The notes below the pieces were generated by a model. The model made no database searches and was not told the origin of the DNA. It worked only from the letters and a program-made list of their open reading frames with translations. Below, piece after piece: positions 1 to 64,000 of a stretch of DNA of 64,000 bases. Both the position numbers and the translations under genes were made by a program. The stretch spans positions 1 through 64,000 of the forward strand of contig JAFGQN010000234.1 of assembly GCA_016935665.1 (NCBI GenBank). The letters run 5' to 3'. This stretch comes from Deltaproteobacteria bacterium. GTDB taxonomy: Bacteria > Myxococcota_A > Polyangia > JAAYKL01. Position 1 is the first letter of the stretch. Every line of letters begins with the position of its first letter.

Positions 1-331
1 ACTTATCGAGATATTTTTGCAGCTTATACCCTTTGGGAATAAGCGCCTTTAGTCTGGCCTCCGCCTCCGGATCTCCGGCGATGGTGGCGTCATACTGTGC
101 AACGGCATGTGTGAACGCCGCAGCCCTCATGGCGAGGGTGTCCACATACTCCGGATTGACATTGAGCGACAGTATCGACGCTCTGTCCTGCATGGCCGCT
201 TCCGCCAGCTCCCACGCCTCGGCAGTGGCCACTTCGGACGGCATATTGCAGTATTTTATGTCATTCTCTTGAAGCGCCATAAACGCATCGAACAGCTGCG
301 CATAGGCTTCTTCGCTTGATATTGCAGGCAT
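1..331 (-). CDS. Hypothetical protein, 3' end beyond the window
   Basis: An open frame runs leftward from an ATG at 331 to the window edge, giving 110 residues without a stop. The start is fixed by a strong Shine-Dalgarno sequence (AAGGAGGT) just upstream of the ATG. The product is rich in Ala and Glu, largely helical in appearance, begins MPAISSEEAYAQLFDAF and shows no signal peptide or membrane segment. I do not recognise the family. The reading frame and the ribosome-binding site make it a convincing gene, but nothing supports a function. Confidence 0.7.
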   Translation of the reverse strand, partial: MPAISSEEAYAQLFDAFMALQENDIKYCNMPSEVATAEAWELAEAAMQDRASILSLNVNPEYVDTLAMRAAAFTHAVAQYDATIAGDPEAEARLKALIPKGYKLQKYLDK

Positions 332-454
332 TTACCTAACCTCCTTGCAAATACGTTGGCTGACTTAATGATTTGTATGCGAAACAGATTACAGGCAAAA
401 CGGAATATGTGTCAAGCATGGATTCAAGGAGAAACAGGAAAATTTTTCAAAACA

Positions 455-660
455 TTCGGGGGACCCGGAACAACCTTTGGGGACGCAGGAACCTTTGGGG
501 ACGCAGCACTGCAGATAGGGGCGCCACACCGCGAGCAAATTCGGTATTTTCCGCCGACTAATTCCCTCGCTACCAACAATGAGTACAGCTCACCGATTGG
601 TGCTCCCCATACTCTTTGGTGCTTCGTCCCCATACTCAGTCCCCATACTCATTTCAAATA
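455..660. repeat. REPIN-like cluster of short direct and inverted repeats
   Basis: Two direct copies of GGAAC(aa)CCTTTGGGGACGCA lie at 467-487 and 488-505. About 120 bp further on, three copies of CCCCATACTC (605-614, 628-637, 641-650) occur; read on the other strand they contain TATGGGGAC, similar to the TTTGGGGAC core of the left copies. The arrangement is two inverted groups of a G-rich unit. Units of the type CCTTTGGGGACGCAG are, from memory, often found beside REP-associated tyrosine (RAYT, Y1) transposase genes. No transposase is present here, so this would be a non-autonomous remnant. Confidence 0.45.
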
Positions 661-757
661 TATCGCGGCAACTGTTTTGACAGGATATACGTGCCGGACG
701 ATACTCAGGATTGATGGCGCTCAACAGTATTTAAAACCGGATACGTGTCCGTACAAA

Positions 758-949
758 TCAGAACGGCTCACTGCCCTCAACCAGGACGCGCTCCTTGCCA
801 TGGCGGTTCAGCACTTTGTGGGAGAAAATTATTCCAAATGGTTGGATAATAAAGAAATGCAGGATTTGGGTGGATTAAGCCCGCGAGAATGTCTTGAATC
901 TGAGTTTGGTATGAAACGCCTGCGAATGCTCCTTCTTATGATGCATTGA
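758..949 (+). pseudogene. Remnant of a DUF2384 (Xre/MbcA/ParS) antitoxin
   Basis: The C-terminal part of an open frame ending at 949 reads GENYSKWLDNKEMQDLGGLS followed by a Pro-Arg-Glu-Cys-Leu-Glu stretch. This matches the pattern of the toxin-binding domain of Xre/MbcA/ParS antitoxins: WL near the start, LGG, then (S/T)P, then a G before the final helix. The open frame continues back to 356, but that part crosses the short repeats and does not look protein-like, so the antitoxin appears to have lost its N-terminal half. The usual partner, a RES-domain toxin, is not present downstream. Family match is moderate; the pseudogene status is inference. Confidence 0.45.
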
Positions 950-992
950 CACAGGATGCGTATCGACGATTTATGAGATATGATCCAAAAAA

Positions 993-1193
993 ATGATGAA
1001 TAGATTACATACATTTCCGCTGCCGGGTTTGGAAATAGAAACAGGCACAACCATTATTGACGCCTGCAAACAACTGGGAATAACCGCTGTAACGTATCCT
1101 TATGGCAATTACCTTGTTGCTTATGGCGATGCACAGTCAATGTTTGGAATACGCCAATCAGTCACCGTTATGGTCGAGTTTCAGCTTTTTTAG
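993..1193 (+). CDS. Possible small protein, unrecognised
   Basis: A 66-residue frame beginning MMNRLHTFPLPGLEIETGTT. The composition is protein-like through about residue 50 (a DACKQLGI stretch followed by YPYGNYLVAYGD), but there is no Shine-Dalgarno sequence. The last 36 bases overlap the 3' end of the convergent regulator gene. It directly follows the antitoxin remnant and may be another decayed piece of the same locus. No family recognised. Confidence 0.25.
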   Translation: MMNRLHTFPLPGLEIETGTTIIDACKQLGITAVTYPYGNYLVAYGDAQSMFGIRQSVTVMVEFQLF

Positions 1194-3290
1194 TTTAGAT
1201 CTGAGTGTGCTTGGGTTCATGCCTGAAATGTCGGCGGCGCCACCTTGACCGGCAATTTTTCCGTTTGTTTTTTTTAACAGCTTTTTAAAATACGCTTTTT
1301 GCGAATCCCGATATGAGGGAAAATCCTCGGACTCCGCCTCTGCAGGGGCGCTGCATGGGGATTTTGCATCTGATGACGGTGCGTTGTGGTAGTCGGTCAG
1401 CAGCGAAAAATGCAGGGGTTCGCCGCGACTTAGAATCAGCGCCCGCTCGATGGCGTTTTGAAGCTCGCGCACGTTGCCTGGCCAGCTGTATTCAATGAGT
1501 TTTTGCAGCTCTGCAGGAGGCAGCGCCGGTCGAAAGGGCAGGTTCAGCTGACGGATTTTGCTTTCGATAAAATAGTAGGCGAGGGTTGGAATATCCTGCA
1601 GCCGGTGTCGCAATGGGGGGATATGAATCGGGAACACATTCAGTCGAAAAAACAAATCTTCTCTGAATTGCCCATCCCGCACCATCTGTGGCAAATCCCG
1701 GTTGGTCGCCGCAATCAGTCGGGCATTGGCACGAATAATCTGACTGCCACCCACGCGCTCGAACTCTTTTTCCTGGAGCACCCTAAGCAGTTTCACCTGT
1801 GCCGAGGCCGGCAGTTCACCGATTTCATCTAAAAAGAGCGTACCGCCGTCCGCCCGTTCGAAGCGTCCCCGCTTGCGTTCGTTGGCGCCGGTAAATGCGC
1901 CTTTTTCGTGTCCAAAAAGCTCGCTGTCCACCAGTGTTTCCGGAATCGCGCCGCAGTTAATGCTGATAAACGGCGCTGCGCTGCGCTCCGAAAGACGATG
2001 AATGGCCGAGGCAATCACTTCTTTTCCGGTGCCGGTTTCACCGACAATCAAAACAGGACTGGGCCTTTTGGCGACCTGTGTTACAAGGGTCATCACAACT
2101 CGCAGACCGCCGTGCATGCCAATGACTCTGTCTCCCACCTCCTGCTGCATTTCATACAGCAGCGCCCGGTTTTCCTCTGCAAGGCGATTGCGCTGCGCTT
2201 CGAGGGTATACAGGCGAATAGCGTTGCGAAGCGAAATGACAAATGGTTCTTTCAGCGTCTCAATCACGTGCAGGCATCGCTGCGTTGAAACGGACGGTTT
2301 AAAAACAAACAGTACGCCGGAACGGATGTTTTTAGCCCCAAGAACAATGGTGGTGGCGTCCGGTGATATCCCCAGCTCCTCAAGGCGATCAAAAAAACTG
2401 AAATACTTCAGGTTGGCCTGCCAAACGGTATCGCGCAAATTCGAAATAAATACATTGGGCAGTTTCTGTTCGAGCTCTTTTCGAACCGTACTGACATCTC
2501 CGGCGTATTTTTCTCCCACCTTAAACAGCTCCAGCGATTCTGTGACGGTGCTGGGACCGGTGTCATCCACCCTGAGAAGAATCCGCTGTTCCTGGAGGTC
2601 TTCGTTCATTGTGATGAGCAGCATTTGCTGTAAATCGACCGTTTGTTTTAAAAATTCAAAGGTGCTGTGAAACGCCTCGGGAATGTCGGTTTCGCCGGTC
2701 AGGCGAATGGTGGCCTCGCGAAACAGCAGATTGTCGTCGGCCAGCGCATCGCGCATATGCGCAGCTTTGCTGTACTGCAACGCATTTACCATTGCGGCTC
2801 TGAAGGGCATTTTCAGTCGTTCAAAAAGGTCATGGTGCGCGTCGGTAAAGGCGTGATTTCCCAGGGCAATGGCAATGAGGCCTGTGTGCAGGCTGCTGTC
2901 GAACAGCATCAGCAGGTCGGCGCTGGGGAGCGCTCCGGCTTCGATGAGATACTTGTCGATTTGTATTTTAAATTCTTTTTCGAGAGTGGCCCGGCGGTAT
3001 GTGTGCAGCGTTCCGGATTGTTGTGTCATTTTCTCTCTCAGGGCGACTTCATCGGGCGTCTGCAAAAGAAACGACGAGAGATTTTCATTGTTTGATGCAG
3101 TTGTCTCTCCCACTCGAATCAGAAACTGAAGTCTTCGATTTTGTCTGTTTACAGAAAACAGAATCAGTTCGCTGAGCGGGAGACTTTGAGACAGAATGTG
3201 CCGCGTTTCCTTTAGTCCCGTGGCAATGTCGAGATTGGAGGTAATGCATAGTGTAATGTCGGTGATTATCTGATCGGTTTGTATCGTCAT
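1158..3290 (-). CDS. Sigma-54-dependent transcriptional activator, GAF-AAA+-HTH
   Basis: An enhancer-binding protein of about 710 residues in the FhlA/NtrC class. The N-terminal half resembles two GAF-type sensory domains. The central AAA+ domain has Walker A GETGTGKE, the sigma-54 contact loop GAFTGA and Walker B LFLDEIGELP. A Fis-type helix-turn-helix ends the protein (IAGQGGAADISGMNPSTLRS). I place the start at ATG 3290: it has AGGAG 7 nt upstream and lies just downstream of a sigma-54-type promoter. An in-frame ATG at 3335 would lie upstream of that promoter's predicted start site. There is no receiver domain, so the input is probably a small ligand. It is divergent from the efflux operon, whose promoter also looks sigma-54 dependent, so it most likely activates the pump; the ligand is unknown. 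Confidence 0.93.
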   Translation of the reverse strand: MTIQTDQIITDITLCITSNLDIATGLKETRHILSQSLPLSELILFSVNRQNRRLQFLIRVGETTASNNENLSSFLLQTPDEVALREKMTQQSGTLHTYRRATLEKEFKIQIDKYLIEAGALPSADLLMLFDSSLHTGLIAIALGNHAFTDAHHDLFERLKMPFRAAMVNALQYSKAAHMRDALADDNLLFREATIRLTGETDIPEAFHSTFEFLKQTVDLQQMLLITMNEDLQEQRILLRVDDTGPSTVTESLELFKVGEKYAGDVSTVRKELEQKLPNVFISNLRDTVWQANLKYFSFFDRLEELGISPDATTIVLGAKNIRSGVLFVFKPSVSTQRCLHVIETLKEPFVISLRNAIRLYTLEAQRNRLAEENRALLYEMQQEVGDRVIGMHGGLRVVMTLVTQVAKRPSPVLIVGETGTGKEVIASAIHRLSERSAAPFISINCGAIPETLVDSELFGHEKGAFTGANERKRGRFERADGGTLFLDEIGELPASAQVKLLRVLQEKEFERVGGSQIIRANARLIAATNRDLPQMVRDGQFREDLFFRLNVFPIHIPPLRHRLQDIPTLAYYFIESKIRQLNLPFRPALPPAELQKLIEYSWPGNVRELQNAIERALILSRGEPLHFSLLTDYHNAPSSDAKSPCSAPAEAESEDFPSYRDSQKAYFKKLLKKTNGKIAGQGGAADISGMNPSTLRSKLKKLKLDHNGD

Positions 3291-3318
3291 TTGTTGCTCC
3301 TGCCCTACCCTTGTAATT

Positions 3319-3334
3319 AGCATGCCCTGTGCCA
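3319..3334 (-). promoter_or_regulatory. Sigma-54 promoter for the activator gene
   Basis: On the minus strand the sequence is TGGCACAGGGCATGCT, against the sigma-54 consensus TGGCACRNNNNTTGCW. Fifteen of 16 positions fit, and the GG and GC pairs are exactly 10 bp apart. Transcription would begin near 3308, about 18 nt before ATG 3290, leaving room for the AGGAG site. This implies that the activator is itself sigma-54 dependent, possibly autoregulated. Confidence 0.7.
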
Positions 3335-3350
3335 TATTTCAGCTCGGTGT

Positions 3351-3369
3351 TGACATCTGCGAAATGTCA
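3351..3369. promoter_or_regulatory. Inverted repeat TGACAT-N7-ATGTCA, candidate activator site
   Basis: Perfect 6-bp arms are separated by 7 bp, about 50 bp upstream of the predicted start of the leftward sigma-54 transcript. Related TGTCA/TGTCG half-sites recur across the intergenic region (around 3507-3525, 3590 and 3825). It could be an enhancer for the AAA+ activator; the assignment is inference. Confidence 0.4.
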
Positions 3370-3405
3370 CACTCCCTGTTAATGGCAACGCCGTGTCGAG
3401 TGAGA

Positions 3406-3421
3406 TGGCGGCACAGTTGCC
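3406..3421 (+). promoter_or_regulatory. Weaker sigma-54-like sequence
   Basis: TGGCGGCACAGTTGCC keeps the -24 TGGC and the -12 TTGC at the correct spacing but differs at three consensus positions. It points toward the efflux operon, about 490 bp upstream of it. The better match at 3780 is the more likely operon promoter, so this one is tentative. Confidence 0.25.
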
Positions 3422-3673
3422 ACAGGGGCGCTCCATCGGTTGACCATATCCCGCTTTTGCCTGTTTTCGGTGGCCCTGTTTCTATATTTTATTTACCTTA
3501 AACGGCTGTCACTGGTTGCCATGTCATGGTCACCGGTTCCGGGGAGGACGAGATGAAAAAATGCGGCCTCTTTCGCCCTTTTTGGCGGGTGTCGGGTCAC
3601 TATTGGGCACATTCTGCGGCGGGGCTTTGCTGAATCCTCACATCTTATATCGCGATTTATTATCAGATCGGAT

Positions 3674-3703
3674 GCTATATTTCACGCATGCGTTAAATAT
3701 AGC
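3674..3703. promoter_or_regulatory. 30-bp near-perfect palindrome, candidate enhancer (UAS)
   Basis: The arms GCTATATTT and AAATATAGC enclose a central ACGCATGCGT, itself a palindrome. The whole 30 bp is symmetric except for one C/T pair. Its centre is about 117 bp upstream of the predicted start of the efflux transcript, the usual distance for an NtrC-type activator site. Smaller symmetric motifs flank it (ATCGCGAT near 3650 and GCGA-N4-TCGC near 3713). Confidence 0.5.
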
Positions 3704-3779
3704 GCCTGAATACGCGAAATATCGCACTTTTTTTTGGGGTTAGACGGCACTAATAGGGGCACTCTCGCCTTTTTTGCCC

Positions 3780-3795
3780 TGGCACAGACTTCGCT
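3780..3795 (+). promoter_or_regulatory. Sigma-54 promoter of the efflux operon
   Basis: TGGCACAGACTTCGCT matches the sigma-54 consensus TGGCACRNNNNTTGCW at all but one position with exact -24/-12 spacing. Transcription would start near 3806, giving a leader of about 100 nt before the membrane fusion protein gene. The divergent gene codes for a sigma-54 activator, which supports the assignment. Confidence 0.72.
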
Positions 3796-3913
3796 ATTGT
3801 TGTTTTCAGGCAAGGTCATCGGTGACCGACACCTGGAAAAACCAACTGAAACGATTTTCAGCATCGCATTGCAGTTCGATGTTGTTTGTAAAAAAAGGAG
3901 TCGTGTGACTGTT

Positions 3914-4984
3914 ATGAACCAAAGGCATTATTATCGGCACTTTCAAGTCGCAGCGATTGTTATCGTGGTTTTGGCGCAATGCGGTTGTCAGACCGCATCG
4001 GAATCTTCAAAGCCGTCTCCTGTGGTGAATGCCGTTATCCCGGTCAATGCGACAAAAGCGATGGTTCCAAAGGGGACGCTGTCATTTGAGTACAGTGGTG
4101 TGGCAGTGCCAAAGCAATCCACCGAAATCAGCTTTCAGTTGGCCGGAGAAGTGACAAACGTTTTTGTAGACGAAGGCGACGCCGTTAAAAAAGGGCAGAA
4201 TCTCGCTGCCATAGACAAATCTCGATTCAGGAGCAGCTACAACGCGGCATCTGCGATGAAGCGACAGGCGGATGACGCCTACAGCCGATTGAAGCAGGTG
4301 TATGAAAAAGGCAGTTTGCCCGAGATTAAGTGGCAGGAGATTGTCGCGAAACAGCAGCAGGCCGATGCCGCCACCCAACTGGCGATGGAGAACTTAAAAG
4401 ACTGTGTGCTCAAAGCCCCATCGGATGGCGTGGTCGCGAAAAGGCGCATTGAAAAAGGGGCCAATGTCACCCCCAACATTACGGTGATGGAGGTGGTGCA
4501 ACTTGACGAGGTATATATCCGCGTTTCGGTGCCCGAAAATGAAGTGGCATATTTTAACACCGGTCAGCAGGGACTGGTGATCGTCGCTGCCATCGGCTCA
4601 AAGATATTCAAGGCGTCGATTGACAAAATCGGGGTATCCGCCAGCCCTCTTTCTAAAACCTATGAAGTCAGGCTGCTGGTTAAAAATTCAGACCATGCAA
4701 TAAAGCCGGGCATGGCCGCGGTTGTTAAACTGGATATTGAGCGGGAGCAGCATCTGCCGACGGTGCCGTTAAGAGCGGTGCAGCAGGACCGTTTCGGAAA
4801 GAAATTTGTGTATATCATCGACGAAAAAAATCTAAAGGCCATTCGCAAAGACGTTGAGCTGGGCCGATTTTACCGAAACGATGTTTACATCACTTCGGGC
4901 ATACAGGGCGGCGAGCTGGTGGTTACCGATGGTCAACACAAACTTGAGCTCGGTACCGATGTCACATTCAGACTGTTGAAGTAG
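3914..4984 (+). CDS. Efflux RND transporter periplasmic adaptor (membrane fusion protein)
   Basis: First gene of a three-gene tripartite efflux operon; it would link the inner-membrane pump to the outer-membrane channel. The N-terminus has a hydrophobic segment ending in LAQCGC, so it is probably a lipoprotein, although the lipobox is not ideal. The lipoyl/barrel-sandwich half (FQLAGEVTNVFVDEGDAVKKGQ), a short helical hairpin, the second lipoyl half (LKAPSDGVVAKRRIEKGANV) and the beta-barrel and membrane-proximal domains follow in the usual order. The length of 356 residues is normal. GGAG at 3897 lies 13 nt from ATG 3914 but 4 nt from an in-frame GTG at 3905, so the start may be three codons earlier. 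Substrate unknown. Confidence 0.9.
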   Translation: MNQRHYYRHFQVAAIVIVVLAQCGCQTASESSKPSPVVNAVIPVNATKAMVPKGTLSFEYSGVAVPKQSTEISFQLAGEVTNVFVDEGDAVKKGQNLAAIDKSRFRSSYNAASAMKRQADDAYSRLKQVYEKGSLPEIKWQEIVAKQQQADAATQLAMENLKDCVLKAPSDGVVAKRRIEKGANVTPNITVMEVVQLDEVYIRVSVPENEVAYFNTGQQGLVIVAAIGSKIFKASIDKIGVSASPLSKTYEVRLLVKNSDHAIKPGMAAVVKLDIEREQHLPTVPLRAVQQDRFGKKFVYIIDEKNLKAIRKDVELGRFYRNDVYITSGIQGGELVVTDGQHKLELGTDVTFRLLK

Positions 4985-5009
4985 TTCCATCTAAAAAAAG
5001 AGGTGTCCC

Positions 5010-8000
5010 ATGAAATCACAGAAACATGTGGTTGAAACTGTAATGAAGTATCCAGAGGTCGTTGTTTCCATGGTGGTTCTGCTAATGCTCTTTGGAATGT
5101 GGGGGCTTAAAAATATGCCCAGGGATGAGTTTCCCCAGTTCACCATTCGCCAGGGACTGATTGTGGGGGTGTTTCCCGGGGCAACGTCCGCTCAGGTGGA
5201 GGCGCAGCTGACAACCGCGGTGGAGAACTACATTTTTGGCTACAAAGAAATTGACAAAGATCGCACATATTCTCATTCGCAGGAAGGCCAGATGGTCATT
5301 TATGTTGAGCTGAATGACGATGTGGTCGATGCGGACAGATTCTGGTCCAAGCTGAGACACGGCCTCGATGAATTGAAGATGCAGCTGCCCCGTGATGTGG
5401 TGGCGCTTATCGGCACCAATGACTTTGGTGATACATCGGCGCTGCTGGTAACAATGTCGTCTCCCAAAAAAAGTTATCGGCAGCTCGAAGATGTTATGAC
5501 ATCTCTTGAGGCGCAGATTCGAAAAGTGCCATCGGTGTCGAAAATAAAAGTATCGGGCAAACAGAAAGAAACCATTTTTGTATATGTGGACCCCAAAAAG
5601 CTGAACGAATACAAACTGAGCGCCACCACCATTTTAGGGGCGTTTAAGACCCATGAACTGATCAACTATTCGGGCAAGATCGACAACGAAGAGCTGCTGC
5701 TGCCGGTGCATGTGCCGCCCAATTTCACGTCAGAAGAAGATCTTGAGCAGTTGATTGTATATTCCGACCCGACGGGGAACACGATTCGCCTCAAAGACAT
5801 CGCCCGCGTGGAGCGATCATACAGCGATCCTGAAACGCTCATTAAGAACAACCGAAGTCGCGCACTGATACTGTCCCTTGAGATGCAGGCCGGAAATAAT
5901 ATCGTTCAGTTTGGTGATGACGTTCAAAAGGTCCTGAACCGGTTTAAAGATGCCGCCGATGATGACATTGAAATCAATGTTATCTCCAATCAGCCCCAGG
6001 TGGTTCATGAGTCCATTGCGCACTTCATGAAAGAACTCGCCTTTGCCATCATTTCAGTGATTATTGTGACCATGCTGCTGCTGCCGTTTCGGGTGTCGTC
6101 AGTGGCGGCAGTGACCATCCCCGTGTCGATTCTCATTACCCTTGGCATCATGTATGCCGCAGGGATACAGCTGGACATTGTGTCGCTGGCGGGACTCATC
6201 GTTGTGCTGGGGATGGTGGTGGACAACGCCATTGTGGTGATTGACAACCATGTCGAGAAAATAGACCAGGGAGATACCCCATGGCAGGCCGCATGGAAAG
6301 CCGCCACAGAACTGTTTGTACCGATACTGTCAGCCACTGCGGCGATTTCTGCGGCGTTTTTTCCTCTAATGCTGTTTATGGTGGGGCTTGCGGCGGATTT
6401 TGTCGCCTGGTTTCCGCTCACTATCGGTATCGCCCTTGGGGTGTCGCTGCTGGTGGCCATGCTGCTGGTGCCGTTTATGTGTTTTCTCTTTATAAAAAAA
6501 GGACTGCGTTCCAATAGCGGCGACAGTTCAAAAAAGAAACGGCCCAGCTTACTCGATGCGGTTCAGTTTGGGTTCGACCGCGGTCTGAACGGTGCATTCA
6601 GGGCGCCGGTGCTCACCATTCTGTTCGGTGTGGCATCGGTGGCCGTGGCTGTGTACCTGTTTACCGGCATCAAACAGCAGCTGTTTCCGGTGATGGAGCG
6701 CAATCAGTTTGCCGTTGAGGTGTATCTGCCCAAAGGCGCCGCCTTACACAAAACGGAGACGGTTATAGACGAATTGGAAGCGCAGCTGCTCAAAGACAGT
6801 CGGGTAACCAATGTGGCATCCTTTGTTGGCACATCATCTCCAAGGTTTCACGCCCTGTATGCGCCTCACATTCCCGCGCCCAATTTTGGCCAGCTGATGG
6901 TGAATACGGTGTCCAACGAAGCGACCTCGGCGGTGGTGGCTGAATATGAAAAAAAATACCGAAACCGTTTTCCCGAAGCGCACATCACCTGGAAGCAGCT
7001 GGCGATGGAAAAGTTTTTGGCGCCCATCGAAGTGCGTATCTCAGGTGATGACATCGCGTTGCTGAAAGACGGCGCCGAAAAGGTGGCCGCAATATTAAAT
7101 CAAAATGAAAAAACAACCTGGGTGCGCTCTGACTGGGAAGAACCGTATCCGTCGGTGGCGCTGGAACTGGACAAAGATAAAAGCAATCGCCTGGGATATG
7201 CCAAAACTTTTATCTCCGCATCGCTCATTACAGCGTTGGATGGACTTCCTTTGACAACCGTGTGGGAAGAGGATTATCCGGTGAATGTGCTGCTCTCAGT
7301 GGAAGAAACCGCCAAAGACGACATTCAGCAACTCGAAAATCAGTACATCGCTTCTCCCATTACCATGAACGCCCTGCCGCTGCGGTCGATTGCCCAATTG
7401 AAAGCCGACTGGAACGAAGGGATTATCGTGCGCAGAAACGGCGTGCGGACGCTGACGGTATCTGCCAACGTGACACGGGATGTGACGTATTCAGAGGTGT
7501 TCAAAGAAGTGCGCCCGGCCATTGACAAACTGCGCACACAGTTACCCAAAGGAATTGATATTGACTACGGCGGTGAATACCGCGAAACACTGCGCAACTT
7601 TGTTCCCATGTATTACGCCCTGGGCACCAGTGTGGTCATTATATTTTTTATTTTGCTGCTGCAGTTTAAAACCATTAAAAAAGCGCTGGTCGTGATGTCT
7701 ACCATGCTGCTGAGTCTGTTTGGGGCCGTTGCGGGATTGCTGGTGGTGGGGTATCCGTTCGGACTGACGTCGTTTATCGGCCTCATTGGTCTGATGGGCA
7801 TTACGGTGAGAAACGGCATTATTCTGGTTGATTATGCGGAGCAGCTGGTTCGCGACGAAAAAATGACTTTCAAAGACGCTGCCCTGGCCGCTGGGAAACG
7901 GCGAATGCGACCTATTTTTCTGACCTCTGCGGCAGCGGCGGTGGGGGTGGTGCCAATGATCATCAGCCGTTCGCCCCTTTGGGGACCGCTGGCCACGGTG

Positions 8001-8231
8001 ATTTGTTTCGGTTTGATTTTCGGCATGATTTTTACGCTGTTTATTCTTCCGGTGCTGTATTGGATAACTGCCGAGCCGCAAAAAAAATCGAATGAGAGCG
8101 AAGATTCAAAGCACCTGTTAGAGTCGCCGGACAGTCCCAAACACACAGGAGCAACAGAAGCGGACACGGACTCGGACACCGACTCGGACACCGATACCAA
8201 TACCGACAGGAAAAATGAGGTCGAAAAATGA
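5010..8231 (+). CDS. RND-family multidrug efflux pump, inner-membrane subunit
   Basis: 1073 residues of the AcrB/HAE1 type: TM1, a large periplasmic loop, a TM2-6 block, a second loop and a TM block, ending in a cytoplasmic tail. The proton-relay region of TM4 reads GMVVDNAIVVIDNHVE, keeping the first Asp while the second position is Asn; the second-half relay reads VRNGIILVDYAEQ. It starts 25 nt after the adaptor with a GAGGTG ribosome-binding site. The last 30 or so residues are unusual for the family: a run of Asp-Thr/Asp-Ser pairs (EADTDSDTDSDTDTNTD), resembling the linkers of the lipoproteins elsewhere in this window. Drives proton-coupled export; substrate not deducible. Confidence 0.95.
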   Translation: MKSQKHVVETVMKYPEVVVSMVVLLMLFGMWGLKNMPRDEFPQFTIRQGLIVGVFPGATSAQVEAQLTTAVENYIFGYKEIDKDRTYSHSQEGQMVIYVELNDDVVDADRFWSKLRHGLDELKMQLPRDVVALIGTNDFGDTSALLVTMSSPKKSYRQLEDVMTSLEAQIRKVPSVSKIKVSGKQKETIFVYVDPKKLNEYKLSATTILGAFKTHELINYSGKIDNEELLLPVHVPPNFTSEEDLEQLIVYSDPTGNTIRLKDIARVERSYSDPETLIKNNRSRALILSLEMQAGNNIVQFGDDVQKVLNRFKDAADDDIEINVISNQPQVVHESIAHFMKELAFAIISVIIVTMLLLPFRVSSVAAVTIPVSILITLGIMYAAGIQLDIVSLAGLIVVLGMVVDNAIVVIDNHVEKIDQGDTPWQAAWKAATELFVPILSATAAISAAFFPLMLFMVGLAADFVAWFPLTIGIALGVSLLVAMLLVPFMCFLFIKKGLRSNSGDSSKKKRPSLLDAVQFGFDRGLNGAFRAPVLTILFGVASVAVAVYLFTGIKQQLFPVMERNQFAVEVYLPKGAALHKTETVIDELEAQLLKDSRVTNVASFVGTSSPRFHALYAPHIPAPNFGQLMVNTVSNEATSAVVAEYEKKYRNRFPEAHITWKQLAMEKFLAPIEVRISGDDIALLKDGAEKVAAILNQNEKTTWVRSDWEEPYPSVALELDKDKSNRLGYAKTFISASLITALDGLPLTTVWEEDYPVNVLLSVEETAKDDIQQLENQYIASPITMNALPLRSIAQLKADWNEGIIVRRNGVRTLTVSANVTRDVTYSEVFKEVRPAIDKLRTQLPKGIDIDYGGEYRETLRNFVPMYYALGTSVVIIFFILLLQFKTIKKALVVMSTMLLSLFGAVAGLLVVGYPFGLTSFIGLIGLMGITVRNGIILVDYAEQLVRDEKMTFKDAALAAGKRRMRPIFLTSAAAAVGVVPMIISRSPLWGPLATVICFGLIFGMIFTLFILPVLYWITAEPQKKSNESEDSKHLLESPDSPKHTGATEADTDSDTDSDTDTNTDRKNEVEK

Positions 8232-9577
8232 ACCGTTTAATTGCGCTGACTCTGTTAATTTGTTTTGTGACCGTTGGCGTGGGCGCTGAAGCAAAAGTGT
8301 ATACGTTAAAAAGCTGCAAGGCATATGCATTAAAAAACAACCGAAAAATAAAAGAGAAAAAAATTGAACTCGAAGCAGCGGAGCAAGTGAAAAAGGATGC
8401 GTTTACCAATTACTTTCCCAAAGTGGAAGCGTCTGCGTACGCGATGAAGGCCAGCAGCGGTCTTATCGAAGGCGAAATTCCCGAAATGAATCTGCCGGTG
8501 TATGACGGCAATCCAGCCAATTTACAGAATCCCACTCAGTTCACTTATTTTCCAGGGATGAAACTGGATATGCTGGACGAAGCGAAAGTGCTGGCAATTA
8601 CAGCCATCCAGCCCCTGTATGCCGGCGGCCGTATTGTTAATGGAAATAAGCTGGCGGCGCTGGGAGTGACGGTAAGCAGGCAGCAGATTGAACTCACGGA
8701 GTCAGACGTGGTTGTCGAGACTGAAACATATTTTTGGACAATTGTCGCTCTTGAGGAAAAGCAAAAGACAATCAGCAGTTATGAAGCGCTGCTGATAAAC
8801 CTGCAAAAAGACGCTCAAAACGCTTATGACGCGGGACTGGTTCAAAAAAGTGATGTGTTAAAAGTTCAGTTGAAACTCAATGAGGTGCGCACTCAGTCCC
8901 GGCAGTTGAAAAACGGAATTGAGATTTTAAGGCAGAATCTATGTTTACATATGGGAGTTCCCTACGACCGCAAGATGGTGCTTCAGGAGCGCATGGGCAA
9001 TATTACGGCGCCCGAGACCCTGTTTCGAAAGAAGAAAGAGGCACTGAATGATCGCATGGAATACCAAATGCTTAAAAATGCGGTTGAGGCCGAAAAACTT
9101 CAGAAAAAAATGGTGCGAGGAGAGATGTTGCCCGAAGTGTTTGTTGGCGCTCAGGCGACGGCGGTAGATATACTTGACAATAAAATGACCCGGGGAATTC
9201 TGTTTGCCGGAGTGAATGTGCCTATATCCGCCTGGTGGGGGGGGTACCATCGCACCAGAGCCCACAGCGCGCAGGTGGAAGTTGCCGAGAATCGGCTGGA
9301 TGAAACATCGGAGCTGTTGCAGCTGCAAATGGAAAAAGCCTATCGCGACTTTTTGGATGCCTATGAACAGATTGACGTCGCCACTCTTGCGGTGCGTCAG
9401 TCTGAGCAGCACCTCAAAGTGGTAAAAGACAATTACGACGCGGGGATCATGAACATGTCCGATTTGCTTGAAGCCGAAGCCATGTTTCAAGAAGCAAAAG
9501 TGGCCCTCGTTGACGCCCAGACCGAATACAAAATGTACCGCGCGCAATACCTGAAAGCCACCAACCAAAATCAATAG
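8228..9577 (+). CDS. TolC-family outer-membrane efflux channel
   Basis: 449 residues with a signal peptide (cleavage near GVGAEA-KVYTL) and the duplicated helical pattern of TolC proteins, including the late DNYDAGIMNMSDLLEAEAMF motif typical of the family. The ATG at 8228 overlaps the stop of the pump gene by 4 nt, with GAGG upstream, so the two genes are translationally coupled. It supplies the outer-membrane exit duct for the adaptor and pump encoded just before it. It ends the operon; no clear terminator hairpin follows. Confidence 0.93.
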   Translation: MNRLIALTLLICFVTVGVGAEAKVYTLKSCKAYALKNNRKIKEKKIELEAAEQVKKDAFTNYFPKVEASAYAMKASSGLIEGEIPEMNLPVYDGNPANLQNPTQFTYFPGMKLDMLDEAKVLAITAIQPLYAGGRIVNGNKLAALGVTVSRQQIELTESDVVVETETYFWTIVALEEKQKTISSYEALLINLQKDAQNAYDAGLVQKSDVLKVQLKLNEVRTQSRQLKNGIEILRQNLCLHMGVPYDRKMVLQERMGNITAPETLFRKKKEALNDRMEYQMLKNAVEAEKLQKKMVRGEMLPEVFVGAQATAVDILDNKMTRGILFAGVNVPISAWWGGYHRTRAHSAQVEVAENRLDETSELLQLQMEKAYRDFLDAYEQIDVATLAVRQSEQHLKVVKDNYDAGIMNMSDLLEAEAMFQEAKVALVDAQTEYKMYRAQYLKATNQNQ

Positions 9578-9654
9578 CAGTCAGGTATGTGGCGCCGTGT
9601 TTGGCTGTTATTTCAAGCGGCCGGGCATAACGCCATGAGGGATGCAGTCTGAAG

Positions 9655-10384
9655 GTAACTTCTCAAAAAGTACTGGGGAAAAAGTCTGAGAATTTGACCA
9701 GTAGTGCGTAATAGTTGAAAACTGGGCATCAATGAAACCTCAGTGTCAAATAAAAGCCGAATTCTCTGGTTATCGTGAGTACGGATGCGGGACAGTTCAA
9801 CGTGCTGCTGCGCGCCCTGTGCTGGATTCACGCCGAGCGCATGCTGGCAAAACTCGTGGGTTTCAACGCCACGCAGCGAAACGAGCTTCGGCTGATTCGC
9901 ACAGCGGTGTGGAAGCTGTACCGCGACTTGAAAGTGTATCAAACGAAACCGACGCCCAGGGTCAAATCTGAACTGACGCGTCGCTTTGACAAAATCTGCG
10001 AAACTCAAAACAGTTTCGCAACGCTGAACAGCGCGCTCAAACGAATGCATAAAAACAAAGCCGAACTGCTGTTCGCTCTTGAGCGACCGGACCTGCCGCT
10101 GCACAACAACCTGAGCGAAGGCGATATTCGGGAATACGTGAAGCGCCGAAAAATCAGCGGCGGTACGAGGAGTGAAAACGGACGCATGGGTTGGGACACC
10201 TTTGCCAGTATCAAGAAAGCCTGCCGTAAACTCAAGGTGTCATTCTGTAAATACCTCAATAATCGCATCCGTAAAAATGGCGCTATCTCGCCGCTCCCCC
10301 ACCTTATTGAACAGCGAGCCCTCTCTGCTTAGCCCCCTGTCTTCTACACGCGCTGTCCTTCACCAGCGCTTTTTGAGAAGTTAC
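9655..10384 (+). mobile_element. Internally deleted IS66-like insertion sequence
   Basis: The left end begins GTAACTTCTCAAAAAGTACTGG (9655-9676) in two pieces: GTAACTTCTCAAAAAG, then ACTGG after one base. The right end (10363-10384) is its reverse complement over the outer 16 bases and again at CCAG. GTAA at the tip is typical of IS66-family ends. The element is only 730 bp and holds just the C-terminal part of the transposase. The 8 bp on either side do not match, so no target duplication remains. Non-autonomous; movement would require a transposase in trans. Confidence 0.8.
9775..10332 (+). pseudogene. IS66-family transposase, C-terminal fragment
   Basis: The 185-residue frame contains DAGQFNVLLRALCWIHAER and, near its end, the LPLHNNLSEGDIREYVKRRK stretch with a Gly-Gly-Thr-Arg-Ser motif. 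These belong to the C-terminal half of the DDE domain of IS66-like transposases. Full-length members exceed 400 residues, so the N-terminal DNA-binding part and part of the catalytic core are missing. The upstream reading frame is closed by a stop and the left inverted repeat lies about 100 bp away, so the loss is an internal deletion. Confidence 0.8.
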
Positions 10385-10592
10385 GGCCCAAAACGAAAAC
10401 AAGCCGAAATCGTTTCAGTTTTGTCACCCAATTTCCCTCAGGTTGTTTCAGCACAGTGGCTATTTTGTCATGTTCGATGTCGTATAGTTCGATTGTGAAA
10501 AAGGGGCGTAAACCAACAAATGGGAACATGGAAATGACGCGACTGATTTTGGTAACAATTACCTACTGCATTCCTTTAAAAGCGGGGTTCCC

Positions 10593-11750
10593 TTGAGCCT
10601 GATGACTCTTGTACAGGTCTCTTTTCGCATCTTCCTCTCTGGGCAGGTCCGGCGGTTTCGACCGCGAAAATACACAGGATCCCCGGAGGTGATTTGCCGC
10701 AAAATTGTGGAAGCCTGCTTTGATTCAAAGCGAAACTATTTTCGAACCAGTGTGGATACATATCCGGAACTGTGGAGTCGGGATTTTGGTCGGTGTGTGC
10801 CAGCGCTCATTCATACGGGATACAGACAGGAAGTGATTAGCAGTTACTGTTTCGCATTCAACGCGTATGAAAAAGCCGGGCGCTACGAGCTGACTATTTT
10901 GCCAAACGGTCGTTTGTACAACTTTCCCTTTGGCACCTACAGTCCCGACGGCTTTGCCTTTTTTTTATACGGCCTGTGTGCGCTGGATTTGCCGGAACTG
11001 GTGGACGAACATCGACCCTTTTTGCAAAGGGAAGCGGTTCGCTTTTTTAACACGGTTATTCATCCCCAAAATGGCACAGTCAAAACTCAAGTCCATTTTT
11101 CTGAGGCCCAGGATTATCTTCGGCGCGACAGTTCCTGCTACGCCACCTGTTGCTGTTACATTGTGCAGCAGGCGCTCAACAAACTGGGAATTGACAACCC
11201 GCTTACAGGCTATGACTATCCCGCCATTTTAAAACAACGCTACTACAGTGATGACCTGGGTTTTTTCTTCGATGATGTGCACCAGCGACATTTCGTCAGC
11301 GGCGACGCCAACATTCTTCCCTTTTGGACTGGCGCTGTGCGTCCACCCGCATTTGAGATGCCCAAAGATACGCTGGACAAAGTGCTGAACCATCTCGACG
11401 CCGCAATGCTCAATACACCGCTGTCCAGCCGTTACCGCAATGGCACAGAAAAACTGCCATCATTAAGACTTGACCGCATCAACCCGTGGCAGACCGATTC
11501 GGTGTGGACGTGTCTGGGCATTCATTTTATGGAGATGCTGGCCCTGTATGCGCCCCACCGGTTTATCGAGGAAAAAGAAAAATATCTGGCGCTGGTGAAT
11601 GAAATGCGTTGCTTCCCTGAAGTAATCAGCAGTCATACCGGCGACCTGTACCGATATCCCCTGTATGTCGCGGAAACATCCATGCTGTGGGCGGCAAACC
11701 TGCTCAATCTGCTGCAGGATGATCCGCGTGTCACGCATGAACATTTATGA
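10593..11750 (+). CDS. Six-hairpin glycosidase-like protein (amylo-1,6-glucosidase type)
   Basis: 385 residues with features of (alpha/alpha)6-barrel glycosidases: an early TYPELWSRDFGRCVPALIHT segment, SPDGFAFFLYGLCALDL, DSSCYATCCCYIVQQALNKL, and a late WQTDSVWTCLGIHFMEML segment. The acid residues in RDFGR and the WQTDS region are candidates for the active site. There is no signal peptide, so it should be cytosolic. It precedes the PHP-glycosyltransferase gene by 21 nt, suggesting one operon handling a polysaccharide or glycoside. TTG 10593 is the longest start; ATG 10602 is equally possible since no strong ribosome-binding site is visible. The exact glycosidase family is uncertain. Confidence 0.7.
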   Translation: MSLMTLVQVSFRIFLSGQVRRFRPRKYTGSPEVICRKIVEACFDSKRNYFRTSVDTYPELWSRDFGRCVPALIHTGYRQEVISSYCFAFNAYEKAGRYELTILPNGRLYNFPFGTYSPDGFAFFLYGLCALDLPELVDEHRPFLQREAVRFFNTVIHPQNGTVKTQVHFSEAQDYLRRDSSCYATCCCYIVQQALNKLGIDNPLTGYDYPAILKQRYYSDDLGFFFDDVHQRHFVSGDANILPFWTGAVRPPAFEMPKDTLDKVLNHLDAAMLNTPLSSRYRNGTEKLPSLRLDRINPWQTDSVWTCLGIHFMEMLALYAPHRFIEEKEKYLALVNEMRCFPEVISSHTGDLYRYPLYVAETSMLWAANLLNLLQDDPRVTHEHL

Positions 11751-11771
11751 AAGGATGAAGGGTGATTCACG

Positions 11772-14471
11772 ATGGAGCCCACTTTTGAAGCAAAAATACA
11801 GGCGCAGTTCAAATCATTTATTGAAGCGCAAAACAGGCAGTTTGGCACAGACAGTTTTCGAATGGATATTCACTGTCATGACCGCAACAGCGATGTGCCC
11901 GACGAACTGATGGGCCGCATTCTGCGCAGTCGCGAAACCTGGCTGGACACTGACAAGTTAGTGGAACAGCTGAAGGCCCATGGTCAGGACGTGTTTACCA
12001 TAACCAATCACAACAACGCCCGGTCGTGTTATGCCATGCAGGACGCCGGGTACGATGTGATGGTGGGTGCGGAATTTACGTGTAATGTGCCGCAGACCAA
12101 CGATGTGGCCATTCACGTGCTCACCTATGGCTTCACGCCATCGCAGGAGAGCCGCTTGAATCAATTGCGTGTCAATCTGCTGCACTTTCTCGATTATGCG
12201 CGAGCGCACAATCTACCCACGGTTCTGGCACATCCGTTGTTTTTTTACGATCCCAAAAAACGAAGCAACGTGGAACTCATCGAACTGTTCACATTGTTGT
12301 TTGAAAACTTTGAAGTCGTCAACGGGCAGCGGGATCCCCGCCAGGCGCTGCTGATGGTCCATTGGCTGGTGTCACTCACCGAAGAAAAAATAGATGCACT
12401 GGCCAAAAAACACAGTATTGACATCACCCACTTTTCCGACCGCCCCTATCAAAAGGGGATGACCGGTGGCTCCGACTGTCACATGGGGATGTTTGCAGGC
12501 GCCACGGGCACAACATTTCACGTACCGCATCTGCAGCGCATGTTGCGCACACACACGCGCAGCGAACTCGCTCTGAACGCACTGCAGAAAGGACATGTGG
12601 CGCCCTTTGGCACCCTTGCCGGGGGCGAAAAAATGACTGCGGCATTCCTGCACTTTTTCTGTCAGCTTACCATGTATCTCGATGATCCCGGTCTGGTCCG
12701 CATGCTGTTGCACAAAGGCAGCAGTAAAGACAAAATGCTGGCGTTCATCACGCTGAATGCCATCATGGAATTGCGTCGTCACAAGTACACGAGTCGTTTT
12801 TTGCGTACCCTCCACGATGCGCTCAACGGAAAAAAGCCTGGGTTTGTGATTCGGCGCGTCACCAACAAAGCGTATCGTCCGCTGCTTTTGGAGCTGGACA
12901 AAATTTCTGAAGCGCGTCTTTGCAGCGAGACGCAGTTTGTTACGCAACTTGAAGCGTCCATCCCGGCGGTCTTCAACCATCTGACGGGAATTCTCGCTGC
13001 ACGGGTGGAAAACAAGATGAAACAAACGGACAAAAACGGTCGGTCGCTCCTGGCCCATTTGCCGTCTATTCAAGACATTGAAGTCCCCGCCTATCTGCGC
13101 ACATGGTTCCAGAGCATCTCTCAGTCGGCGGAAGAAGGCGGCCGGCAGCTGGATGTGGCATCGTGGTCGGACGGATTGCCCTTTCCGGCACTCGCGGCAT
13201 CGTGCGTTCTGGGTGCCAAATTTGTCAGCGCTAAAGTGCAGCATACCAGTCGCCCCTTTTTAAATGCGTTTGCAAAAGAAACAGGTTCAGAGTGTGCCCC
13301 GGAAAATGTGTTGTGGATGTCGGACACGTTCAACGAAAAAAATGGTGTGGCCAATTCCTTAAAACTGTTTCACGATGCTGCCAAACAGTACCAGTTGCCA
13401 TTTCATTTTGCCATCAGTTCCCATCGCAATCACTCAAATGACCAATTGACCGAATTTGCTGCGACGCTGGCACTGGAAGTCCCCTTTTACCGCGACCAGT
13501 CGTTACGTTTTACTAATATACTGGAGTTGGAAAAAACATTTATGACTCATTCGTGTACACGACTGTTGGTATCCACCGAAGGTCCCATGGGACTGTGCGC
13601 CCTGTACCTGAAAATGGCGTACAACGTTCCCGCGTATTTTTACCTGCACACGGACTGGCTGGAATATGCCCGCCAAAGTCTGCATTTTGAGCCCGCATCC
13701 ATCGATCGACTCAGACGCATGCTGCGCTGGTTTTACAGTCAGTTCGATGGCATTTTTGTTCTGAATTCAGAACATGCCAAATGGCTTACTGGAAAAGACA
13801 TGGAAATTTCAAAAGAAAAAATTCACCTCACCGCCCACTGGTGTAATCCCGCGTTTTTTCCACGGCCGGTGGACAGAAGCACTGTATTCCCAACCAATCA
13901 CACGGGACCAACACTGCTCTATGCGGGACGTCTCAGCAAAGAGAAAGGCGTACTGGATTTGCCGCATGTATTTCACGCTGTCGCTCAAACGCACCCGGAT
14001 GCCCGAATGGCCATCGTTGGCAGTGGTCCAGAAAAAGAAACATTGGAAAGAGAACTCCCAGACGCCATCTTCTTTGAATGGGTCCAAAAATCGGTGCTCG
14101 CCAACATTTACGCCGCCAGCGATATCTTTCTGTTTCCATCCACATTCGATACCTTTGGCAATAGCGTGCTGGAATCTCTCACCAGCGGCACACCGGTCAT
14201 TGCATACAACCGAAAAGGCCCCAAAGATATTATTGAAAACGGGGACAGCGGCTTTTTGGTCAATACCAAAGAGGAGATGATTGCCCGAACCCGACTATTG
14301 CTGGACGACGAAACGCTGCTGCAAAAAATGCGGCTGAACGCACGCAAACGGGCAGCGGATTTCAAGCGGGAGAACATCATCCTCAAAATGATGCAGGACA
14401 TGAATATGACACCGCCCAACCTCAAAAAAAGTACGTCTTCGCTAAGATCACTCCGTCAAAAGTCCGCATAG
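11772..14471 (+). CDS. PHP phosphoesterase-glycosyltransferase group 1 (GT4) fusion
   Basis: 899 residues with two recognisable enzymes. Residues about 35-260 form a PHP metallo-phosphoesterase domain (MDIHCHDRNSDVPDEL, ITNHNNARS, VGAEFT, HPLFF, GGSDCHMGMFAG), with the usual metal-binding His/Asp clusters. A region of about 250 residues without an obvious family follows. The C-terminal part, about residues 515-880, is a GT-B glycosyltransferase with TLLYAGRLSKEKGVLDL, AIVGSGPE and FLFPSTFDTFGNSVLESL ahead of a TPVIAYNRKGP loop, the nucleotide-sugar site of GT4 enzymes. Start ATG 11772 has AAGGGTGA upstream. A bifunctional role, glycosyl transfer plus removal of a phosphate, is plausible but is inference. 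Confidence 0.88.
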   Translation: MEPTFEAKIQAQFKSFIEAQNRQFGTDSFRMDIHCHDRNSDVPDELMGRILRSRETWLDTDKLVEQLKAHGQDVFTITNHNNARSCYAMQDAGYDVMVGAEFTCNVPQTNDVAIHVLTYGFTPSQESRLNQLRVNLLHFLDYARAHNLPTVLAHPLFFYDPKKRSNVELIELFTLLFENFEVVNGQRDPRQALLMVHWLVSLTEEKIDALAKKHSIDITHFSDRPYQKGMTGGSDCHMGMFAGATGTTFHVPHLQRMLRTHTRSELALNALQKGHVAPFGTLAGGEKMTAAFLHFFCQLTMYLDDPGLVRMLLHKGSSKDKMLAFITLNAIMELRRHKYTSRFLRTLHDALNGKKPGFVIRRVTNKAYRPLLLELDKISEARLCSETQFVTQLEASIPAVFNHLTGILAARVENKMKQTDKNGRSLLAHLPSIQDIEVPAYLRTWFQSISQSAEEGGRQLDVASWSDGLPFPALAASCVLGAKFVSAKVQHTSRPFLNAFAKETGSECAPENVLWMSDTFNEKNGVANSLKLFHDAAKQYQLPFHFAISSHRNHSNDQLTEFAATLALEVPFYRDQSLRFTNILELEKTFMTHSCTRLLVSTEGPMGLCALYLKMAYNVPAYFYLHTDWLEYARQSLHFEPASIDRLRRMLRWFYSQFDGIFVLNSEHAKWLTGKDMEISKEKIHLTAHWCNPAFFPRPVDRSTVFPTNHTGPTLLYAGRLSKEKGVLDLPHVFHAVAQTHPDARMAIVGSGPEKETLERELPDAIFFEWVQKSVLANIYAASDIFLFPSTFDTFGNSVLESLTSGTPVIAYNRKGPKDIIENGDSGFLVNTKEEMIARTRLLLDDETLLQKMRLNARKRAADFKRENIILKMMQDMNMTPPNLKKSTSSLRSLRQKSA

Positions 14472-14606
14472 TTAACGTTGGCCAAACAGGCGTCTGTTCG
14501 TTTGAAACCGAAACGCAGTCAAGTGAATGCAAGTCAGACACACCGACATGTGACTGCGATAGCAGCTCGTCGTGCTGACAACGACAATAAGTGGCAAGGC
14601 AGAAAA

Positions 14607-14795
14607 TTAACCCAAAGACTTTTTCTCTACAGGGTCACTCTGCGGGGGTTGCGGAACAACGCAATCGGGAGCCGTTTCCAGATGCACGGGGAATCTGGGA
14701 GTAGACCCTTTTTTCAATGCGCGTTTACGTTCTCTGCCCTGAGCAATTACTTTATTTGCTCTAATCTTTTCTGTCTGTTTTGAATTAGATCCCAT
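14607..14795 (-). CDS. Small basic conserved-type protein
   Basis: 62 residues, MGSNSKQTEKIRANKVIAQG and onward, Lys/Arg-rich in the first half (a GRERKRALKKG stretch) and Pro-rich at the C-terminus. ATG 14795 is preceded by GGAGGTA at a spacing of 5-6 nt, the best ribosome-binding site in this stretch, so the frame is likely translated. Similar short basic proteins starting with M(G/S)xNxKQxxKIR occur in other bacteria as hypothetical proteins, from memory. A nucleic-acid-binding role would fit the charge but is not shown. Confidence 0.6.
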   Translation of the reverse strand: MGSNSKQTEKIRANKVIAQGRERKRALKKGSTPRFPVHLETAPDCVVPQPPQSDPVEKKSLG

Positions 14796-14922
14796 AATAA
14801 TACCTCCATGCACCAAGTCCCGTTATGGACTGAGGTGGGCGCAATGTAGGGTGCATTGCAAACGACGTCAAGCAAAATCCCCACTTTTTACACAATCCCA
14901 TTCGCCAATGTACACAATTTGC

Positions 14923-14950
14923 TTGTACTTTTTCAAAATCCCTCAATAAT
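14923..14950 (+). promoter_or_regulatory. Sigma-70-type promoter
   Basis: TTGTAC (14923-14928) and AATAAT (14945-14950) are separated by 16 bp. It points toward the aminotransferase gene, about 220 nt downstream, and toward the short frame starting at 14957. Confidence 0.45.
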
Positions 14951-14956
14951 ACAGGT

Positions 14957-15076
14957 ATGAATTGCCCAACACGCACAACACATTTTGTCGTCGATAGCGC
15001 TCCCATTACGGGAACCGCCATCGCCGCAGCTGTTGTTGTCGCCGTCGCCATTATTTGCGCGCGGAGTCGGGCCTAA
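14957..15076 (+). CDS. Possible small single-span membrane protein
   Basis: A 39-residue frame starting MNCPTRTTHFVVDSAPITGT and continuing into about 20 uninterrupted small hydrophobic residues (AIAAAVVVAVAIICA) before RSRA and the stop. That is a textbook single transmembrane helix with a positive tail. It has no Shine-Dalgarno sequence, and its ATG coincides with the predicted start of the transcript from the promoter just upstream, so it would have to be leaderless. It could be an upstream frame in the leader of the aminotransferase gene, or simply chance. Confidence 0.3.
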   Translation: MNCPTRTTHFVVDSAPITGTAIAAAVVVAVAIICARSRA

Positions 15077-15171
15077 ACCAATCTGTACCAAAGGCCTGCT
15101 CCAGCGAGTGGGCCTTTCGATGATTCGCCCACATTTGACGTTGCAGGTCTTCCGACAGACGAACGGAGGAT

Positions 15172-16422
15172 ATGATGAACGTTGAATACACCCCAAAAGC
15201 GGCCACCGCAGCCCCTCTCCAGCTGGCCCAAAGAAGCGCCAATCTGCGCAGCAATGCCATTCGCGATATGCTCAAAGTAGCTCATCAGCCCGGAATGATT
15301 GCGCTGGGCGGTGGCAATCCCGCCAAAGAAAGCTTTCCGGTTGCGCTTATGCCCCGCCTTATGAAAGACGTGATGCGGCGGTTTTCGTCCAATGCGCTGC
15401 AATACTGTGACACCCAGGGATTCCCCCCTCTGCGCCAGGCATTGGCCGATTGGCTGGCCCAACTGCAGATTGCCGCCACGCCGGATAATATCGTAGTCAC
15501 AACCGGATCTCAAAATGCGCTGGATTTGCTCGGAAAACTGCTGATTGACGAGCAGAGTCCGGTGGTGGTCGAACAGCCCACCTACCTTGGCGCGTTGCAG
15601 GCGTTTTCCCTTTTTGGGCCCAGGTGGCGTTACCTGGACGAAGATGAAGAAGGACCTGCGTTGCAAAAACTGGACGCATTGACCGCACCGGCACGTCCTG
15701 GGGACAGGGCGCCGCTGGTGTATGTGATGCCCACCTTTCGCAATCCGTCCGGAAAAAGCTGGTCTGCAGAGCGAACGAGACAGGCCGCTGCTGTGTTACG
15801 GCGGCATGGCAATTGGGTCGTGGAAGACGATCCATATCGATTGCTTACGTACGATACGTCACCGTCGCCCCCCTTGAAAAGCAGTCTGCCCGAACAAACC
15901 ATTTATATTGGCAGCCTGTCAAAAGTCTTTGCGCCAGGGTTGCGACTTGGATATTGCATCGTCCCCGACCCGTTGCTTCCCTGGCTGGTCAAAGCGAAAC
16001 AGGGCACCGATCTGAACACCGGCACCCTCTCCCAGGCACTGGCTGCCGAATACATTCAGTCGGGCCGACTCAACGACAACCTGCCTTTGCTGCGGGCCAT
16101 ATATCGGGACAAACGAGACGCCCTGACTGACGCGCTGGCGCGACATCTGCCAGGCAGTTTCGAATTTTCAATTCCGAAAGGTGGCATGTTCCTATGGGTA
16201 AAAGGCCCACCGGGATTTGACAGTGACCACTTTTTGTCGGTAGCCATTGCCCACGGCGTGTTCTTTGTGCCAGGGTCTGCTTTTTTTGGGGATACCCTTA
16301 GCGAACCAATGCGCCAGGAAAACGCCCGATGCATGCGCCTCAATTTCTCAGGAAATGACACAGACACCCTGAAACGGGCCGCCGAGCGATTGGGCAAAGC
16401 GCTGAAAACCTGCAATTTGTAG
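15172..16422 (+). CDS. PLP-dependent aminotransferase, class I/II (2-aminoadipate type)
   Basis: 416 residues of the aminotransferase fold with an N-terminal arm (RSNAIRDMLKVAHQPGMIAL), the VVTTGSQNALDLL segment, NPSG in the aspartate-side loop, DDPYRLL, and the PLP-binding lysine in GSLSKVFAPGLRLGY. The pattern is that of the 2-aminoadipate/kynurenine aminotransferase II group (LysN/MocR-like domain) rather than AspC. No N-terminal GntR-type DNA-binding domain is present, so it is an enzyme and not a MocR regulator. ATG 15172 or 15175 follows GGAGG closely. The substrate cannot be fixed from the sequence; a branched, aromatic or aminoadipate side chain is typical. Confidence 0.9.
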   Translation: MMNVEYTPKAATAAPLQLAQRSANLRSNAIRDMLKVAHQPGMIALGGGNPAKESFPVALMPRLMKDVMRRFSSNALQYCDTQGFPPLRQALADWLAQLQIAATPDNIVVTTGSQNALDLLGKLLIDEQSPVVVEQPTYLGALQAFSLFGPRWRYLDEDEEGPALQKLDALTAPARPGDRAPLVYVMPTFRNPSGKSWSAERTRQAAAVLRRHGNWVVEDDPYRLLTYDTSPSPPLKSSLPEQTIYIGSLSKVFAPGLRLGYCIVPDPLLPWLVKAKQGTDLNTGTLSQALAAEYIQSGRLNDNLPLLRAIYRDKRDALTDALARHLPGSFEFSIPKGGMFLWVKGPPGFDSDHFLSVAIAHGVFFVPGSAFFGDTLSEPMRQENARCMRLNFSGNDTDTLKRAAERLGKALKTCNL

Positions 16423-16528
16423 ATGGTTCGCGCGTTATACCCGGCCGCTTACTGAACTCGGCGGCAGATAAACGACCGCCCTTCACCATTTTTGCGACGT
16501 TGCGATAGCTTCGCGTTGCGAACCGCTC

Positions 16529-17716
16529 CTACACTTTTTTTGAAATACAATCGGAACAGAGAGAGGGTTTGGTCCAGACGCCCAGTTTTACATGGAGCTG
16601 ATGTTCTTTGGTCCAGACGATTTCCTTGCCACAGGAACCGCACTGCAGTTTTTCGGTTTTAGCCTCTTCCATGAACTGGTGACATTCATCGCACATGCGC
16701 ACAGGGGGCTTCTCGGCGCCAAATCCCCGCAAAACGGAACCCAGTTGCATTTCCGGACTCCAGGTCCAGGTATTTTCGCAACCGTCGTGCTTGCATGCCA
16801 CTTCTTTAGGAGCATACTCCGCCACTTTTTCCTGACAGGTAGCACACATGCGCCTGGGCGATTTGGTTTTCCCCTTTAACTTGCCTTCCAGCTGCATCCA
16901 TCTGGACCAGTGAACGGTTTCCTTGCATCCTGGCACTCGACACTTCAGCGTTTTGTCTTTTAAATCCTTGTACAAGGCATGACAGCGTTCACACATTCGG
17001 CCTGGGGCGTCCTCCCCTTTGAGTCTGGCCTCGATTTGCGCAAATTTGGGCCACCACCAGGTGTTGTCGCAGACGTTGACGCGACACGGCAATTCCACAT
17101 CCTCAAGAGAATTGAAAATTTCGGTACAGCGTTCACACATGCGCCTGGGCGGACCGCTTTTTCCTTTGGCAGCCGACTCCAGCTGCATTCCACGGGTCCA
17201 CTCCCAGCTGTTTTCACATCCCTCAATGCGACAGGGAACATGGCGATTTTTAAAGCCGCGATACTTTTCGTAACACGCATCGCACATTCTTGAGGGTGTT
17301 TTCCCATCTGACGCCAGAATTTCCTTCCCCGCCAGAGTCCAGGTGTTAGTGCAGCCTTTGACGCGGCAGCGCACTTCCCGGCTTTCAATGTCTTTGGCCT
17401 CATTGGCGCAGGACTCGCACAATCGGCCATGGGGCGGCTCGGTGTGTCCGCGCTTGGCGGCGCCCAATCTGGCGCTTTTAGTCCATGTCCAGGTGTTGGT
17501 ACACCCTTCGCGAGAGCAGGGTATCTGCATGTCCTCCAGCTCATTGAATTTGACAAAGCAGGACGGACACATGCGCTGAGGGGCGCCTTCCCGATTGTCC
17601 CGCATCCAGCGAACCTGCTCCTCGCCACTCCAGACCCATGTGTTTTTACACTCCCGTATGCGACACGGCAGTGTTTTGTCCTTCATTCCACTAAAAAAAG
17701 ATGCCTTTAACGCCAA
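16529..17716 (-). CDS. Eight-unit zinc-ribbon-like repeat protein
   Basis: 395 residues made almost entirely of eight tandem units of about 48 residues. Each unit has C-x4-C-x2-(T/S)-W-x-W at its start and R-(M/L)-C-x2-C about 25 residues later; four Cys per unit would bind one zinc ion. Examples are PCSREGCTNTWTWTK and PCRIEGCENSWEWTR, each followed later by RMCxxC. Unit 3 has lost the second Trp, unit 6 has TVHW, and unit 8 begins with a tight CxxC instead of Cx4C. Start is TTG 17716, supported by GAGGGG 8 nt upstream; ATG 17686 lacks such a site. It lies 16 nt after mtaB and so is likely the third gene of the lpxB-mtaB operon. Binding of RNA, DNA or protein is possible; I do not recognise the family. 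Confidence 0.88.
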   Translation of the reverse strand: MALKASFFSGMKDKTLPCRIRECKNTWVWSGEEQVRWMRDNREGAPQRMCPSCFVKFNELEDMQIPCSREGCTNTWTWTKSARLGAAKRGHTEPPHGRLCESCANEAKDIESREVRCRVKGCTNTWTLAGKEILASDGKTPSRMCDACYEKYRGFKNRHVPCRIEGCENSWEWTRGMQLESAAKGKSGPPRRMCERCTEIFNSLEDVELPCRVNVCDNTWWWPKFAQIEARLKGEDAPGRMCERCHALYKDLKDKTLKCRVPGCKETVHWSRWMQLEGKLKGKTKSPRRMCATCQEKVAEYAPKEVACKHDGCENTWTWSPEMQLGSVLRGFGAEKPPVRMCDECHQFMEEAKTEKLQCGSCGKEIVWTKEHQLHVKLGVWTKPSLCSDCISKKV

Positions 17717-17732
17717 TGGTGTTTCCCCTCTT

Positions 17733-19082
17733 TCAAATGCGTTCTAAAAATGGGCTTTTATCATACTGAATCGCTTTTGCACATAGAGAATCGGGCGCAT
17801 CGACGCGACGATACAACTCAACATCCACCAGATCCCCAGGCGTCATGGCCTGCTGGAAGGAAACCTGTAAAAAAGTATCCGTGATTCCCCGCCTGGCCTC
17901 TTCCACCAGCACCTCGCAAGTGTTGCCCACCATTGACGCACGATACGCGTCGTGCAACGTATCGCCCAGCAACCGCAGGCGGCGCACCCGTTCTTTGGCA
18001 ATGGTACGATTTTCGCCCCAGGTTTTAGCGGCAATGGTGCCAGGTCTTCTGGAGTACGAAAACCCGTGAACGTATGCCACCTTTGAAATCTCAATCACCT
18101 TTAGTGTATTTTCAAATGCCCCATCGTCTTCGGTGGGGAAGCCGCATATCACATCGGTACCCACAGCGATTTGAGGAATCTTCGCCTTTGCCATCTGCAC
18201 CTTTTGCAACCACTCCGTTGCGGTGTAGCCGCGGCACATGTCGTCAAGCACACGGTCGTCCCCAGCCTGCAGTGGCATGTGAAGATGCCGGCAAATCCTG
18301 CCATTGGCCGCCATCACGTCAATAAGCGCTTCATCCACGCTCCAGGGTTCGATGGAGCTCAGACGAATTCGCCCCGGGGCAAACAGCGTTGCCGCTTCAT
18401 CGAGCAGATTTGCGATGGACGGCTGCCCTGGCAAATCCTTTCCCCAGACGCCAATCTGCACCCCGGTAAATACCAGTTCTCTGGCGCCGCTCTCTTTCAT
18501 GGCCGTTACCTGACGCAGCACCATCTCTTTGGGCATGGACTGTTCGGGCCCTCTGGCTTTGGGAACAATGCAATAGGAACAGTTATGGGTACAGCCGTTT
18601 TGAATTTTCAACAGCGCTCGGGTACGTCCCTGCACATTGGCCACAGACTGGAACACTGCGGCATCCCCACTGGCAAAATAGTCGTACACCCGCGATTTGG
18701 TGGATGGCAGCACCTCTGTATTCGAATTCTCTTTGGCAAATCGGTTCAACCAGCCTGCCAGTTCCACCGGACTGGTGGCGCCCCCGCCCACCGACAGTAC
18801 CCGGTCATCGAACGCCTTTGCAAACTCACTAAATGCCGATACGGCGCACCCGGTGAACAGCAGCTTTCCATTGGGGTTCTGTCTGAGTAACCGGCGCGCC
18901 GTTTTTTTACAGTCCCGCTCCGCTTCGGTAGTGACGCAACACGTGTTGACTACAAAAACATCCGCATCGTCCTCGCCCCCAATGGTTGCCAACGCCGGAT
19001 CGAGATGCGCCTCCAGCACCGAACTGTCCGCCTGATTGGCGCGGCACCCTACGGTATGAACATAGACCTTTATTTTGTCCAT
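17733..19082 (-). CDS. mtaB: tRNA threonylcarbamoyladenosine methylthiotransferase MtaB
   Basis: A radical-SAM methylthiotransferase that adds a methylthio group to t6A37 of ANN-decoding tRNAs. The N-terminal UPF0004 domain keeps its three cysteines (VGCRAN, NTCCVT, FTGCAV), the second iron-sulfur site. The radical-SAM cluster motif is CTHNCSYC, followed by ELVFTGVQIGVWG and HMPLQAGDDRVLDDMCRGYT. A TRAM-like region ends the protein. The overall layout fits MtaB rather than MiaB or RimO. ATG 19082 has AAGGA at good spacing; the 10-codon extension to 19112 lacks one. Located between lpxB and the zinc-ribbon repeat gene on the same strand. Confidence 0.93.
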   Translation of the reverse strand: MDKIKVYVHTVGCRANQADSSVLEAHLDPALATIGGEDDADVFVVNTCCVTTEAERDCKKTARRLLRQNPNGKLLFTGCAVSAFSEFAKAFDDRVLSVGGGATSPVELAGWLNRFAKENSNTEVLPSTKSRVYDYFASGDAAVFQSVANVQGRTRALLKIQNGCTHNCSYCIVPKARGPEQSMPKEMVLRQVTAMKESGARELVFTGVQIGVWGKDLPGQPSIANLLDEAATLFAPGRIRLSSIEPWSVDEALIDVMAANGRICRHLHMPLQAGDDRVLDDMCRGYTATEWLQKVQMAKAKIPQIAVGTDVICGFPTEDDGAFENTLKVIEISKVAYVHGFSYSRRPGTIAAKTWGENRTIAKERVRRLRLLGDTLHDAYRASMVGNTCEVLVEEARRGITDTFLQVSFQQAMTPGDLVDVELYRRVDAPDSLCAKAIQYDKSPFLERI

Positions 19083-19174
19083 GACGGTTTCCTTTCCATC
19101 CCCCATTCCCAAGGGCCCTTATCATAAATCGACAGGGCGCCAAAGGAAATCCCGCACCCGCACGGGAGCCCGAT

Positions 19175-20308
19175 TCAAGCCACCCAATCCCGTATCATTT
19201 GCGCCACCCGATGGGCGGCGCCGGGTGTGCCCAGTTTCGAAGCAACCGCCTGGAGCGCCTGTTGCTGACGCTGCTGCTCGCCGGGAGTGAAAAGTTGCAT
19301 CGCGGCATGAAAAAGATTCTCGCCGGTTACCTGTTCCTGAAGCAATTCCGGCACCGTTGCCTCACCGGCCACCCAGTTGGGCAGTCCCACAAACGGTATG
19401 TCCAGCAACTGTTGTCCCAGCCAGTAACCGATTTTATCCATTTTATACACAATGACCATAGGCACCATCGCGCGGGCCAGTTCCAGTGTCACCGTCCCCG
19501 ATGCAGCCAGTGCCCCATCGCACGCCGCCAGAAGGTCATGCACCGGTCGCTGCCACACCACACATCCCATGGACCTGGCCTGCATCAGCAATTGTTCGGA
19601 TGCGGCATCGAGATGGGGGGCAAATACCGTTACAACTCCATTTCTTAACAGTCTCACGGCGGCTTCCAGCATGGGCGCACTATGATATTTCAGCTCCGAT
19701 GCACGCGACCCGGGCAACAGCGCCATTACTTTGGCATTGCCGGGTACATGTAAAGAGTTACGAACGGCCTCCCGATTGTGGGACAATGGTACGTCCAGCA
19801 ACGGATGCCCCACAAACGTGGCGGGTACCCGCCACTCATCGTACAGCGGTTTTTCGAACGCAAACCCCAGCGCCACCATGTCGGTGCGCTCCCGAAGCAA
19901 CCGCAACCGGTTTTTTCGCCAGGCCCACACCTTGGGACCCATGTACTGCAGCACACGCACCCCGTCGGCTTTCAGCGCTCGGGCCAACGGCAAGGTAATA
20001 TCGGGACAATCCACCAGCAATGCCGCTTTGGGCCTCTCTTTTTTACATCGCAGTCGGAAATCCGCCCAGGCGTTCATCCACAAAGGCGCCCGTTTGAGCG
20101 AATTCACCGGCCCCAGCGCTGTGAGGGAAGATATGTGCTGAACCAGCGACACCCCCGCCGCCGCCATGTGGTCGCCACCAATGCCAAAACATCGGATATG
20201 CCTGTTCATGCCGCGCAATTTTGCAACGGCGCCCGCGGCTATCCAATCTCCCGATGGTTCACCCACCACTACTGCAATCGATAAATCCCTGTCCCTGTTC
20301 TTATGCAT
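19175..20308 (-). CDS. lpxB: Lipid-A-disaccharide synthase
   Basis: Joins UDP-2,3-diacylglucosamine and lipid X to form the lipid A disaccharide at the inner membrane. At 377 residues it has the usual length. Family motifs include VVGEPSGDWIAAG (normally GExSGD), FGIGGDHMAAAG, DCPDITLPLARALKADGV, YMGPKVWAWRKNR, FVGHPLLD, LLPGSRASELKYH and ASGTVTLELA. ATG 20308 has AGGAG upstream and is preferred to the ATG at 20341. No other lipid A genes lie next to it, so it is separated from the usual lpxD-fabZ-lpxA cluster. It is divergent from a dciA fragment and heads an apparent operon with mtaB. Confidence 0.95.
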   Translation of the reverse strand: MHKNRDRDLSIAVVVGEPSGDWIAAGAVAKLRGMNRHIRCFGIGGDHMAAAGVSLVQHISSLTALGPVNSLKRAPLWMNAWADFRLRCKKERPKAALLVDCPDITLPLARALKADGVRVLQYMGPKVWAWRKNRLRLLRERTDMVALGFAFEKPLYDEWRVPATFVGHPLLDVPLSHNREAVRNSLHVPGNAKVMALLPGSRASELKYHSAPMLEAAVRLLRNGVVTVFAPHLDAASEQLLMQARSMGCVVWQRPVHDLLAACDGALAASGTVTLELARAMVPMVIVYKMDKIGYWLGQQLLDIPFVGLPNWVAGEATVPELLQEQVTGENLFHAAMQLFTPGEQQRQQQALQAVASKLGTPGAAHRVAQMIRDWVA

Positions 20309-20328
20309 TTCATCTCCTGCCCGTTTCC

Positions 20329-20390
20329 CGCTTGTCTGCAACGCCTCGCACCATTACATACAAACCATGAACCGTCGCAAGTACAAACGC
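20329..20390 (+). repeat. Direct repeat copy A (dciA 5' region)
   Basis: This 62-bp stretch matches 24513-24574 at 57 of 62 positions without gaps. It covers the segment before dciA and its first eight codons (MNRRKYKR). The two copies flank the caspase/BspA gene pair. Confidence 0.85.
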
Positions 20391-20456
20391 AGCAGAATGC
20401 TCAGGGCCCACCTCCTGCGGGAACGCACCGGCAGTCTGGGCGGCATGGGAATTGAG
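20367..20456 (+). pseudogene. Truncated N-terminus of a second dciA (DUF721) allele
   Basis: From ATG 20367 the frame reads MNRRKYKRSRMLRAHLLRER and continues with TGSLGGMG. It aligns without gaps with the start of the intact gene at 24551 (MNRRKYKR, then L..E.T..L..MG), but the similarity ends where the BspA-type gene begins. After codon 8 the two copies are clearly diverged, so this is not a recent tandem duplication but looks like the remains of a different allele. It stands divergent from lpxB, where the intact gene presumably once stood. Confidence 0.6.
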
Positions 20457-22520
20457 CTACTTCACCTCGCCGCCATCAATAATCGTCCAACCATCACGAT
20501 TGATTAGCGTTTGGCGAGCGTCCGCAGCCGCGCCGCTGCTGTACTGGATGCCGGTGGCACCCAAAGATATGCCTGGCTGAACGGGCTGAGCCGACCAGCC
20601 GACAAGCAGCGCGTTGTAGTTTGGGGTGGAAAGGCTTGAGTAATTGAACACATCTGTCATGTTCAGCACTGCAGATATGTTCCATGCGGACAAATCCTGG
20701 TCAAACAGTTCGGCGGCCAAAAACAGGCTGTTCATATTCGTGACAGCCGAAGTGTCCCAGCCGCTGAGGTCCTGGTTGAAGTTGTGTGCGTGATAAAACA
20801 TAAAAGACATATCCGTTACATTGGATGTATCCCATTTGCCAATATCCTGATTAAATGCCTCGTTCATACCGAACATGTTCGCCATATTCGTAACATTGGA
20901 TGTATTCCAGTCACCAATGTCCTGGTTGAATCTGTGGTAATCGAGCGTAACGCCAAACCGTTCTGCGGTCTCTGAAAACATTCCACTCATATCCGTCACG
21001 CCGGATGTGTCCCAGTAGCTTATGTCAATGTTGAATTGGTTGGCATCCCCAAACATGTAGCTCATGGTGGTTACTTTAGATGTATCACGGAAGACGGAGT
21101 TATTGAATGATGAGGCATGCCAGAACATCTTTGCCATATTGATTACGTTGGAAGTATCCCATGAGTACAGGGACGCATTAAAATTGTACGCATGCATGAA
21201 CATCTTTTTCATATTTGTTACCGTCGACGTATTCCAGGCTTCAATGGACCTGTTGAATGATTCTGCAAACCCAAACATTCCTTCCATATCTGTCACCCGG
21301 GATGTATCCCAGCTCTCGACGTTCCCATTGAATGTGGTTGCCCCGTGAAACATATATTTCATATTCGTTACATTGGATGTATCCCAATTCTCAATGTTGT
21401 AATTAAATGCGCTCGCTTTAAAAAACATAAAAGTCATATCGGTAATCGTGCGGGTGTCCCATTCAGAAAAGCTTTTTTTGTTTGGCGCCAACGTTTCGCA
21501 AAAAGCAAAGGCTCCAGACAAACTGGTGGTTTCGGTCAGATTCGGCGTATCGTCGGCATTGATTTGCAGATTTCGGCATCCTGCAAACTGCAAATCGGTA
21601 GAGCCCAGTTTAAAACCATTTCCCCATTGTTCAATTTCCACAATTTTCCGTTCATCCCCGACGAAATTATTGGCGACAACATCCTCCCAAAACAATGTGT
21701 CAGCAAAGGCAGCGTATACATCGCCATCGTCATTCCAGATGTCTTCTACTGAAACAGACTCTGGCAAAAAGCGCCAGCCTGTAATTGCCCCCCTGATGAT
21801 TACGGTATAAACAGCCTCTTCATTGTAACGGGCATCATTGAGATACGAATGTGTTTTTTCCGGTGCATCCCAGCGCTGAATCGTATCGGAGGTGCCATCG
21901 CCCCAATCCACTGTGAAATCATAGACACCATTTTTGACCAGCGGCAATTGAATTCGTCCCGGCCCACTAGCTCCGGAATAGGACGGTTGCCATCTGGAAA
22001 GAAAAATGTTCATCGCTTCGTTATCCGTAGACGCTATAGATCCCGTATCGGTATCGGATTCAGTGTCCGTTGGTATGCTGATTTCAGCAATCGTACTCGA
22101 ACCGGAGTCCGTATCAAATTCTGTATCCGTACCGGCCAAATGTACGCCTGTATCGAAAACAGAATCAGTACCAGTCCCTGTCCCTGTACCTGTACCTGTA
22201 CCTGTACCTGTACCAGCACTCCCCGTATCTGTGTCTGCATCTGTAACTATACCTGTATCTTTATCTGTATCGTTATCTGTTTGTGCACCTGTATCTGTTT
22301 CGGTTTGAAACCGGGTTTCGGGATAAAATTCGGACGCATAGTAGCAATTGAGACTGATACACACTCCGGCTTTGCCGGATACCCGACAATCTTCATCAAT
22401 GAGACAATCAGTGCCGTTGTCGATATTGCAACCTGCAAAACTGACAAAAAAGAAAATTAGAACAGGAGTAAACCCACATATCGAAATGGATTGTGTAAAT
22501 CGTTTCTTTTCAAAACGCAT
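20457..22520 (-). CDS. BspA/DUF285-repeat surface lipoprotein
   Basis: 687 residues. A signal peptide ends in a lipobox (VSFAGC), then comes a small Cys-rich segment (CLIDEDCRVSGKAGVC) and an Asp/Thr/Gly linker of about 100 residues, including a Gly-Thr run. A compact region with VDWGDGTSDTIQRWD follows, resembling the start of BspA-type (DUF285) proteins. About nine copies of a 23-26 residue repeat then occur, with the core WDTSNVTNMxxMFxxAxxFN. Such proteins are surface-exposed leucine-rich-repeat relatives involved in adhesion in other bacteria. Its ATG sits 1 nt after the stop of the caspase gene, with GGGGGG upstream, so the two are translationally coupled. Its stop lies within the dciA fragment junction. 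Confidence 0.92.
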   Translation of the reverse strand: MRFEKKRFTQSISICGFTPVLIFFFVSFAGCNIDNGTDCLIDEDCRVSGKAGVCISLNCYYASEFYPETRFQTETDTGAQTDNDTDKDTGIVTDADTDTGSAGTGTGTGTGTGTGTGTDSVFDTGVHLAGTDTEFDTDSGSSTIAEISIPTDTESDTDTGSIASTDNEAMNIFLSRWQPSYSGASGPGRIQLPLVKNGVYDFTVDWGDGTSDTIQRWDAPEKTHSYLNDARYNEEAVYTVIIRGAITGWRFLPESVSVEDIWNDDGDVYAAFADTLFWEDVVANNFVGDERKIVEIEQWGNGFKLGSTDLQFAGCRNLQINADDTPNLTETTSLSGAFAFCETLAPNKKSFSEWDTRTITDMTFMFFKASAFNYNIENWDTSNVTNMKYMFHGATTFNGNVESWDTSRVTDMEGMFGFAESFNRSIEAWNTSTVTNMKKMFMHAYNFNASLYSWDTSNVINMAKMFWHASSFNNSVFRDTSKVTTMSYMFGDANQFNIDISYWDTSGVTDMSGMFSETAERFGVTLDYHRFNQDIGDWNTSNVTNMANMFGMNEAFNQDIGKWDTSNVTDMSFMFYHAHNFNQDLSGWDTSAVTNMNSLFLAAELFDQDLSAWNISAVLNMTDVFNYSSLSTPNYNALLVGWSAQPVQPGISLGATGIQYSSGAAADARQTLINRDGWTIIDGGEVK
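22174..22215. repeat. Hexanucleotide tandem repeat (CCTGTA)n in the lipoprotein gene
   Basis: About six to seven tandem copies of CCTGTA or CCTGTC encode the Gly-Thr run of the linker. The unit is 6 bp, so changes in copy number keep the frame and only alter linker length. Further Asp-Thr codon repeats flank it. Confidence 0.85.
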
Positions 22521-22521
22521 A

Positions 22522-24222
22522 TCACCCCCCTCTGAAATAGACGGTCAGCGAAAGCCCTCCGGCAACATTCAATTTGTAGGTTGAATAAAGCGCCGCACCA
22601 GGCGCAACAAGGAATCCAAAACGGCTGGCAAGCTCAAAAAAGACGTGTCCCGTTTTGGGAAACAGGGCGCCCAATACGGCATTAAGACTGGCTTCCCATT
22701 TTTTGTCGATGTAGTTTTTTGGAAATTGTGGCTTTCCTCCAGTTAATTCAAAAAAATCATCGGCGCCAATTTCGGATTGTTCGAAGCGTTGCCAGATGTA
22801 CCCCACACCGAGGTCACTTCCAACGTTCAATTCAAAGCTGTGAAACACCTTTTTTATGCCCGCAAACAGTCCACCTGCCGCCATATGAGCGGCATGGGGC
22901 GTATCGATGTGGTTCTTTCGCTGATCATACCCGTAAATAAGGCGCAACCCCAAATAAACGCGCTGCCAGTCGATTCGCAAGGGGATATATATGCGATGTC
23001 GAGGATGGAGCATTTTCCAATGCGTGAATGATCCTTCATACCCGGCGCCGGCAACCAGTGACGCCCGAGGGCGTATTGCGGTAACGGTAATGTTATCTTT
23101 GAAACCAATTCCCTTTGGAAACAGATTTTGGGAATATTGTCCCTTTTCCACGGCAGGCGGAATTTCTGGAAGCGAGTGGATATAAAGGGTCTCGTTTTTC
23201 TTTAGCGACAGCTGCGTGCGTTCGGTTTGCCTGCCTCCGAATACATAGAATTGCGCCGAGCCTGGAAAAACATCAATCCTCTTTTTCTTTCCTGCCTGTT
23301 TCTCGAACACTTTTACGAGATGACCATCTGAATATGAAAGGGCAAATGTCCCTTGAAGCTGTGGAGACAGCACCAGAGTGGCATTTGGCTGGGACGGGAA
23401 ACTGAAATATACGGGCGCTTTGGAACGTAACTTTGAAACAAACTGTTCCGGTGTCTGGCGCTTATTATGCTTCATGGTGTACGCAATTGTTTTTGTACGC
23501 GCATAATTCCATATCTGATCAAGGGTAATTCCTGGACCGTCTCTTTGGGCATCGTTCAGCGCTTCAATGAAGAAGTGGGTAAAAACACCGCCTTTTTCCA
23601 CATCTTCAAAGCTGGGCTCATTGGCGCCACTCGACACAAACCAAATGCTGCCTTTGGCTGAAAGGATCTGCTCAGGCATGTTTGGCGCGAAGTTGACTCC
23701 CAGAGTGGGGCGAATGCCCTTTTTCTTTAGGATGTCATCGAAACTGCCAGCGTAGCAGGCGTCAAATACACCTACCGAAAAATCGGCATCCACGTTGTTA
23801 AACAGCGCAGCGATTTGGCGCGCATTCATGGCGCCATCCGACAGAAGCAATTTGCCGGCGATACCATGCCCAGTGAAGTACAAAAGAAAAATGGATTCAG
23901 AGTCTTGAAACAATTCCGCATCTTTTTTCCGCTGTTCGGCGAGCGCCTTGAAGGCGGCGACAACACTGGCCCGATTCGTGTTGAGCAGGAGTTTCGTACG
24001 TTTTGGGGAGCTGTCGAAATTGGCCAGCTGTATCAAACGCTCTGTCAGCCGTTTTGCTTCCCGTTCAGCATGCAAAAGGGGAGCAAATGGCTGCTTCCCC
24101 TTTGAATCTACACCGATATTATTACCAATTACAATTGTATACCGCAACGTGACTGCCTGTGTCGGAGATGCGGCGAACAGAATTATCAATTTAAAAAAAA
24201 ATGCGATGGTTTCTTTTTTCAT
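22522..24222 (-). CDS. Secreted caspase-family protease with barrel-like C-terminal region
   Basis: 566 residues. A signal peptide with cleavage near SPTQA-VTLRY precedes a peptidase C14 (caspase/metacaspase) domain at about residues 26-260. Both catalytic residues are present: His119 in YFTGHG and Cys156 in VFDACYAGS. The remainder has no recognised family, but from about residue 390 it alternates hydrophobic and polar residues with aromatic girdle-like stretches (RIYIPLRIDWQRVYLGLRL, LNVAGGLSLTVYF) and ends in Phe, like an outer-membrane barrel. Start ATG 24222; no clear Shine-Dalgarno sequence. First gene of a two-gene unit with the BspA-type lipoprotein. Export of a caspase-like enzyme implies an extracytoplasmic substrate, possibly the partner lipoprotein; that is inference. 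Confidence 0.88.
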   Translation of the reverse strand: MKKETIAFFFKLIILFAASPTQAVTLRYTIVIGNNIGVDSKGKQPFAPLLHAEREAKRLTERLIQLANFDSSPKRTKLLLNTNRASVVAAFKALAEQRKKDAELFQDSESIFLLYFTGHGIAGKLLLSDGAMNARQIAALFNNVDADFSVGVFDACYAGSFDDILKKKGIRPTLGVNFAPNMPEQILSAKGSIWFVSSGANEPSFEDVEKGGVFTHFFIEALNDAQRDGPGITLDQIWNYARTKTIAYTMKHNKRQTPEQFVSKLRSKAPVYFSFPSQPNATLVLSPQLQGTFALSYSDGHLVKVFEKQAGKKKRIDVFPGSAQFYVFGGRQTERTQLSLKKNETLYIHSLPEIPPAVEKGQYSQNLFPKGIGFKDNITVTAIRPRASLVAGAGYEGSFTHWKMLHPRHRIYIPLRIDWQRVYLGLRLIYGYDQRKNHIDTPHAAHMAAGGLFAGIKKVFHSFELNVGSDLGVGYIWQRFEQSEIGADDFFELTGGKPQFPKNYIDKKWEASLNAVLGALFPKTGHVFFELASRFGFLVAPGAALYSTYKLNVAGGLSLTVYFRGG

Positions 24223-24550
24223 AAGATTACGTATGATAGATAAACGCGAGTGCAGCCTGCACTTCTCGTAGGCAAAATTGCCCAGTTAACAGTCGCGTGT
24301 GAATATTGAATGCGTACATAGCACTCAAAAAAAAAATGCATCATAAATTATGATTCTAATCAGGCTTTGCGAAAGGCCCCTGTTTCAACCCCATCGAAGC
24401 ACCGCGTCATTCTCCAGCAAAACTCGCGGCTACTTACACTCCCGATATTTCGCTCCCTGCGGCGGCAATCCATACGCCTGTGTTTGAACACACTTCACCC
24501 CTGTAATTTTTCCGCTTGTCAGCAACCCTTTGCACCATTACATACAAATC
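24223..24550. other. Divergent intergenic region between the caspase gene and dciA
   Basis: 328 bp with an AT-rich left part (runs of A near 24330) that could hold the caspase promoter, and at the right end the second copy of the dciA flanking repeat. I see no further gene, hairpin terminator or confident promoter. Confidence 0.5.
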
Positions 24551-24574
24551 ATGAACCGTCGCAAGTACAAACGC
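24513..24574 (+). repeat. Direct repeat copy B (dciA 5' region)
   Basis: This 62-bp partner of copy A at 20329-20390 matches it at 57 of 62 positions. It overlaps the start of the intact dciA gene. Confidence 0.85.
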
Positions 24575-25063
24575 CTAAAAACGCCCATGTCCTCCCTTTC
24601 ACAGGAACTCACCTCCACGCTGCGCACCATGGGGGAAGGCGCCCGCTTTATCCATCCCGAAATATGGGCCCGCTGGTTTCAGATTGCCGGAGAGCAGCTT
24701 TACCAGAAAACCTTCCCCAGAATGTTTAAAGACAGCGTTCTCACCATCGCCGTTACCAATTCCACCTGGATGCACCAGTTGAGCTTTATGCGACCGCAAT
24801 TGCTGGATCGGTTGGCGGAGGAAGTGGGCCCCAATGTGGTTAAAGAGATTCGCTTTGTGCTGGATACGAGTGTGGGGAAAAACAGGCGGGTCACGGAGCG
24901 CGTTCAGTACACGCCGCTTCCCAAAGCGGATCCGGAACGCATTTCAAACGAGTTGCGCGATGCGGCGGACAAAATCGACGACCCGGAATTGGCACTGCTC
25001 ATCAAACGCGCGGCCAGCAGGTACGACAAACAGCGACGATTCACCCAACGGGAGGAACCATGA
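24551..25063 (+). CDS. DciA-like protein (DUF721), putative replicative helicase loader
   Basis: 170 residues, MNRRKYKRLKTPMSSLSQEL and onward. The DUF721 core is visible in WARWFQIAGEQLYQKTFPRM, DSVLTIAVTNSTWMHQLSFM and LLDRLAEEVGP with VVKEIRFVL: the KH-like fold typical of DciA, the ancestral loader of DnaB in bacteria without DnaC. The C-terminal tail is basic and probably disordered. Start at ATG 24551 is preferred because the upstream duplicate also begins at this Met; no strong Shine-Dalgarno sequence is visible. It overlaps a small frameshifted gene by 4 nt. Confidence 0.8.
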   Translation: MNRRKYKRLKTPMSSLSQELTSTLRTMGEGARFIHPEIWARWFQIAGEQLYQKTFPRMFKDSVLTIAVTNSTWMHQLSFMRPQLLDRLAEEVGPNVVKEIRFVLDTSVGKNRRVTERVQYTPLPKADPERISNELRDAADKIDDPELALLIKRAASRYDKQRRFTQREEP

Positions 25064-25223
25064 AAACCGCGTGGATTACAGGCATTTCAAAGGTCTGGAG
25101 CGGTTTATGGCGCAAAGGTATTTACAGAACAACTGGGAGGGACTGATCTATGACACCCAGCACAAGTTGCTGTCGCTGGAAAGCGGATTACATCAGGATG
25201 TTCGGGAATTGTCGTTCAGGTGA
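25060..25223 (+). pseudogene. Small gene apparently broken by a one-base deletion
   Basis: GGAGG at 25051 precedes an ATG at 25060 that overlaps the dciA stop (ATGA), the classic coupled arrangement. As written the frame reads MKTAWITGISKVW and stops after 28 residues. If the A-run at 25063-25066 had one more A, the frame would read MKNRVDYRHFKGLERFMAQR and continue through the protein-like stretch YLQNNWEGLIYDTQHKLLSL to a TGA at 25223, giving 54 residues. The restored product begins exactly at the ribosome-binding site, so a mutation or sequencing error is more likely than chance. Family not recognised. Its 3' end overlaps the convergent HD-GYP gene. Confidence 0.6.
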
Positions 25224-26659
25224 GGGGCAATGGACGCGGGTGCGCCTGTCTCTCTGCGCCCTTTTTCTTCGTGTTGTTTTGCACGAAAATGGTCTTCAAA
25301 TCCAGCACTCTCGGCGACCAGCAAAAACAAATCCACGCAGTCCGGACAAAGCTGCGTTCCTCGCACCTGTTTAATCACCTGTAACGCCTTTTCAATAGAC
25401 ATTCCCTTACGATACGGTCTGTCGCTGGTGAGCGCATCGAACGTGTCGGCCACCGATGTCAAACGGGCCCAGAACGGAATGGACTTTCCTGAAAGTCCTT
25501 CAGGATACCCTTTTCCATCCCATCTTTCGTGATGCGAGTATGGGATGGCCAGGATTCTATTCAGACTGGGAATGGATTCCAGAATGCGCCGGCCAATAAC
25601 CGGGTGCTGTTTAATATGCTCAAACTCCGCTTCTTCGAGCAAATCGGGTTTTAAAAGAACACTGTCTCGAATGCCTATTTTTCCAATGTCATGCAACCTG
25701 CCGCCAATGGCCAACAAGTCGATATCTGCGCTATCGGCGCCAAAACATTGCAACATATGCGTGGCCAGCCAGGATACCGATTCAGAATGCCCCCGGGTGT
25801 ATGCATCCCTTGCTTCCAGCGCCGCCACCAGACTCGTAATCGAATTGACCAACGCCCGCCGTTCGGCGTCCAGACGTTCGCGCTCCGTCAGAATAATTTT
25901 AAAATGGTCTGACAAAATGCGATCAATGAGCGGCACCAGTTGGCTCATACTGAACGGTTTGCTGATAAATGCCGCAGCACCATACTGAATCACACGCTGC
26001 ACCGTGGCGGTATCCTCAGCGGCGGACATGGCAATAACAGGTGTGTGAAATAAACCGGGAACGGATTTGAGCCATTTGCAAAATGCAAACCCATCCATCT
26101 GAGGCATTTTTAAATCACACAGGATGAGATCCGGCGCCACTTCAACAACTATCTCTTTCGCTTTGAGGCCATTTTCCGCCAACATCACTATAAAGGAATG
26201 TTTTAAAAGCCCCATCTCAAGGCTTCGGGCGATGGTTCTGGAATCCTCTATCACCAGAATGCGTCGCTTGCGCACATGGATATACTTCCAAAGAATTTCG
26301 GTGACCGTGCTTAAGAGCAGACTCCTGGCATCCCGTTTACTGAGATACGCCGATGCGCCCGCTTCAAAGCCGCTTTCCACATCGACGTCGGAATCAAATG
26401 TACTCACAATCACAATGGGAATATCCCGCGTCCTCGAATTGGCCTGAAGGGCCTGACACAGTTCAATCCCGTTCATTTCCGGCATGTCGACATCCGTAAT
26501 CACAAGGCTGTATGGCGTCTGCATTGCCATTGACAACGCCTGCTGCCCATCGTTTGCGGAATGAATCTCGGCATTAAGCCCTTTGAGTAGTTCCAGGTGA
26601 TGGGCACGAACCGTTGCGCTGTCGTCTACCACAAGTATTCTGGTTTTTTTGAGCATCAT
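25193..26659 (-). CDS. Two-receiver HD-GYP domain response regulator
   Basis: 488 residues: receiver 1 (ILVVDDSATVRAH, phospho-acceptor in VITDVDMPEMNG), receiver 2 (ILVIEDSRTIARS, acceptor in ILCDLKMPQMDG), then an HD-GYP phosphodiesterase domain. The HD-GYP signature is complete: HDIGKIGI, the HxxxGxxIL helix (HPVIGRRIL), SHHERWDGKGYPEGLSG and ADTFDALTSDRPYRKG. HD-GYP enzymes hydrolyse cyclic di-GMP, so this protein should lower the second messenger under control of one or two kinases. AGGA lies just upstream; ATG 26656, one codon later, has slightly better spacing. No kinase is adjacent. Confidence 0.94.
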   Translation of the reverse strand: MMLKKTRILVVDDSATVRAHHLELLKGLNAEIHSANDGQQALSMAMQTPYSLVITDVDMPEMNGIELCQALQANSRTRDIPIVIVSTFDSDVDVESGFEAGASAYLSKRDARSLLLSTVTEILWKYIHVRKRRILVIEDSRTIARSLEMGLLKHSFIVMLAENGLKAKEIVVEVAPDLILCDLKMPQMDGFAFCKWLKSVPGLFHTPVIAMSAAEDTATVQRVIQYGAAAFISKPFSMSQLVPLIDRILSDHFKIILTERERLDAERRALVNSITSLVAALEARDAYTRGHSESVSWLATHMLQCFGADSADIDLLAIGGRLHDIGKIGIRDSVLLKPDLLEEAEFEHIKQHPVIGRRILESIPSLNRILAIPYSHHERWDGKGYPEGLSGKSIPFWARLTSVADTFDALTSDRPYRKGMSIEKALQVIKQVRGTQLCPDCVDLFLLVAESAGFEDHFRAKQHEEKGRRETGAPASIAPHLNDNSRTS

Positions 26660-26932
26660 GTTCCTAACAAGCAGTTCGTCCGATAATCATGGACAACGGT
26701 CGAGACCAGTAAATCTTAACAGCTCGTTTCATGGAAAGCGGGCAGTTAAATCCCAACAATATCAAATATATTCCACCTATTTCACAAACTTCATTTTATT
26801 CAAGCATATTGGGCGTTTCCCTGCTTAGTATATGGAAAAAATCCTACCTAATAAACTCGTGTTAGTCTTTTGTGGAAATAATTTTTTTCTCCGCTACAAT
26901 CCTTTTTTTTGAATAAGGAACATTGAGAAACT

Positions 26933-28522
26933 TTGGCACACTTTAAGAAATTTTTGTCCCAACTTGTCGAACCGGCCGAGGGACAAGGCAGTTCTTTGGC
27001 TAATCTGATTTTCGATATTTTCATTATTTTTTGTATTCTGTTGTCCTGCACACTGGTAGTAATAGAATTTTTCCATCCAGATTCAGTTGACTATTTTTTT
27101 CCTGTTGAAGCGGGACTGACCGCAATTTTTACAGCAGAGTATATTGCGCGGTGGTATTTGGCTCCCCATCGATTGCGCTATCCATTCCAGTGGCTCTCTC
27201 TGGTGGATTTGTTTGCACTGCTGCCATCCATACTACTTATTGTGAGCGATGTCTTTTTTGTTAGAATTGCGCGCACATTTCGAGTATTTCGTCTGCTTCG
27301 CCTGTTGCGACTAATGCGACTGGTACGACTAATTCGCTTTTCCGGTCTTATTTACCGATTTTATTTATACACACGCGTCCGCATTACTGCCTTTGGCTAT
27401 CGTCATCGAGCACGTCCGCTGGCTGTTCTTTTCCTGTTTGCGGTTGCTGTTTGGATTTTCGGCGCCAATTTGCTCTATATAACAGAATCGGGTTCCACTG
27501 ATAATCTCAGCCCTTTTGCCGAGTATTGGGAATCGTACTGGAATATCATCATTGTACTGATGTCGGGCATTGAAGACAAAGAGCCGGTCTCTGTGCTGGG
27601 GCGAATTGAAATTTCTCTGATGCTGATTCTGGGCATTGTCATCGTGGGATATCTCACCGGAGAAATCGTTTCTTTGCTGGTCCAAAAATGGCAGCGTGCC
27701 AATCTTGTTGCGTTGATGCCCCCCAGAAGCAATTTAAAAAATCACATTGTTATTTTGGGAATCAATGAACGACTGACAAATGTTGTTAAGCAGGTGGATG
27801 CGGCTCTCGAAGGCGCCTGTTTTTTTCTCATCGTGGATGAAAAAGCGGATACGCTGATGGCAATGGCGCCTCCGCTTCGTCAGAAGGTTTTCGCACTGGT
27901 TGGAAACCCGTCGGAAAAGAACGTATTAGACATGGCGCGCATCGACGATGCGGCGCGGATTGTTGTGTTGTCCGGGACTGCAGGTGACACTGAAACGAGT
28001 CAGGATATCGATAACCGGGCGCTCACGGTCACTCTGGCCGCCTGTTTGCGCGACAGAGAAAGACACATACCCACAACTGTTGAGATTGTGGACAAATCCA
28101 ATTTGAATTATGCTAAACACCTTCTAAATGTGGACTATGTGGTGGGGCAGCAGTTCGGCGAACGGCTTATCAGTCAGTGTGTCCGCCATCCAGGCGTTTC
28201 AGAAATCTACCATGAGCTGTTTACATTCACTGATGAGTCCAACGAAATCTATTTTATTCAGGTACCTAAAAAGCTGATTGGGAAAACGGTCAAAGAAGCG
28301 CAGCTGTTCTTTTTGCAGTACGAAAAAGCGCCAATTACTTTACTGGCAATTCAAGTGATCCATGAAGATTGCGGAAGTCAAACACTTTGGTGCTGTCAGG
28401 AATCGGTTCGGCAGCGTTTTTTGGAGGGAACGGAAACGCTCATGGTCCTGGCGCTCAAATATCCAAAACTCAGTCGCGGGGAGCAGGATTTGTTTGATGG
28501 TACCTATTTGGCAAGGCATTAG
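26933..28522 (+). CDS. Voltage-sensor-like cation channel with C-terminal RCK/TrkA-N domain
   Basis: 529 residues: N-terminal ion-transport domain with TM segments from residue 23, then an Arg-rich S4-like segment at about 111-136 (RIARTFRVFRLLRLLRLMRL), TM5 at about 161-182, a pore loop, and TM6 at about 225-250. The C-terminus is an RCK module with a Rossmann start (HIVILGINERLTNVV) and a TrkA-C-like end. The pore loop reads NIIIVLMSGIEDKEP, lacking the T(V/I)GYG potassium filter. I cannot assign the selectivity; CASTOR/POLLUX-type channels also have unusual filters. Start TTG 26933 with AAGGAA 12 nt upstream is uncertain. The next gene starts 3 nt downstream and encodes a partner RCK-like subunit. 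Confidence 0.85.
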   Translation: MAHFKKFLSQLVEPAEGQGSSLANLIFDIFIIFCILLSCTLVVIEFFHPDSVDYFFPVEAGLTAIFTAEYIARWYLAPHRLRYPFQWLSLVDLFALLPSILLIVSDVFFVRIARTFRVFRLLRLLRLMRLVRLIRFSGLIYRFYLYTRVRITAFGYRHRARPLAVLFLFAVAVWIFGANLLYITESGSTDNLSPFAEYWESYWNIIIVLMSGIEDKEPVSVLGRIEISLMLILGIVIVGYLTGEIVSLLVQKWQRANLVALMPPRSNLKNHIVILGINERLTNVVKQVDAALEGACFFLIVDEKADTLMAMAPPLRQKVFALVGNPSEKNVLDMARIDDAARIVVLSGTAGDTETSQDIDNRALTVTLAACLRDRERHIPTTVEIVDKSNLNYAKHLLNVDYVVGQQFGERLISQCVRHPGVSEIYHELFTFTDESNEIYFIQVPKKLIGKTVKEAQLFFLQYEKAPITLLAIQVIHEDCGSQTLWCCQESVRQRFLEGTETLMVLALKYPKLSRGEQDLFDGTYLARH

Positions 28523-28525
28523 AAA

Positions 28526-29344
28526 ATGGAAAACAACACGGATGCTTTGAGTGAAAATGGGATGACTGTGTGCGAAGGATTCAGTCGAATTCCTGCACGA
28601 CTTGAGAATCATATTGTCATTATCAATATCAATGAAAAATTGCCGGTAATTGTTGACGAAATATTTAATGGTTGGCGACATGACACCTACGCCGACATTG
28701 TTGTTTTCGTACAGGACCAGACGCTTTGGGACTCCAATCCCAGGTGGCACCCAAAAGTGAAATCGCCACATCGATTGTTTGTTGTCCAGGGATGCCCGGG
28801 CAATACGGACCAACTAAAATGTACCGGTGTGGATACCTGCCGAACAGCCGTCATATTGGCGGACCCATCCCAGGGCCGTTTGAGTGATGCCAAAGGAACG
28901 CTCATTGCTCTGGCTATTGAACAGGTCAGCCCCGATGTACATACCGTCATTGAGGTTGTGTCATCTGGACATCGCGTCCACTTAAAAGGAACCGAAGTAA
29001 ATGAAGCGGTTTGCATGGGGGAGTTGACCGAGGCGCTATTGGCGCAAAACGTTATTTCTCCCGGAGTGTTGAAAACCGTCGAAGAATTGATGGCGATTCA
29101 CAATAACGCGCCTGGGTTTATGCTAAAGGAAATACCCGAGGCGATGGTGGGAATGACGTATCGGGAAGCGGTGCTGAAAAGTATTGAAGAAGGATCCTCC
29201 TTCGTTATTTGTGGATATGAGAAAAATGCGCGCGAAGCCAACGGAATGTTGCTGATTCACCACCCCACCGTCAATCCGACCGGTGCGCTTAAAGATACAG
29301 TCCTCTGTGAAACAGATGCATTCGTGGTGCTTGACATGGATTGA
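28526..29344 (+). CDS. Soluble RCK/TrkA-N-like regulatory subunit
   Basis: 272 residues without membrane segments. It resembles the C-terminal RCK region of the channel encoded just upstream: ENHIVIININEKLPVIVDEI (compare NHIVILGINERLTNVV), then TAVILADPSQGRLSDAKGTL and VHTVIEVVSSGHRVHLKGTE, and a C-terminal TrkA-C-like lobe (AMVGMTYREAVLKSIEEGSS). The usual GxGxxG nucleotide motif is replaced by ININ, so nucleotide binding may be lost. It follows the channel by 3 nt and probably completes a gating ring of tandem RCK domains, one half in each chain; that is inference from the pairing. Confidence 0.75.
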   Translation: MENNTDALSENGMTVCEGFSRIPARLENHIVIININEKLPVIVDEIFNGWRHDTYADIVVFVQDQTLWDSNPRWHPKVKSPHRLFVVQGCPGNTDQLKCTGVDTCRTAVILADPSQGRLSDAKGTLIALAIEQVSPDVHTVIEVVSSGHRVHLKGTEVNEAVCMGELTEALLAQNVISPGVLKTVEELMAIHNNAPGFMLKEIPEAMVGMTYREAVLKSIEEGSSFVICGYEKNAREANGMLLIHHPTVNPTGALKDTVLCETDAFVVLDMD

Positions 29345-29670
29345 TATCATCAAAAAGCGAACGATTGGGAAAAACGATGCCAACTTTTAAAACAGTACCT
29401 GGAAAAGAAAGTTCTCTGGAGCTTCTACTTTTTGAAGATGGTTTACAGCACCGCCCAGAGGCCATTGTTCAGAAAAAAATCAATCGCAAATCAAACAGAT
29501 TCAAATCAATCGCCCTTCACCTCTTTCCATCCAAAGACTACAATAAACCAATACTTCATTTTTTTGCTTGTAGCAGATTCCAGATATGATATGTCTCGCC
29601 CCCTTTTGCGCGTCCTTTTCGCAGCATTAAATTTACACGGTATGACCGTTGATTATCAGGAGAATGAAAA
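29345..29670. other. Intergenic region without a supported gene
   Basis: 326 bp. A frame from about 29377 (MPTFKTVPGKESSLELLLFE) is open for some 70 codons, but it lacks a ribosome-binding site and turns into Lys/Phe-rich sequence that does not look like protein. The right end holds the AGGAGAATG ribosome-binding region of the next gene. I see no hairpin or repeat. Confidence 0.4.
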
Positions 29671-30213
29671 ATGAATCAGAAAGAATGTAAATTTTATAGT
29701 GGCGGCCTTCGCGGTGCGGAAGCGACATTTGGCGCCACCGCCGAGAAATATGGCATCGAAGAAACCACTTTTTCCTTTGAAGGACACAAATTGGCACGCG
29801 ATAAAAACGTGACCATTCTGGGACCGGAAGAACTGGTCAAAGGTCAGGTGAGCATGGATATTGTTTCCACTAAAATGGGCCGAAAATATGCGCAGGCGGA
29901 AACGTTGAAAAAAGTATTTCAGGTGATTTTCCACATGATCAATTCCGGCTTTCAGGTGTTTGCAGTTGGCTTTATCAAAGAAGATAAGACGGTGCAGGGG
30001 GGCACGGGCTGGGGCATTGAACTGGCCAAATTCTTTAATCGTCCCGTAAGTGTCTTTGATCAAGACAAGAATCAGTGGTTCACCTGGAAGGGCACGGAAT
30101 GGGTTGCTGACGAGCCCGTTATCAGCCACAAAACCTTCTGCGGCACCGGCACCCGCAATCTCTCTGACGAAGGCAAAAAAGCCATCGAAGAGTTGTTTGC
30201 CCGCTCGTTCTAA
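29671..30213 (+). CDS. SLOG-like nucleotide-binding-fold protein
   Basis: 180 residues with a start like SLOG/YspA-type Rossmann proteins: CKFYSGGLRGAEATFGATAE places a glycine-rich loop after the first strand. A second feature, QVFAVGFIKEDKTVQGGTGW followed by GIELAKFFNRPVSVFDQDKN, has the glycine loop and the strand seen in this superfamily. SLOG domains bind nucleotides or their derivatives and occur in cytokinin-activating LOG enzymes and in several bacterial conflict systems. There is no fused effector, and the gene next door is a methyltransferase. ATG 29671 has AGGAG upstream. Assignment is to the fold, not the function. Confidence 0.6.
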   Translation: MNQKECKFYSGGLRGAEATFGATAEKYGIEETTFSFEGHKLARDKNVTILGPEELVKGQVSMDIVSTKMGRKYAQAETLKKVFQVIFHMINSGFQVFAVGFIKEDKTVQGGTGWGIELAKFFNRPVSVFDQDKNQWFTWKGTEWVADEPVISHKTFCGTGTRNLSDEGKKAIEELFARSF

Positions 30214-30331
30214 TCGCCATTCGCTGCCTCTCACAATCATCCCAATATGTTGCGTTATCCCACTTGATGATCATAGTGATTTGTAATGATGCGGTTTTTC
30301 GCCCCGTTGAAAACACAGGAAGGATAACAGA

Positions 30332-30958
30332 ATGTCACATTTTAATGATAGCGCCGCCACCTGGGATACCCCGCAGAAAATTCAAATGATGAAAACGCTG
30401 GCCAAAGCCGCTATTCAGTCGCTGCAGCCATTATTGTCGTCGAACGACAAGCTCGACATTATCGATTTTGGATGTGGCACGGGTCTGTTTGGTCTGGAAT
30501 TCGCCGACTTTGCCCGCACCATTACCGGTATTGATACATCAGAGGGGATGCTCGCTGTCTTTGAAGAGAAAACCAATGGCGAAGACCACATTCAGGGACT
30601 TTTGCTGGATTTGGAGCAGACGGACGCACTCAAATCAGTCCCCGCAAATCTACGGGCCGACCTCATTTTGAGCGCCATGGCGTTTCACCATCTCAAACAA
30701 CCGGATTTGGTCCTTGGCCGGCTCGCATCGTTGCTCGCCCCGGGAGGCGCCGTTGCCATTGTGGATTTAGATGAAGAAGACGGCACTTTTCACCCGGACA
30801 ATGAAGGAATGGGCGTGAAACACTTTGGATTTGCCAAAGCGGCCGTTGAACAATGGGCCTATTCCCAAAACCTGAAACTGCAACATCAGATCATTTATGA
30901 TTTGGCAAAAAGCGACCGTACATATCCCATCTTCCTGGCGGTTGTGACGCAGCATTAA
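30332..30958 (+). CDS. Class I SAM-dependent methyltransferase
   Basis: 208 residues with motif I IIDFGCGTGLFGLEFA, the acidic end of strand 2 (GIDTSEGML), and an AFHHL segment after strand 4. This is the layout of the Methyltransf_11/25 group of small-molecule methyltransferases. The N-terminus (SHFNDSAATWDTPQKIQM) is typical of the family. AGGA lies upstream of ATG 30332. About 120 bp separate it from the SLOG gene, so co-transcription is possible but not certain. Substrate unknown. Confidence 0.88.
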   Translation: MSHFNDSAATWDTPQKIQMMKTLAKAAIQSLQPLLSSNDKLDIIDFGCGTGLFGLEFADFARTITGIDTSEGMLAVFEEKTNGEDHIQGLLLDLEQTDALKSVPANLRADLILSAMAFHHLKQPDLVLGRLASLLAPGGAVAIVDLDEEDGTFHPDNEGMGVKHFGFAKAAVEQWAYSQNLKLQHQIIYDLAKSDRTYPIFLAVVTQH

Positions 30959-31010
30959 TAATGACCAGAAAGTCACGGGGCCACTATTGGTTCGAACGTT
31001 TCCGGGACGG

Positions 31011-31586
31011 TCAGGGGTCTACTTTTATCCGATATTTATGCAGCAACCCCACCACCTCTGGCAGTGAAAACCGTGCGCCCTTCAGTCGATTGCCATCGGG
31101 ATTGATAATATAGTTTTGGCTATAACGCAGATCTGCGTTTTCAAGGTTGGTCTGGTCAAATGTGGCGTCCTGCAAATCACAATGCTGAATCATTGCTTTT
31201 TTCAAATCCGCCGATGAAAAATCAACGCTATGCAGCTGACAGCGCGTCATGGATACCCCTTGCAGTTTCATTTTTTGAAATATGGAATAACTTAACTGGC
31301 AGCCATCAAATGCGGCAGAGAACCCAAACGCGTTGCACCTGTCAAAGTGGAGCCCCTGCATTTTACATTTGTTAAATCGCACATCCTGAATGGATGCATT
31401 GGTCAAATCCGCATTGCTCAAGTCACATTCAACAAAGTCTGATTCCAGAAAACGCAAATCCCGCAAATCCGCTGACGAAAAATCACATTGAACAAACCGA
31501 CACGATTCGTATTCCCCCATATCGAGCCCCCTTTGGGAAGCGCTGACATTCTCAAACGTTTCATCACTGATGTATTTAAATTCCAT
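31011..31586 (-). CDS. Pentapeptide-repeat protein
   Basis: 191 residues, mostly imperfect A(D/N)LxX pentapeptides: CDFSSADLRDLRFLESDFVE, CDLSNADLTNASIQDVRF, VDFSSADLKKAMIQHCDL and NLENADLRYS. These form a right-handed quadrilateral beta-helix. It starts at MEFKYISDETFENVSASQRG; an upstream extension would run into the response-regulator gene and looks non-coding. No Shine-Dalgarno sequence is visible. There is no signal peptide, so it should be cytosolic. Qnr-type members mimic DNA and protect gyrase, but many others have no known role. Located 68 nt downstream of the response regulator on the same strand. Confidence 0.85.
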   Translation of the reverse strand: MEFKYISDETFENVSASQRGLDMGEYESCRFVQCDFSSADLRDLRFLESDFVECDLSNADLTNASIQDVRFNKCKMQGLHFDRCNAFGFSAAFDGCQLSYSIFQKMKLQGVSMTRCQLHSVDFSSADLKKAMIQHCDLQDATFDQTNLENADLRYSQNYIINPDGNRLKGARFSLPEVVGLLHKYRIKVDP

Positions 31587-31654
31587 GGCAACACAGTAAA
31601 ACGGAAGAGCGCACTTTTTGTCAATTGTTTGTTTCCGATGGAGAATTGAAACAG

Positions 31655-32239
31655 CTATCGCGATGCTTCCTGATCCTTGCGTTTTTTTCGCTGGTACCAG
31701 TCGCATCCGGAGTACAGGCTTTCAAAGCAGGATTCGCACAGGCCGTGGGAAAAGCGGATGTCGGAGTGGTTTTCAATATATTCTTCAATCTCCGTCCACA
31801 ATCCGTCGTCATTGCGAATTTTCCGGCATTTTGAGCACATGGGCAACATGGAGCGCAAGCGATTCATTTCGAGGTGCGTGCTCACCCTGGCCAGCAGTTC
31901 TTCGGCAATGAAAGGCTTATTGACATAATCCACCGCACCCAATCTAAAGCCCTGCACAATGGACTCTGTATCGGTTTTAGCGCTTAAAAAAATGACTGGG
32001 ATAAATCGGGTCAGCTGCTCGCGTTTAAGCATGTCGCATACTTCGAATCCGCTCATTTGCGGCATCATCACATCCAGCAACACAAGATCCGGTAACCGTT
32101 CCCTCACAAATACCATCGCATCTTCGCCCGATGTGGCGACGCCTATGTCGTAACCCTTCTGCCCCAGAATATTGCTGATCACCTGGAGATTCTGCAAATT
32201 GTCATCCACCACCAGTATCAGGTATTTCCGAACTCCCAT
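31655..32239 (-). CDS. Response regulator with C-terminal Cys motif domain
   Basis: 194 residues: a receiver domain (LILVVDDNLQNLQVI, phospho-acceptor in LVLLDVMMPQMSG, conserved Lys in YVNKPF) and a C-terminal region with MCSKCRKIRNDDGLWTEIEE and later SHGLCESCFESLY. The two CxxC pairs suggest a zinc site; the WxxIEEYI...FSHGxCxxC pattern is a recurrent C-terminus of stand-alone regulators and kinases. GGAGGT precedes ATG 32239. It lies 75 nt downstream of the giant hybrid kinase and is probably its partner. There is no DNA-binding or enzymatic output domain, so output may be through protein contacts. Confidence 0.9.
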   Translation of the reverse strand: MGVRKYLILVVDDNLQNLQVISNILGQKGYDIGVATSGEDAMVFVRERLPDLVLLDVMMPQMSGFEVCDMLKREQLTRFIPVIFLSAKTDTESIVQGFRLGAVDYVNKPFIAEELLARVSTHLEMNRLRSMLPMCSKCRKIRNDDGLWTEIEEYIENHSDIRFSHGLCESCFESLYSGCDWYQRKKRKDQEASR

Positions 32240-32314
32240 GATGACCTCCAGAGATTCATTTCGTTGGTACCTGTCCGGTTACTTCATCGGCCCCGAGCAC
32301 TAAAATCGATATCG

Positions 32315-35300
32315 CTACAATCTGTCCACATTTCCTGTCTGTAACAATTCATTTATTTGAATCCGAATCGTCTGGATGTCAAAACTTTCCGCGGCTTTTT
32401 TCAGTTCTTCACCGTAAACGGTCAAATCTGCACAATGATACATGTCCCCTAAATCCATACAGCGTTGTGCGATGGCGTCCACCTCTGAAAAAATCAGACC
32501 GGTGGTCATGCCCATAAGCGGCTCCATGCATTGAGTGGTTACAGCAGATTTAAACGCATCATCACTTTCCCATAACTGGCGATGCAGCCGAGGACGTGTC
32601 CGAATATGTTTTGAAGCGGCCTTTGCGGGCAGATACTTTCGAAGTGCAACCATCAGTTCCCGCAACTGAATCGGCTTTTGTAAAACGCAATCAAACAGGT
32701 GCTGTTTTTCTTCGTTTCGACCGAATACATCCATCGATGCGGTTATGGCCACCAGAGGAACTGCATCTTTGTTTTCTTCCCGAATTTTCCGTGCGGCTTC
32801 GTAACCGTCCATGACCGGCATCAGCAAATCCATTAATACAATATCCGGCTCAACTTCCCGATACAGCCTGACAGCCTCGCTGCCATCCGCCGCCTGGTAG
32901 CAGGTCAGGTCTTTATCTGCAAGCATTTCGGCGATAAGCGCTCTGTTTTGTATATTGTCGTCTACCACCAATACCACGCCGCCCGCAAACTGAAACGACG
33001 ACAGGTCGAATTCGGTATCCAACTCCGACACGATTGGTTCATCACCAATTTCGATGTTATTAAAATAAATTGAAAAAATACTTCCCTTGTCAGGAGAGCT
33101 TTGCAATTCTATTTTGCCTCCCATGATTTCCACCAGCTTTTTACTGATGGTTAACCCAAGCCCGGTGCCGCCATACTGGCGATTGCTTTGTCCCGCCTGC
33201 TGTTTAAAGGCGTCAAATATGGTTTTCTGATCCGCTGCGGGGATACCGATTCCCGTGTCAATAATGTCGATTACCAGCGTTTGACTCGTGCTCCCCGAAA
33301 TACACATGCGAATAGTGACAGACCCTTCCCTCGTAAATTTGACGCCGTTCCCCACCAGATTCAGCAGGACCTGACGCAATCGAATTTCGTCCAGCACAAC
33401 TCGTTTTGGAACGGCTTCATCGATTTCAACGCAAATATCAATATTTTTTTCGGCGGCGGATACCTGAAAAATATTGACCATTTCATTTGCAAGTTGCCTC
33501 AGGTCCACACAATGTTTTTCCACCAACAGCATTCCCGCTTCAACCTTCGACAAATCCAGAATGTCATTGATGAGCGTCAGCAGACTTCGACCGGCTGTGG
33601 AAATCGATGTCACATAGGAGGCAAACCGCTCATCTGTCAGCCTGGATTTCAATAATTCACTGAAGCCCATAATAGCGTTGAGAGGTGTCCGAATCTCGTG
33701 GCTCATATTGGCCAAAAATTCACTTTTACTGCGATTGGCTCTCTCCGCCTCCTCTCGTGCAAAAATTGCTGCCAGTTCGTTTTCCTTCATGTGTGTGGTG
33801 TCAATGGTCACACCCAGCATGCGAATGGGAATACCATCATCGGAAAACTCAATAAACTTGCCAATGCTGTGAAGCCAAATCCATCCGCGTTCCCGGTTAA
33901 AAAAGCGAAACTCCACATCATACAATTCCGCGGCGCCATCGGTATGCGCATCCATGGCAGCTGTTACTTTATCCTGGTCTTCCGGATGCACACGGTGCAA
34001 CCAGTCTTCAAATTCGTCTCCCTGTTTCAGATTAAATATCTCGTCCCAAATCCTGTTGCCAATTGTAACGTCCCGTTTCACATCCCAGTCCCATATGGCG
34101 ATTCCCGAATACACCGCCGCCATATCGATTCTAAAATTGGCTTCTTTAAGGGATTTCTCGGTACGCTGCCGAAGGATTATCTCCCACAGCGAATTGGCGT
34201 ACACAGATAGTTTCCGGACGTCCGCTTCACCGTAATCACTGTTTTTGTTGCCCACGCCAATAATGCCAATTACCAGTCCCTTGTCAAAAATGGGAATACT
34301 CATATGGCGGATTAGGTGACTATGGCCTTTGGGAAGCGCTTTCCGATTGGGCATCGACTGATAGTCATTATGAATCGCCGGTTTCAAGGTACGTACGGGA
34401 TCCGCCCAAACCCCCGCCTTTGACAACGGATAGTGATTTTGCATGATGGCATGACATGATTGCAGCGCTTTTTTGGACCATGCCACCAGTTGAATGGATT
34501 CCTGATCGCGATTTATGAAATGCAAATAGCCAATCTCGCTGCCGGTAAGCCGTACCATCTCTTCCAGCGCGAATTCAACAATCACTTTTTCATCTTCGCC
34601 GGACATCGAACTCAGCTTCAACAGTGATGTCAATCGTTCTTCATCTTCTTTCAGAGCAATCTCCGCCTCAATTCGCGTTTTGATCTCATTTTCCAATATC
34701 AATTCCTGCGTTTTTACATCGGTGATATCATGTGCCGCAGCGTAAATGAGCCGATTATCCGGATCCCCAACGGAATTCCACGACAACCATCGGTACTGCC
34801 CGTCTTTGCACTGATAACGGTTGATAAATCCAACAACACCGTTGCCGGCCACAATATCTTTGGCAGCGGCCATCGTCGCTTCCCGGTCATCCGGATGAAC
34901 AAATTCCGCAAACGGCCTTGCCTTCAATTCATCGTCAGACCAGCCCAGCGTACGTGTCCAGGAGTTGCTCAATTTTGTAAAATAGCCATCAAAACTGGCA
35001 AGGCACAGCATCCCCAGAGTCAAATCAAAAAAACGCGACGATTCCTCAATCGCCAGCTTTTCATCGGTTATGTCCTGTACAACGCCCACGGATTTTTCGA
35101 GTTGACCATCCTTAAAAAAATAATTGACACAGCGTTCCCGCACATGTCGGACCCGGCCATCCGGCAAGATGATGCGATGACTAATACTGTATTCGGAGTG
35201 GTTGGCAATGGACCATTCGAACGCGGTCTGAACGGAATGTCGATCTCCGGGATGCACGCAACTGTAAAATAATTCCAGGGATATCGGCGTATGAACAGGG

Positions 35301-35818
35301 ATACCAAAAATCCGATACACGCTTTCCGACCAGTATATCGTCCCGTCCGCCAAGGCATCCCAATAGCCGATTTCCGCCAGATTCTGTGCTTCTTTCAATC
35401 GGCTCTCGCTGAGTCTAAGCGACAGCTCTGTTGTCTTTTGAATGTTCGTATCCAGCACATGTGCGATAAACCGCTGAGGCGTCTGCGCATGATCGCGAAA
35501 CAGATAAATACTTTGGAAAACCCAATACGGCTGTCCATTGCGGGTCACGTATCTCTTTTTGAGCGAGAAGGCAGACGCATTTCCGGTGAGTGCATCCCTG
35601 AAAAACGCCTCGTCACTTTTCCGGTCTTCATCAAAAGTGATTTCCCCCATTCGTTTTCCCAGAATTTCGTCTCGGGTGTACCCCAGCATCCTGCAGAACG
35701 AATCATTTACCGCAGTCAACACACCGGTAAGATCGAAGACCACAATGCCATGGAAAGCGGCGTTAAACATCTCTTCAAACTGTTGCCGACACAATTGTAA
35801 TTCGTGGTCAGAGTCCAT
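32315..35818 (-). CDS. Multi-PAS/GAF hybrid sensor histidine kinase
   Basis: 1167 residues, no transmembrane segments, so a cytosolic sensor. Domain order: three PAS domains with PAC motifs (for example FNAAFHGIVVFDLTGVLTAV; YWDALADGTIYWSESVYRIF), a GAF_2-like domain (TGSEIGYLHFINRDQESIQL), a fourth PAS, HisKA with [20 protein letters not shown], HATPase (DTGIGIP and GGTGLGL), then a receiver (VLVVDDNIQNRAL, acceptor in DIVLMDLLMPVMDG) and a helical tail that may be a degenerate Hpt. Start ATG 35818 is chosen for AAGGTGG just upstream; the ORF extends to 35893 without support. Four stacked PAS sensors suggest redox, light or small-ligand input. Output probably goes to the downstream regulator. 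Confidence 0.94.
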   Translation of the reverse strand: MDSDHELQLCRQQFEEMFNAAFHGIVVFDLTGVLTAVNDSFCRMLGYTRDEILGKRMGEITFDEDRKSDEAFFRDALTGNASAFSLKKRYVTRNGQPYWVFQSIYLFRDHAQTPQRFIAHVLDTNIQKTTELSLRLSESRLKEAQNLAEIGYWDALADGTIYWSESVYRIFGIPVHTPISLELFYSCVHPGDRHSVQTAFEWSIANHSEYSISHRIILPDGRVRHVRERCVNYFFKDGQLEKSVGVVQDITDEKLAIEESSRFFDLTLGMLCLASFDGYFTKLSNSWTRTLGWSDDELKARPFAEFVHPDDREATMAAAKDIVAGNGVVGFINRYQCKDGQYRWLSWNSVGDPDNRLIYAAAHDITDVKTQELILENEIKTRIEAEIALKEDEERLTSLLKLSSMSGEDEKVIVEFALEEMVRLTGSEIGYLHFINRDQESIQLVAWSKKALQSCHAIMQNHYPLSKAGVWADPVRTLKPAIHNDYQSMPNRKALPKGHSHLIRHMSIPIFDKGLVIGIIGVGNKNSDYGEADVRKLSVYANSLWEIILRQRTEKSLKEANFRIDMAAVYSGIAIWDWDVKRDVTIGNRIWDEIFNLKQGDEFEDWLHRVHPEDQDKVTAAMDAHTDGAAELYDVEFRFFNRERGWIWLHSIGKFIEFSDDGIPIRMLGVTIDTTHMKENELAAIFAREEAERANRSKSEFLANMSHEIRTPLNAIMGFSELLKSRLTDERFASYVTSISTAGRSLLTLINDILDLSKVEAGMLLVEKHCVDLRQLANEMVNIFQVSAAEKNIDICVEIDEAVPKRVVLDEIRLRQVLLNLVGNGVKFTREGSVTIRMCISGSTSQTLVIDIIDTGIGIPAADQKTIFDAFKQQAGQSNRQYGGTGLGLTISKKLVEIMGGKIELQSSPDKGSIFSIYFNNIEIGDEPIVSELDTEFDLSSFQFAGGVVLVVDDNIQNRALIAEMLADKDLTCYQAADGSEAVRLYREVEPDIVLMDLLMPVMDGYEAARKIREENKDAVPLVAITASMDVFGRNEEKQHLFDCVLQKPIQLRELMVALRKYLPAKAASKHIRTRPRLHRQLWESDDAFKSAVTTQCMEPLMGMTTGLIFSEVDAIAQRCMDLGDMYHCADLTVYGEELKKAAESFDIQTIRIQINELLQTGNVDRL

Positions 35819-35944
35819 CTTCCACCTTGATTTATATAACGACGATTGACGAATCCGTATAAGAGCCGCCGGAGGACGAAACACTTCAAACAAGTATGGA
35901 ACTAATTTCAGAAATAAAAAATTGCGGCGGATTTTTTGGTTTGT

Positions 35945-38380
35945 TTACTGTAATTCAAAAGCGCCCATGTCCACGGTTTCGCTAATAATACGCGTGTTCC
36001 CCTGCAAATCCTCATCCGACCAGACAAACAGACCACTTCCCGCATCCACGCAATTGGAACGCGTATCCAGGGTGTAGTCTACATCCAACGCGCCATCATG
36101 TTCCTTCCATACATCCACGCGAATCCCCCGCTGGACAACAGAATTCAAGGCAGGTTCAAAACGCACCCGGCTACCCGTCACTTCAACAACTGTTCTCGCC
36201 ACACCGTCATCACCCACTTCAATAACATCTCCAGTCTGGGGATTCTCATATACTGGCGAAATATCAATCACATTTGCAGAATCCTCGGTGATCGTAAAAG
36301 TGGTGGAAACGGGAGTAGTGCGAAACAATGGATTCCCTGTGATGTTTCCTTCCTGTGCAAACTCGCCGGCCAGGCTCGAATACTCCACATTGAAGCCTTC
36401 GGTATCGCCCGCCGGTTGCAGCGTATTGTAGGGATTGGGATGAAAAATACAGTTCACCGCTTCAATATAGCCACTGTTGCCCCCGGAACTTAACGCCCCT
36501 CCGGTCAGTACTCCGCCAGGTTCAGAGTAATTGCCGGAAATGGTGGCTGAGCTTAAATCCAGCCCACCAAAGTTATGGATGGCTCCACCGATTTTAATCG
36601 CTCCATTGCCTTCCATTAACACGTCGGTTATCCTCAGGTGTCCGCGATTTACAATGACGCCACCTTTATCCAACGAAAAGTTACTGGAAAAAATGGATCT
36701 TTGAATAGCAGCATCTGAACCGGCGCCAAGGCAGATGGCGCCCCCTTCGGTATTCGCGCTTTCAGTGCCATCCGGCAGCGCCTTATTCGCTTTAAATGAC
36801 GTCCCCGCCACCGACAATAGCGCCTTTTCGCCGGTATAGATGGCGCCGCCAGAATCCGCCGCTCTGTTTTCAACAAACAACGATTCATTGATACTGGCCA
36901 CACTTGAATCCATCATTGCCACAGCGCCACCGTATTTTTCAACCGTGTTTTTTTTGAATCGAACGTCCTGAAATTCAACGCCGGCCCTATTCAGAAAAAC
37001 AGTTCCGGAGGTGCTCTGATGTCCTTCAAAGGAGACATTTGAGAGCATTCCCTGAGATTGAGTAAAATATATTCCCGCGCCTTTGTCAGCCTCTCCATTG
37101 GAAAAATGTGTATCCCTGATGTCGATATGCTCGGATTCAGATACCCATATGGCGCCTCCGTTTCCGTTGGTTGTATTTTCAACAAACTCGCACGAACGCA
37201 TCACCAGCTCGGAATCATAGAAGGAAATGGCGCCCCCGCCCCCCGAAAGATCGTCCGTGGAATTGGCCTCAAAAGTGTTTGAAATGAATTGTGAAGTCGA
37301 AATGTCCACCCTGCTTTCAGAAGCAAAAATGGCACTTCCCCCTGACATTTGATTTGTATTGTCTTCGAACCGGGCATTCACAATACCAATGTCGGCGTCA
37401 GATAGCGCGATGCCCTGTCGATTATCGACAAACCTCATGTCCCGCAAATCCACAGTGCTCTGTTTTGCTTTAATCCCCAGTTCAACGTCTTGAAATGAGC
37501 TGTTTACCATGGTCAGCATCGCCCCTGTGCCCTCAGACCAAATCCCCATGGCCATATCGCTGAAATCACATTGGTTTACCGTTACCCATTCATCTACCAG
37601 ATGTATTCCAACGTACGCCGTTTCAATTCGAAATCCGTCGATCCGCACGTCGCTGGCCGCCTTTATCAGGACCTCGGACTCCTTGCCCTCGCCCACCCCC
37701 CCTGAAAGAATCGTAATGTTGTTTTTTGGACGGCGCTCATCCCGCTCCCGCTCATCGCCGACGAATCCACCGTACAGAGCGACGCCATTGAACAGCAAAA
37801 TTGATACCGTCTGATTCGCCCCTTCGGTGGGATAATATTTCCCTTTCGCCACCCACACTTCGCGGCAATTATTTGTTTGCGCCCGTTTCAACGCCGCTGG
37901 CAGAGACGACAGTGCCTCGTCCCAGCCATAACCGGAATTGTCATTGTCTCCTGCGGCCTCACTTACGTGAATAACGCAGTCGGGTGTTGGGATGCCATCT
38001 GTATCCTCTGGTATCACAGGGATGTCGCAGCATCGCAGGTTTCCGCTGCAGTTGCCATTGTGCATCTCACCCCCCCAGCTGATGCAGTGTGGAAGACATT
38101 CATATTTGCATAACGAATCGCCATCGCTGTCCGTGTCGGCGTCCCCATCGCCGTCTGAATCTCCGTCGCTGTCACCATCCACATCAGCATCCGGTATGGA
38201 ATGAGTATCGAAAATTACGTCAGAATCCGACTCCGACGTGTCGTCGTCTTCCCCCGATGTCGAACGGATGTCATCGGTCTCCTGTCCCAAAAGCTCGTTC
38301 ACAATACCGGAACGGCTGCAGCCGAACATCGCTATTGCGCCAATCAGATAATATTTCCAAAGCTGGGGCGACGTGTTCAT
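35945..38380 (-). CDS. Parallel beta-helix lipoprotein with acidic linker
   Basis: 811 residues from ATG 38380 (AAAAGGAG upstream; the ORF extension to 38431 is unsupported). The signal peptide ends at IAMFGC, a lipobox. An Asp/Ser/Gly linker follows (for example DGDSDGDSDGDGDADTDSDG), then a Cys-rich segment with CKYECLPHC and CSGNLRCC, then a pectate-lyase-like right-handed beta-helix of about 500 residues with many short rungs (GGAIWVSES, GGAIYTGEK, GGAICLGAG). The start of the helix region (DNDNSGYGWDEALSSLPAAL) is typical of the polymorphic outer-membrane-protein-like/chlamydial-repeat group. Probably displayed at the cell surface; ligand or substrate unknown. Confidence 0.9.
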   Translation of the reverse strand: MNTSPQLWKYYLIGAIAMFGCSRSGIVNELLGQETDDIRSTSGEDDDTSESDSDVIFDTHSIPDADVDGDSDGDSDGDGDADTDSDGDSLCKYECLPHCISWGGEMHNGNCSGNLRCCDIPVIPEDTDGIPTPDCVIHVSEAAGDNDNSGYGWDEALSSLPAALKRAQTNNCREVWVAKGKYYPTEGANQTVSILLFNGVALYGGFVGDERERDERRPKNNITILSGGVGEGKESEVLIKAASDVRIDGFRIETAYVGIHLVDEWVTVNQCDFSDMAMGIWSEGTGAMLTMVNSSFQDVELGIKAKQSTVDLRDMRFVDNRQGIALSDADIGIVNARFEDNTNQMSGGSAIFASESRVDISTSQFISNTFEANSTDDLSGGGGAISFYDSELVMRSCEFVENTTNGNGGAIWVSESEHIDIRDTHFSNGEADKGAGIYFTQSQGMLSNVSFEGHQSTSGTVFLNRAGVEFQDVRFKKNTVEKYGGAVAMMDSSVASINESLFVENRAADSGGAIYTGEKALLSVAGTSFKANKALPDGTESANTEGGAICLGAGSDAAIQRSIFSSNFSLDKGGVIVNRGHLRITDVLMEGNGAIKIGGAIHNFGGLDLSSATISGNYSEPGGVLTGGALSSGGNSGYIEAVNCIFHPNPYNTLQPAGDTEGFNVEYSSLAGEFAQEGNITGNPLFRTTPVSTTFTITEDSANVIDISPVYENPQTGDVIEVGDDGVARTVVEVTGSRVRFEPALNSVVQRGIRVDVWKEHDGALDVDYTLDTRSNCVDAGSGLFVWSDEDLQGNTRIISETVDMGAFELQ

Positions 38381-38779
38381 TGGAACTCCTTTTCTATCGG
38401 GGAGCCGCAGCGTCCATCGCATCATATCCATGGAGAAAACAACATCACGGCATTCCGTACCCGGTTCCAGTTGAATCCCATCATATCAGGTAATTTGTGG
38501 AGATCGAACTGAATTATCAGTCGCACACAGAAGCAGGTGTTCTCACACCATAAACGCCAAATGAAAGGGACAGTTATTGCGCGGATTCATCCATCAATTT
38601 GAAATACACTTTCAGTAAACCGGTAACGAAATGACCGTATCTGCATCCCGAAGCCGCAGTTCGCTGCCCCGAAGCGCTGCCGGTGGCCGAGCATATCCAC
38701 AACTGCATGGTGGAAGGACAGAGCGTCACCCCTCTGCTCGGAACCGGTAACTGGTCCCCCCCCTCTTTTCTACTCAGCA
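38381..38779. other. Intergenic region, possible gene fragment on the plus strand
   Basis: 399 bp between two leftward genes. It contains the AAAAGGAG site of the lipoprotein gene at its left end. On the plus strand, a frame closed by a TGA at 38632 reads LHPEAAVRCPEALPVAEHIH followed by NCMVEGQSV and LLGTGNW. This looks protein-like and vaguely resembles the C-terminus of DegT-type aminotransferases (CPVAExxxxEGMxxxQNxLLG), so it may be the tail of a lost gene. No intact gene or terminator is seen. Confidence 0.3.
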
Positions 38780-39490
38780 CTATCGCCCCTGATAATACAG
38801 TTCAAACGCACCGTCGTCGTTCGTAAGCAGGAATAAACGTCCCGATTCAAGTGTGGTCCAAATACGGATGTCGTTCAGGACATGCATGTCGCTCAGCTGC
38901 ATCACATAACGCCATTTGGCGACCGTCACCCCCCAAAACGGTTCATGTATCCACGATGGAACACCGCCTACCTTGGTTGCGTTGTAGACGTCCCGGCTGG
39001 ATGTCTGATGCAGCTCCCAGGTATACCCCCTGGGCCAATCGTGATTGGAAGTACCGAAAAGCAGCGCATTGGCGATTTCTTTGGGGCAGGATTCGATTTT
39101 CCGGATGAACCCGTTAATATGGAGGCCTCGTTCCATATGGGGCAACTCCGCCGGTCGCGCGCATTCATTGGTATGCTCAGGAACATGTACAATAACAGAA
39201 TGTGTCCCCCGGCTGTTTTCGGGAATGCCAATATGCGATTCGCAGTCGTGTTGGGAATCAAAGTTGCGACACATGAAAATATAAACAATTGAATCAGGCA
39301 AAATGTCAGCCGACTTCACATCCAGATGCAATGCGCCATATTCGAACTGAGCAATAAATGCCAAAGGCTTGCCGCACAGTTGACAATTTGGCCACATTTC
39401 CTGCGGAAATCCTACAGGTAGACCACTTATTCGCGACATCGCTTTTCCCCAGGTGGACAATTCTGGAATCCAGACTGTTTCCGGGTGCAT
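38780..39490 (-). CDS. DUF1963-like (YwqG-type) protein
   Basis: 236 residues. A zinc-knuckle-like pair sits in MWPNCQLCGKPLAFIAQFEY, followed by LHLDVKSADILPDSIVYIFM; GKPLxFIxQ is the hallmark of DUF1963 proteins, which are fairly common and of unknown role. The second half (GVPSWIHEP, FLLTNDDGAFELYYQG) fits the usual domain end. Start ATG 39490 has GGGAGG 5 nt upstream; the GTG two codons earlier is inferior. No signal peptide. Its neighbours do not point to a function. Confidence 0.7.
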   Translation of the reverse strand: MHPETVWIPELSTWGKAMSRISGLPVGFPQEMWPNCQLCGKPLAFIAQFEYGALHLDVKSADILPDSIVYIFMCRNFDSQHDCESHIGIPENSRGTHSVIVHVPEHTNECARPAELPHMERGLHINGFIRKIESCPKEIANALLFGTSNHDWPRGYTWELHQTSSRDVYNATKVGGVPSWIHEPFWGVTVAKWRYVMQLSDMHVLNDIRIWTTLESGRLFLLTNDDGAFELYYQGR

Positions 39491-39715
39491 ACACACCTCC
39501 CCATCGCCCCCACGCTTTTTTGAGTGTCCTCCACGACAAAAAAGCGGCCATTTTTTTTACCATAAAAATGTATGTTACGGCTATCTCGTTTCAACTATGT
39601 AATTACAAATATTCGCGAGGCAAAAATCACAACCCGCTGTCATGGGTCGTTTATCTGATATAATTGTTTCGAAATTCAGAAACGACCGCTGCAATTTGCT
39701 TACAAGGAGGCTTTT

Positions 39716-42700
39716 GTGCAAAAAATCATATTATTTTGTGTTGCCATCAATATCGTTGTCGCATCAAGGGGATGGGCCGGCGGAATTGACGAAGTCGCAC
39801 CGGAAAATCCGCTACCGATGGTACTGACATCCATCGTTCCCGAGGATATTCCACAATCGTTGCGGGAATGGATTCCATGGGTGCTGGCCGATGAAACAGA
39901 TTACGGGTGCACCTCGGTCAAAGGCGAATGGATATGCACCTGGCCTTCAACTCTTTCGCTCCGGCTGACCGATACCGAGGGCGCCTTCGAACAGCGCGTT
40001 ACCGTGGACAGTCACCAGTACGTACGGTTGCCGGGTTCCCTTGCCCATTGGCCCCGGAATATTCGCGTGGACAATGTTGCAGTGCCTGTTCTGGCACACA
40101 ACGGACTGCCAATGATAAAGCTGCAGCGCGGTCAACACCGGATTCAAGGTGAATTTAAGTGGCCGCATTTGCCGGAGGGACTCAACGTGCCGGAGTCGTA
40201 TGCACTCATTGAGATGCATATCAATGATACACCTGTGCCTTTTGTGCAGCGGGATGCAGACGGTCGCATATGGCTGCGTAAAACCAGCTTGCAATCGCAA
40301 ACAGAAGACAAACTCACATTGGAAGTATTTCGAAAAATTGCAGACGGTGTCCCGATGATAGTCACCACCCACATCGTGGTGCGCAGCTCTGGAAAATCCA
40401 GCGAAGTCACCCTCGAAAACGTACAGCTCCCCAAAACAGTCCCCATGACGGTCACCGCCGAATTGCCCGCCCGGCTGACACCGGAAGGCCATCTGAAAAT
40501 CCAGACCAGAGGGGGCACCTGGTCTGTGGAAATCGAATCTATCGTCAATCGTCAGACAGACCAGTTCACTGCACTCAAACGAAACGCGCCGTGGCCCAAA
40601 AATGAAATATGGGTTTTTGCGCCCAATGAACAACTGCGACAGACGGAAATCAACGGCCTAACGGGGGTCGATCCACAGCGCACCAATTTAAAGGATGACT
40701 GGAAATCGCTGGCAGCATACGTGGTATCGCCCGGACATAAAATGGAAATTCACACCACCAGACGCGGAGAGGCCAATCCACCACCGGACCAGATAAAGTT
40801 ATCACGTCGAATCTGGCTGGATATGGATGGCGAGGGGTGCACCGTAGCGGACACTATCTCAGGTACCTTGAATCGAACCAATCGGCTGGATCTGGTGCAG
40901 GACGCTAAACTTGGCCATGTGCAAATCAACGGAACGGATCAGGTGATTACGGCCAATCCCCAAACCAAAAAGTCGGGCGTGGAGTTGCGGCATACCAAAT
41001 TTGAGATAGAGGGGGAATCCCGAATCGATTCGATGCCAAAAACGCTTCCCGCAATTGGATGGAACACCGATGTGCAGGAACTGCGAACCACGCTCCACTT
41101 GCCACCCGGATGGAATCTGATTACCGCTACCGGCGTCGACAACGTTCCAGGCACGTGGTGGGATGAATGGACGCTCTTTGGTTTCTTTTTTGTGCTGTTG
41201 GCATCCATCGCCACCGGACGCCTGACGAAATGGTATTTTGGCATTCTCGCGCTTTTCACGCTGGTCCTCCTGCACAATGAAGCGCCCATTGAATTTTTGT
41301 CCTTTGTGGGACTGCCCCTGCTGATTGGCCTGGCGCTCATCAAATCGTTGCCCAAAAGCAAGCTGCGCGTCGGCGTTATTGCGGCATGGTCACTGTTCGC
41401 GCTCATCCTTGTTGTTTCTGCGATACCCTTTAGCGTGGATCAGGTCCGTCAGGGACTGTTTCCCCAGCTGGAAAATGAATACTATGCACCGGAATTTACC
41501 CTCGGCGCGAAAGGCATGTCTTCGGAAAACGATTTTTATGACCCGTCGGAATTGAGACCGGAACTGAAAGAACAACTGAATCAGCTGGGCTATCCAGGGG
41601 GGGGGAAAGGCGTTGGTGGCGCCCAGGTGGCGCAACAGCAGATGGCGAAGCAGGACGTTGCCAAAGCGCCTGTGCAAAGAAAAATGCGTACAAAAATGGA
41701 TGGTCTTCTGGCGAGATCTTCGCTGGACGATTCGTGGGGCGACCAAAAAGTGGCGTTGCAGCAGGACCCCAAAGCGGTGGTGCAAACCGGCCCCGGAGTG
41801 CCCGACTGGCATTGGAAGGAATTTCATCTGAACTGGCAGGGGCCGGTCTCCACCAGCGAAGAAATACAGCTGTTTCTGATTGGTCCCGCAACTCTTCTTG
41901 CGATGGCGATTCTTCGGGTGATTCTTCTGACGGTTCTGGCGGGCATTCTCATTCTCGCCACATTTAGAGCGATGCAGAATCCCCCTTCCGAGGGCCCGAC
42001 CATTCGCCTTCCGGGGCGCAAATCCGCAGCCATGGGCACAGGCGTTCTCATGCTGCTGTTATCGTCGGCAGCCCATGCGGAATTTCCCGAAAATCCGCTG
42101 CTGGCCGAGTTGCGCAATCGTTTGACACGGTCCCCGGACTGTGCCCCAAACTGCGTGGATACACCGGCACTGCATATCAATGTGGTAAACGGGGAATTAC
42201 TGATGGAAGCCACAGTGCACGCCGCAGCTCAAAGTGCCTGGCCGCTGCCTGGCCCCATGGGCAACTGGGTGCCCGATGAAACGACGCTGGATGGCAATAA
42301 AAACACGGCCATGCGGCTCGAGTCCGATGGATTTATTTATCTGCAGATTCCACCAGGAATTCACCGTGTCACGTTAAAAGGGCGTATGAAAAATGAGAGT
42401 GCCTTTACCCTGGAATTCGATGATGTTCCCCACAGTGGCAGCATCACCGCTGACGGATACACCGTTGATGGACTACGCGCCGACGGGCATTTCGAAACTT
42501 CCATTGCCATTTCCAGAAAGTTCGAATCCAGCGACACGGAAGCTGAGGCCACACAGGACAGCGCCAACACCAATTACACCCCCTGGTTAAAGGTGGAGCG
42601 TTCGTTTGATTTGGGGATTCCCTGGCTCATCAACACCACGGTTACCCGCGTCAGCCCCACCGGGGCGCCACTGATGATACGCATTCCGCTAATCAGCGGG

Positions 42701-44020
42701 GAGACAGTCACCGCATCTGAACTGGAGACCAAAGACGGCTTTGTGTCCATCCCGTTCGGCAGGGACGAGGAAGAAATTCGCTGGTCTTCGGTATTGAAGG
42801 AAACCGACCAATTAACGATTGCCGCCCCCCAGGGCGAAAACTGGACAGAAACCTGGGCCATCCAATGCAGTCCGGTCTGGCAATGCGCGTTCGACGGTTT
42901 ACCTCCGGTGGACAATAGTGTGGAACGTAAAATATTTCGACCCTGGCCCGGAGAAAAGCTAACTGTTCAGACGCACCGACCCAAAGCGGTGGAAGGCCAG
43001 ACGGTGACAATTGATCGCGCCAGATTAAACGTATCCCCAGGCTCACGGCTGACAGAAAGTCATTTGTCCATGTCGCTGCGATCCAGCCAGGGAGGCGTTC
43101 GAACCATCACTCTTCCTGAAAGTGCCACTATCCAGAGTCTAAAGGTAAACGGCGCCAGGCGACCATTTAAACAGAAAAAAAACATTGTGGAGGTGACCCT
43201 TTTTCCAGGGCAACAGAATATTGAACTGGCATGGCAGCAACCGGGGGGAATTGGCGCCCGGTTTGATGCACCTCTGACAAAAATCGATTCTACTGTGGCC
43301 AACTTTCATCTGACGGTTCGAATGCCCGACAATCGGTGGCTCATTGGCGTGGCAGGCCCATCATGGGGGCCGGCCGTACTGTTTTGGGGATACCTGCTCA
43401 CCATTCTCATTGTGTCGTTTTTTATCCTGGGTCGCACCGCGCGCAGCCACCTGAAAGGCTGGCAATGGGCATTGCTGTCACTGGGATTAACGCAGGTCCC
43501 CATTGGCGTTGCCCTGGTTATTGTGGCCTGGTTTTTTCTGATTAACTGGCGCAATGGCAATCCGATGCAAAAATACATGTACATCTGGCATAATCTGTTT
43601 CAGGTGGCAGTGGGCATATTCACAATCATTTCATTCTTTTGTCTGGTGGGTGCTGTATACAACGGACTTGCCGTTCAGCCGGATATGCAGGTTTCAGGGC
43701 TGGGCAGCAGCAACAGCGTACTCAATTGGTATTCCGATCACAGCGATGGCACCTCCCCTGCAGCTACGGTATGGAGCGTCCCCATTCTGATTTGGAAAGG
43801 AATAATGCTGGCCTGGGCACTGTGGCTGTCATACAGTCTAATCACCTGGGCCAAATGGGGATTTCACGCGTTCAATGAAGGCGGCATTTGGCGAGAAATG
43901 CCCCCGCGAGTGCAACCGCAACCGGCTGCAGTGGCATCAGGATCATCAGCGACGGACGCCGCTGCAAAGACATCCGCCTCCGAACAGAGGCCGGATTACA
44001 TCCCCCCAACAAAAAAATAA
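39716..44020 (+). CDS. Large two-module inner-membrane protein, uncharacterised family
   Basis: 1434 residues. Starts at GTG 39716 with AAGGAGG 5 nt upstream and a signal peptide (cleavage near RGWA-GGIDE). Module 1 is an extracytoplasmic domain opening with a Cys pair (DYGCTSVKGEWICTWPSTLS) and then LPGSLAHWP, ending in about four TM segments (residues about 490-580). A linker with a GGGKGVGG run, the VQTGPGVPDWHWKEFHLNW motif and a TM pair follows. Module 2 then opens with a second signal-like stretch (VLMLLLSSAAHAEFPENPLL) and another Cys pair, repeats the extracytoplasmic layout and ends in about five TM segments. The VxTGPGxPxWxW motif and the Cys-WPxxLxL opening occur in a family of very large bacterial membrane proteins of unknown role. 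Function not assigned. Confidence 0.85.
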   Translation: MQKIILFCVAINIVVASRGWAGGIDEVAPENPLPMVLTSIVPEDIPQSLREWIPWVLADETDYGCTSVKGEWICTWPSTLSLRLTDTEGAFEQRVTVDSHQYVRLPGSLAHWPRNIRVDNVAVPVLAHNGLPMIKLQRGQHRIQGEFKWPHLPEGLNVPESYALIEMHINDTPVPFVQRDADGRIWLRKTSLQSQTEDKLTLEVFRKIADGVPMIVTTHIVVRSSGKSSEVTLENVQLPKTVPMTVTAELPARLTPEGHLKIQTRGGTWSVEIESIVNRQTDQFTALKRNAPWPKNEIWVFAPNEQLRQTEINGLTGVDPQRTNLKDDWKSLAAYVVSPGHKMEIHTTRRGEANPPPDQIKLSRRIWLDMDGEGCTVADTISGTLNRTNRLDLVQDAKLGHVQINGTDQVITANPQTKKSGVELRHTKFEIEGESRIDSMPKTLPAIGWNTDVQELRTTLHLPPGWNLITATGVDNVPGTWWDEWTLFGFFFVLLASIATGRLTKWYFGILALFTLVLLHNEAPIEFLSFVGLPLLIGLALIKSLPKSKLRVGVIAAWSLFALILVVSAIPFSVDQVRQGLFPQLENEYYAPEFTLGAKGMSSENDFYDPSELRPELKEQLNQLGYPGGGKGVGGAQVAQQQMAKQDVAKAPVQRKMRTKMDGLLARSSLDDSWGDQKVALQQDPKAVVQTGPGVPDWHWKEFHLNWQGPVSTSEEIQLFLIGPATLLAMAILRVILLTVLAGILILATFRAMQNPPSEGPTIRLPGRKSAAMGTGVLMLLLSSAAHAEFPENPLLAELRNRLTRSPDCAPNCVDTPALHINVVNGELLMEATVHAAAQSAWPLPGPMGNWVPDETTLDGNKNTAMRLESDGFIYLQIPPGIHRVTLKGRMKNESAFTLEFDDVPHSGSITADGYTVDGLRADGHFETSIAISRKFESSDTEAEATQDSANTNYTPWLKVERSFDLGIPWLINTTVTRVSPTGAPLMIRIPLISGETVTASELETKDGFVSIPFGRDEEEIRWSSVLKETDQLTIAAPQGENWTETWAIQCSPVWQCAFDGLPPVDNSVERKIFRPWPGEKLTVQTHRPKAVEGQTVTIDRARLNVSPGSRLTESHLSMSLRSSQGGVRTITLPESATIQSLKVNGARRPFKQKKNIVEVTLFPGQQNIELAWQQPGGIGARFDAPLTKIDSTVANFHLTVRMPDNRWLIGVAGPSWGPAVLFWGYLLTILIVSFFILGRTARSHLKGWQWALLSLGLTQVPIGVALVIVAWFFLINWRNGNPMQKYMYIWHNLFQVAVGIFTIISFFCLVGAVYNGLAVQPDMQVSGLGSSNSVLNWYSDHSDGTSPAATVWSVPILIWKGIMLAWALWLSYSLITWAKWGFHAFNEGGIWREMPPRVQPQPAAVASGSSATDAAAKTSASEQRPDYIPPTKK

Positions 44021-44311
44021 CCGCGCCAGATTCAGTTACGGACAAATATCCCATCATCTTGACCACAGGGATTCAAATGCTCCCAATTTAATCGCGCAAC
44101 CAACTGAAATAATTAATATTTACAACTAAAATAGCCGGCGTGCCAATGAGCGCCACCCCCAATGGGGCGGTTCGACGAGGTTCATTAAATACCCGCAATC
44201 GAAATCGGGTTTTGACTTTTATTCTGAACGCGATAAAGATGAAATTCTGTGGATTATCAGGGGGCAGCACAATTCTGCCAGAACGTTCACCAGACTCGGT
44301 CGATAGTGCAA

Positions 44312-46204
44312 ATGAAGCGAAATATCACTCTCCATATCATCACCCCGGCTGCAATTTCGATGCTGCTGTTCGCCGGTACCTTTGCGTTTGTGGTGATGCC
44401 ATTCATTGAGGAACAGCTGGTGGCCAAAAAGCGCGAGACCCTTCGCGATGTGGCAACGAGCGTCTGGAGTATCCTGGACCAATATTATAATGATGCCAAG
44501 TATGGACAGATGACAATGGCGGAAGCACAGCACAAAGCCATGTCAATCATTCGCAACATTCGATACGGTCCGGAGGGGAAAGATTACATCTGGATAAACG
44601 ACATGACGCCCAAGATGCTGATGCATCCGTATCGGGATGAGCTGGAGGGCTCAAATGTCAAGGACTTCAAGGATCCGGACGGCCACTATCTGTTTCGGGA
44701 TTTTGTGAAGACGGTTCAAAAAAAAGGCGAGGGCTATGTAGACTACGTGTGGCAGTGGCAGGATGATACAGGCAGAGTGTCATCCAAGGTATCTTTTGTG
44801 AAGGGCTTTGAACCATGGGGCTGGGTTATCGGCACCGGGATATATGTCGAGGATGTCAAATATGCCATCCGCAATATTACCCGGCGGCTCGTATATTTTT
44901 TTCTGGCAATTATCACCATTTTAATAGGCCTGTCATTCTATATCGTCGTACAGGGGGTTCGACTGGAAACAGAACGTCATCTGGCGGAAGTGGGACGCAT
45001 CCATTCGGAACGACGCCTGTCGGACATCATCAGTTTTCTACCAGACGCCACTTTTGTGGTAAATCGGGATCGAAAAATCATTGCATGGAACAGAGCCATG
45101 GAACAGATGACGGGGCTTCGGGAAACGGAAATACTTGGAAAAGACTCGACCATGTATACGCCCGTATTCTTCTCTCACCGGCGCAAACTGCTCATCGACC
45201 TGATTTTCACTCCGGAAAACATCGCCGAATATGCGCGAACATATATTCGTTTCCAGCAGGAAGGCCAAACAGTGGCCGGAGAAATTTTTGCACCGCGACT
45301 GGGTCGGGAAGGCAAGTATTTATACAGTGTGGCCTGCCCGCTCTACGATGAAAACAACGTCATCGTTGGCGCCATCGAATCCATGCGCGACATCACCGAA
45401 CGGGTGAAAATTCAGGAACGATTGATTCATTCGGAGAAAATGCTCTCCATCGGCGGACTGGCCGCAGGGATGGCTCACGAAATCAATAATCCGCTGGCGG
45501 GAATCATCCACAATGCAGAGCTGGTACAAATGCGCATTACAAAAAACAGCGCCAAAAACCGCAAAGTGGCACACGAGGCGGGCGTCAGCTTCGATGATAT
45601 TCTGGGCTATTCTGAAAAAAGGGGCATTCCCTCGCTGATTAAGAATGTGATGTCATCGGCGCGGCGGGCCGCTCAGATTGTGGATAACATGCTGGGATTT
45701 GCCCGCAAGTCAGAAACGGTGAAGCAGACCGTGGATATTTCCACACTGCTTGATGATACCCTGGAGCTGGCAAAAACAAATTTCAACATAAAAAAACGAT
45801 TCGATTTTCGCAAAATCAATATCATCAAGGAATACGCACCGCTGCTGCCTCATGTATCCTGTGAGAGCGCCAAAATTCAACAGGTGTTTTTAAACATCCT
45901 TCAAAACGCAGCCTATGCCATGACCCAACACAACTCGACATTGCAGCAGTTGACCCTGCGCACTGAGAACGAGAATGATCGCTACATTCGTGTGGAAATT
46001 GAAGACACTGGCCCCGGTATCCCCGAAGAATTGCAACAACGGGTGTTTGAACCCTTTTTCACAACCAAGGAAGTGGGTGACGGGACCGGTCTGGGGCTTT
46101 CGATTTCGTACTTCATCATCACCGAAAACCACAACGGCACCCTCGACGTCCGCTCCGGAAAGGACGGGGGCAGCAACTTCATCCTCCGACTACCACTGGA
46201 TTAG
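44312..46204 (+). CDS. Membrane histidine kinase with single-Cache sensor and PAS domain
   Basis: 630 residues. TM1 at about residues 8-30, a periplasmic sCache_2 domain with its signature (YGPEGKDYIWINDMTPKMLM, PDGHYLFRDF, KGFEPWGWVIGTGIYV), TM2 at about 200-222, a cytosolic PAS domain (FLPDATFVVNRDRKIIAWNR), HisKA with GGLAAGMAHEINNPLAGIIH, and HATPase with DTGPGIP and [11 protein letters not shown]. Start ATG 44312; a GTG two codons earlier is possible and no good ribosome-binding site is visible. sCache_2 domains usually bind small carboxylates or similar ligands outside the cell. No response regulator is adjacent, so the partner lies elsewhere. Its NPL-type H-box is typical of NtrB-like kinases, which often serve sigma-54 activators. 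Confidence 0.93.
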   Translation: MKRNITLHIITPAAISMLLFAGTFAFVVMPFIEEQLVAKKRETLRDVATSVWSILDQYYNDAKYGQMTMAEAQHKAMSIIRNIRYGPEGKDYIWINDMTPKMLMHPYRDELEGSNVKDFKDPDGHYLFRDFVKTVQKKGEGYVDYVWQWQDDTGRVSSKVSFVKGFEPWGWVIGTGIYVEDVKYAIRNITRRLVYFFLAIITILIGLSFYIVVQGVRLETERHLAEVGRIHSERRLSDIISFLPDATFVVNRDRKIIAWNRAMEQMTGLRETEILGKDSTMYTPVFFSHRRKLLIDLIFTPENIAEYARTYIRFQQEGQTVAGEIFAPRLGREGKYLYSVACPLYDENNVIVGAIESMRDITERVKIQERLIHSEKMLSIGGLAAGMAHEINNPLAGIIHNAELVQMRITKNSAKNRKVAHEAGVSFDDILGYSEKRGIPSLIKNVMSSARRAAQIVDNMLGFARKSETVKQTVDISTLLDDTLELAKTNFNIKKRFDFRKINIIKEYAPLLPHVSCESAKIQQVFLNILQNAAYAMTQHNSTLQQLTLRTENENDRYIRVEIEDTGPGIPEELQQRVFEPFFTTKEVGDGTGLGLSISYFIITENHNGTLDVRSGKDGGSNFILRLPLD

Positions 46205-46236
46205 TTTTTTACCGGCTAAACGAACCTCAATTCGGT

Positions 46237-47427
46237 TCAGTTCAGTTCAATCATTAAAGCAATACCTTCACCGCCACCGATACACAGAGCAGCCACTCCT
46301 CGCTTTCCGCCAAGATACTTCAGAGAGGAAATGAGCGTCGCCACTATCCGGGCGCCCGATGCACCGATGGGATGCCCGAGTGCCACCGCGCCGCCAAGGG
46401 GATTCACTATATCTTCGCTCAGTTTCAATCTATCGATTGCCAAAAGAGGGACCGCACTGAATGCTTCATTGATCTCGATGCAATCAATGTCACCTTGGCC
46501 CAAACCGGTTTTTTCGAGCAGCTTTTCCACGGCCATGGCCGGTGTCAGTGGAAAATTTCCCGGTTGTGTAGCCACTGTGCTCCAACCGACAATGCGTGCA
46601 ACAGAAGTTAATCCGTTCTCATCACATCCTTCGGCGCTGGCCAGCAACAATGCCGCAGCGCCATCATTAATGGACGATGCATTGCCAGCGGTAATTGTAC
46701 CATGCTGACTGTCGAAAGCCGGACGCAGGTTTGGCATTTTTTCGCGATTGAACAATCCCGGCCCCTCATCTTCCAATATCTGTCGTTCCCCTTTTTTCGT
46801 TTTTATCGAAACGGGTACAATTTCATCATTGAATCGGCCGTTCTGCTGGGCATTCAACGCCCGCTCATATGACCGAATGGCAAATGCATCCTGGCGCTCT
46901 CTGGAAATTCCGTACGCGTTGACCACACGTTCGCAAATGGTTCCCATATGCAGATTTTCATAGGGATCCCACAATCCGTCGTGAATCAGTAAATCTGCCA
47001 AACCAGTGGCGGGCACCCCCAGACCATATCCCTGTCGCGCGCGCGGCAGCGCGTACATCGCCTGGGTCATATTCTCCATACCGCCAGCCACTGCCAGCTC
47101 ATATTCACCACAAATCATCGCCAGAGACGCCGAAACCACAGCCTGCATTCCGGAACCGCACACTCTGTTTACGGTGGTACAATTCACCGACGAATCGCCA
47201 CCGCCTTTCAACCAGGCCTGTCTCGCAGGCGCCTGACCAAGCCCGCCCTGAAGAACGCACCCCATGATACATTCCCCAACCTTTTTCGCGCCGGCGCCGG
47301 CGCGCTGAAGTGTTTCCTGAATAACCGTTGCCCCCAATTCAACAGCTGGTGTGTGCGAATACCCCCCATGAAAATTTCCAATCGGGGTTCTAAGCGCTGA
47401 ACAGATATGTATTTCTCGTTTTTGCAT
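46237..47427 (-). CDS. Acetyl-CoA acetyltransferase (thiolase)
   Basis: 396 residues. The nucleophilic Cys lies in NRVCGSGMQAV, the second Cys in CIGGGEG and the His in GHPIGASGARI; NEAFSAV is also present. All four thiolase signature regions are intact. It condenses or cleaves acetoacetyl-CoA or a longer 3-ketoacyl-CoA; the spacing and the AGYSHTPAVELG-type N-terminus (here GGYSHTPAVELG) fit the degradative/biosynthetic AtoB class. ATG 47427 is preferred to the TTG just before it; GAGGGA lies 3 nt upstream. It converges with the Cache kinase gene. A short inverted repeat (GAACC-N6-GGTTC) lies between the two stops and could be a weak terminator. No other fatty-acid or PHB genes are nearby. 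Confidence 0.93.
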   Translation of the reverse strand: MQKREIHICSALRTPIGNFHGGYSHTPAVELGATVIQETLQRAGAGAKKVGECIMGCVLQGGLGQAPARQAWLKGGGDSSVNCTTVNRVCGSGMQAVVSASLAMICGEYELAVAGGMENMTQAMYALPRARQGYGLGVPATGLADLLIHDGLWDPYENLHMGTICERVVNAYGISRERQDAFAIRSYERALNAQQNGRFNDEIVPVSIKTKKGERQILEDEGPGLFNREKMPNLRPAFDSQHGTITAGNASSINDGAAALLLASAEGCDENGLTSVARIVGWSTVATQPGNFPLTPAMAVEKLLEKTGLGQGDIDCIEINEAFSAVPLLAIDRLKLSEDIVNPLGGAVALGHPIGASGARIVATLISSLKYLGGKRGVAALCIGGGEGIALMIELN

Positions 47428-47517
47428 CAATCCCTCAAATCATCTTTTGCGTTTTTTTTCAAGAGATGAATGCCAGAAGAAATTCCAATTCGGCAAAGAG
47501 GCAAAGAAATGATGCCG

Positions 47518-48324
47518 TTAAGCGGTCCAGTTTACGGTGGTAACCGCGGACAGCACGCTGCTGTAGGCTTTTTGAGCGCCTGTGGTTCTCGCTTTTTCGG
47601 AAATGGCAGAAAAACCTGCGGACGCTCCATCCGCAGACACGAGGTTATCGGAAACCGGTTTTGAATGATTGCCCTCGTTGGGATGAACCTCCGACGACTG
47701 AGCCTGGCCTCCCTGCTCCCTCTGCTCAACATTCTGCTGACTTATTTCCCGTTGTGCGGAGGCCTGTTTCTGCGATGCCTCGGCGGCGACTCTGTGATCC
47801 TGAGACGAAGGTGATGCCGGGGCCAGAGCCGCTCTAATCACCACCTGCATTTTTGCCACAGTCGCTTCGGGGGTCTGCTCATTTGAAACGCTGATGGACA
47901 CGTCCCCTCCCACCGCGTAGCGCATTCCATCCGGGCCTGTCTGATAATCAAAAGAGGCGCCGCTTACGGCATATTGCCCCGCAGCCGCAAGATGCGCCGC
48001 TTCATGAGCGCGCACTTCAGCATCGCGGGCTTTGAGTTTTTCAACTTCCCGCTGTTCTTCCTCACTCAGCTGTTGCCCACCTGCGTTGTTACGGGATGAC
48101 TGTTTCTGCGATGACAGCGCAGAGGTCCGCTCGGTCTCGTTTTTGGGCTGAATCTGCGAAGTTCGAGAATCCAGGTGGTTGCCATTGGTTTCAGCAGCGG
48201 ATCTGGCGTGGGCGGCTTTTTCGTGGGTTGATTGCTGGTGGCCAGTAACAGTCTGAGCCCTGACCAAAGAAGATGTGGCCACCGGGCGGGTATATATTAT
48301 ACCAACTGGCGAAATACTCATGGA
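47518..48324 (-). CDS. Putative metalloprotease of the SprA/CJM1_0395 type
   Basis: 268 residues. The N-terminal third and the C-terminal third are Gln/Ser/Glu-rich and probably disordered. The core reads EEQREVEKLKARDAEVRAHE followed by AAHLAAAG, containing a zincin-like HEAAH motif, then SGASFDYQTGPDGMRYAVGG and DVSISVS. This core is shared by a bacterial family annotated as putative metalloproteases (SprA-related), whose activity is not well established. ATG 48324 is used; GGAA lies 5 nt upstream, and the ORF extends with no support to a GTG at 48369. No signal peptide. Confidence 0.78.
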   Translation of the reverse strand, partial: SMSISPVGIIYTRPVATSSLVRAQTVTGHQQSTHEKAAHARSAAETNGNHLDSRTSQIQPKNETERTSALSSQKQSSRNNAGGQQLSEEEQREVEKLKARDAEVRAHEAAHLAAAGQYAVSGASFDYQTGPDGMRYAVGGDVSISVSNEQTPEATVAKMQVVIRAALAPASPSSQDHRVAAEASQKQASAQREISQQNVEQREQGGQAQSSEVHPNEGNHSKPVSDNLVSADGASAGFSAISEKARTTGAQKAYSSVLSAVTTVNWTA

Positions 48325-48439
48325 AATTCCATATTCAGTTCCTGATGCACACTTCCTGACATCAGTCACAACAACTCACGCGCCGCCACCGCCGGGAAAC
48401 GCTGTACTATACGTCGGCAAATACAATTGAAAATTTATG

Positions 48440-48468
48440 TTACAACGTAAAAAAACTTCGATTATAGT
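48440..48468 (+). promoter_or_regulatory. Sigma-70-type promoter
   Basis: TTACAA (48440-48445), a 17-bp spacer and TATAGT (48463-48468), about 60 bp upstream of the GTG start of the next rightward gene. Both hexamers are good matches and the spacing is ideal. Confidence 0.6.
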
Positions 48469-48527
48469 AAAAGTATTCGTTATTTCATCGCTCACTACCG
48501 CACTTAAGCGGCGACAGGAGGAATGTT

Positions 48528-49448
48528 GTGAGAATAAAAAATCGGCTTACAGAACTGCTTATCGCTTGTATTTTAACCTTTTCAACCGCTGTTTTCGCGC
48601 AGGAAAATGTGCCCCAACCACCATCCGGCAACGCAGAGGCCATCCCTTCAGCGGACGCGGCCCCCGCCACGTCTTCCACCGCGACAACGCAGTCGGCCTG
48701 CATTCCCAAATGTCGCTCCGGTTATATTTGCCACGCAGGAATGTGCATCCCTGCCTGCAATCCGCCGTGTGGTCAAGGATTTCTATGCACCGCCGATGGC
48801 GAATGCGTCGCACAACAGCAGGCAGTGATGACGCCTGCCATAGCACCGCCGCCACCGTCTCCGCATTTGGTTGCGAGACAACAGGCGCGGGAACGAAAAC
48901 TGCGCATTCGCCAGCAGCGTCTGGATGAGGTGAAAAAAATCCGCATTGGAATTCACATGGACTGGCAATGGGCCTTCTCAGAGATTTACCGCGCCGGATT
49001 CATGGGAAATCTGGGATTTCAAAAAAACATTGGCAATTCATTCGCGCTTCGCGCCAGAATGGGAGGGATGCTCGGATACGCCCGTCCCCACATGTTCAGT
49101 ACCGCGGATAAAACCGGGTGCTGGGCCGCCAATGTGGATATAGCCCCCCTGTTTGGCCCGTTGGGTTCGTTCTACATCGGCCCTTCATTCTGGTTTACCT
49201 ATTATTGGCACAACAAAAACAAACTGAAAAACAGTGATTTCGATATTTATGATACAGAGGAATACGAAAAAGCCAATAACGGCCCCATCGGGGGGCTGGC
49301 TCTCGACATGGGCGTCATCACCGGGGAGAAGGGAAACCTTGGTATCAACTGGCGAATAAAAACGGCTCTCTTTAACGAAGAGGATGACGATGATACCGTT
49401 ATCATTTTCGAATTCGGCCTGGCGTACCACTTCAGTGTCAGCGACTGA
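48528..49448 (+). CDS. Secreted Cys-rich/outer-membrane beta-rich protein
   Basis: 306 residues. Signal peptide (cleavage near AVFAQ-ENVP), a Pro/Ala-rich linker, a compact eight-Cys segment (CIPKCRSGYICHAGMC, then CNPPCGQGFLCTADGEC) with spacing like the small disulfide knots seen in myxobacterial surface proteins, another Pro-rich linker, a helical stretch rich in Arg/Gln, and a C-terminal half of alternating strands (IRIGIHMDWQWAFSEIYRAG to FEFGLAYHFSVSD) that looks like an eight-stranded outer-membrane barrel. GTG 48528 is supported by AGGAGG 6-7 nt upstream. Function unknown. Confidence 0.82.
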   Translation: MRIKNRLTELLIACILTFSTAVFAQENVPQPPSGNAEAIPSADAAPATSSTATTQSACIPKCRSGYICHAGMCIPACNPPCGQGFLCTADGECVAQQQAVMTPAIAPPPPSPHLVARQQARERKLRIRQQRLDEVKKIRIGIHMDWQWAFSEIYRAGFMGNLGFQKNIGNSFALRARMGGMLGYARPHMFSTADKTGCWAANVDIAPLFGPLGSFYIGPSFWFTYYWHNKNKLKNSDFDIYDTEEYEKANNGPIGGLALDMGVITGEKGNLGINWRIKTALFNEEDDDDTVIIFEFGLAYHFSVSD

Positions 49449-49582
49449 TTTCCCATGCCACATCACTAAACTATCCTGGTCCCTGGTCGTATGACTAAAT
49501 AAGAGCGATTGATTTCACATATGGATACAGTCGTACGCAATCCGTTTCCCCGAACATATGACGCTCAACGATGGGATAAAAA

Positions 49583-50842
49583 ATGACACAGATACCGGTT
49601 CAAATGTTGAAGCCCGGGATGACCATTGCGACAGATGTTCAGAACCGGCGTGGTCAGATACTTATCCCGTCCGGGGTCCGTATTACGGAAAAGCACATGC
49701 GGGGAATGAAAATCTGGGGGATAGAATCGGTAGATGTACAGCCGGAGGATTTGGATGCGGAGACACTCTCGCAATCACTTCCAAATGCGGAAGCCCCAAA
49801 CGAATCGGAACTGGATTCATATCTTTCCCACCTGTTTGTTCACAACATGGACAACATGCAGCATCCATTTATATTGGAGCTGGAAGAACTGTGCAGAGAT
49901 GTTTTCACCCGGAAAGGTATTCCAAAAAACACTTCACAACTGGCGGTGGCAGATACACCCGCGCCAACCGAGACACGGTCCAGAGACGAGCTCAAAAGCA
50001 CCGCACTGCTGATGAAAAAAAGCAAAAACCTCGCTTCACCGCCGGATATCTACGCCAAACTGATGGAAGCCATGGAGCGCAGCAGCAGCTCTTCCAGCAG
50101 TATTGCCGCCGTCATCGAGAACGATCCCGGACTGACGGCCCGCCTGTTGCGGATTGTAAACAGCGCATTCTATTCCTTTCCCACTCCCATTGAGACCATT
50201 TCCCGCGCCATTACCATTGTGGGAACCGATGAGCTGCGCAACATGGTGCTGGTCACTTCTGTGATAAAACAGTTCAGCAATGGGCTGGAAGGTCTGTTGG
50301 ATATGGAGCAGTTCTGGCGTCATAGTATCGCCTGTGCTCTTTTCTCCAAGAACATCGCGGTAATGCGCAACGACCAGAATGCCGAGCGCTTCTTCACTAC
50401 CGGTCTCCTGCACGATATCGGACGCCTGATTATGTATCTGGAGTTGCCCGGCGAAATGGTGGCACTGTTCAAAGAAACGCCGGATGACGACCGGGACCTT
50501 TACCGGAAAGAGCGTATGGAATTCGGTTTTACCCACGCACAGATGGGAAAGGATTTAGCCGAAAGCTGGCGCCTGTCTCCACGTCAGGCGGAAGCGATTC
50601 AGTTGCATCACGCGCCCAAAGGCGCCAGGCGATTTCCCCTGGACACTGCCATTTTGCATGTGGCGGACATTCTTACCAATGCGTTGCGCATCGGAACCAG
50701 CGGTAGTCTGCGGATTCCACAGTTTGTGCCGGATACATATGAACAACTCCGATTTCGGCCAGGCGCACTGGCCAGACTTAGTCAGGATGTGGAGCGTGAA
50801 GTGTCCGAACTGATTCGCGCGTTCCATGAGAAAAAACAATGA
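49583..50842 (+). CDS. HDOD-domain signalling protein
   Basis: 419 residues. An N-terminal segment ([20 protein letters not shown]) resembles the DUF3391-like start seen on HD-GYP proteins. An HDOD domain at about residues 150-350 follows, with [59 protein letters not shown] and [15 protein letters not shown] proteins are non-catalytic relatives of HD phosphohydrolases that serve as signalling scaffolds. Its stop overlaps the start of a hybrid kinase by 4 nt, so the two are translationally coupled and probably act in one pathway. ATG 49583 has no strong ribosome-binding site. Confidence 0.9.
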
Positions 50843-53499
50843 TGGAAAGCAGCGAAACTGAAAAAAGTTCCCCTCGCCCAGTTGCCCCGTCAGGACCGCC
50901 GCAAAGCTACCTCGCTGTACTCGAAAACCTGAACTCGCTGGTCGCATTTTTCGTCAACATTCAATCGGCATACACCGCCGACAACAAAGGACCTCATTCG
51001 TCGTATGAGGAACTCATCGGTTTTCTTCGGCAAACTGCATCCTTTGAAGCAGCGGGGATTGTGTTGCTGGACGACAATCTGCTGGATGTCGAACTGCCTT
51101 ACTGCTTCCCCGAAAGCCATCGATGTGCGCTCACAAAGGAACTCGATTCCCTGATTGAGAGGGATCTGTTTGCCTGGGCACTCAACCAGAATCATGTGGT
51201 ACAGATTCCAACCCACGATGATGAAAAAAATATTGTACTCGGTCTAATGGCCACGTCCCAGCGAACATACGGCATGGTGATTGGGGTACTTAATGAAAAA
51301 CTAATTTCGGAGCCAGACAAACGCATGTTCTCCATCGCTTGCCTGACAACGGCCATCACTGTCGAAAATCTACAGCTCACTCGAGAAATCCGCACCTGGA
51401 ATGAAGACCTGCAACACCAGGTGGAGAAACGGACGGAAGCGCTTGAAGCCACCACGCGCAAATTAAAAAAAACAGTGGAAATTGCCAACGCGGCCGCGCT
51501 GGAAGCACAGCAGGCGAATCAGGCGAAAAGTGATTTCCTCGCCAAAATGAGCCACGAAATCCGAACACCCATGAACGGTGTCCTGGGCATGACTCAGTTG
51601 CTGCTCAATACGAAACTGGATCAGCGACAACACATGTATGCCAATACCATTCGTGACAGTGCAGATGGGCTATTAACGATCATCAACGATATTCTGGATT
51701 TTTCCAAAGTGGAAGCCGGAAAGCTGGAGTTGGCAGACTCTGAATTCGATATTCGGCAAGTGTTGGAGGAGATGTTGGATTTACTGTCCCCCAAAGCCGC
51801 ACAAAAAGACATCGAGCTGATTCTCAATGTCGATCCCCTTATCCCCGAACGTCTTGTGGGCGACCCCGTTCGCCTCAGACAGGTTGTGGTTAATCTGGCC
51901 GGAAACGCTGTTAAATTTACCCAAAGGGGACATGTTCTCGTCAAAGTGACGCAAATCCGCCCGCCCGATACCCACGTTCACCTGAAATTCCAGATTGAAG
52001 ACACTGGCATTGGCATTGCTCAAAACCGAATCGCATCATTGTTTCAGCCGTTTGTTCAGGCGGACAGTTCCATAACCAGGCAGTTTGAAGGAACTGGCCT
52101 TGGATTATCCATTTCGAGACAACTGCTGGCACTGATGAACAGCACCATCGACGTGGATAGTGTAGAGGGAAAAGGCAGTCAATTTCATTTCGAATTACAG
52201 CTGCCGCTGGCGAGGGCAGACAAGACTGCAAAACTGGTGCAACAGTTAAAGAACAAACACTTCCTATCGCTTTGGTGCAGCCCCGAACTGGAGTCACAAA
52301 TATCAGCGATGATCGAATATGCCGGAGGAGAGTTATTTTCGACAAGGGATTCTCTTTCCGCATTCAAACAGTTGGCAACATCTGCAGCCGATCCGAATTT
52401 TGCAGCTATGCTGATAAATGTGGACAGCAACAAAATTGAAGAAGTGCTCGGTTTCATTCATTCAGTGCAGGAAGAATCAAACCTTGCGGATAGACATCTG
52501 CTTCTGCTGCAGAACCAAAGCGAGGAGCCCCTCTCCCCGTTTCGGGAACTCGCGCCCTCGTTGAATGTCCTGTATAAACCCATCAAACATCGGGAATTGA
52601 TCGCCGCACTCGGTACCCTTTCAGGGGTCGATACCACAGCGTCGGACCTCATTATCCGCAATTCCGTGTCTCCTGACAATGCATTGGAAACGGACAATTA
52701 TGAATCGCTGGTCCCTCGCCATGTCCTCGTGGTTGATGACAACGAAACCAACAGACTGGTGACATCCGAAATGCTGAGACTTCTGGGACATACGTTTGAT
52801 TGCGCGGTCAATGGGATGGATGCACTGAAAAAACTCTCATCCGACGAATACGATTTGGTATTAATGGATGTACAGATGCCCCAGATGGATGGCATGGAAG
52901 CCACCAGACGCATCCGGCGAAATGCATCTGGAGTACTCCCCGCCGCTATTCCCATTATTGCCATGACAGCGCATGCCATGAAAGGTGACAGGGAAAAAAT
53001 GATGGAATCCGGAATGAACGAATATCTCAGCAAACCGATAGAGGGCGAAGCACTGCAGGAGGTATTGCGAAGCATCTTCGCGCTAAAAGATAAATCAGCG
53101 CGGGCCCCGCAACCCACATCTGCCGAACCAGATATCTGGAAGGAATTGCCGCTTTTCGATGAATCGGAATTTCTAGGCAGAATAATGGGACGAAGAGACG
53201 TTATGGAACGCGTATTGGATGTGTTTGTGGAGACCATTCCGGTTCAGATTCAGCAATTACACAAGTGTCTCGCAGAGAACGAACTTGTGGAGGCGGCTGC
53301 TTTTGCGCATACGCTGAAGGGCGCAGCGCTCAATGTCAGCAGTCCGGTATTGGGGAACATCGCGCTGGAGATTGAAACCGCCTGCAAAAACAACAAACCG
53401 GCAGATGCCGAGCGGTACAGAAAAAATTTCGATGGGGCGTTCACGCGATTTAAAGATTTTGTAAGGACCCATTTTCAAAGAATATCTCCAACTCCATGA
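50839..53499 (+). CDS. Hybrid histidine kinase with GAF-like sensor, two receivers and Hpt
   Basis: 886 residues, cytosolic. N-terminal GAF-like domain (about 30-200), a coiled coil ([20 protein letters not shown]), HisKA with [20 protein letters not shown], HATPase ([16 protein letters not shown]), a receiver-like domain that lacks the usual acidic pocket ([20 protein letters not shown]), a second intact receiver ([13 protein letters not shown], acceptor in [13 protein letters not shown]), and a C-terminal Hpt with the phospho-accepting His in [13 protein letters not shown]. It therefore contains a full phosphorelay except for the final regulator. ATG 50839 overlaps the HDOD gene stop (ATGA). 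Confidence 0.94.
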
Positions 53500-53654
53500 A
53501 GGGTAAAAGATAATGTGCACACTAATTTGCGACAACTTCTTCTGATTAAAGCATAATTAACAGAAATTCAATCATACGACCTGCGACAGAAACTGTTTTT
53601 CAATTATATCTGATGCGGATTGACAGCCGGTGTGTTTCACCTCATAAGGAGGCT

Positions 53655-55241
53655 ATGGGCGTATTCAACCAAAGCTATCTCATTCTGTTTATCATCATCA
53701 CACTCGGCTTTGTCCTTGGCAGAATCAAAATCAAAGGGATTTCGCTCGACATTTCCGCTGTCATTTTTGTGGCGCTGCTGTTTGGTCATTTCGGATACAC
53801 TGTTCCAAAGGATATCCAGTTTATTGGCTTGCTGCTGTTTGTCTTTACCGTGGGAATTTCGGCAGGTCCCGGTTTTTTTGAATCCTTTAAATCCAGCGGA
53901 AAACAGCTTAGCATTCTGGCGGTGCTTCTGATTTTTTCAGCCGGGGCAATCACTGTTGCAGCCGCATATCTGTTCGACGTGGACATGCCCATCGCCATAG
54001 GTCTTTTCACCGGCGCTCTCACCAGTACCCCGGGGCTTGCGGTGGCCATTGACACCACGCACACATCACTGCCGTCCATTGGATACGGTGTGGCCTACCC
54101 CTTTGGGGTCCTTGGCGTCATTCTATTTGTCAAACTGCTGCCAGCCATATCCAAAGTGAACATTGCAAAAGAGGAAACCAGTCTTCGCGCCCGGCAGCAA
54201 CTGGCGAACCCCGAAATATACCCCCGTCATTACGTGGTCAACAACGCACATGTGGCAGGAAAAACGCTGGGGGAATTAAACATTCGCGAAATGACCGGCG
54301 CCACCATATCCAGGGTCCAGCAGAATGACATATCGTTTACGCCAACAATCGATACAACTCTTGATACGGGAAATCTGGTGAAGGCCGTGGGTACCGCCTG
54401 GGCCCACGAAAAAGTGAAGGTGCTCATCGGAGATGAGACTGACGCCGAAATTCCGTTGAGTACCAGCTACCAGGTGCTTTCCGTGCTGGTCAGCAATAAA
54501 GACGTTGTGGGAAAGACTCTGGCTCAGTTACAGTTGTTCACCACTTACAATGCTACAATTACACGTATTAAACGCAGTGGCATATACATTTCTCCTGCCC
54601 CGCATGTCCGTCTGCAATTGGGAGACAAACTGGTCGTCGCCTGTGACAAAGATCATATGTCCCAGGTAATTCGCCTGCTGGGCAACAACAATAAAAAATT
54701 GTCCGATACCGATTTTCTGCCCATCGCTCTTGGAATCGTTATTGGATTTCTCGCAGGACAGATTCAATTCTCACTGACAAACAACGTCTCATTCAGCCTG
54801 GGTCTGACAGGAGGCGTTCTGCTGACCGCCATCGTCCTTGGGAAACTTGGAAAAACCGGTCCTTTGGTATGGACCATGTCCGGTACAGCCAACAATCTGT
54901 TGCGCATTATTGGTCTGCTGTTCTTTTTATCCGCAGTGGGAACAACGGCAGGTGCCAATATCGTTTCGACCTTTCAGCAGTACGGATTCAAACTGTTTCT
55001 CATCGGCGCGGTAATCACCGTTCTGCCGATGGCCATTGCCACGCTCGCCGCCAAAATCTTTTTCAAGTTGAATATGATAACGCTATTGGGTGCGCTCACC
55101 GGCGCCATGACCAGTTCGCCCGGTCTTGCTGCCGCCGACAGCATGACGGATTTGAACGAACCGCACATCGCCTATGCCACAGTCTACCCCATTGCCATGG
55201 TATCCCTCATTGTGTGTGTACAGATAATGGGCCACCTCTAA
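53655..55241 (+). CDS. AspT/YidE/YbjL-family membrane transporter
   Basis: 528 residues: an N-terminal block of about five TM segments with GALTSTPGLAVAIDTTH, a central cytosolic pair of TrkA-C (RCK_C) domains (for example VNNAHVAGKTLGELNIREMT and LSVLVSNKDVVGKTLAQLQL), and a second TM block with GAMTSSPGLAAADSMTD. The duplicated GAxTSxPGLA motif is the AspT-YidE-YbjL antiporter signature; AspT exchanges aspartate for alanine, while most relatives are uncharacterised. ATG 53655 follows AAGGAGG very closely (2-4 nt); upstream extension to 53613 is not supported. The substrate cannot be deduced. Confidence 0.92.
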   Translation: MGVFNQSYLILFIIITLGFVLGRIKIKGISLDISAVIFVALLFGHFGYTVPKDIQFIGLLLFVFTVGISAGPGFFESFKSSGKQLSILAVLLIFSAGAITVAAAYLFDVDMPIAIGLFTGALTSTPGLAVAIDTTHTSLPSIGYGVAYPFGVLGVILFVKLLPAISKVNIAKEETSLRARQQLANPEIYPRHYVVNNAHVAGKTLGELNIREMTGATISRVQQNDISFTPTIDTTLDTGNLVKAVGTAWAHEKVKVLIGDETDAEIPLSTSYQVLSVLVSNKDVVGKTLAQLQLFTTYNATITRIKRSGIYISPAPHVRLQLGDKLVVACDKDHMSQVIRLLGNNNKKLSDTDFLPIALGIVIGFLAGQIQFSLTNNVSFSLGLTGGVLLTAIVLGKLGKTGPLVWTMSGTANNLLRIIGLLFFLSAVGTTAGANIVSTFQQYGFKLFLIGAVITVLPMAIATLAAKIFFKLNMITLLGALTGAMTSSPGLAAADSMTDLNEPHIAYATVYPIAMVSLIVCVQIMGHL

Positions 55242-55247
55242 ACAGAA

Positions 55248-56936
55248 TCACAGCGTCGGTGGCTGCCAATTCACGGTAATGCGTTCGCCCACCGCCGGTA
55301 GCTGTATCGTTATCAATCGGTGTTGTTCAGCCGTTAAGAAGCACGTGTTTTTCATGTCTCCAGGAACTATGACCTTGATTTTTGTTGGCAGGTGGTTGGC
55401 CACTTCCATAACTTTCACTGTCATCTGCGCCCTGCGCACAGTATCTCCCGCTTTCATTGGCGCATCCGAGGGCCGATACAGCTTCAGCCACGAATCCACC
55501 ACACCGGTATCACTCTGGACAATCAACTCGTTTTCCCCCTCGCGGGTTATTTGCACCGGGCTATTGGAAATGGTGAACTGCATCCAGCTCTCAAAAACAT
55601 TGCCTTTATGTGCCGATAAAATGAATGGCGCCATCACAGACATCATGGGGTCTGCGTTAATCAAAAAAAACCGACCATGGGATGGACAATTCACCTCGGA
55701 CTGCTGCCCCCCCTCCACCAGAGCCTGACTGCCTTTGTAAATAAAAAAAGATGCGCCAACCCTCGAAAGCGGAGATAGCAACAGCAGCCCTGTTGTCAGC
55801 ACACCGCCTGCGGCATATGACCAAAAGCGCGCCATACGTGAGGGTTGTTTAAAGAGAGTTGTCAAAATTTCGGCAGCAACGCCGCAAAAGAAAATTGCTG
55901 AGAGAAGCGAGCCTCGTCCTTCCACCAACCCCGACATTTCCGGCAGCATGCACAAAAATGTAGCTGGAATCATCCAGCGAAACAGCTCTTTTTGTGCACC
56001 TGACCGATTTGCTCGGGAGAGCATGAGTGCACCAAACCAAATCCATAGACAAATCACCCCCGCCACAACAGGGATTTGTGACGTTTTCGGAAGTACGCGA
56101 AGCATTGCTGGAAGCCCCATGGAAAATGACGCCATCAACGCCAGCATTTTGGATGGAACCGTCTGCAGTGCCCCCACGGGATCATCGAATGGCGTCACAT
56201 ACAAACCGGAGCCGCGGGCCCCATATCCGGCGACGACATATGCCGTCAAATAGACTGCGCCAATCACCAGCACAGGAGTCAGGTCGCGCAGCTTTTGCCT
56301 GAATGGCGAATCGTTCAACCACCCAAAACATGCAGCGGCAAATAAAAATGCCACTCCTGATTCACTGGTATTCAACGACAGGATAAAGAGCAGCAAAAAA
56401 GCAACTTCATATTTTCGTCGCTTTGTCTCCCGCCACATCACCATCGCCACCATGGCCCAGACGAGCATGGCGGCAACCATAATTGAATGTCGCGCCGCAA
56501 TCCAGCCTGCGGCCCATGTGTGAAACAACCCCATGGAAAAAAACAACCCGGCCCATTTTTGTGCACACGGCGAAAGTACCATCTCAAAAAAACGGAATGC
56601 CCCAAAAAGCATCAGTACGAGCCAGAGAGCTGACTGCGCATGGGCCCCAATTGGCGAATCAGGCCATAAGGTAAAATCAAGATGAAGAGAAAGGCTGGCC
56701 AGAGGACGCCAGAATCGCAAGCTGAACGATTCGTGCATCCACCAGGGCATTTGTTCCGCACTGTCGTCATCAAAAAAGTCGTAGTACGAAAACGGCGTAA
56801 CAGGTGGACTCTGTGTATCAGTAAAAAAATAGTCGTCGTTCAAATATCCCGACGCCAGTGCAGGAGTGATAAGCAGAAGGCTTATCCCAATGCAGATTAA
56901 TTTGGTCGACCATCTATTTTTTTTGCACGGTTTCAT
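55248..56936 (-). CDS. Polytopic membrane protein, GT39/ArnT-like
   Basis: 562 residues. TM1 (LICIGISLLLITPALAS) is followed by a periplasmic loop with LNDDYFFTD and WRPLASLSLHLDF, the kind of Asp/Glu loop found in GT-C glycosyltransferases (PMT/ArnT/AglB-like), then about nine more TM segments and a C-terminal extracytoplasmic domain of about 160 residues. GGGAG 5 nt upstream fixes ATG 56936. It converges on the transporter gene with a 6-nt gap. GT-C enzymes use lipid-linked sugar donors; here only the topology and first loop support the call, so it could be another polytopic protein. Confidence 0.65.
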   Translation of the reverse strand: MKPCKKNRWSTKLICIGISLLLITPALASGYLNDDYFFTDTQSPPVTPFSYYDFFDDDSAEQMPWWMHESFSLRFWRPLASLSLHLDFTLWPDSPIGAHAQSALWLVLMLFGAFRFFEMVLSPCAQKWAGLFFSMGLFHTWAAGWIAARHSIMVAAMLVWAMVAMVMWRETKRRKYEVAFLLLFILSLNTSESGVAFLFAAACFGWLNDSPFRQKLRDLTPVLVIGAVYLTAYVVAGYGARGSGLYVTPFDDPVGALQTVPSKMLALMASFSMGLPAMLRVLPKTSQIPVVAGVICLWIWFGALMLSRANRSGAQKELFRWMIPATFLCMLPEMSGLVEGRGSLLSAIFFCGVAAEILTTLFKQPSRMARFWSYAAGGVLTTGLLLLSPLSRVGASFFIYKGSQALVEGGQQSEVNCPSHGRFFLINADPMMSVMAPFILSAHKGNVFESWMQFTISNSPVQITREGENELIVQSDTGVVDSWLKLYRPSDAPMKAGDTVRRAQMTVKVMEVANHLPTKIKVIVPGDMKNTCFLTAEQHRLITIQLPAVGERITVNWQPPTL

Positions 56937-57057
56937 GCATACTCCCCATATCATGCGGGCTTGCAGCGCCGTCTTCATTATTTCGCATCTTCAGGGACAG
57001 AAGCCACGGTCAATTGTTCCCTTAAATTTTTAAAATGCTTGCGTCTCCCCAAAAATC

Positions 57058-57777
57058 ATGAACTATGCGCCAATGACTCACTTGCCATTCGAAATCATAT
57101 ATCAGGACGATGTGCTGTTTGCCATCAACAAGCCAGCCTGGTGGGTGGTGCATCGGGGACTGGCCAGAGACGCCAAAGTCATTGTGGATGAGTTAAAGGA
57201 TATGACTTTGGACGGTAAAGTTTACCCGTTGCACCGGTTGGATCGGCAAACCAGCGGCGTACTGCTTTTTGCAAGATGCAGGGAAGTGGCGCAGACGATG
57301 CAAAAACAGTTTGACTCCAATGCACTGAAAAAAGCCTACATTGCGCTCGTCCGCGGTATCTGCCCTGAAAAAGGGCTTATCGATTCACCGGTTCCACGAA
57401 CAGAAGGTGGACCAAAGGTGTTGGCGCAAACGATCTACTATAGAATTGCATCCGTCGATATACTGCCGCGCGCGGTATCACTGGTTAAAGCACTGCCCAT
57501 AACCGGCCGATTTCACCAGATACGTCGTCACATGAAACATATAAATCACCCTGTCATTGGCGATGCCAACTACGGCAAAGGTGCCCTGAATCGCGCATTT
57601 AAAGAAATGTACCAACTGGAACGAATGGCGCTCCACGCCGTCGCACTACGATTTCATCATCCGGTCACCCAACAAAAAACCACTGTTCTCGCGAGGTTAC
57701 CCCTGGATCTCTCCATCCCCCTGGAAAAAATCGGATTCGATATGACACCCCCGATAATCAACGACGATATTTTTTAA
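57058..57777 (+). CDS. RluA-family pseudouridine synthase, probably TruC type
   Basis: 239 residues. The catalytic Asp lies in HRLDRQTSGVLLFA. Other family blocks are INKPAWWVVHRGL, KAYIALVRG, GRFHQIRRHMKHINHPVIGD and LERMALHAVALRF. Length and the N-terminal IIYQDDVLFAINKPAWWVVH fit TruC, which makes pseudouridine 65 in certain tRNAs, better than RluC/RluD, which have an S4 domain. ATG 57058 lacks a clear ribosome-binding site. The 3' end overlaps the convergent gene by 20 nt. Confidence 0.88.
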   Translation: MNYAPMTHLPFEIIYQDDVLFAINKPAWWVVHRGLARDAKVIVDELKDMTLDGKVYPLHRLDRQTSGVLLFARCREVAQTMQKQFDSNALKKAYIALVRGICPEKGLIDSPVPRTEGGPKVLAQTIYYRIASVDILPRAVSLVKALPITGRFHQIRRHMKHINHPVIGDANYGKGALNRAFKEMYQLERMALHAVALRFHHPVTQQKTTVLARLPLDLSIPLEKIGFDMTPPIINDDIF

Positions 57778-58591
57778 GAAGCGCTTTGTAATCGGCGTCA
57801 TTGGCAGGAGAGATGGATGAAATGGTAAGCGATTGACACAAGGCTTTCCCTTCGGTGGTCTGACATAGGCCAACCAGAGACTTTTTCAGTTTCTGAGCGA
57901 ACTTCCTGCCATCATTAAGCACCACTACCGCCGGCGCCGGCACAGGGTCCGTGGTATAAATCTTTTTCAGCCGAGGGGAGAATTCGAGCTCCGACATGTA
58001 TTTCAATGTTTCTTCATCCACAATGACAGCGCTGACCTTTCCCTCCGACAGACTTCTCAACGCTCTCAGCGGACGGGGGTTATTCTGCATTGTCAGTTTC
58101 TGGACGCTGACCTTTTTATTCAACAGAACATTGCAAACAAATTTTTCGTCGTGCACCACCGACCCGCTCACAATACCTGAAAGTTCATGGATGTTATCTG
58201 GACCGTCCTTTGGAACGATGACGTGATATTTCTGTTCGCCTCTTCCATTGGCTTCAACTCTGGCTATCACGGTCATGCGCATTTCCTTTGCGTGCTGCGC
58301 ATATATCGAAGGTCCCAGCAACGCAATACCCGGCTTCATCTGTTCCAGCCTGATGGTTGCCTGACTGCCATCAGTGATAAAAACGCCCCGCATGCTTTCT
58401 TTTTGCAGATTCAGCTGGACTTCAAGAAACCGCAGCATTTTGTCCACAAACGGCTGTGCCTGAGCAGATGTTCCTGGGAATCCAGGCAGCAGTAGCAACA
58501 AATCCGTCGATGTGGCCGCTGCCGGCAATGCACACAGTAGAACCAGTATCAGTATCCCCATTCGATATGAAATTCTGCAGCGCGTTTTCAT
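57758..58591 (-). CDS. PhnD-like periplasmic solute-binding protein
   Basis: 277 residues with a signal peptide (cleavage near ALPAAA-TSTDL). The fold follows phosphonate/phosphite-type binding proteins (PhnD/PtxB): LLPGFPGTSAQAQPFVDKML, GIALLGPSIYAQHAKEMRMT, KYHVIVPKDGPDNIHELSGI, and a region near the second lobe with VSAVIVDEETLKYM. No permease or ATPase gene is next to it, so it may act alone or as part of a sensory system. Start ATG 58591 is preferred over the GTG one codon upstream because AGGAG lies 6 nt before it. It follows the LolA-like gene by 9 nt. Confidence 0.78.
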   Translation of the reverse strand: MKTRCRISYRMGILILVLLCALPAAATSTDLLLLLPGFPGTSAQAQPFVDKMLRFLEVQLNLQKESMRGVFITDGSQATIRLEQMKPGIALLGPSIYAQHAKEMRMTVIARVEANGRGEQKYHVIVPKDGPDNIHELSGIVSGSVVHDEKFVCNVLLNKKVSVQKLTMQNNPRPLRALRSLSEGKVSAVIVDEETLKYMSELEFSPRLKKIYTTDPVPAPAVVVLNDGRKFAQKLKKSLVGLCQTTEGKALCQSLTISSISPANDADYKALLKKYRR

Positions 58592-58600
58592 CACTGGCTC

Positions 58601-59398
58601 CTATTTGCCGCGCATGAGCGCGCGCCTTGTAAACAGACTGTCTGGAATATTTTGATTTACTTTGCACCCAAGAAACGTCATTCGAGTCTGAGAGCCGGTC
58701 AGATGATCCGTGTATGTGAATTTCGTTGGCATGGTTACTGCTGTCGCGCCACTTTTATCCTTAAAAGTTTTCCACTCTTCACGAACCTGTGTCTTCACCT
58801 TTTTTCCATCCTGATTGTAGGATTCAATACGTTCAACTCCCTCATATCGTTTGGACACGGTAACTATCATCTTTGCGTAAGTGGTTTCGGTGTTTTTCTC
58901 CGGTGATAAATTGAGCACCCAGCTATTTTCCGTTTCCTTCAGGATAACTCCATTCCAACCTTTAGACAGTGCCGCCGTGCCCAATTCCTCCCCTGAAACA
59001 TCTGTCCCCATGAACCCCTGATTGTTGACGTGAGATGCCACTCGGCGAACCTTTTTGTATGACGGCATGTATACATACGTTACCTTGTCTTCGGTGGTGA
59101 CGATGGCGGTCCCAGCGAGATCCCCCGGAGCCAGAAATGTGATGTGCTTTTTATTGAGTCCCTTTAAAATTACTTTGAAAGTCATGGTCTTAATTACTTT
59201 TTTAGACCGGATCACCTCCAGCTCAACCGTGTAGGTGGAGTCCTCCATTTTCAGCAGATTCCTGTCTACCAGATTCAATACATCTGTGGCGCTCATTTTT
59301 TTTTCAGTGGCAAAAATGTGCGATGTTATCAACAAGGTGCTGCAAATCAAGGTGATTAGAAAAAGAGCATGAAGAGCCCGTCTGTTGTTTCCTGTCAT
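58601..59398 (-). CDS. LolA-like outer-membrane lipoprotein-sorting protein
   Basis: 265 residues with a signal peptide (LICSTLLITSHIFATEKK). The LolA/LolB-type half-barrel is seen in MTFKVILKGLNKKHITFLAP, GDLAGTAIVTTEDKVTYVYM, then PSYKKVRRV, GWNGVILKETENSWVLNLSP, and a final QTRMTFLGCKVNQNIPDSLF. This is the subgroup annotated as outer-membrane lipoprotein-sorting protein, often placed beside RND-like transporters (MMPL type). GGAG lies 6 nt before ATG 59398. Here it is in an operon with the PhnD-like binding protein, without a transporter. Role inferred, not shown. Confidence 0.85.
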   Translation of the reverse strand: MTGNNRRALHALFLITLICSTLLITSHIFATEKKMSATDVLNLVDRNLLKMEDSTYTVELEVIRSKKVIKTMTFKVILKGLNKKHITFLAPGDLAGTAIVTTEDKVTYVYMPSYKKVRRVASHVNNQGFMGTDVSGEELGTAALSKGWNGVILKETENSWVLNLSPEKNTETTYAKMIVTVSKRYEGVERIESYNQDGKKVKTQVREEWKTFKDKSGATAVTMPTKFTYTDHLTGSQTRMTFLGCKVNQNIPDSLFTRRALMRGK

Positions 59399-59632
59399 AA
59401 ATTACTCCTGCTGGAAGTGAATGATTTAATTACCTCTGCTAGCCGGGGAACGCCCCAGTTGACACTGACGTCAGAATACCAAAAAATGTTCAAAACGCCA
59501 TTTTCAATGTCCCAACAAATCGATATTTGAATCATATTCACCACCATACGCAGTATTAGCCCTTCCAACATTCATACAGAATGCAACTCTTGCGTAAGAT
59601 ACCTTGACACTTTTTCAGTGTTTTCTTAGCTT

Positions 59633-60658
59633 GTGACCGTGGATCAAATTACCAACCTGCAAACAGACAATAGAGTCATTTCAATTCGAAGCGCCGACAG
59701 GCTGCCTCGCAGTATTGTTTTTGACAGAGGCTTTAAAATTATCGGCACGCCGTTGGCGTTTAGAGGGAGTCGAAATCCTGGGCTCCTGTTTTTTTCCGAT
59801 TTAAACATGAAAGTGCCTGCCGGCACAAAGCGCCTGATTGGCACCAACACCGTTGTTGGTTCGCTGGGAAGTCGGATGCAGCGAATGGATGCCATCGCCG
59901 TATCTTACGACCGGTCTTTCAAACTCGGCAAAATGGATTTGCGATTGCTGCCATCGGGAATGGGACCAGGCGCTTCGCTTTTGGAAATCACCTACAACAA
60001 CAGGCGAATCATTTACAGCTCCGGTCTCCGGACGACGACGCCACTCATGGGCGAGTCGATTCCGGAGATCAAATGCGAAATTTTACTGATAGATTTCGAA
60101 ATGCCTGAAACAAAACCCCCTGCGCCGCGAACAATAAAACCAAGACTGATTGAATGGTACAACACCAATGTATCCAAAGTGTCCAATATATCACCTGTCG
60201 TTTTATGTGACAGCGCACCTGCCCTGTTTGATGCCTTCGCAGTATTTTCCGAAATCCCCGATGCACTGTTTGCCCACAGTAGCAGCTACAATATTCTGCG
60301 CCACACCAGCATGCAGACCAATCATTCCCATCGCATAAAACGTTTGAGCCGGGAATGGCCTAAATCGGGTGTCGTATTTGGGACCAGTCAATGGTTTTAC
60401 CGTTCTGCCCATCATAAAAACGAAGCGATATTGCGGTGCTATTGCGGACCGGACGTTCGTATTCCAATAGATACCAGTGCGTTCAGACTCGGCGAGCCGG
60501 AGCATGTGGGAGGCCTTGTACAATTTGCAAAAAAATGCGGAGCACGCACTGTGGCGTTAAGCCCGTCCGCAGGCGACGTCTGTGCTGCGGCATTTCGCAA
60601 AGCCGGCTTTGATGTTTATTTTTCCAGAATCCCGAAACAACTTAAATTACCACTGTAA
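59633..60658 (+). CDS. Degenerate MBL-fold exonuclease-like protein
   Basis: 341 residues. The segment RLLPSGMGPGASLLEITYNN followed by RRIIYSSGLRTTTP corresponds to the LxPAGHxxGSAxV...GxRIVYSGD block of MBL-fold nucleases of the beta-CASP/DNA-ligase-associated exonuclease group, but the His and Asp that bind metal there are replaced (GMGPG instead of GHxxG; SSGL instead of SGD). The usual HxHxDH motif is not visible either. It is therefore probably a catalytically inactive relative. Start GTG 59633; TTGACA at 59604 is a possible -35 but its -10 would abut the start. Family assignment is tentative. Confidence 0.5.
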   Translation: MTVDQITNLQTDNRVISIRSADRLPRSIVFDRGFKIIGTPLAFRGSRNPGLLFFSDLNMKVPAGTKRLIGTNTVVGSLGSRMQRMDAIAVSYDRSFKLGKMDLRLLPSGMGPGASLLEITYNNRRIIYSSGLRTTTPLMGESIPEIKCEILLIDFEMPETKPPAPRTIKPRLIEWYNTNVSKVSNISPVVLCDSAPALFDAFAVFSEIPDALFAHSSSYNILRHTSMQTNHSHRIKRLSREWPKSGVVFGTSQWFYRSAHHKNEAILRCYCGPDVRIPIDTSAFRLGEPEHVGGLVQFAKKCGARTVALSPSAGDVCAAAFRKAGFDVYFSRIPKQLKLPL

Positions 60659-60668
60659 CAATCAGAGA

Positions 60669-60696
60669 TTGACAAAGTCCCTGGGCCGTCTATAGA
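60669..60696 (+). promoter_or_regulatory. Sigma-70-type promoter
   Basis: A perfect TTGACA (60669-60674), 16-bp spacer and TATAGA (60691-60696). It should drive the small coiled-coil gene and rarA. Transcription would start near 60703. Confidence 0.65.
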
Positions 60697-60702
60697 TTCG
60701 TT

Positions 60703-60809
60703 CGTGGGAACCAATGTCACATTTGAGATGAAAAATCTCAGTTGGCGTGGGGAGCCTGGAATGTCTACAAGAGACATTAACTTGTTAATTGTTTCGAAAG
60801 GGTTGCGTC
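60703..60809 (+). other. Leader with three inverted repeats
   Basis: Within about 105 nt the leader contains TGAGAT-GAAAA-ATCTCA, AATGTC-TACAAGA-GACATT and TTAA-CTTG-TTAA. The first two are perfect 6-bp stems with short loops. No poly-T tract follows, so they are not simple terminators; they could be structured RNA or operator sites. No known riboswitch class is recognised. Confidence 0.35.
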
Positions 60810-61085
60810 ATGTTAGGTGATTTAAAGGAAATGGCCATTAGCAAAGGCATGAAATTGTTGAATTCTCCGTTGGTTACCAAAGCCATGGAGAGTGAACAGG
60901 TGGGGACTATTATTGAAAAGGCAATGACGTTTCCCCTGAAAGTATCTGAAAGCATTCGATCCAAAAAAGAGATGGTGACAGCGTTCATGGAGTTGGCGAG
61001 TCAGTCGGATCTCGACGAAGTGAAGCGCGCTGTTGCCAGAGTGGAAGAAGAGTTGCACACAATCAAAAACAGCAGCGATAAGTAA
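60810..61085 (+). CDS. Small helical coiled-coil protein
   Basis: 91 residues, MLGDLKEMAISKGMKLLNSP and onward, ending in a predicted coiled coil (SDLDEVKRAVARVEEELHTI). Amphipathic helices in the first half (SPLVTKAMESEQVGTIIEKAM) resemble short poly-helical adaptor or phasin-like proteins, but no family is recognised. AAGGG precedes ATG 60810 by about 9 nt. It lies 22 nt upstream of rarA and shares its promoter. Confidence 0.75.
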   Translation: MLGDLKEMAISKGMKLLNSPLVTKAMESEQVGTIIEKAMTFPLKVSESIRSKKEMVTAFMELASQSDLDEVKRAVARVEEELHTIKNSSDK

Positions 61086-61107
61086 ATAATTCCCTGCGTC
61101 TCTCCAA

Positions 61108-62433
61108 ATGACTGAAGACCTGTTCGGCCACGCAGCGAAAAGCGACAACCGACTCTCCCCTCTTCCAGATCGCATGCGACCGGAGCGATTGGAAGATATT
61201 GCCGGCCAGCGACATTTACTGGGAGAAGGCCGTTTTCTTGAACGGGCCATAAAAGGAGATCGCGTTCCGTCTCTCATTTTCTGGGGACCGCCAGGTGTTG
61301 GGAAAACCACTTTAGCCCAGGTACTTGCGACACATACCGGCGCCAGATTCGTTTCATATTCCGCCGTTGGGGGGTCCATAAAGGACGTGCGGGATATTAT
61401 TCACAAAGCCAAAACGGACCGAGCGCACTATCGCAAACGCACCATTTTATTCATTGATGAGATTCACCGCTTCAACAAGGCGCAACAGGACGCTCTGTTG
61501 CCCAGCGTCGAACAGGGTGTTGTGACGCTGGTGGGAGCAACCACTGAGAATCCGTCGTTTTCTGTCGTTGCTGCATTACTGTCCCGTTGTAAAGTGCTGG
61601 AGCTCAAACCCCTTTCACCAGAAGACATTCGCCGCGTTGTCGAGCGTGCAATCAAGGATCCGCAACGGGGCCTTGGAAATACCGATGTCTCGGTGGAAGA
61701 CGACGCGTTGACGTTCCTTGCCGAAAATGCACGTGGTGACGCGCGCTACGCGCTGACGGCATTGGAGATGAGTGTGCACCACGCCATGGAAACGACGCAC
61801 CGGCGGGTGGATATTGCGTGCGTGGAGGAGGCCGCCCAGGCCAAAGCGCTGCTGTATGATAAAACCGGCGAAGAACACTATAATGTGATTTCGGCATTTA
61901 TAAAGAGCATGCGGGGGTCAGATCCGGACGCGGCACTGTATTGGATGTTTCGAATGCTCGAGGCGGGAGATGATCCGCTGTTCGTGTTGCGACGGATGAT
62001 TATCTTTGCTTCCGAGGATATTGGGAACGCAGATCCCAGAGCATTGCAGCTGGCACTAGCTGCAGATCAGGCTTTTCAGCGATTAGGCATGCCGGAAGGC
62101 GCATATCCACTGGCACAGCTGTGCACGTATCTGGCGAGTGCGCCCAAATCGAATGCACAAGTAAACGCAATATATGGCCCCAAAAGCGATATAAAAAAGT
62201 ACGGACCGCTCCCTGTTCCCAAAAGGCTGCGCAATGCCCCAACGCCGATGATGAAAGAAATGGGATATGGAGATGGTTACAGGTATCCCCCCAGTGAAGG
62301 TGGTTACGCCCCCGGGGAGACCTACCTCCCTGAAAAACTTTTGGGAACTGCGTACTATGAGCCCAGGGCCTCCGGTTTCGAACAGAAGATTGCTGAACAC
62401 CTCTCCAACCTGAGAAATAGAAAACCGAGTTAA
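61108..62433 (+). CDS. rarA: Replication-associated recombination protein A (AAA+ ATPase)
   Basis: 441 residues, close to E. coli RarA/MgsA (447). Walker A is GPPGVGKTTLAQ and Walker B ILFIDEIHRFNKAQQDALLP; the sensor 1 region is LVGATTENPSFSVVAALLSR. The C-terminal MgsA domain contains ALYWMFRMLEAGDDPLFVLR, RMIIFASEDIGNADPRAL and a late LPVPKRLRNAPT block. RarA acts as a tetramer at stalled replication forks with SSB and polymerase. Start ATG 61108 has no clear ribosome-binding site but agrees with family length. Confidence 0.95.
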   Translation: MTEDLFGHAAKSDNRLSPLPDRMRPERLEDIAGQRHLLGEGRFLERAIKGDRVPSLIFWGPPGVGKTTLAQVLATHTGARFVSYSAVGGSIKDVRDIIHKAKTDRAHYRKRTILFIDEIHRFNKAQQDALLPSVEQGVVTLVGATTENPSFSVVAALLSRCKVLELKPLSPEDIRRVVERAIKDPQRGLGNTDVSVEDDALTFLAENARGDARYALTALEMSVHHAMETTHRRVDIACVEEAAQAKALLYDKTGEEHYNVISAFIKSMRGSDPDAALYWMFRMLEAGDDPLFVLRRMIIFASEDIGNADPRALQLALAADQAFQRLGMPEGAYPLAQLCTYLASAPKSNAQVNAIYGPKSDIKKYGPLPVPKRLRNAPTPMMKEMGYGDGYRYPPSEGGYAPGETYLPEKLLGTAYYEPRASGFEQKIAEHLSNLRNRKPS

Positions 62434-62455
62434 CCTCTTTATCATTCGGTTTGAA

Positions 62456-62566
62456 TCAGTGAGAAGTCCGCCGGCAGTTCACTGACCATTTCGATGGTTC
62501 CCCCGTCGAAGCAGCACCACCGATAGATATTGCTGAAACCAGCATGACTAACAAAGGATTGCGCAT
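62456..62566 (-). other. Short frame of uncertain status downstream of the EamA gene
   Basis: The AAAGGAGTGACCTGATATATG stretch (in two parts: AAAGGAG, then ATG 11 nt later) begins a 36-residue frame starting MRNPLLVMLVSAISIGGAAS, signal-like but ending in an unconvincing tail. In another frame, which lacks ATG and GTG starts, the same DNA reads IYAQSFVSHAGFSNIYRWCC followed by FDGGTIEMVSELPADFSLIQ and TE-stop at 62442. The second frame looks more like a real protein, so a truncated or frameshifted gene is possible. Confidence 0.25.
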
Positions 62567-62569
62567 ATA

Positions 62570-63472
62570 TCAGGTCACTCCTTTTTTTGAGTCGCCATTT
62601 TTTTTGGTTTTTACAGTCGCCAGATAAACCGCCAGAATGACAATACCGCCCCCCAATAGTTGTGTCGCCTCAAACTGTTTTTCAAATAGTAGCACTTCCC
62701 AGCCAAACGTCAGTACCGGTTGCAACAACAATGTAATTCCGGCCACGCTTGCTTTTACCAAAGGGAGGCATTGGGTAATGATGATCCAGCCAATAAAATG
62801 AGGGAAGAAACCATACGCCAGCAATGACCAGAATGCACGCGATGTCTTAAGATGAAACGATTCACCGGAGGCGCCAAGGGCTGCAGCGAACAGCAGACCG
62901 GAACATGCGGTAAGGTACAATAGATTCACCTCGGCAGCAACTCTGTTTGGCATTGACTGCGCTTTGCGATTGATCATTAAAAAAAAGGCGTAGCAAAAGG
63001 CAGCTAACAAACAGAGCATAATGCCCGCCAACTTATAGTCGTTTGCGCCATTTTTATCCTGAGCGATCAAATACACACCGAACAATGCCAGTGGCACTGA
63101 CAAAAGAAACAATAGAGTCGGTCGCTCTTTCAAAATGAGAATGCTGAACAGAGTGACAAAAAATACCTGAAAGTTTCCCAGCAGAGTGGACAACCCGGGG
63201 CCAATGTATCCAATTGCAGTATGCCAGCTCCACAAATCGATAAAAAACAGCGCCCCCGCCAGCGAGGGCCAAATAACCGTCCAAATGCCGTGATACCAGC
63301 GTTCCTTCTTAAACACCACCATGGGCAAAAGAAATAACAGTCCAAACAGATTGCGATAAAAACCCGCTGCCAGCGCGGTTGCCTGAGAATATTTAACAAG
63401 GATGGGAGAAAAGCTGATTAACACAATTCCCACCAGCAAAAATAAAAAGGGTCTCCGCGATATGAATTCCAT
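62570..63472 (-). CDS. EamA/DMT-family transporter
   Basis: 300 residues with ten hydrophobic segments, in two repeats of five, as in EamA (RhaT/YdcZ-like) transporters: repeat 1 begins FLLVGIVLISFSPILVKYSQ and FYRNLFGLLFLL; repeat 2 begins LAGIMLCLLAAFCYAFFLMI. The ALFGVYLIAQDK end of repeat 1 and the CLPLVKASVAGITLLLQPVL segment of repeat 2 are typical. Exports or imports small metabolites; substrate unknown. It is divergent from the partial methyltransferase at the right edge. Confidence 0.88.
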   Translation of the reverse strand: MEFISRRPFLFLLVGIVLISFSPILVKYSQATALAAGFYRNLFGLLFLLPMVVFKKERWYHGIWTVIWPSLAGALFFIDLWSWHTAIGYIGPGLSTLLGNFQVFFVTLFSILILKERPTLLFLLSVPLALFGVYLIAQDKNGANDYKLAGIMLCLLAAFCYAFFLMINRKAQSMPNRVAAEVNLLYLTACSGLLFAAALGASGESFHLKTSRAFWSLLAYGFFPHFIGWIIITQCLPLVKASVAGITLLLQPVLTFGWEVLLFEKQFEATQLLGGGIVILAVYLATVKTKKNGDSKKGVT

Positions 63473-63578
63473 AAAATCAGTATTCTTTATGTGCGTCGGT
63501 CACTGAATGCGACGCCGAGGTGAACGTGTTCCAAATTTCTTGTCTTCCTGTGGCAGTTTTGGCATTCTGCAACACCAT

Positions 63579-64000
63579 ATGGCACGTAAAAGCAAAAGAA
63601 AACAAAAGAAAAGGCGAAGCACTGCAAATCAAAAACCCAAAGTCACCCTGAACCTCGCTTCAGCGGACAAGCATGACTTATATCAGCGATCTGTCCAGGA
63701 TGCAGAGGTCACGCAGACGTTTATGGATGAAATTTTTGCATCCAGACGCCCGGAACAGGCGAAAACGCTTAGGGAAGATTTTTGTGGCACTGCCCTGCTG
63801 TGCGCCAGATGGATAGAAAGCCTCGAGGGCAGAACAGCGGTTGGAATCGATTTGGACAGAGACACTCTCGATTGGGGCATTGAGAACAACATTGCACCGC
63901 TTGGTGAAGACGCCCAAAAAGTGACTCTTCTTTGTCAGGACGTACTTGAGGCAAAAACCAGGCCGGAGTTTGATATTATTGCAGCGTTCAATTTCTCCTA
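63579..64000 (+). CDS. SAM-dependent methyltransferase, partial at the window edge
   Basis: The first 140 residues of a class I methyltransferase. A very basic N-terminus (MARKSKRKQKKRRSTANQKP) precedes LYQRSVQDAEVTQTFMDEIF, the helix before motif I, then LREDFCGTALLCARWI (motif I variant) and AVGIDLDRDTLDWG (motif II region). The YQxSVQxxExxxxF and REDFCGTAxL pattern belongs to a widespread uncharacterised methyltransferase group. Start ATG 63579 gives the family N-terminus; no Shine-Dalgarno sequence is visible. The gene continues beyond 64000. Confidence 0.85.
   Translation, partial: MARKSKRKQKKRRSTANQKPKVTLNLASADKHDLYQRSVQDAEVTQTFMDEIFASRRPEQAKTLREDFCGTALLCARWIESLEGRTAVGIDLDRDTLDWGIENNIAPLGEDAQKVTLLCQDVLEAKTRPEFDIIAAFNFS

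Follow-up and report, generated by a model that had tools for sequence, protein, structure and literature searches.

A single gene in the window, by which we mean the whole 64,000-nucleotide stretch of Deltaproteobacteria bacterium DNA analysed here, encodes a protein built from end to end of eight regular four-Cys zinc-type units. A new finding is that, on sequence grounds, the architecture of eight units is old and fixed; it can be read as a register-locked tandem form of a known domain family for which no function has been described, and is apparently uncharacterised. The original prediction of such units over the whole protein was borne out both by comparison of 28 orthologues, in which Cys occupies each of the four positions in at least 221 of 223 units, and by shuffling. 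The pattern Cx4C-x20-32-CxxC occurs seven times in the array protein against a mean of 0.16 (maximum 5) in 20,000 protein shuffles, and a 14-residue junction between units also occurs seven times, against a mean of 0.026 (maximum 2) in 20,000 protein shuffles. Since the shuffles never gave the unit or junction counts of the protein, the pattern is not due to chance.

The array gene and its units

The open reading frame is a real gene, backed by orthologues, with an RBS-like GAGGGG located 8 nt before the TTG codon. The TTG start is probably correctly assigned, because the N-terminus LKASLFSGLKDK... is common to the array protein and its relatives. There is one copy of the gene in the 8.16-Mb genome, and the 32 Cys of the 395-aa product make up the eight four-Cys units:

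16529-17716, minus strand: array gene, 395 aa, TTG start at 17716, stop codon at 16529-16531
17534-17680, minus strand: unit 1, residues 13-61, CRIREC...CPSC, 20.1 bits against zf_Tbcl when scored alone
17384-17533, minus strand: unit 2, residues 62-111, CSREGC...CESC
17249-17383, minus strand: unit 3, residues 112-156, CRVKGC...CDAC, with the shortest inner loop
17102-17248, minus strand: unit 4, residues 157-205, CRIEGC...CERC
16958-17101, minus strand: unit 5, residues 206-253, CRVNVC...CERC
16811-16957, minus strand: unit 6, residues 254-302, CRVPGC...CATC
16658-16810, minus strand: unit 7, residues 303-353, CKHDGC...CDEC
16532-16657, minus strand: unit 8, residues 354-395, CGSC...CSDC, with zf_Tbcl-like CxxC spacing and the best PF13451 stretch (356-393)

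Units 1-7 have the form CxxxxC...CxxC and unit 8 the form CxxC...CxxC. A unit had been described as about 48 residues long with TWxW and RMCxxC motifs; actual lengths are 42-51 residues and both motifs are present in most units, but TWxW reads TWTL in unit 3, TVHW in unit 6 and IVW in unit 8, and, for RMCxxC, unit 2 starts with RLC and unit 8 with SLC.

The protein appears to be uncharacterised so far. It had no match in NCBIfam and no significant match in PHROGs, and a PDB sequence search returned weak matches only, to zinc-finger proteins, RPB12 and a sulfhydryl oxidase. The plasmids, phages and viral contigs searched gave no relative, so nothing suggests that the gene is mobile or phage-borne.

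Relationship to the zf_Tbcl family

Among the libraries searched there is no named family for the eight-unit array, so the earlier statement that no described family covers it stands, but a related family does exist. This is the Pfam family PF13451 (zf_Tbcl), a probable treble clef domain, and a literature search returned no paper on PF13451 or zf-trcl and none giving PF13451 a function; other literature searches likewise yielded nothing relevant. The whole array protein scores 24.4 bits against a gathering cut-off of 24, with the best stretch in unit 8, the only unit to clear the cut-off, and marginally so. Among 32 single units from several orthologues, seven match zf_Tbcl at E<=0.1, which makes it the top family, mostly with weak scores. 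A profile built from the units, the search that the original prediction had proposed, revealed the relation when aligned to canonical zf_Tbcl domains of related genomes (hhalign 95.7%, E 8.5e-9, 42 columns). By these comparisons the array units are distant zf_Tbcl relatives of marginal membership. Both have the same four-Cys order in a strand-knuckle-strand-helix-CxxC layout, an aromatic-x-aromatic strand and a conserved Gln in the helix. The canonical proteins found here carry a single CxxC...CxxC domain, whereas the array has seven CxxxxC units and fuses eight units in tandem with fixed junctions, most of them under the cut-off.

The suggestion that the altered first Cys pair of unit 8 caps the array probably does not hold. 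CxxC is the spacing of the zf_Tbcl parent, and this form is C-terminal in all lineages examined apart from f7, whose genomes are the largest of any family here. Unit 8 is probably not a decayed cap but the ancestral form, and because its spacing matches that of zf_Tbcl, we infer that the CxxxxC of units 1-7 is derived.

The genome also has a canonical single zf_Tbcl protein (L116:2385-3431; G000:C37, about 82.9-83.9 kb), in which six EYRSPAF-type motifs separate a second CxxC pair from the zf_Tbcl domain. Similar YR[SA]P[AG]F repeats are found in its relatives L100 and L101.

Predicted fold and unit packing

AlphaFold2 modelling of the array protein from 29 sequences (mean pLDDT 91.2, pTM 0.58) gives a hairpin-helix-loop-helix in 8/8 units, with the second CxxC starting the second helix. 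Of the zinc ribbon originally proposed, the four-Cys zinc-type unit remains, but the predicted fold is probably of the treble clef type, with zinc binding likewise predicted. Foldseek found no significant match in the PDB (best E 0.063), and its top rows are tandem C2H2 arrays (E 0.06-0.5).

Junctions, counted between a unit's final Cys and the opening Cys of its successor, are 14 residues long in 304 parsed cases, plus 39 cases between units 7 and 8. Outside f7 essentially all junctions have this length, apart from a last junction of 15 in f8; a few odd counts are artefacts of the parsing, which is less clean for f7, where some ligand positions hold His. Within units, by contrast, the spacing varies between 23 and 215 residues, and insertions of 77-215 residues occur inside units only. 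A constant junction with insertions confined within units suggests a phase-locked rigid rod with fixed unit packing, not flexible beads on a string. The pTM of 0.58, which leaves the relative orientation of units uncertain, counts against this rod.

Distribution, unit number and descent

The array has matches in 60 genomes out of a sample of 144, mostly of the source's class. At phylum level there are at least 14 matches among 379 genomes, every one in the window's class; as few candidates were scored in each genome, this is an undercount. A further scan, with two peptide patterns over 84,980 species, picked out MAGs of Myxococcota/Deltaproteobacteria as well as Lentisphaerota, among them Oligosphaera ethanolica DSM 24202. 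With two patterns this distribution is a lower bound, and families f4 and f7, known from the sample of 144, are not among the matches of the scan. Within the phylum of O. ethanolica, 8 of 195 sampled genomes have the array. Altogether, both the Lentisphaerota and several families within one Myxococcota class encode the array in a single gene. Unit number, which the original prediction had marked for comparison among relatives, is eight in f1 (the window's family), f8, f15, f24, f4 and Lentisphaerota, and mostly six in f7.

In the tree, Lentisphaerota and Myxococcota sequences are fully separate and host families cluster, which fits long vertical descent within each phylum; between the two phyla, either one old transfer or deep ancestry would fit. 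The nearest unit from another family lies at the same position for 91 of 223 units (permutation mean 27.9, maximum 47), and for 73 of 196 when unit 8 is left out (permutation mean 27.8, maximum 51). The persistence of this position-specific signal across families shows that the array was inherited whole.

Gene neighbourhood

The array gene follows a tRNA-modification gene:

17733-19112, minus strand: mtaB (tRNA t6A37 methylthiotransferase family; TIGR01579, TIGR00089), upstream, co-oriented neighbour

This mtaB scores 337 bits with TIGR01579, just under the cut-off of 357, and 326 bits with TIGR00089, above the cut-off. The array TTG lies 15 nt past its stop codon in the same orientation, and the two genes are probably in the same transcript. 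From this linkage the original prediction took a hint of a role in RNA binding, and the array protein might accordingly assist MtaB in t6A37 methylthiolation of tRNA. Adjacency does recur in 8 of the 10 array-bearing f1 genomes, but in the other two (G007 and G009) mtaB is present away from the array, four further genomes of the family (G003, G010, G012 and G013) have mtaB without an array, and the neighbourhoods surveyed in other families and in Lentisphaerota show no such adjacency. An accessory role to MtaB is on this evidence highly improbable.

Neighbours differ elsewhere. In f4 the array is divergent from trigger factor-clpP-clpX and convergent with a MutT-type Nudix gene; in most f7 genomes uppS/cdsA and pspA are near it; in most Lentisphaerota a Pal-like lipoprotein gene and then a MutT-type Nudix gene lie by it. 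The MutT-type Nudix gene (L048:8540-8947; L064:9208-9690), one or two genes from the array in f4 Myxococcota and Lentisphaerota, and clpX, also in two lineages, are the sole repeat neighbours across lineages, and their recurrence may be chance. Among the neighbourhoods surveyed we found no gene partner general to all array lineages, and for that reason the array probably has a general target in the cell rather than sharing a pathway with MtaB.

In f8 (L041-L045) the array gene is downstream of and co-oriented with an arsenic-efflux-type transporter gene (NF037962), with clpX close. Together with the high Cys content, this adjacency would suit a zinc store or metal buffer that holds eight zinc ions on 32 Cys and then releases them. 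Such a role is improbable: the transporter was not seen beside the array in lineages other than f8, units retain position-specific identity, and conservation extends beyond Cys to many other positions, to the predicted fold and to the length of the junction, which is unlike metallothioneins.

Two other reading frames of the window were inspected by eye. An 899-aa ORF (11772-14471) seemingly combines an N-terminal PHP-type phosphoesterase with a C-terminal glycosyltransferase, and 20457-22520 encodes a likely lipoprotein with BspA-like (DUF285-type) repeats after a long Thr/Asp/Gly-rich linker.

Lineage-specific additions and possible function

All 12 of 12 f7 proteins have Arg/Gly-containing N-terminal extensions and poly-basic tracts, and of the 5 f4 proteins checked, 4 carry a basic tract within an insertion of unit 7. 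Net charge is positive in 28/28 orthologues measured (+3 to +26). Arg/Gly-rich regions are abundant among RNA-binding proteins, as described for eukaryotic proteins (PMC8562343).

Our leading, still tentative reading is that the array is a rod of eight treble-clef-type units that binds nucleic acid, RNA likelier than DNA. A zf_Tbcl-like domain would have been tandemly duplicated into the eight-unit array, each hairpin-helix-loop-helix unit holding one zinc by its four Cys. The constant 14-residue junction would make neighbouring units pack in one repeating geometry, giving a rigid, mildly basic cytosolic rod whose repeating surface may bind nucleic acid, more probably RNA, in a structural or chaperone-like role. 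Here we infer zinc occupancy, rigidity, cytosolic location and ligand alike. The rod draws on Cys conservation, the pLDDT of 91.2, zf_Tbcl homology, the fixed junction and the position-specific units. Nucleic acid as ligand is favoured by the net positive charge with the f7 basic tracts and Arg/Gly extensions, and by neighbours such as mtaB, trigger factor and clpX, which are genes of translation and quality control; the RNA-binding idea is better backed by the Arg/Gly-rich, poly-basic segments of f7 than by mtaB. Counted against it are the lack of a significant PDB match by Foldseek and the array core, whose net charge is modest (+3 to +5) for several members. Both Trp of the unit, moreover, share a strand and are equivalent to the Phe-x-Phe of zf_Tbcl, and may for that reason be buried core rather than base-stacking residues.

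All Lentisphaerota arrays aligned (L089-L096, L060-L070) have a C-terminal SGNH-fold domain, which the window protein lacks; PF13472 is over the cut-off in 4/4 scanned, and Foldseek relates the domain to AlAXEase 7ddy (E 1.3e-9, TMt 0.80). It shares the fold of SGNH/GDSL hydrolases but has lost their nucleophile: the catalytic Ser of GDS is Glu or Asp (GDE/GDD) in 13/13 sequences, and the block V His is not in all. Given this replacement, the domain is probably non-catalytic, a probable pseudoenzyme. Its fusion to the array gives no hint of nucleic acid, which also counts against the nucleic-acid-binding rod, and it fits the main rival, a somewhat less probable one in our judgement, namely a protein-protein scaffold in which the rod docks several partners or multimerises and carries cargo that differs by lineage (disordered tails in Polyangia families, the pseudo-SGNH domain in Lentisphaerota). 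Fixed junctions, long disordered insertions within units (f4, f7 and some Lentisphaerota) and gene neighbours that change between lineages are all consistent with a scaffold. Basic tracts, however, favour a polyanion, and a partner gene conserved across lineages is absent from the neighbourhoods, bar the weak MutT-type Nudix and clpX vicinity.

Comparison with C2H2 arrays

The array is notable in that unit count and spacing are conserved in one Myxococcota class and in Lentisphaerota, and the protein is small and easy to test. Beyond a nucleic-acid-binding rod in general, it could belong to an undescribed class of bacterial RNA- or DNA-reading rods, with treble-clef units register-locked like C2H2 fingers and unit-specific surfaces reading a long target, kept at eight in two phyla; we consider this unlikely.

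Long zinc-finger arrays are a eukaryotic hallmark. Membership of the C2H2 arrays is ruled out, each unit having four Cys and not Cys2His2, and no significant sequence homology to the eukaryotic C2H2 arrays was detected. Like those of CTCF and TFIIIA, the bacterial array sets small zinc units in tandem with short constant linkers; unlike them, it is Cys4 and has an extra helix. If all its units do hold zinc and are register-locked, it would be a native prokaryotic architectural counterpart of the eukaryotic zinc-finger arrays.
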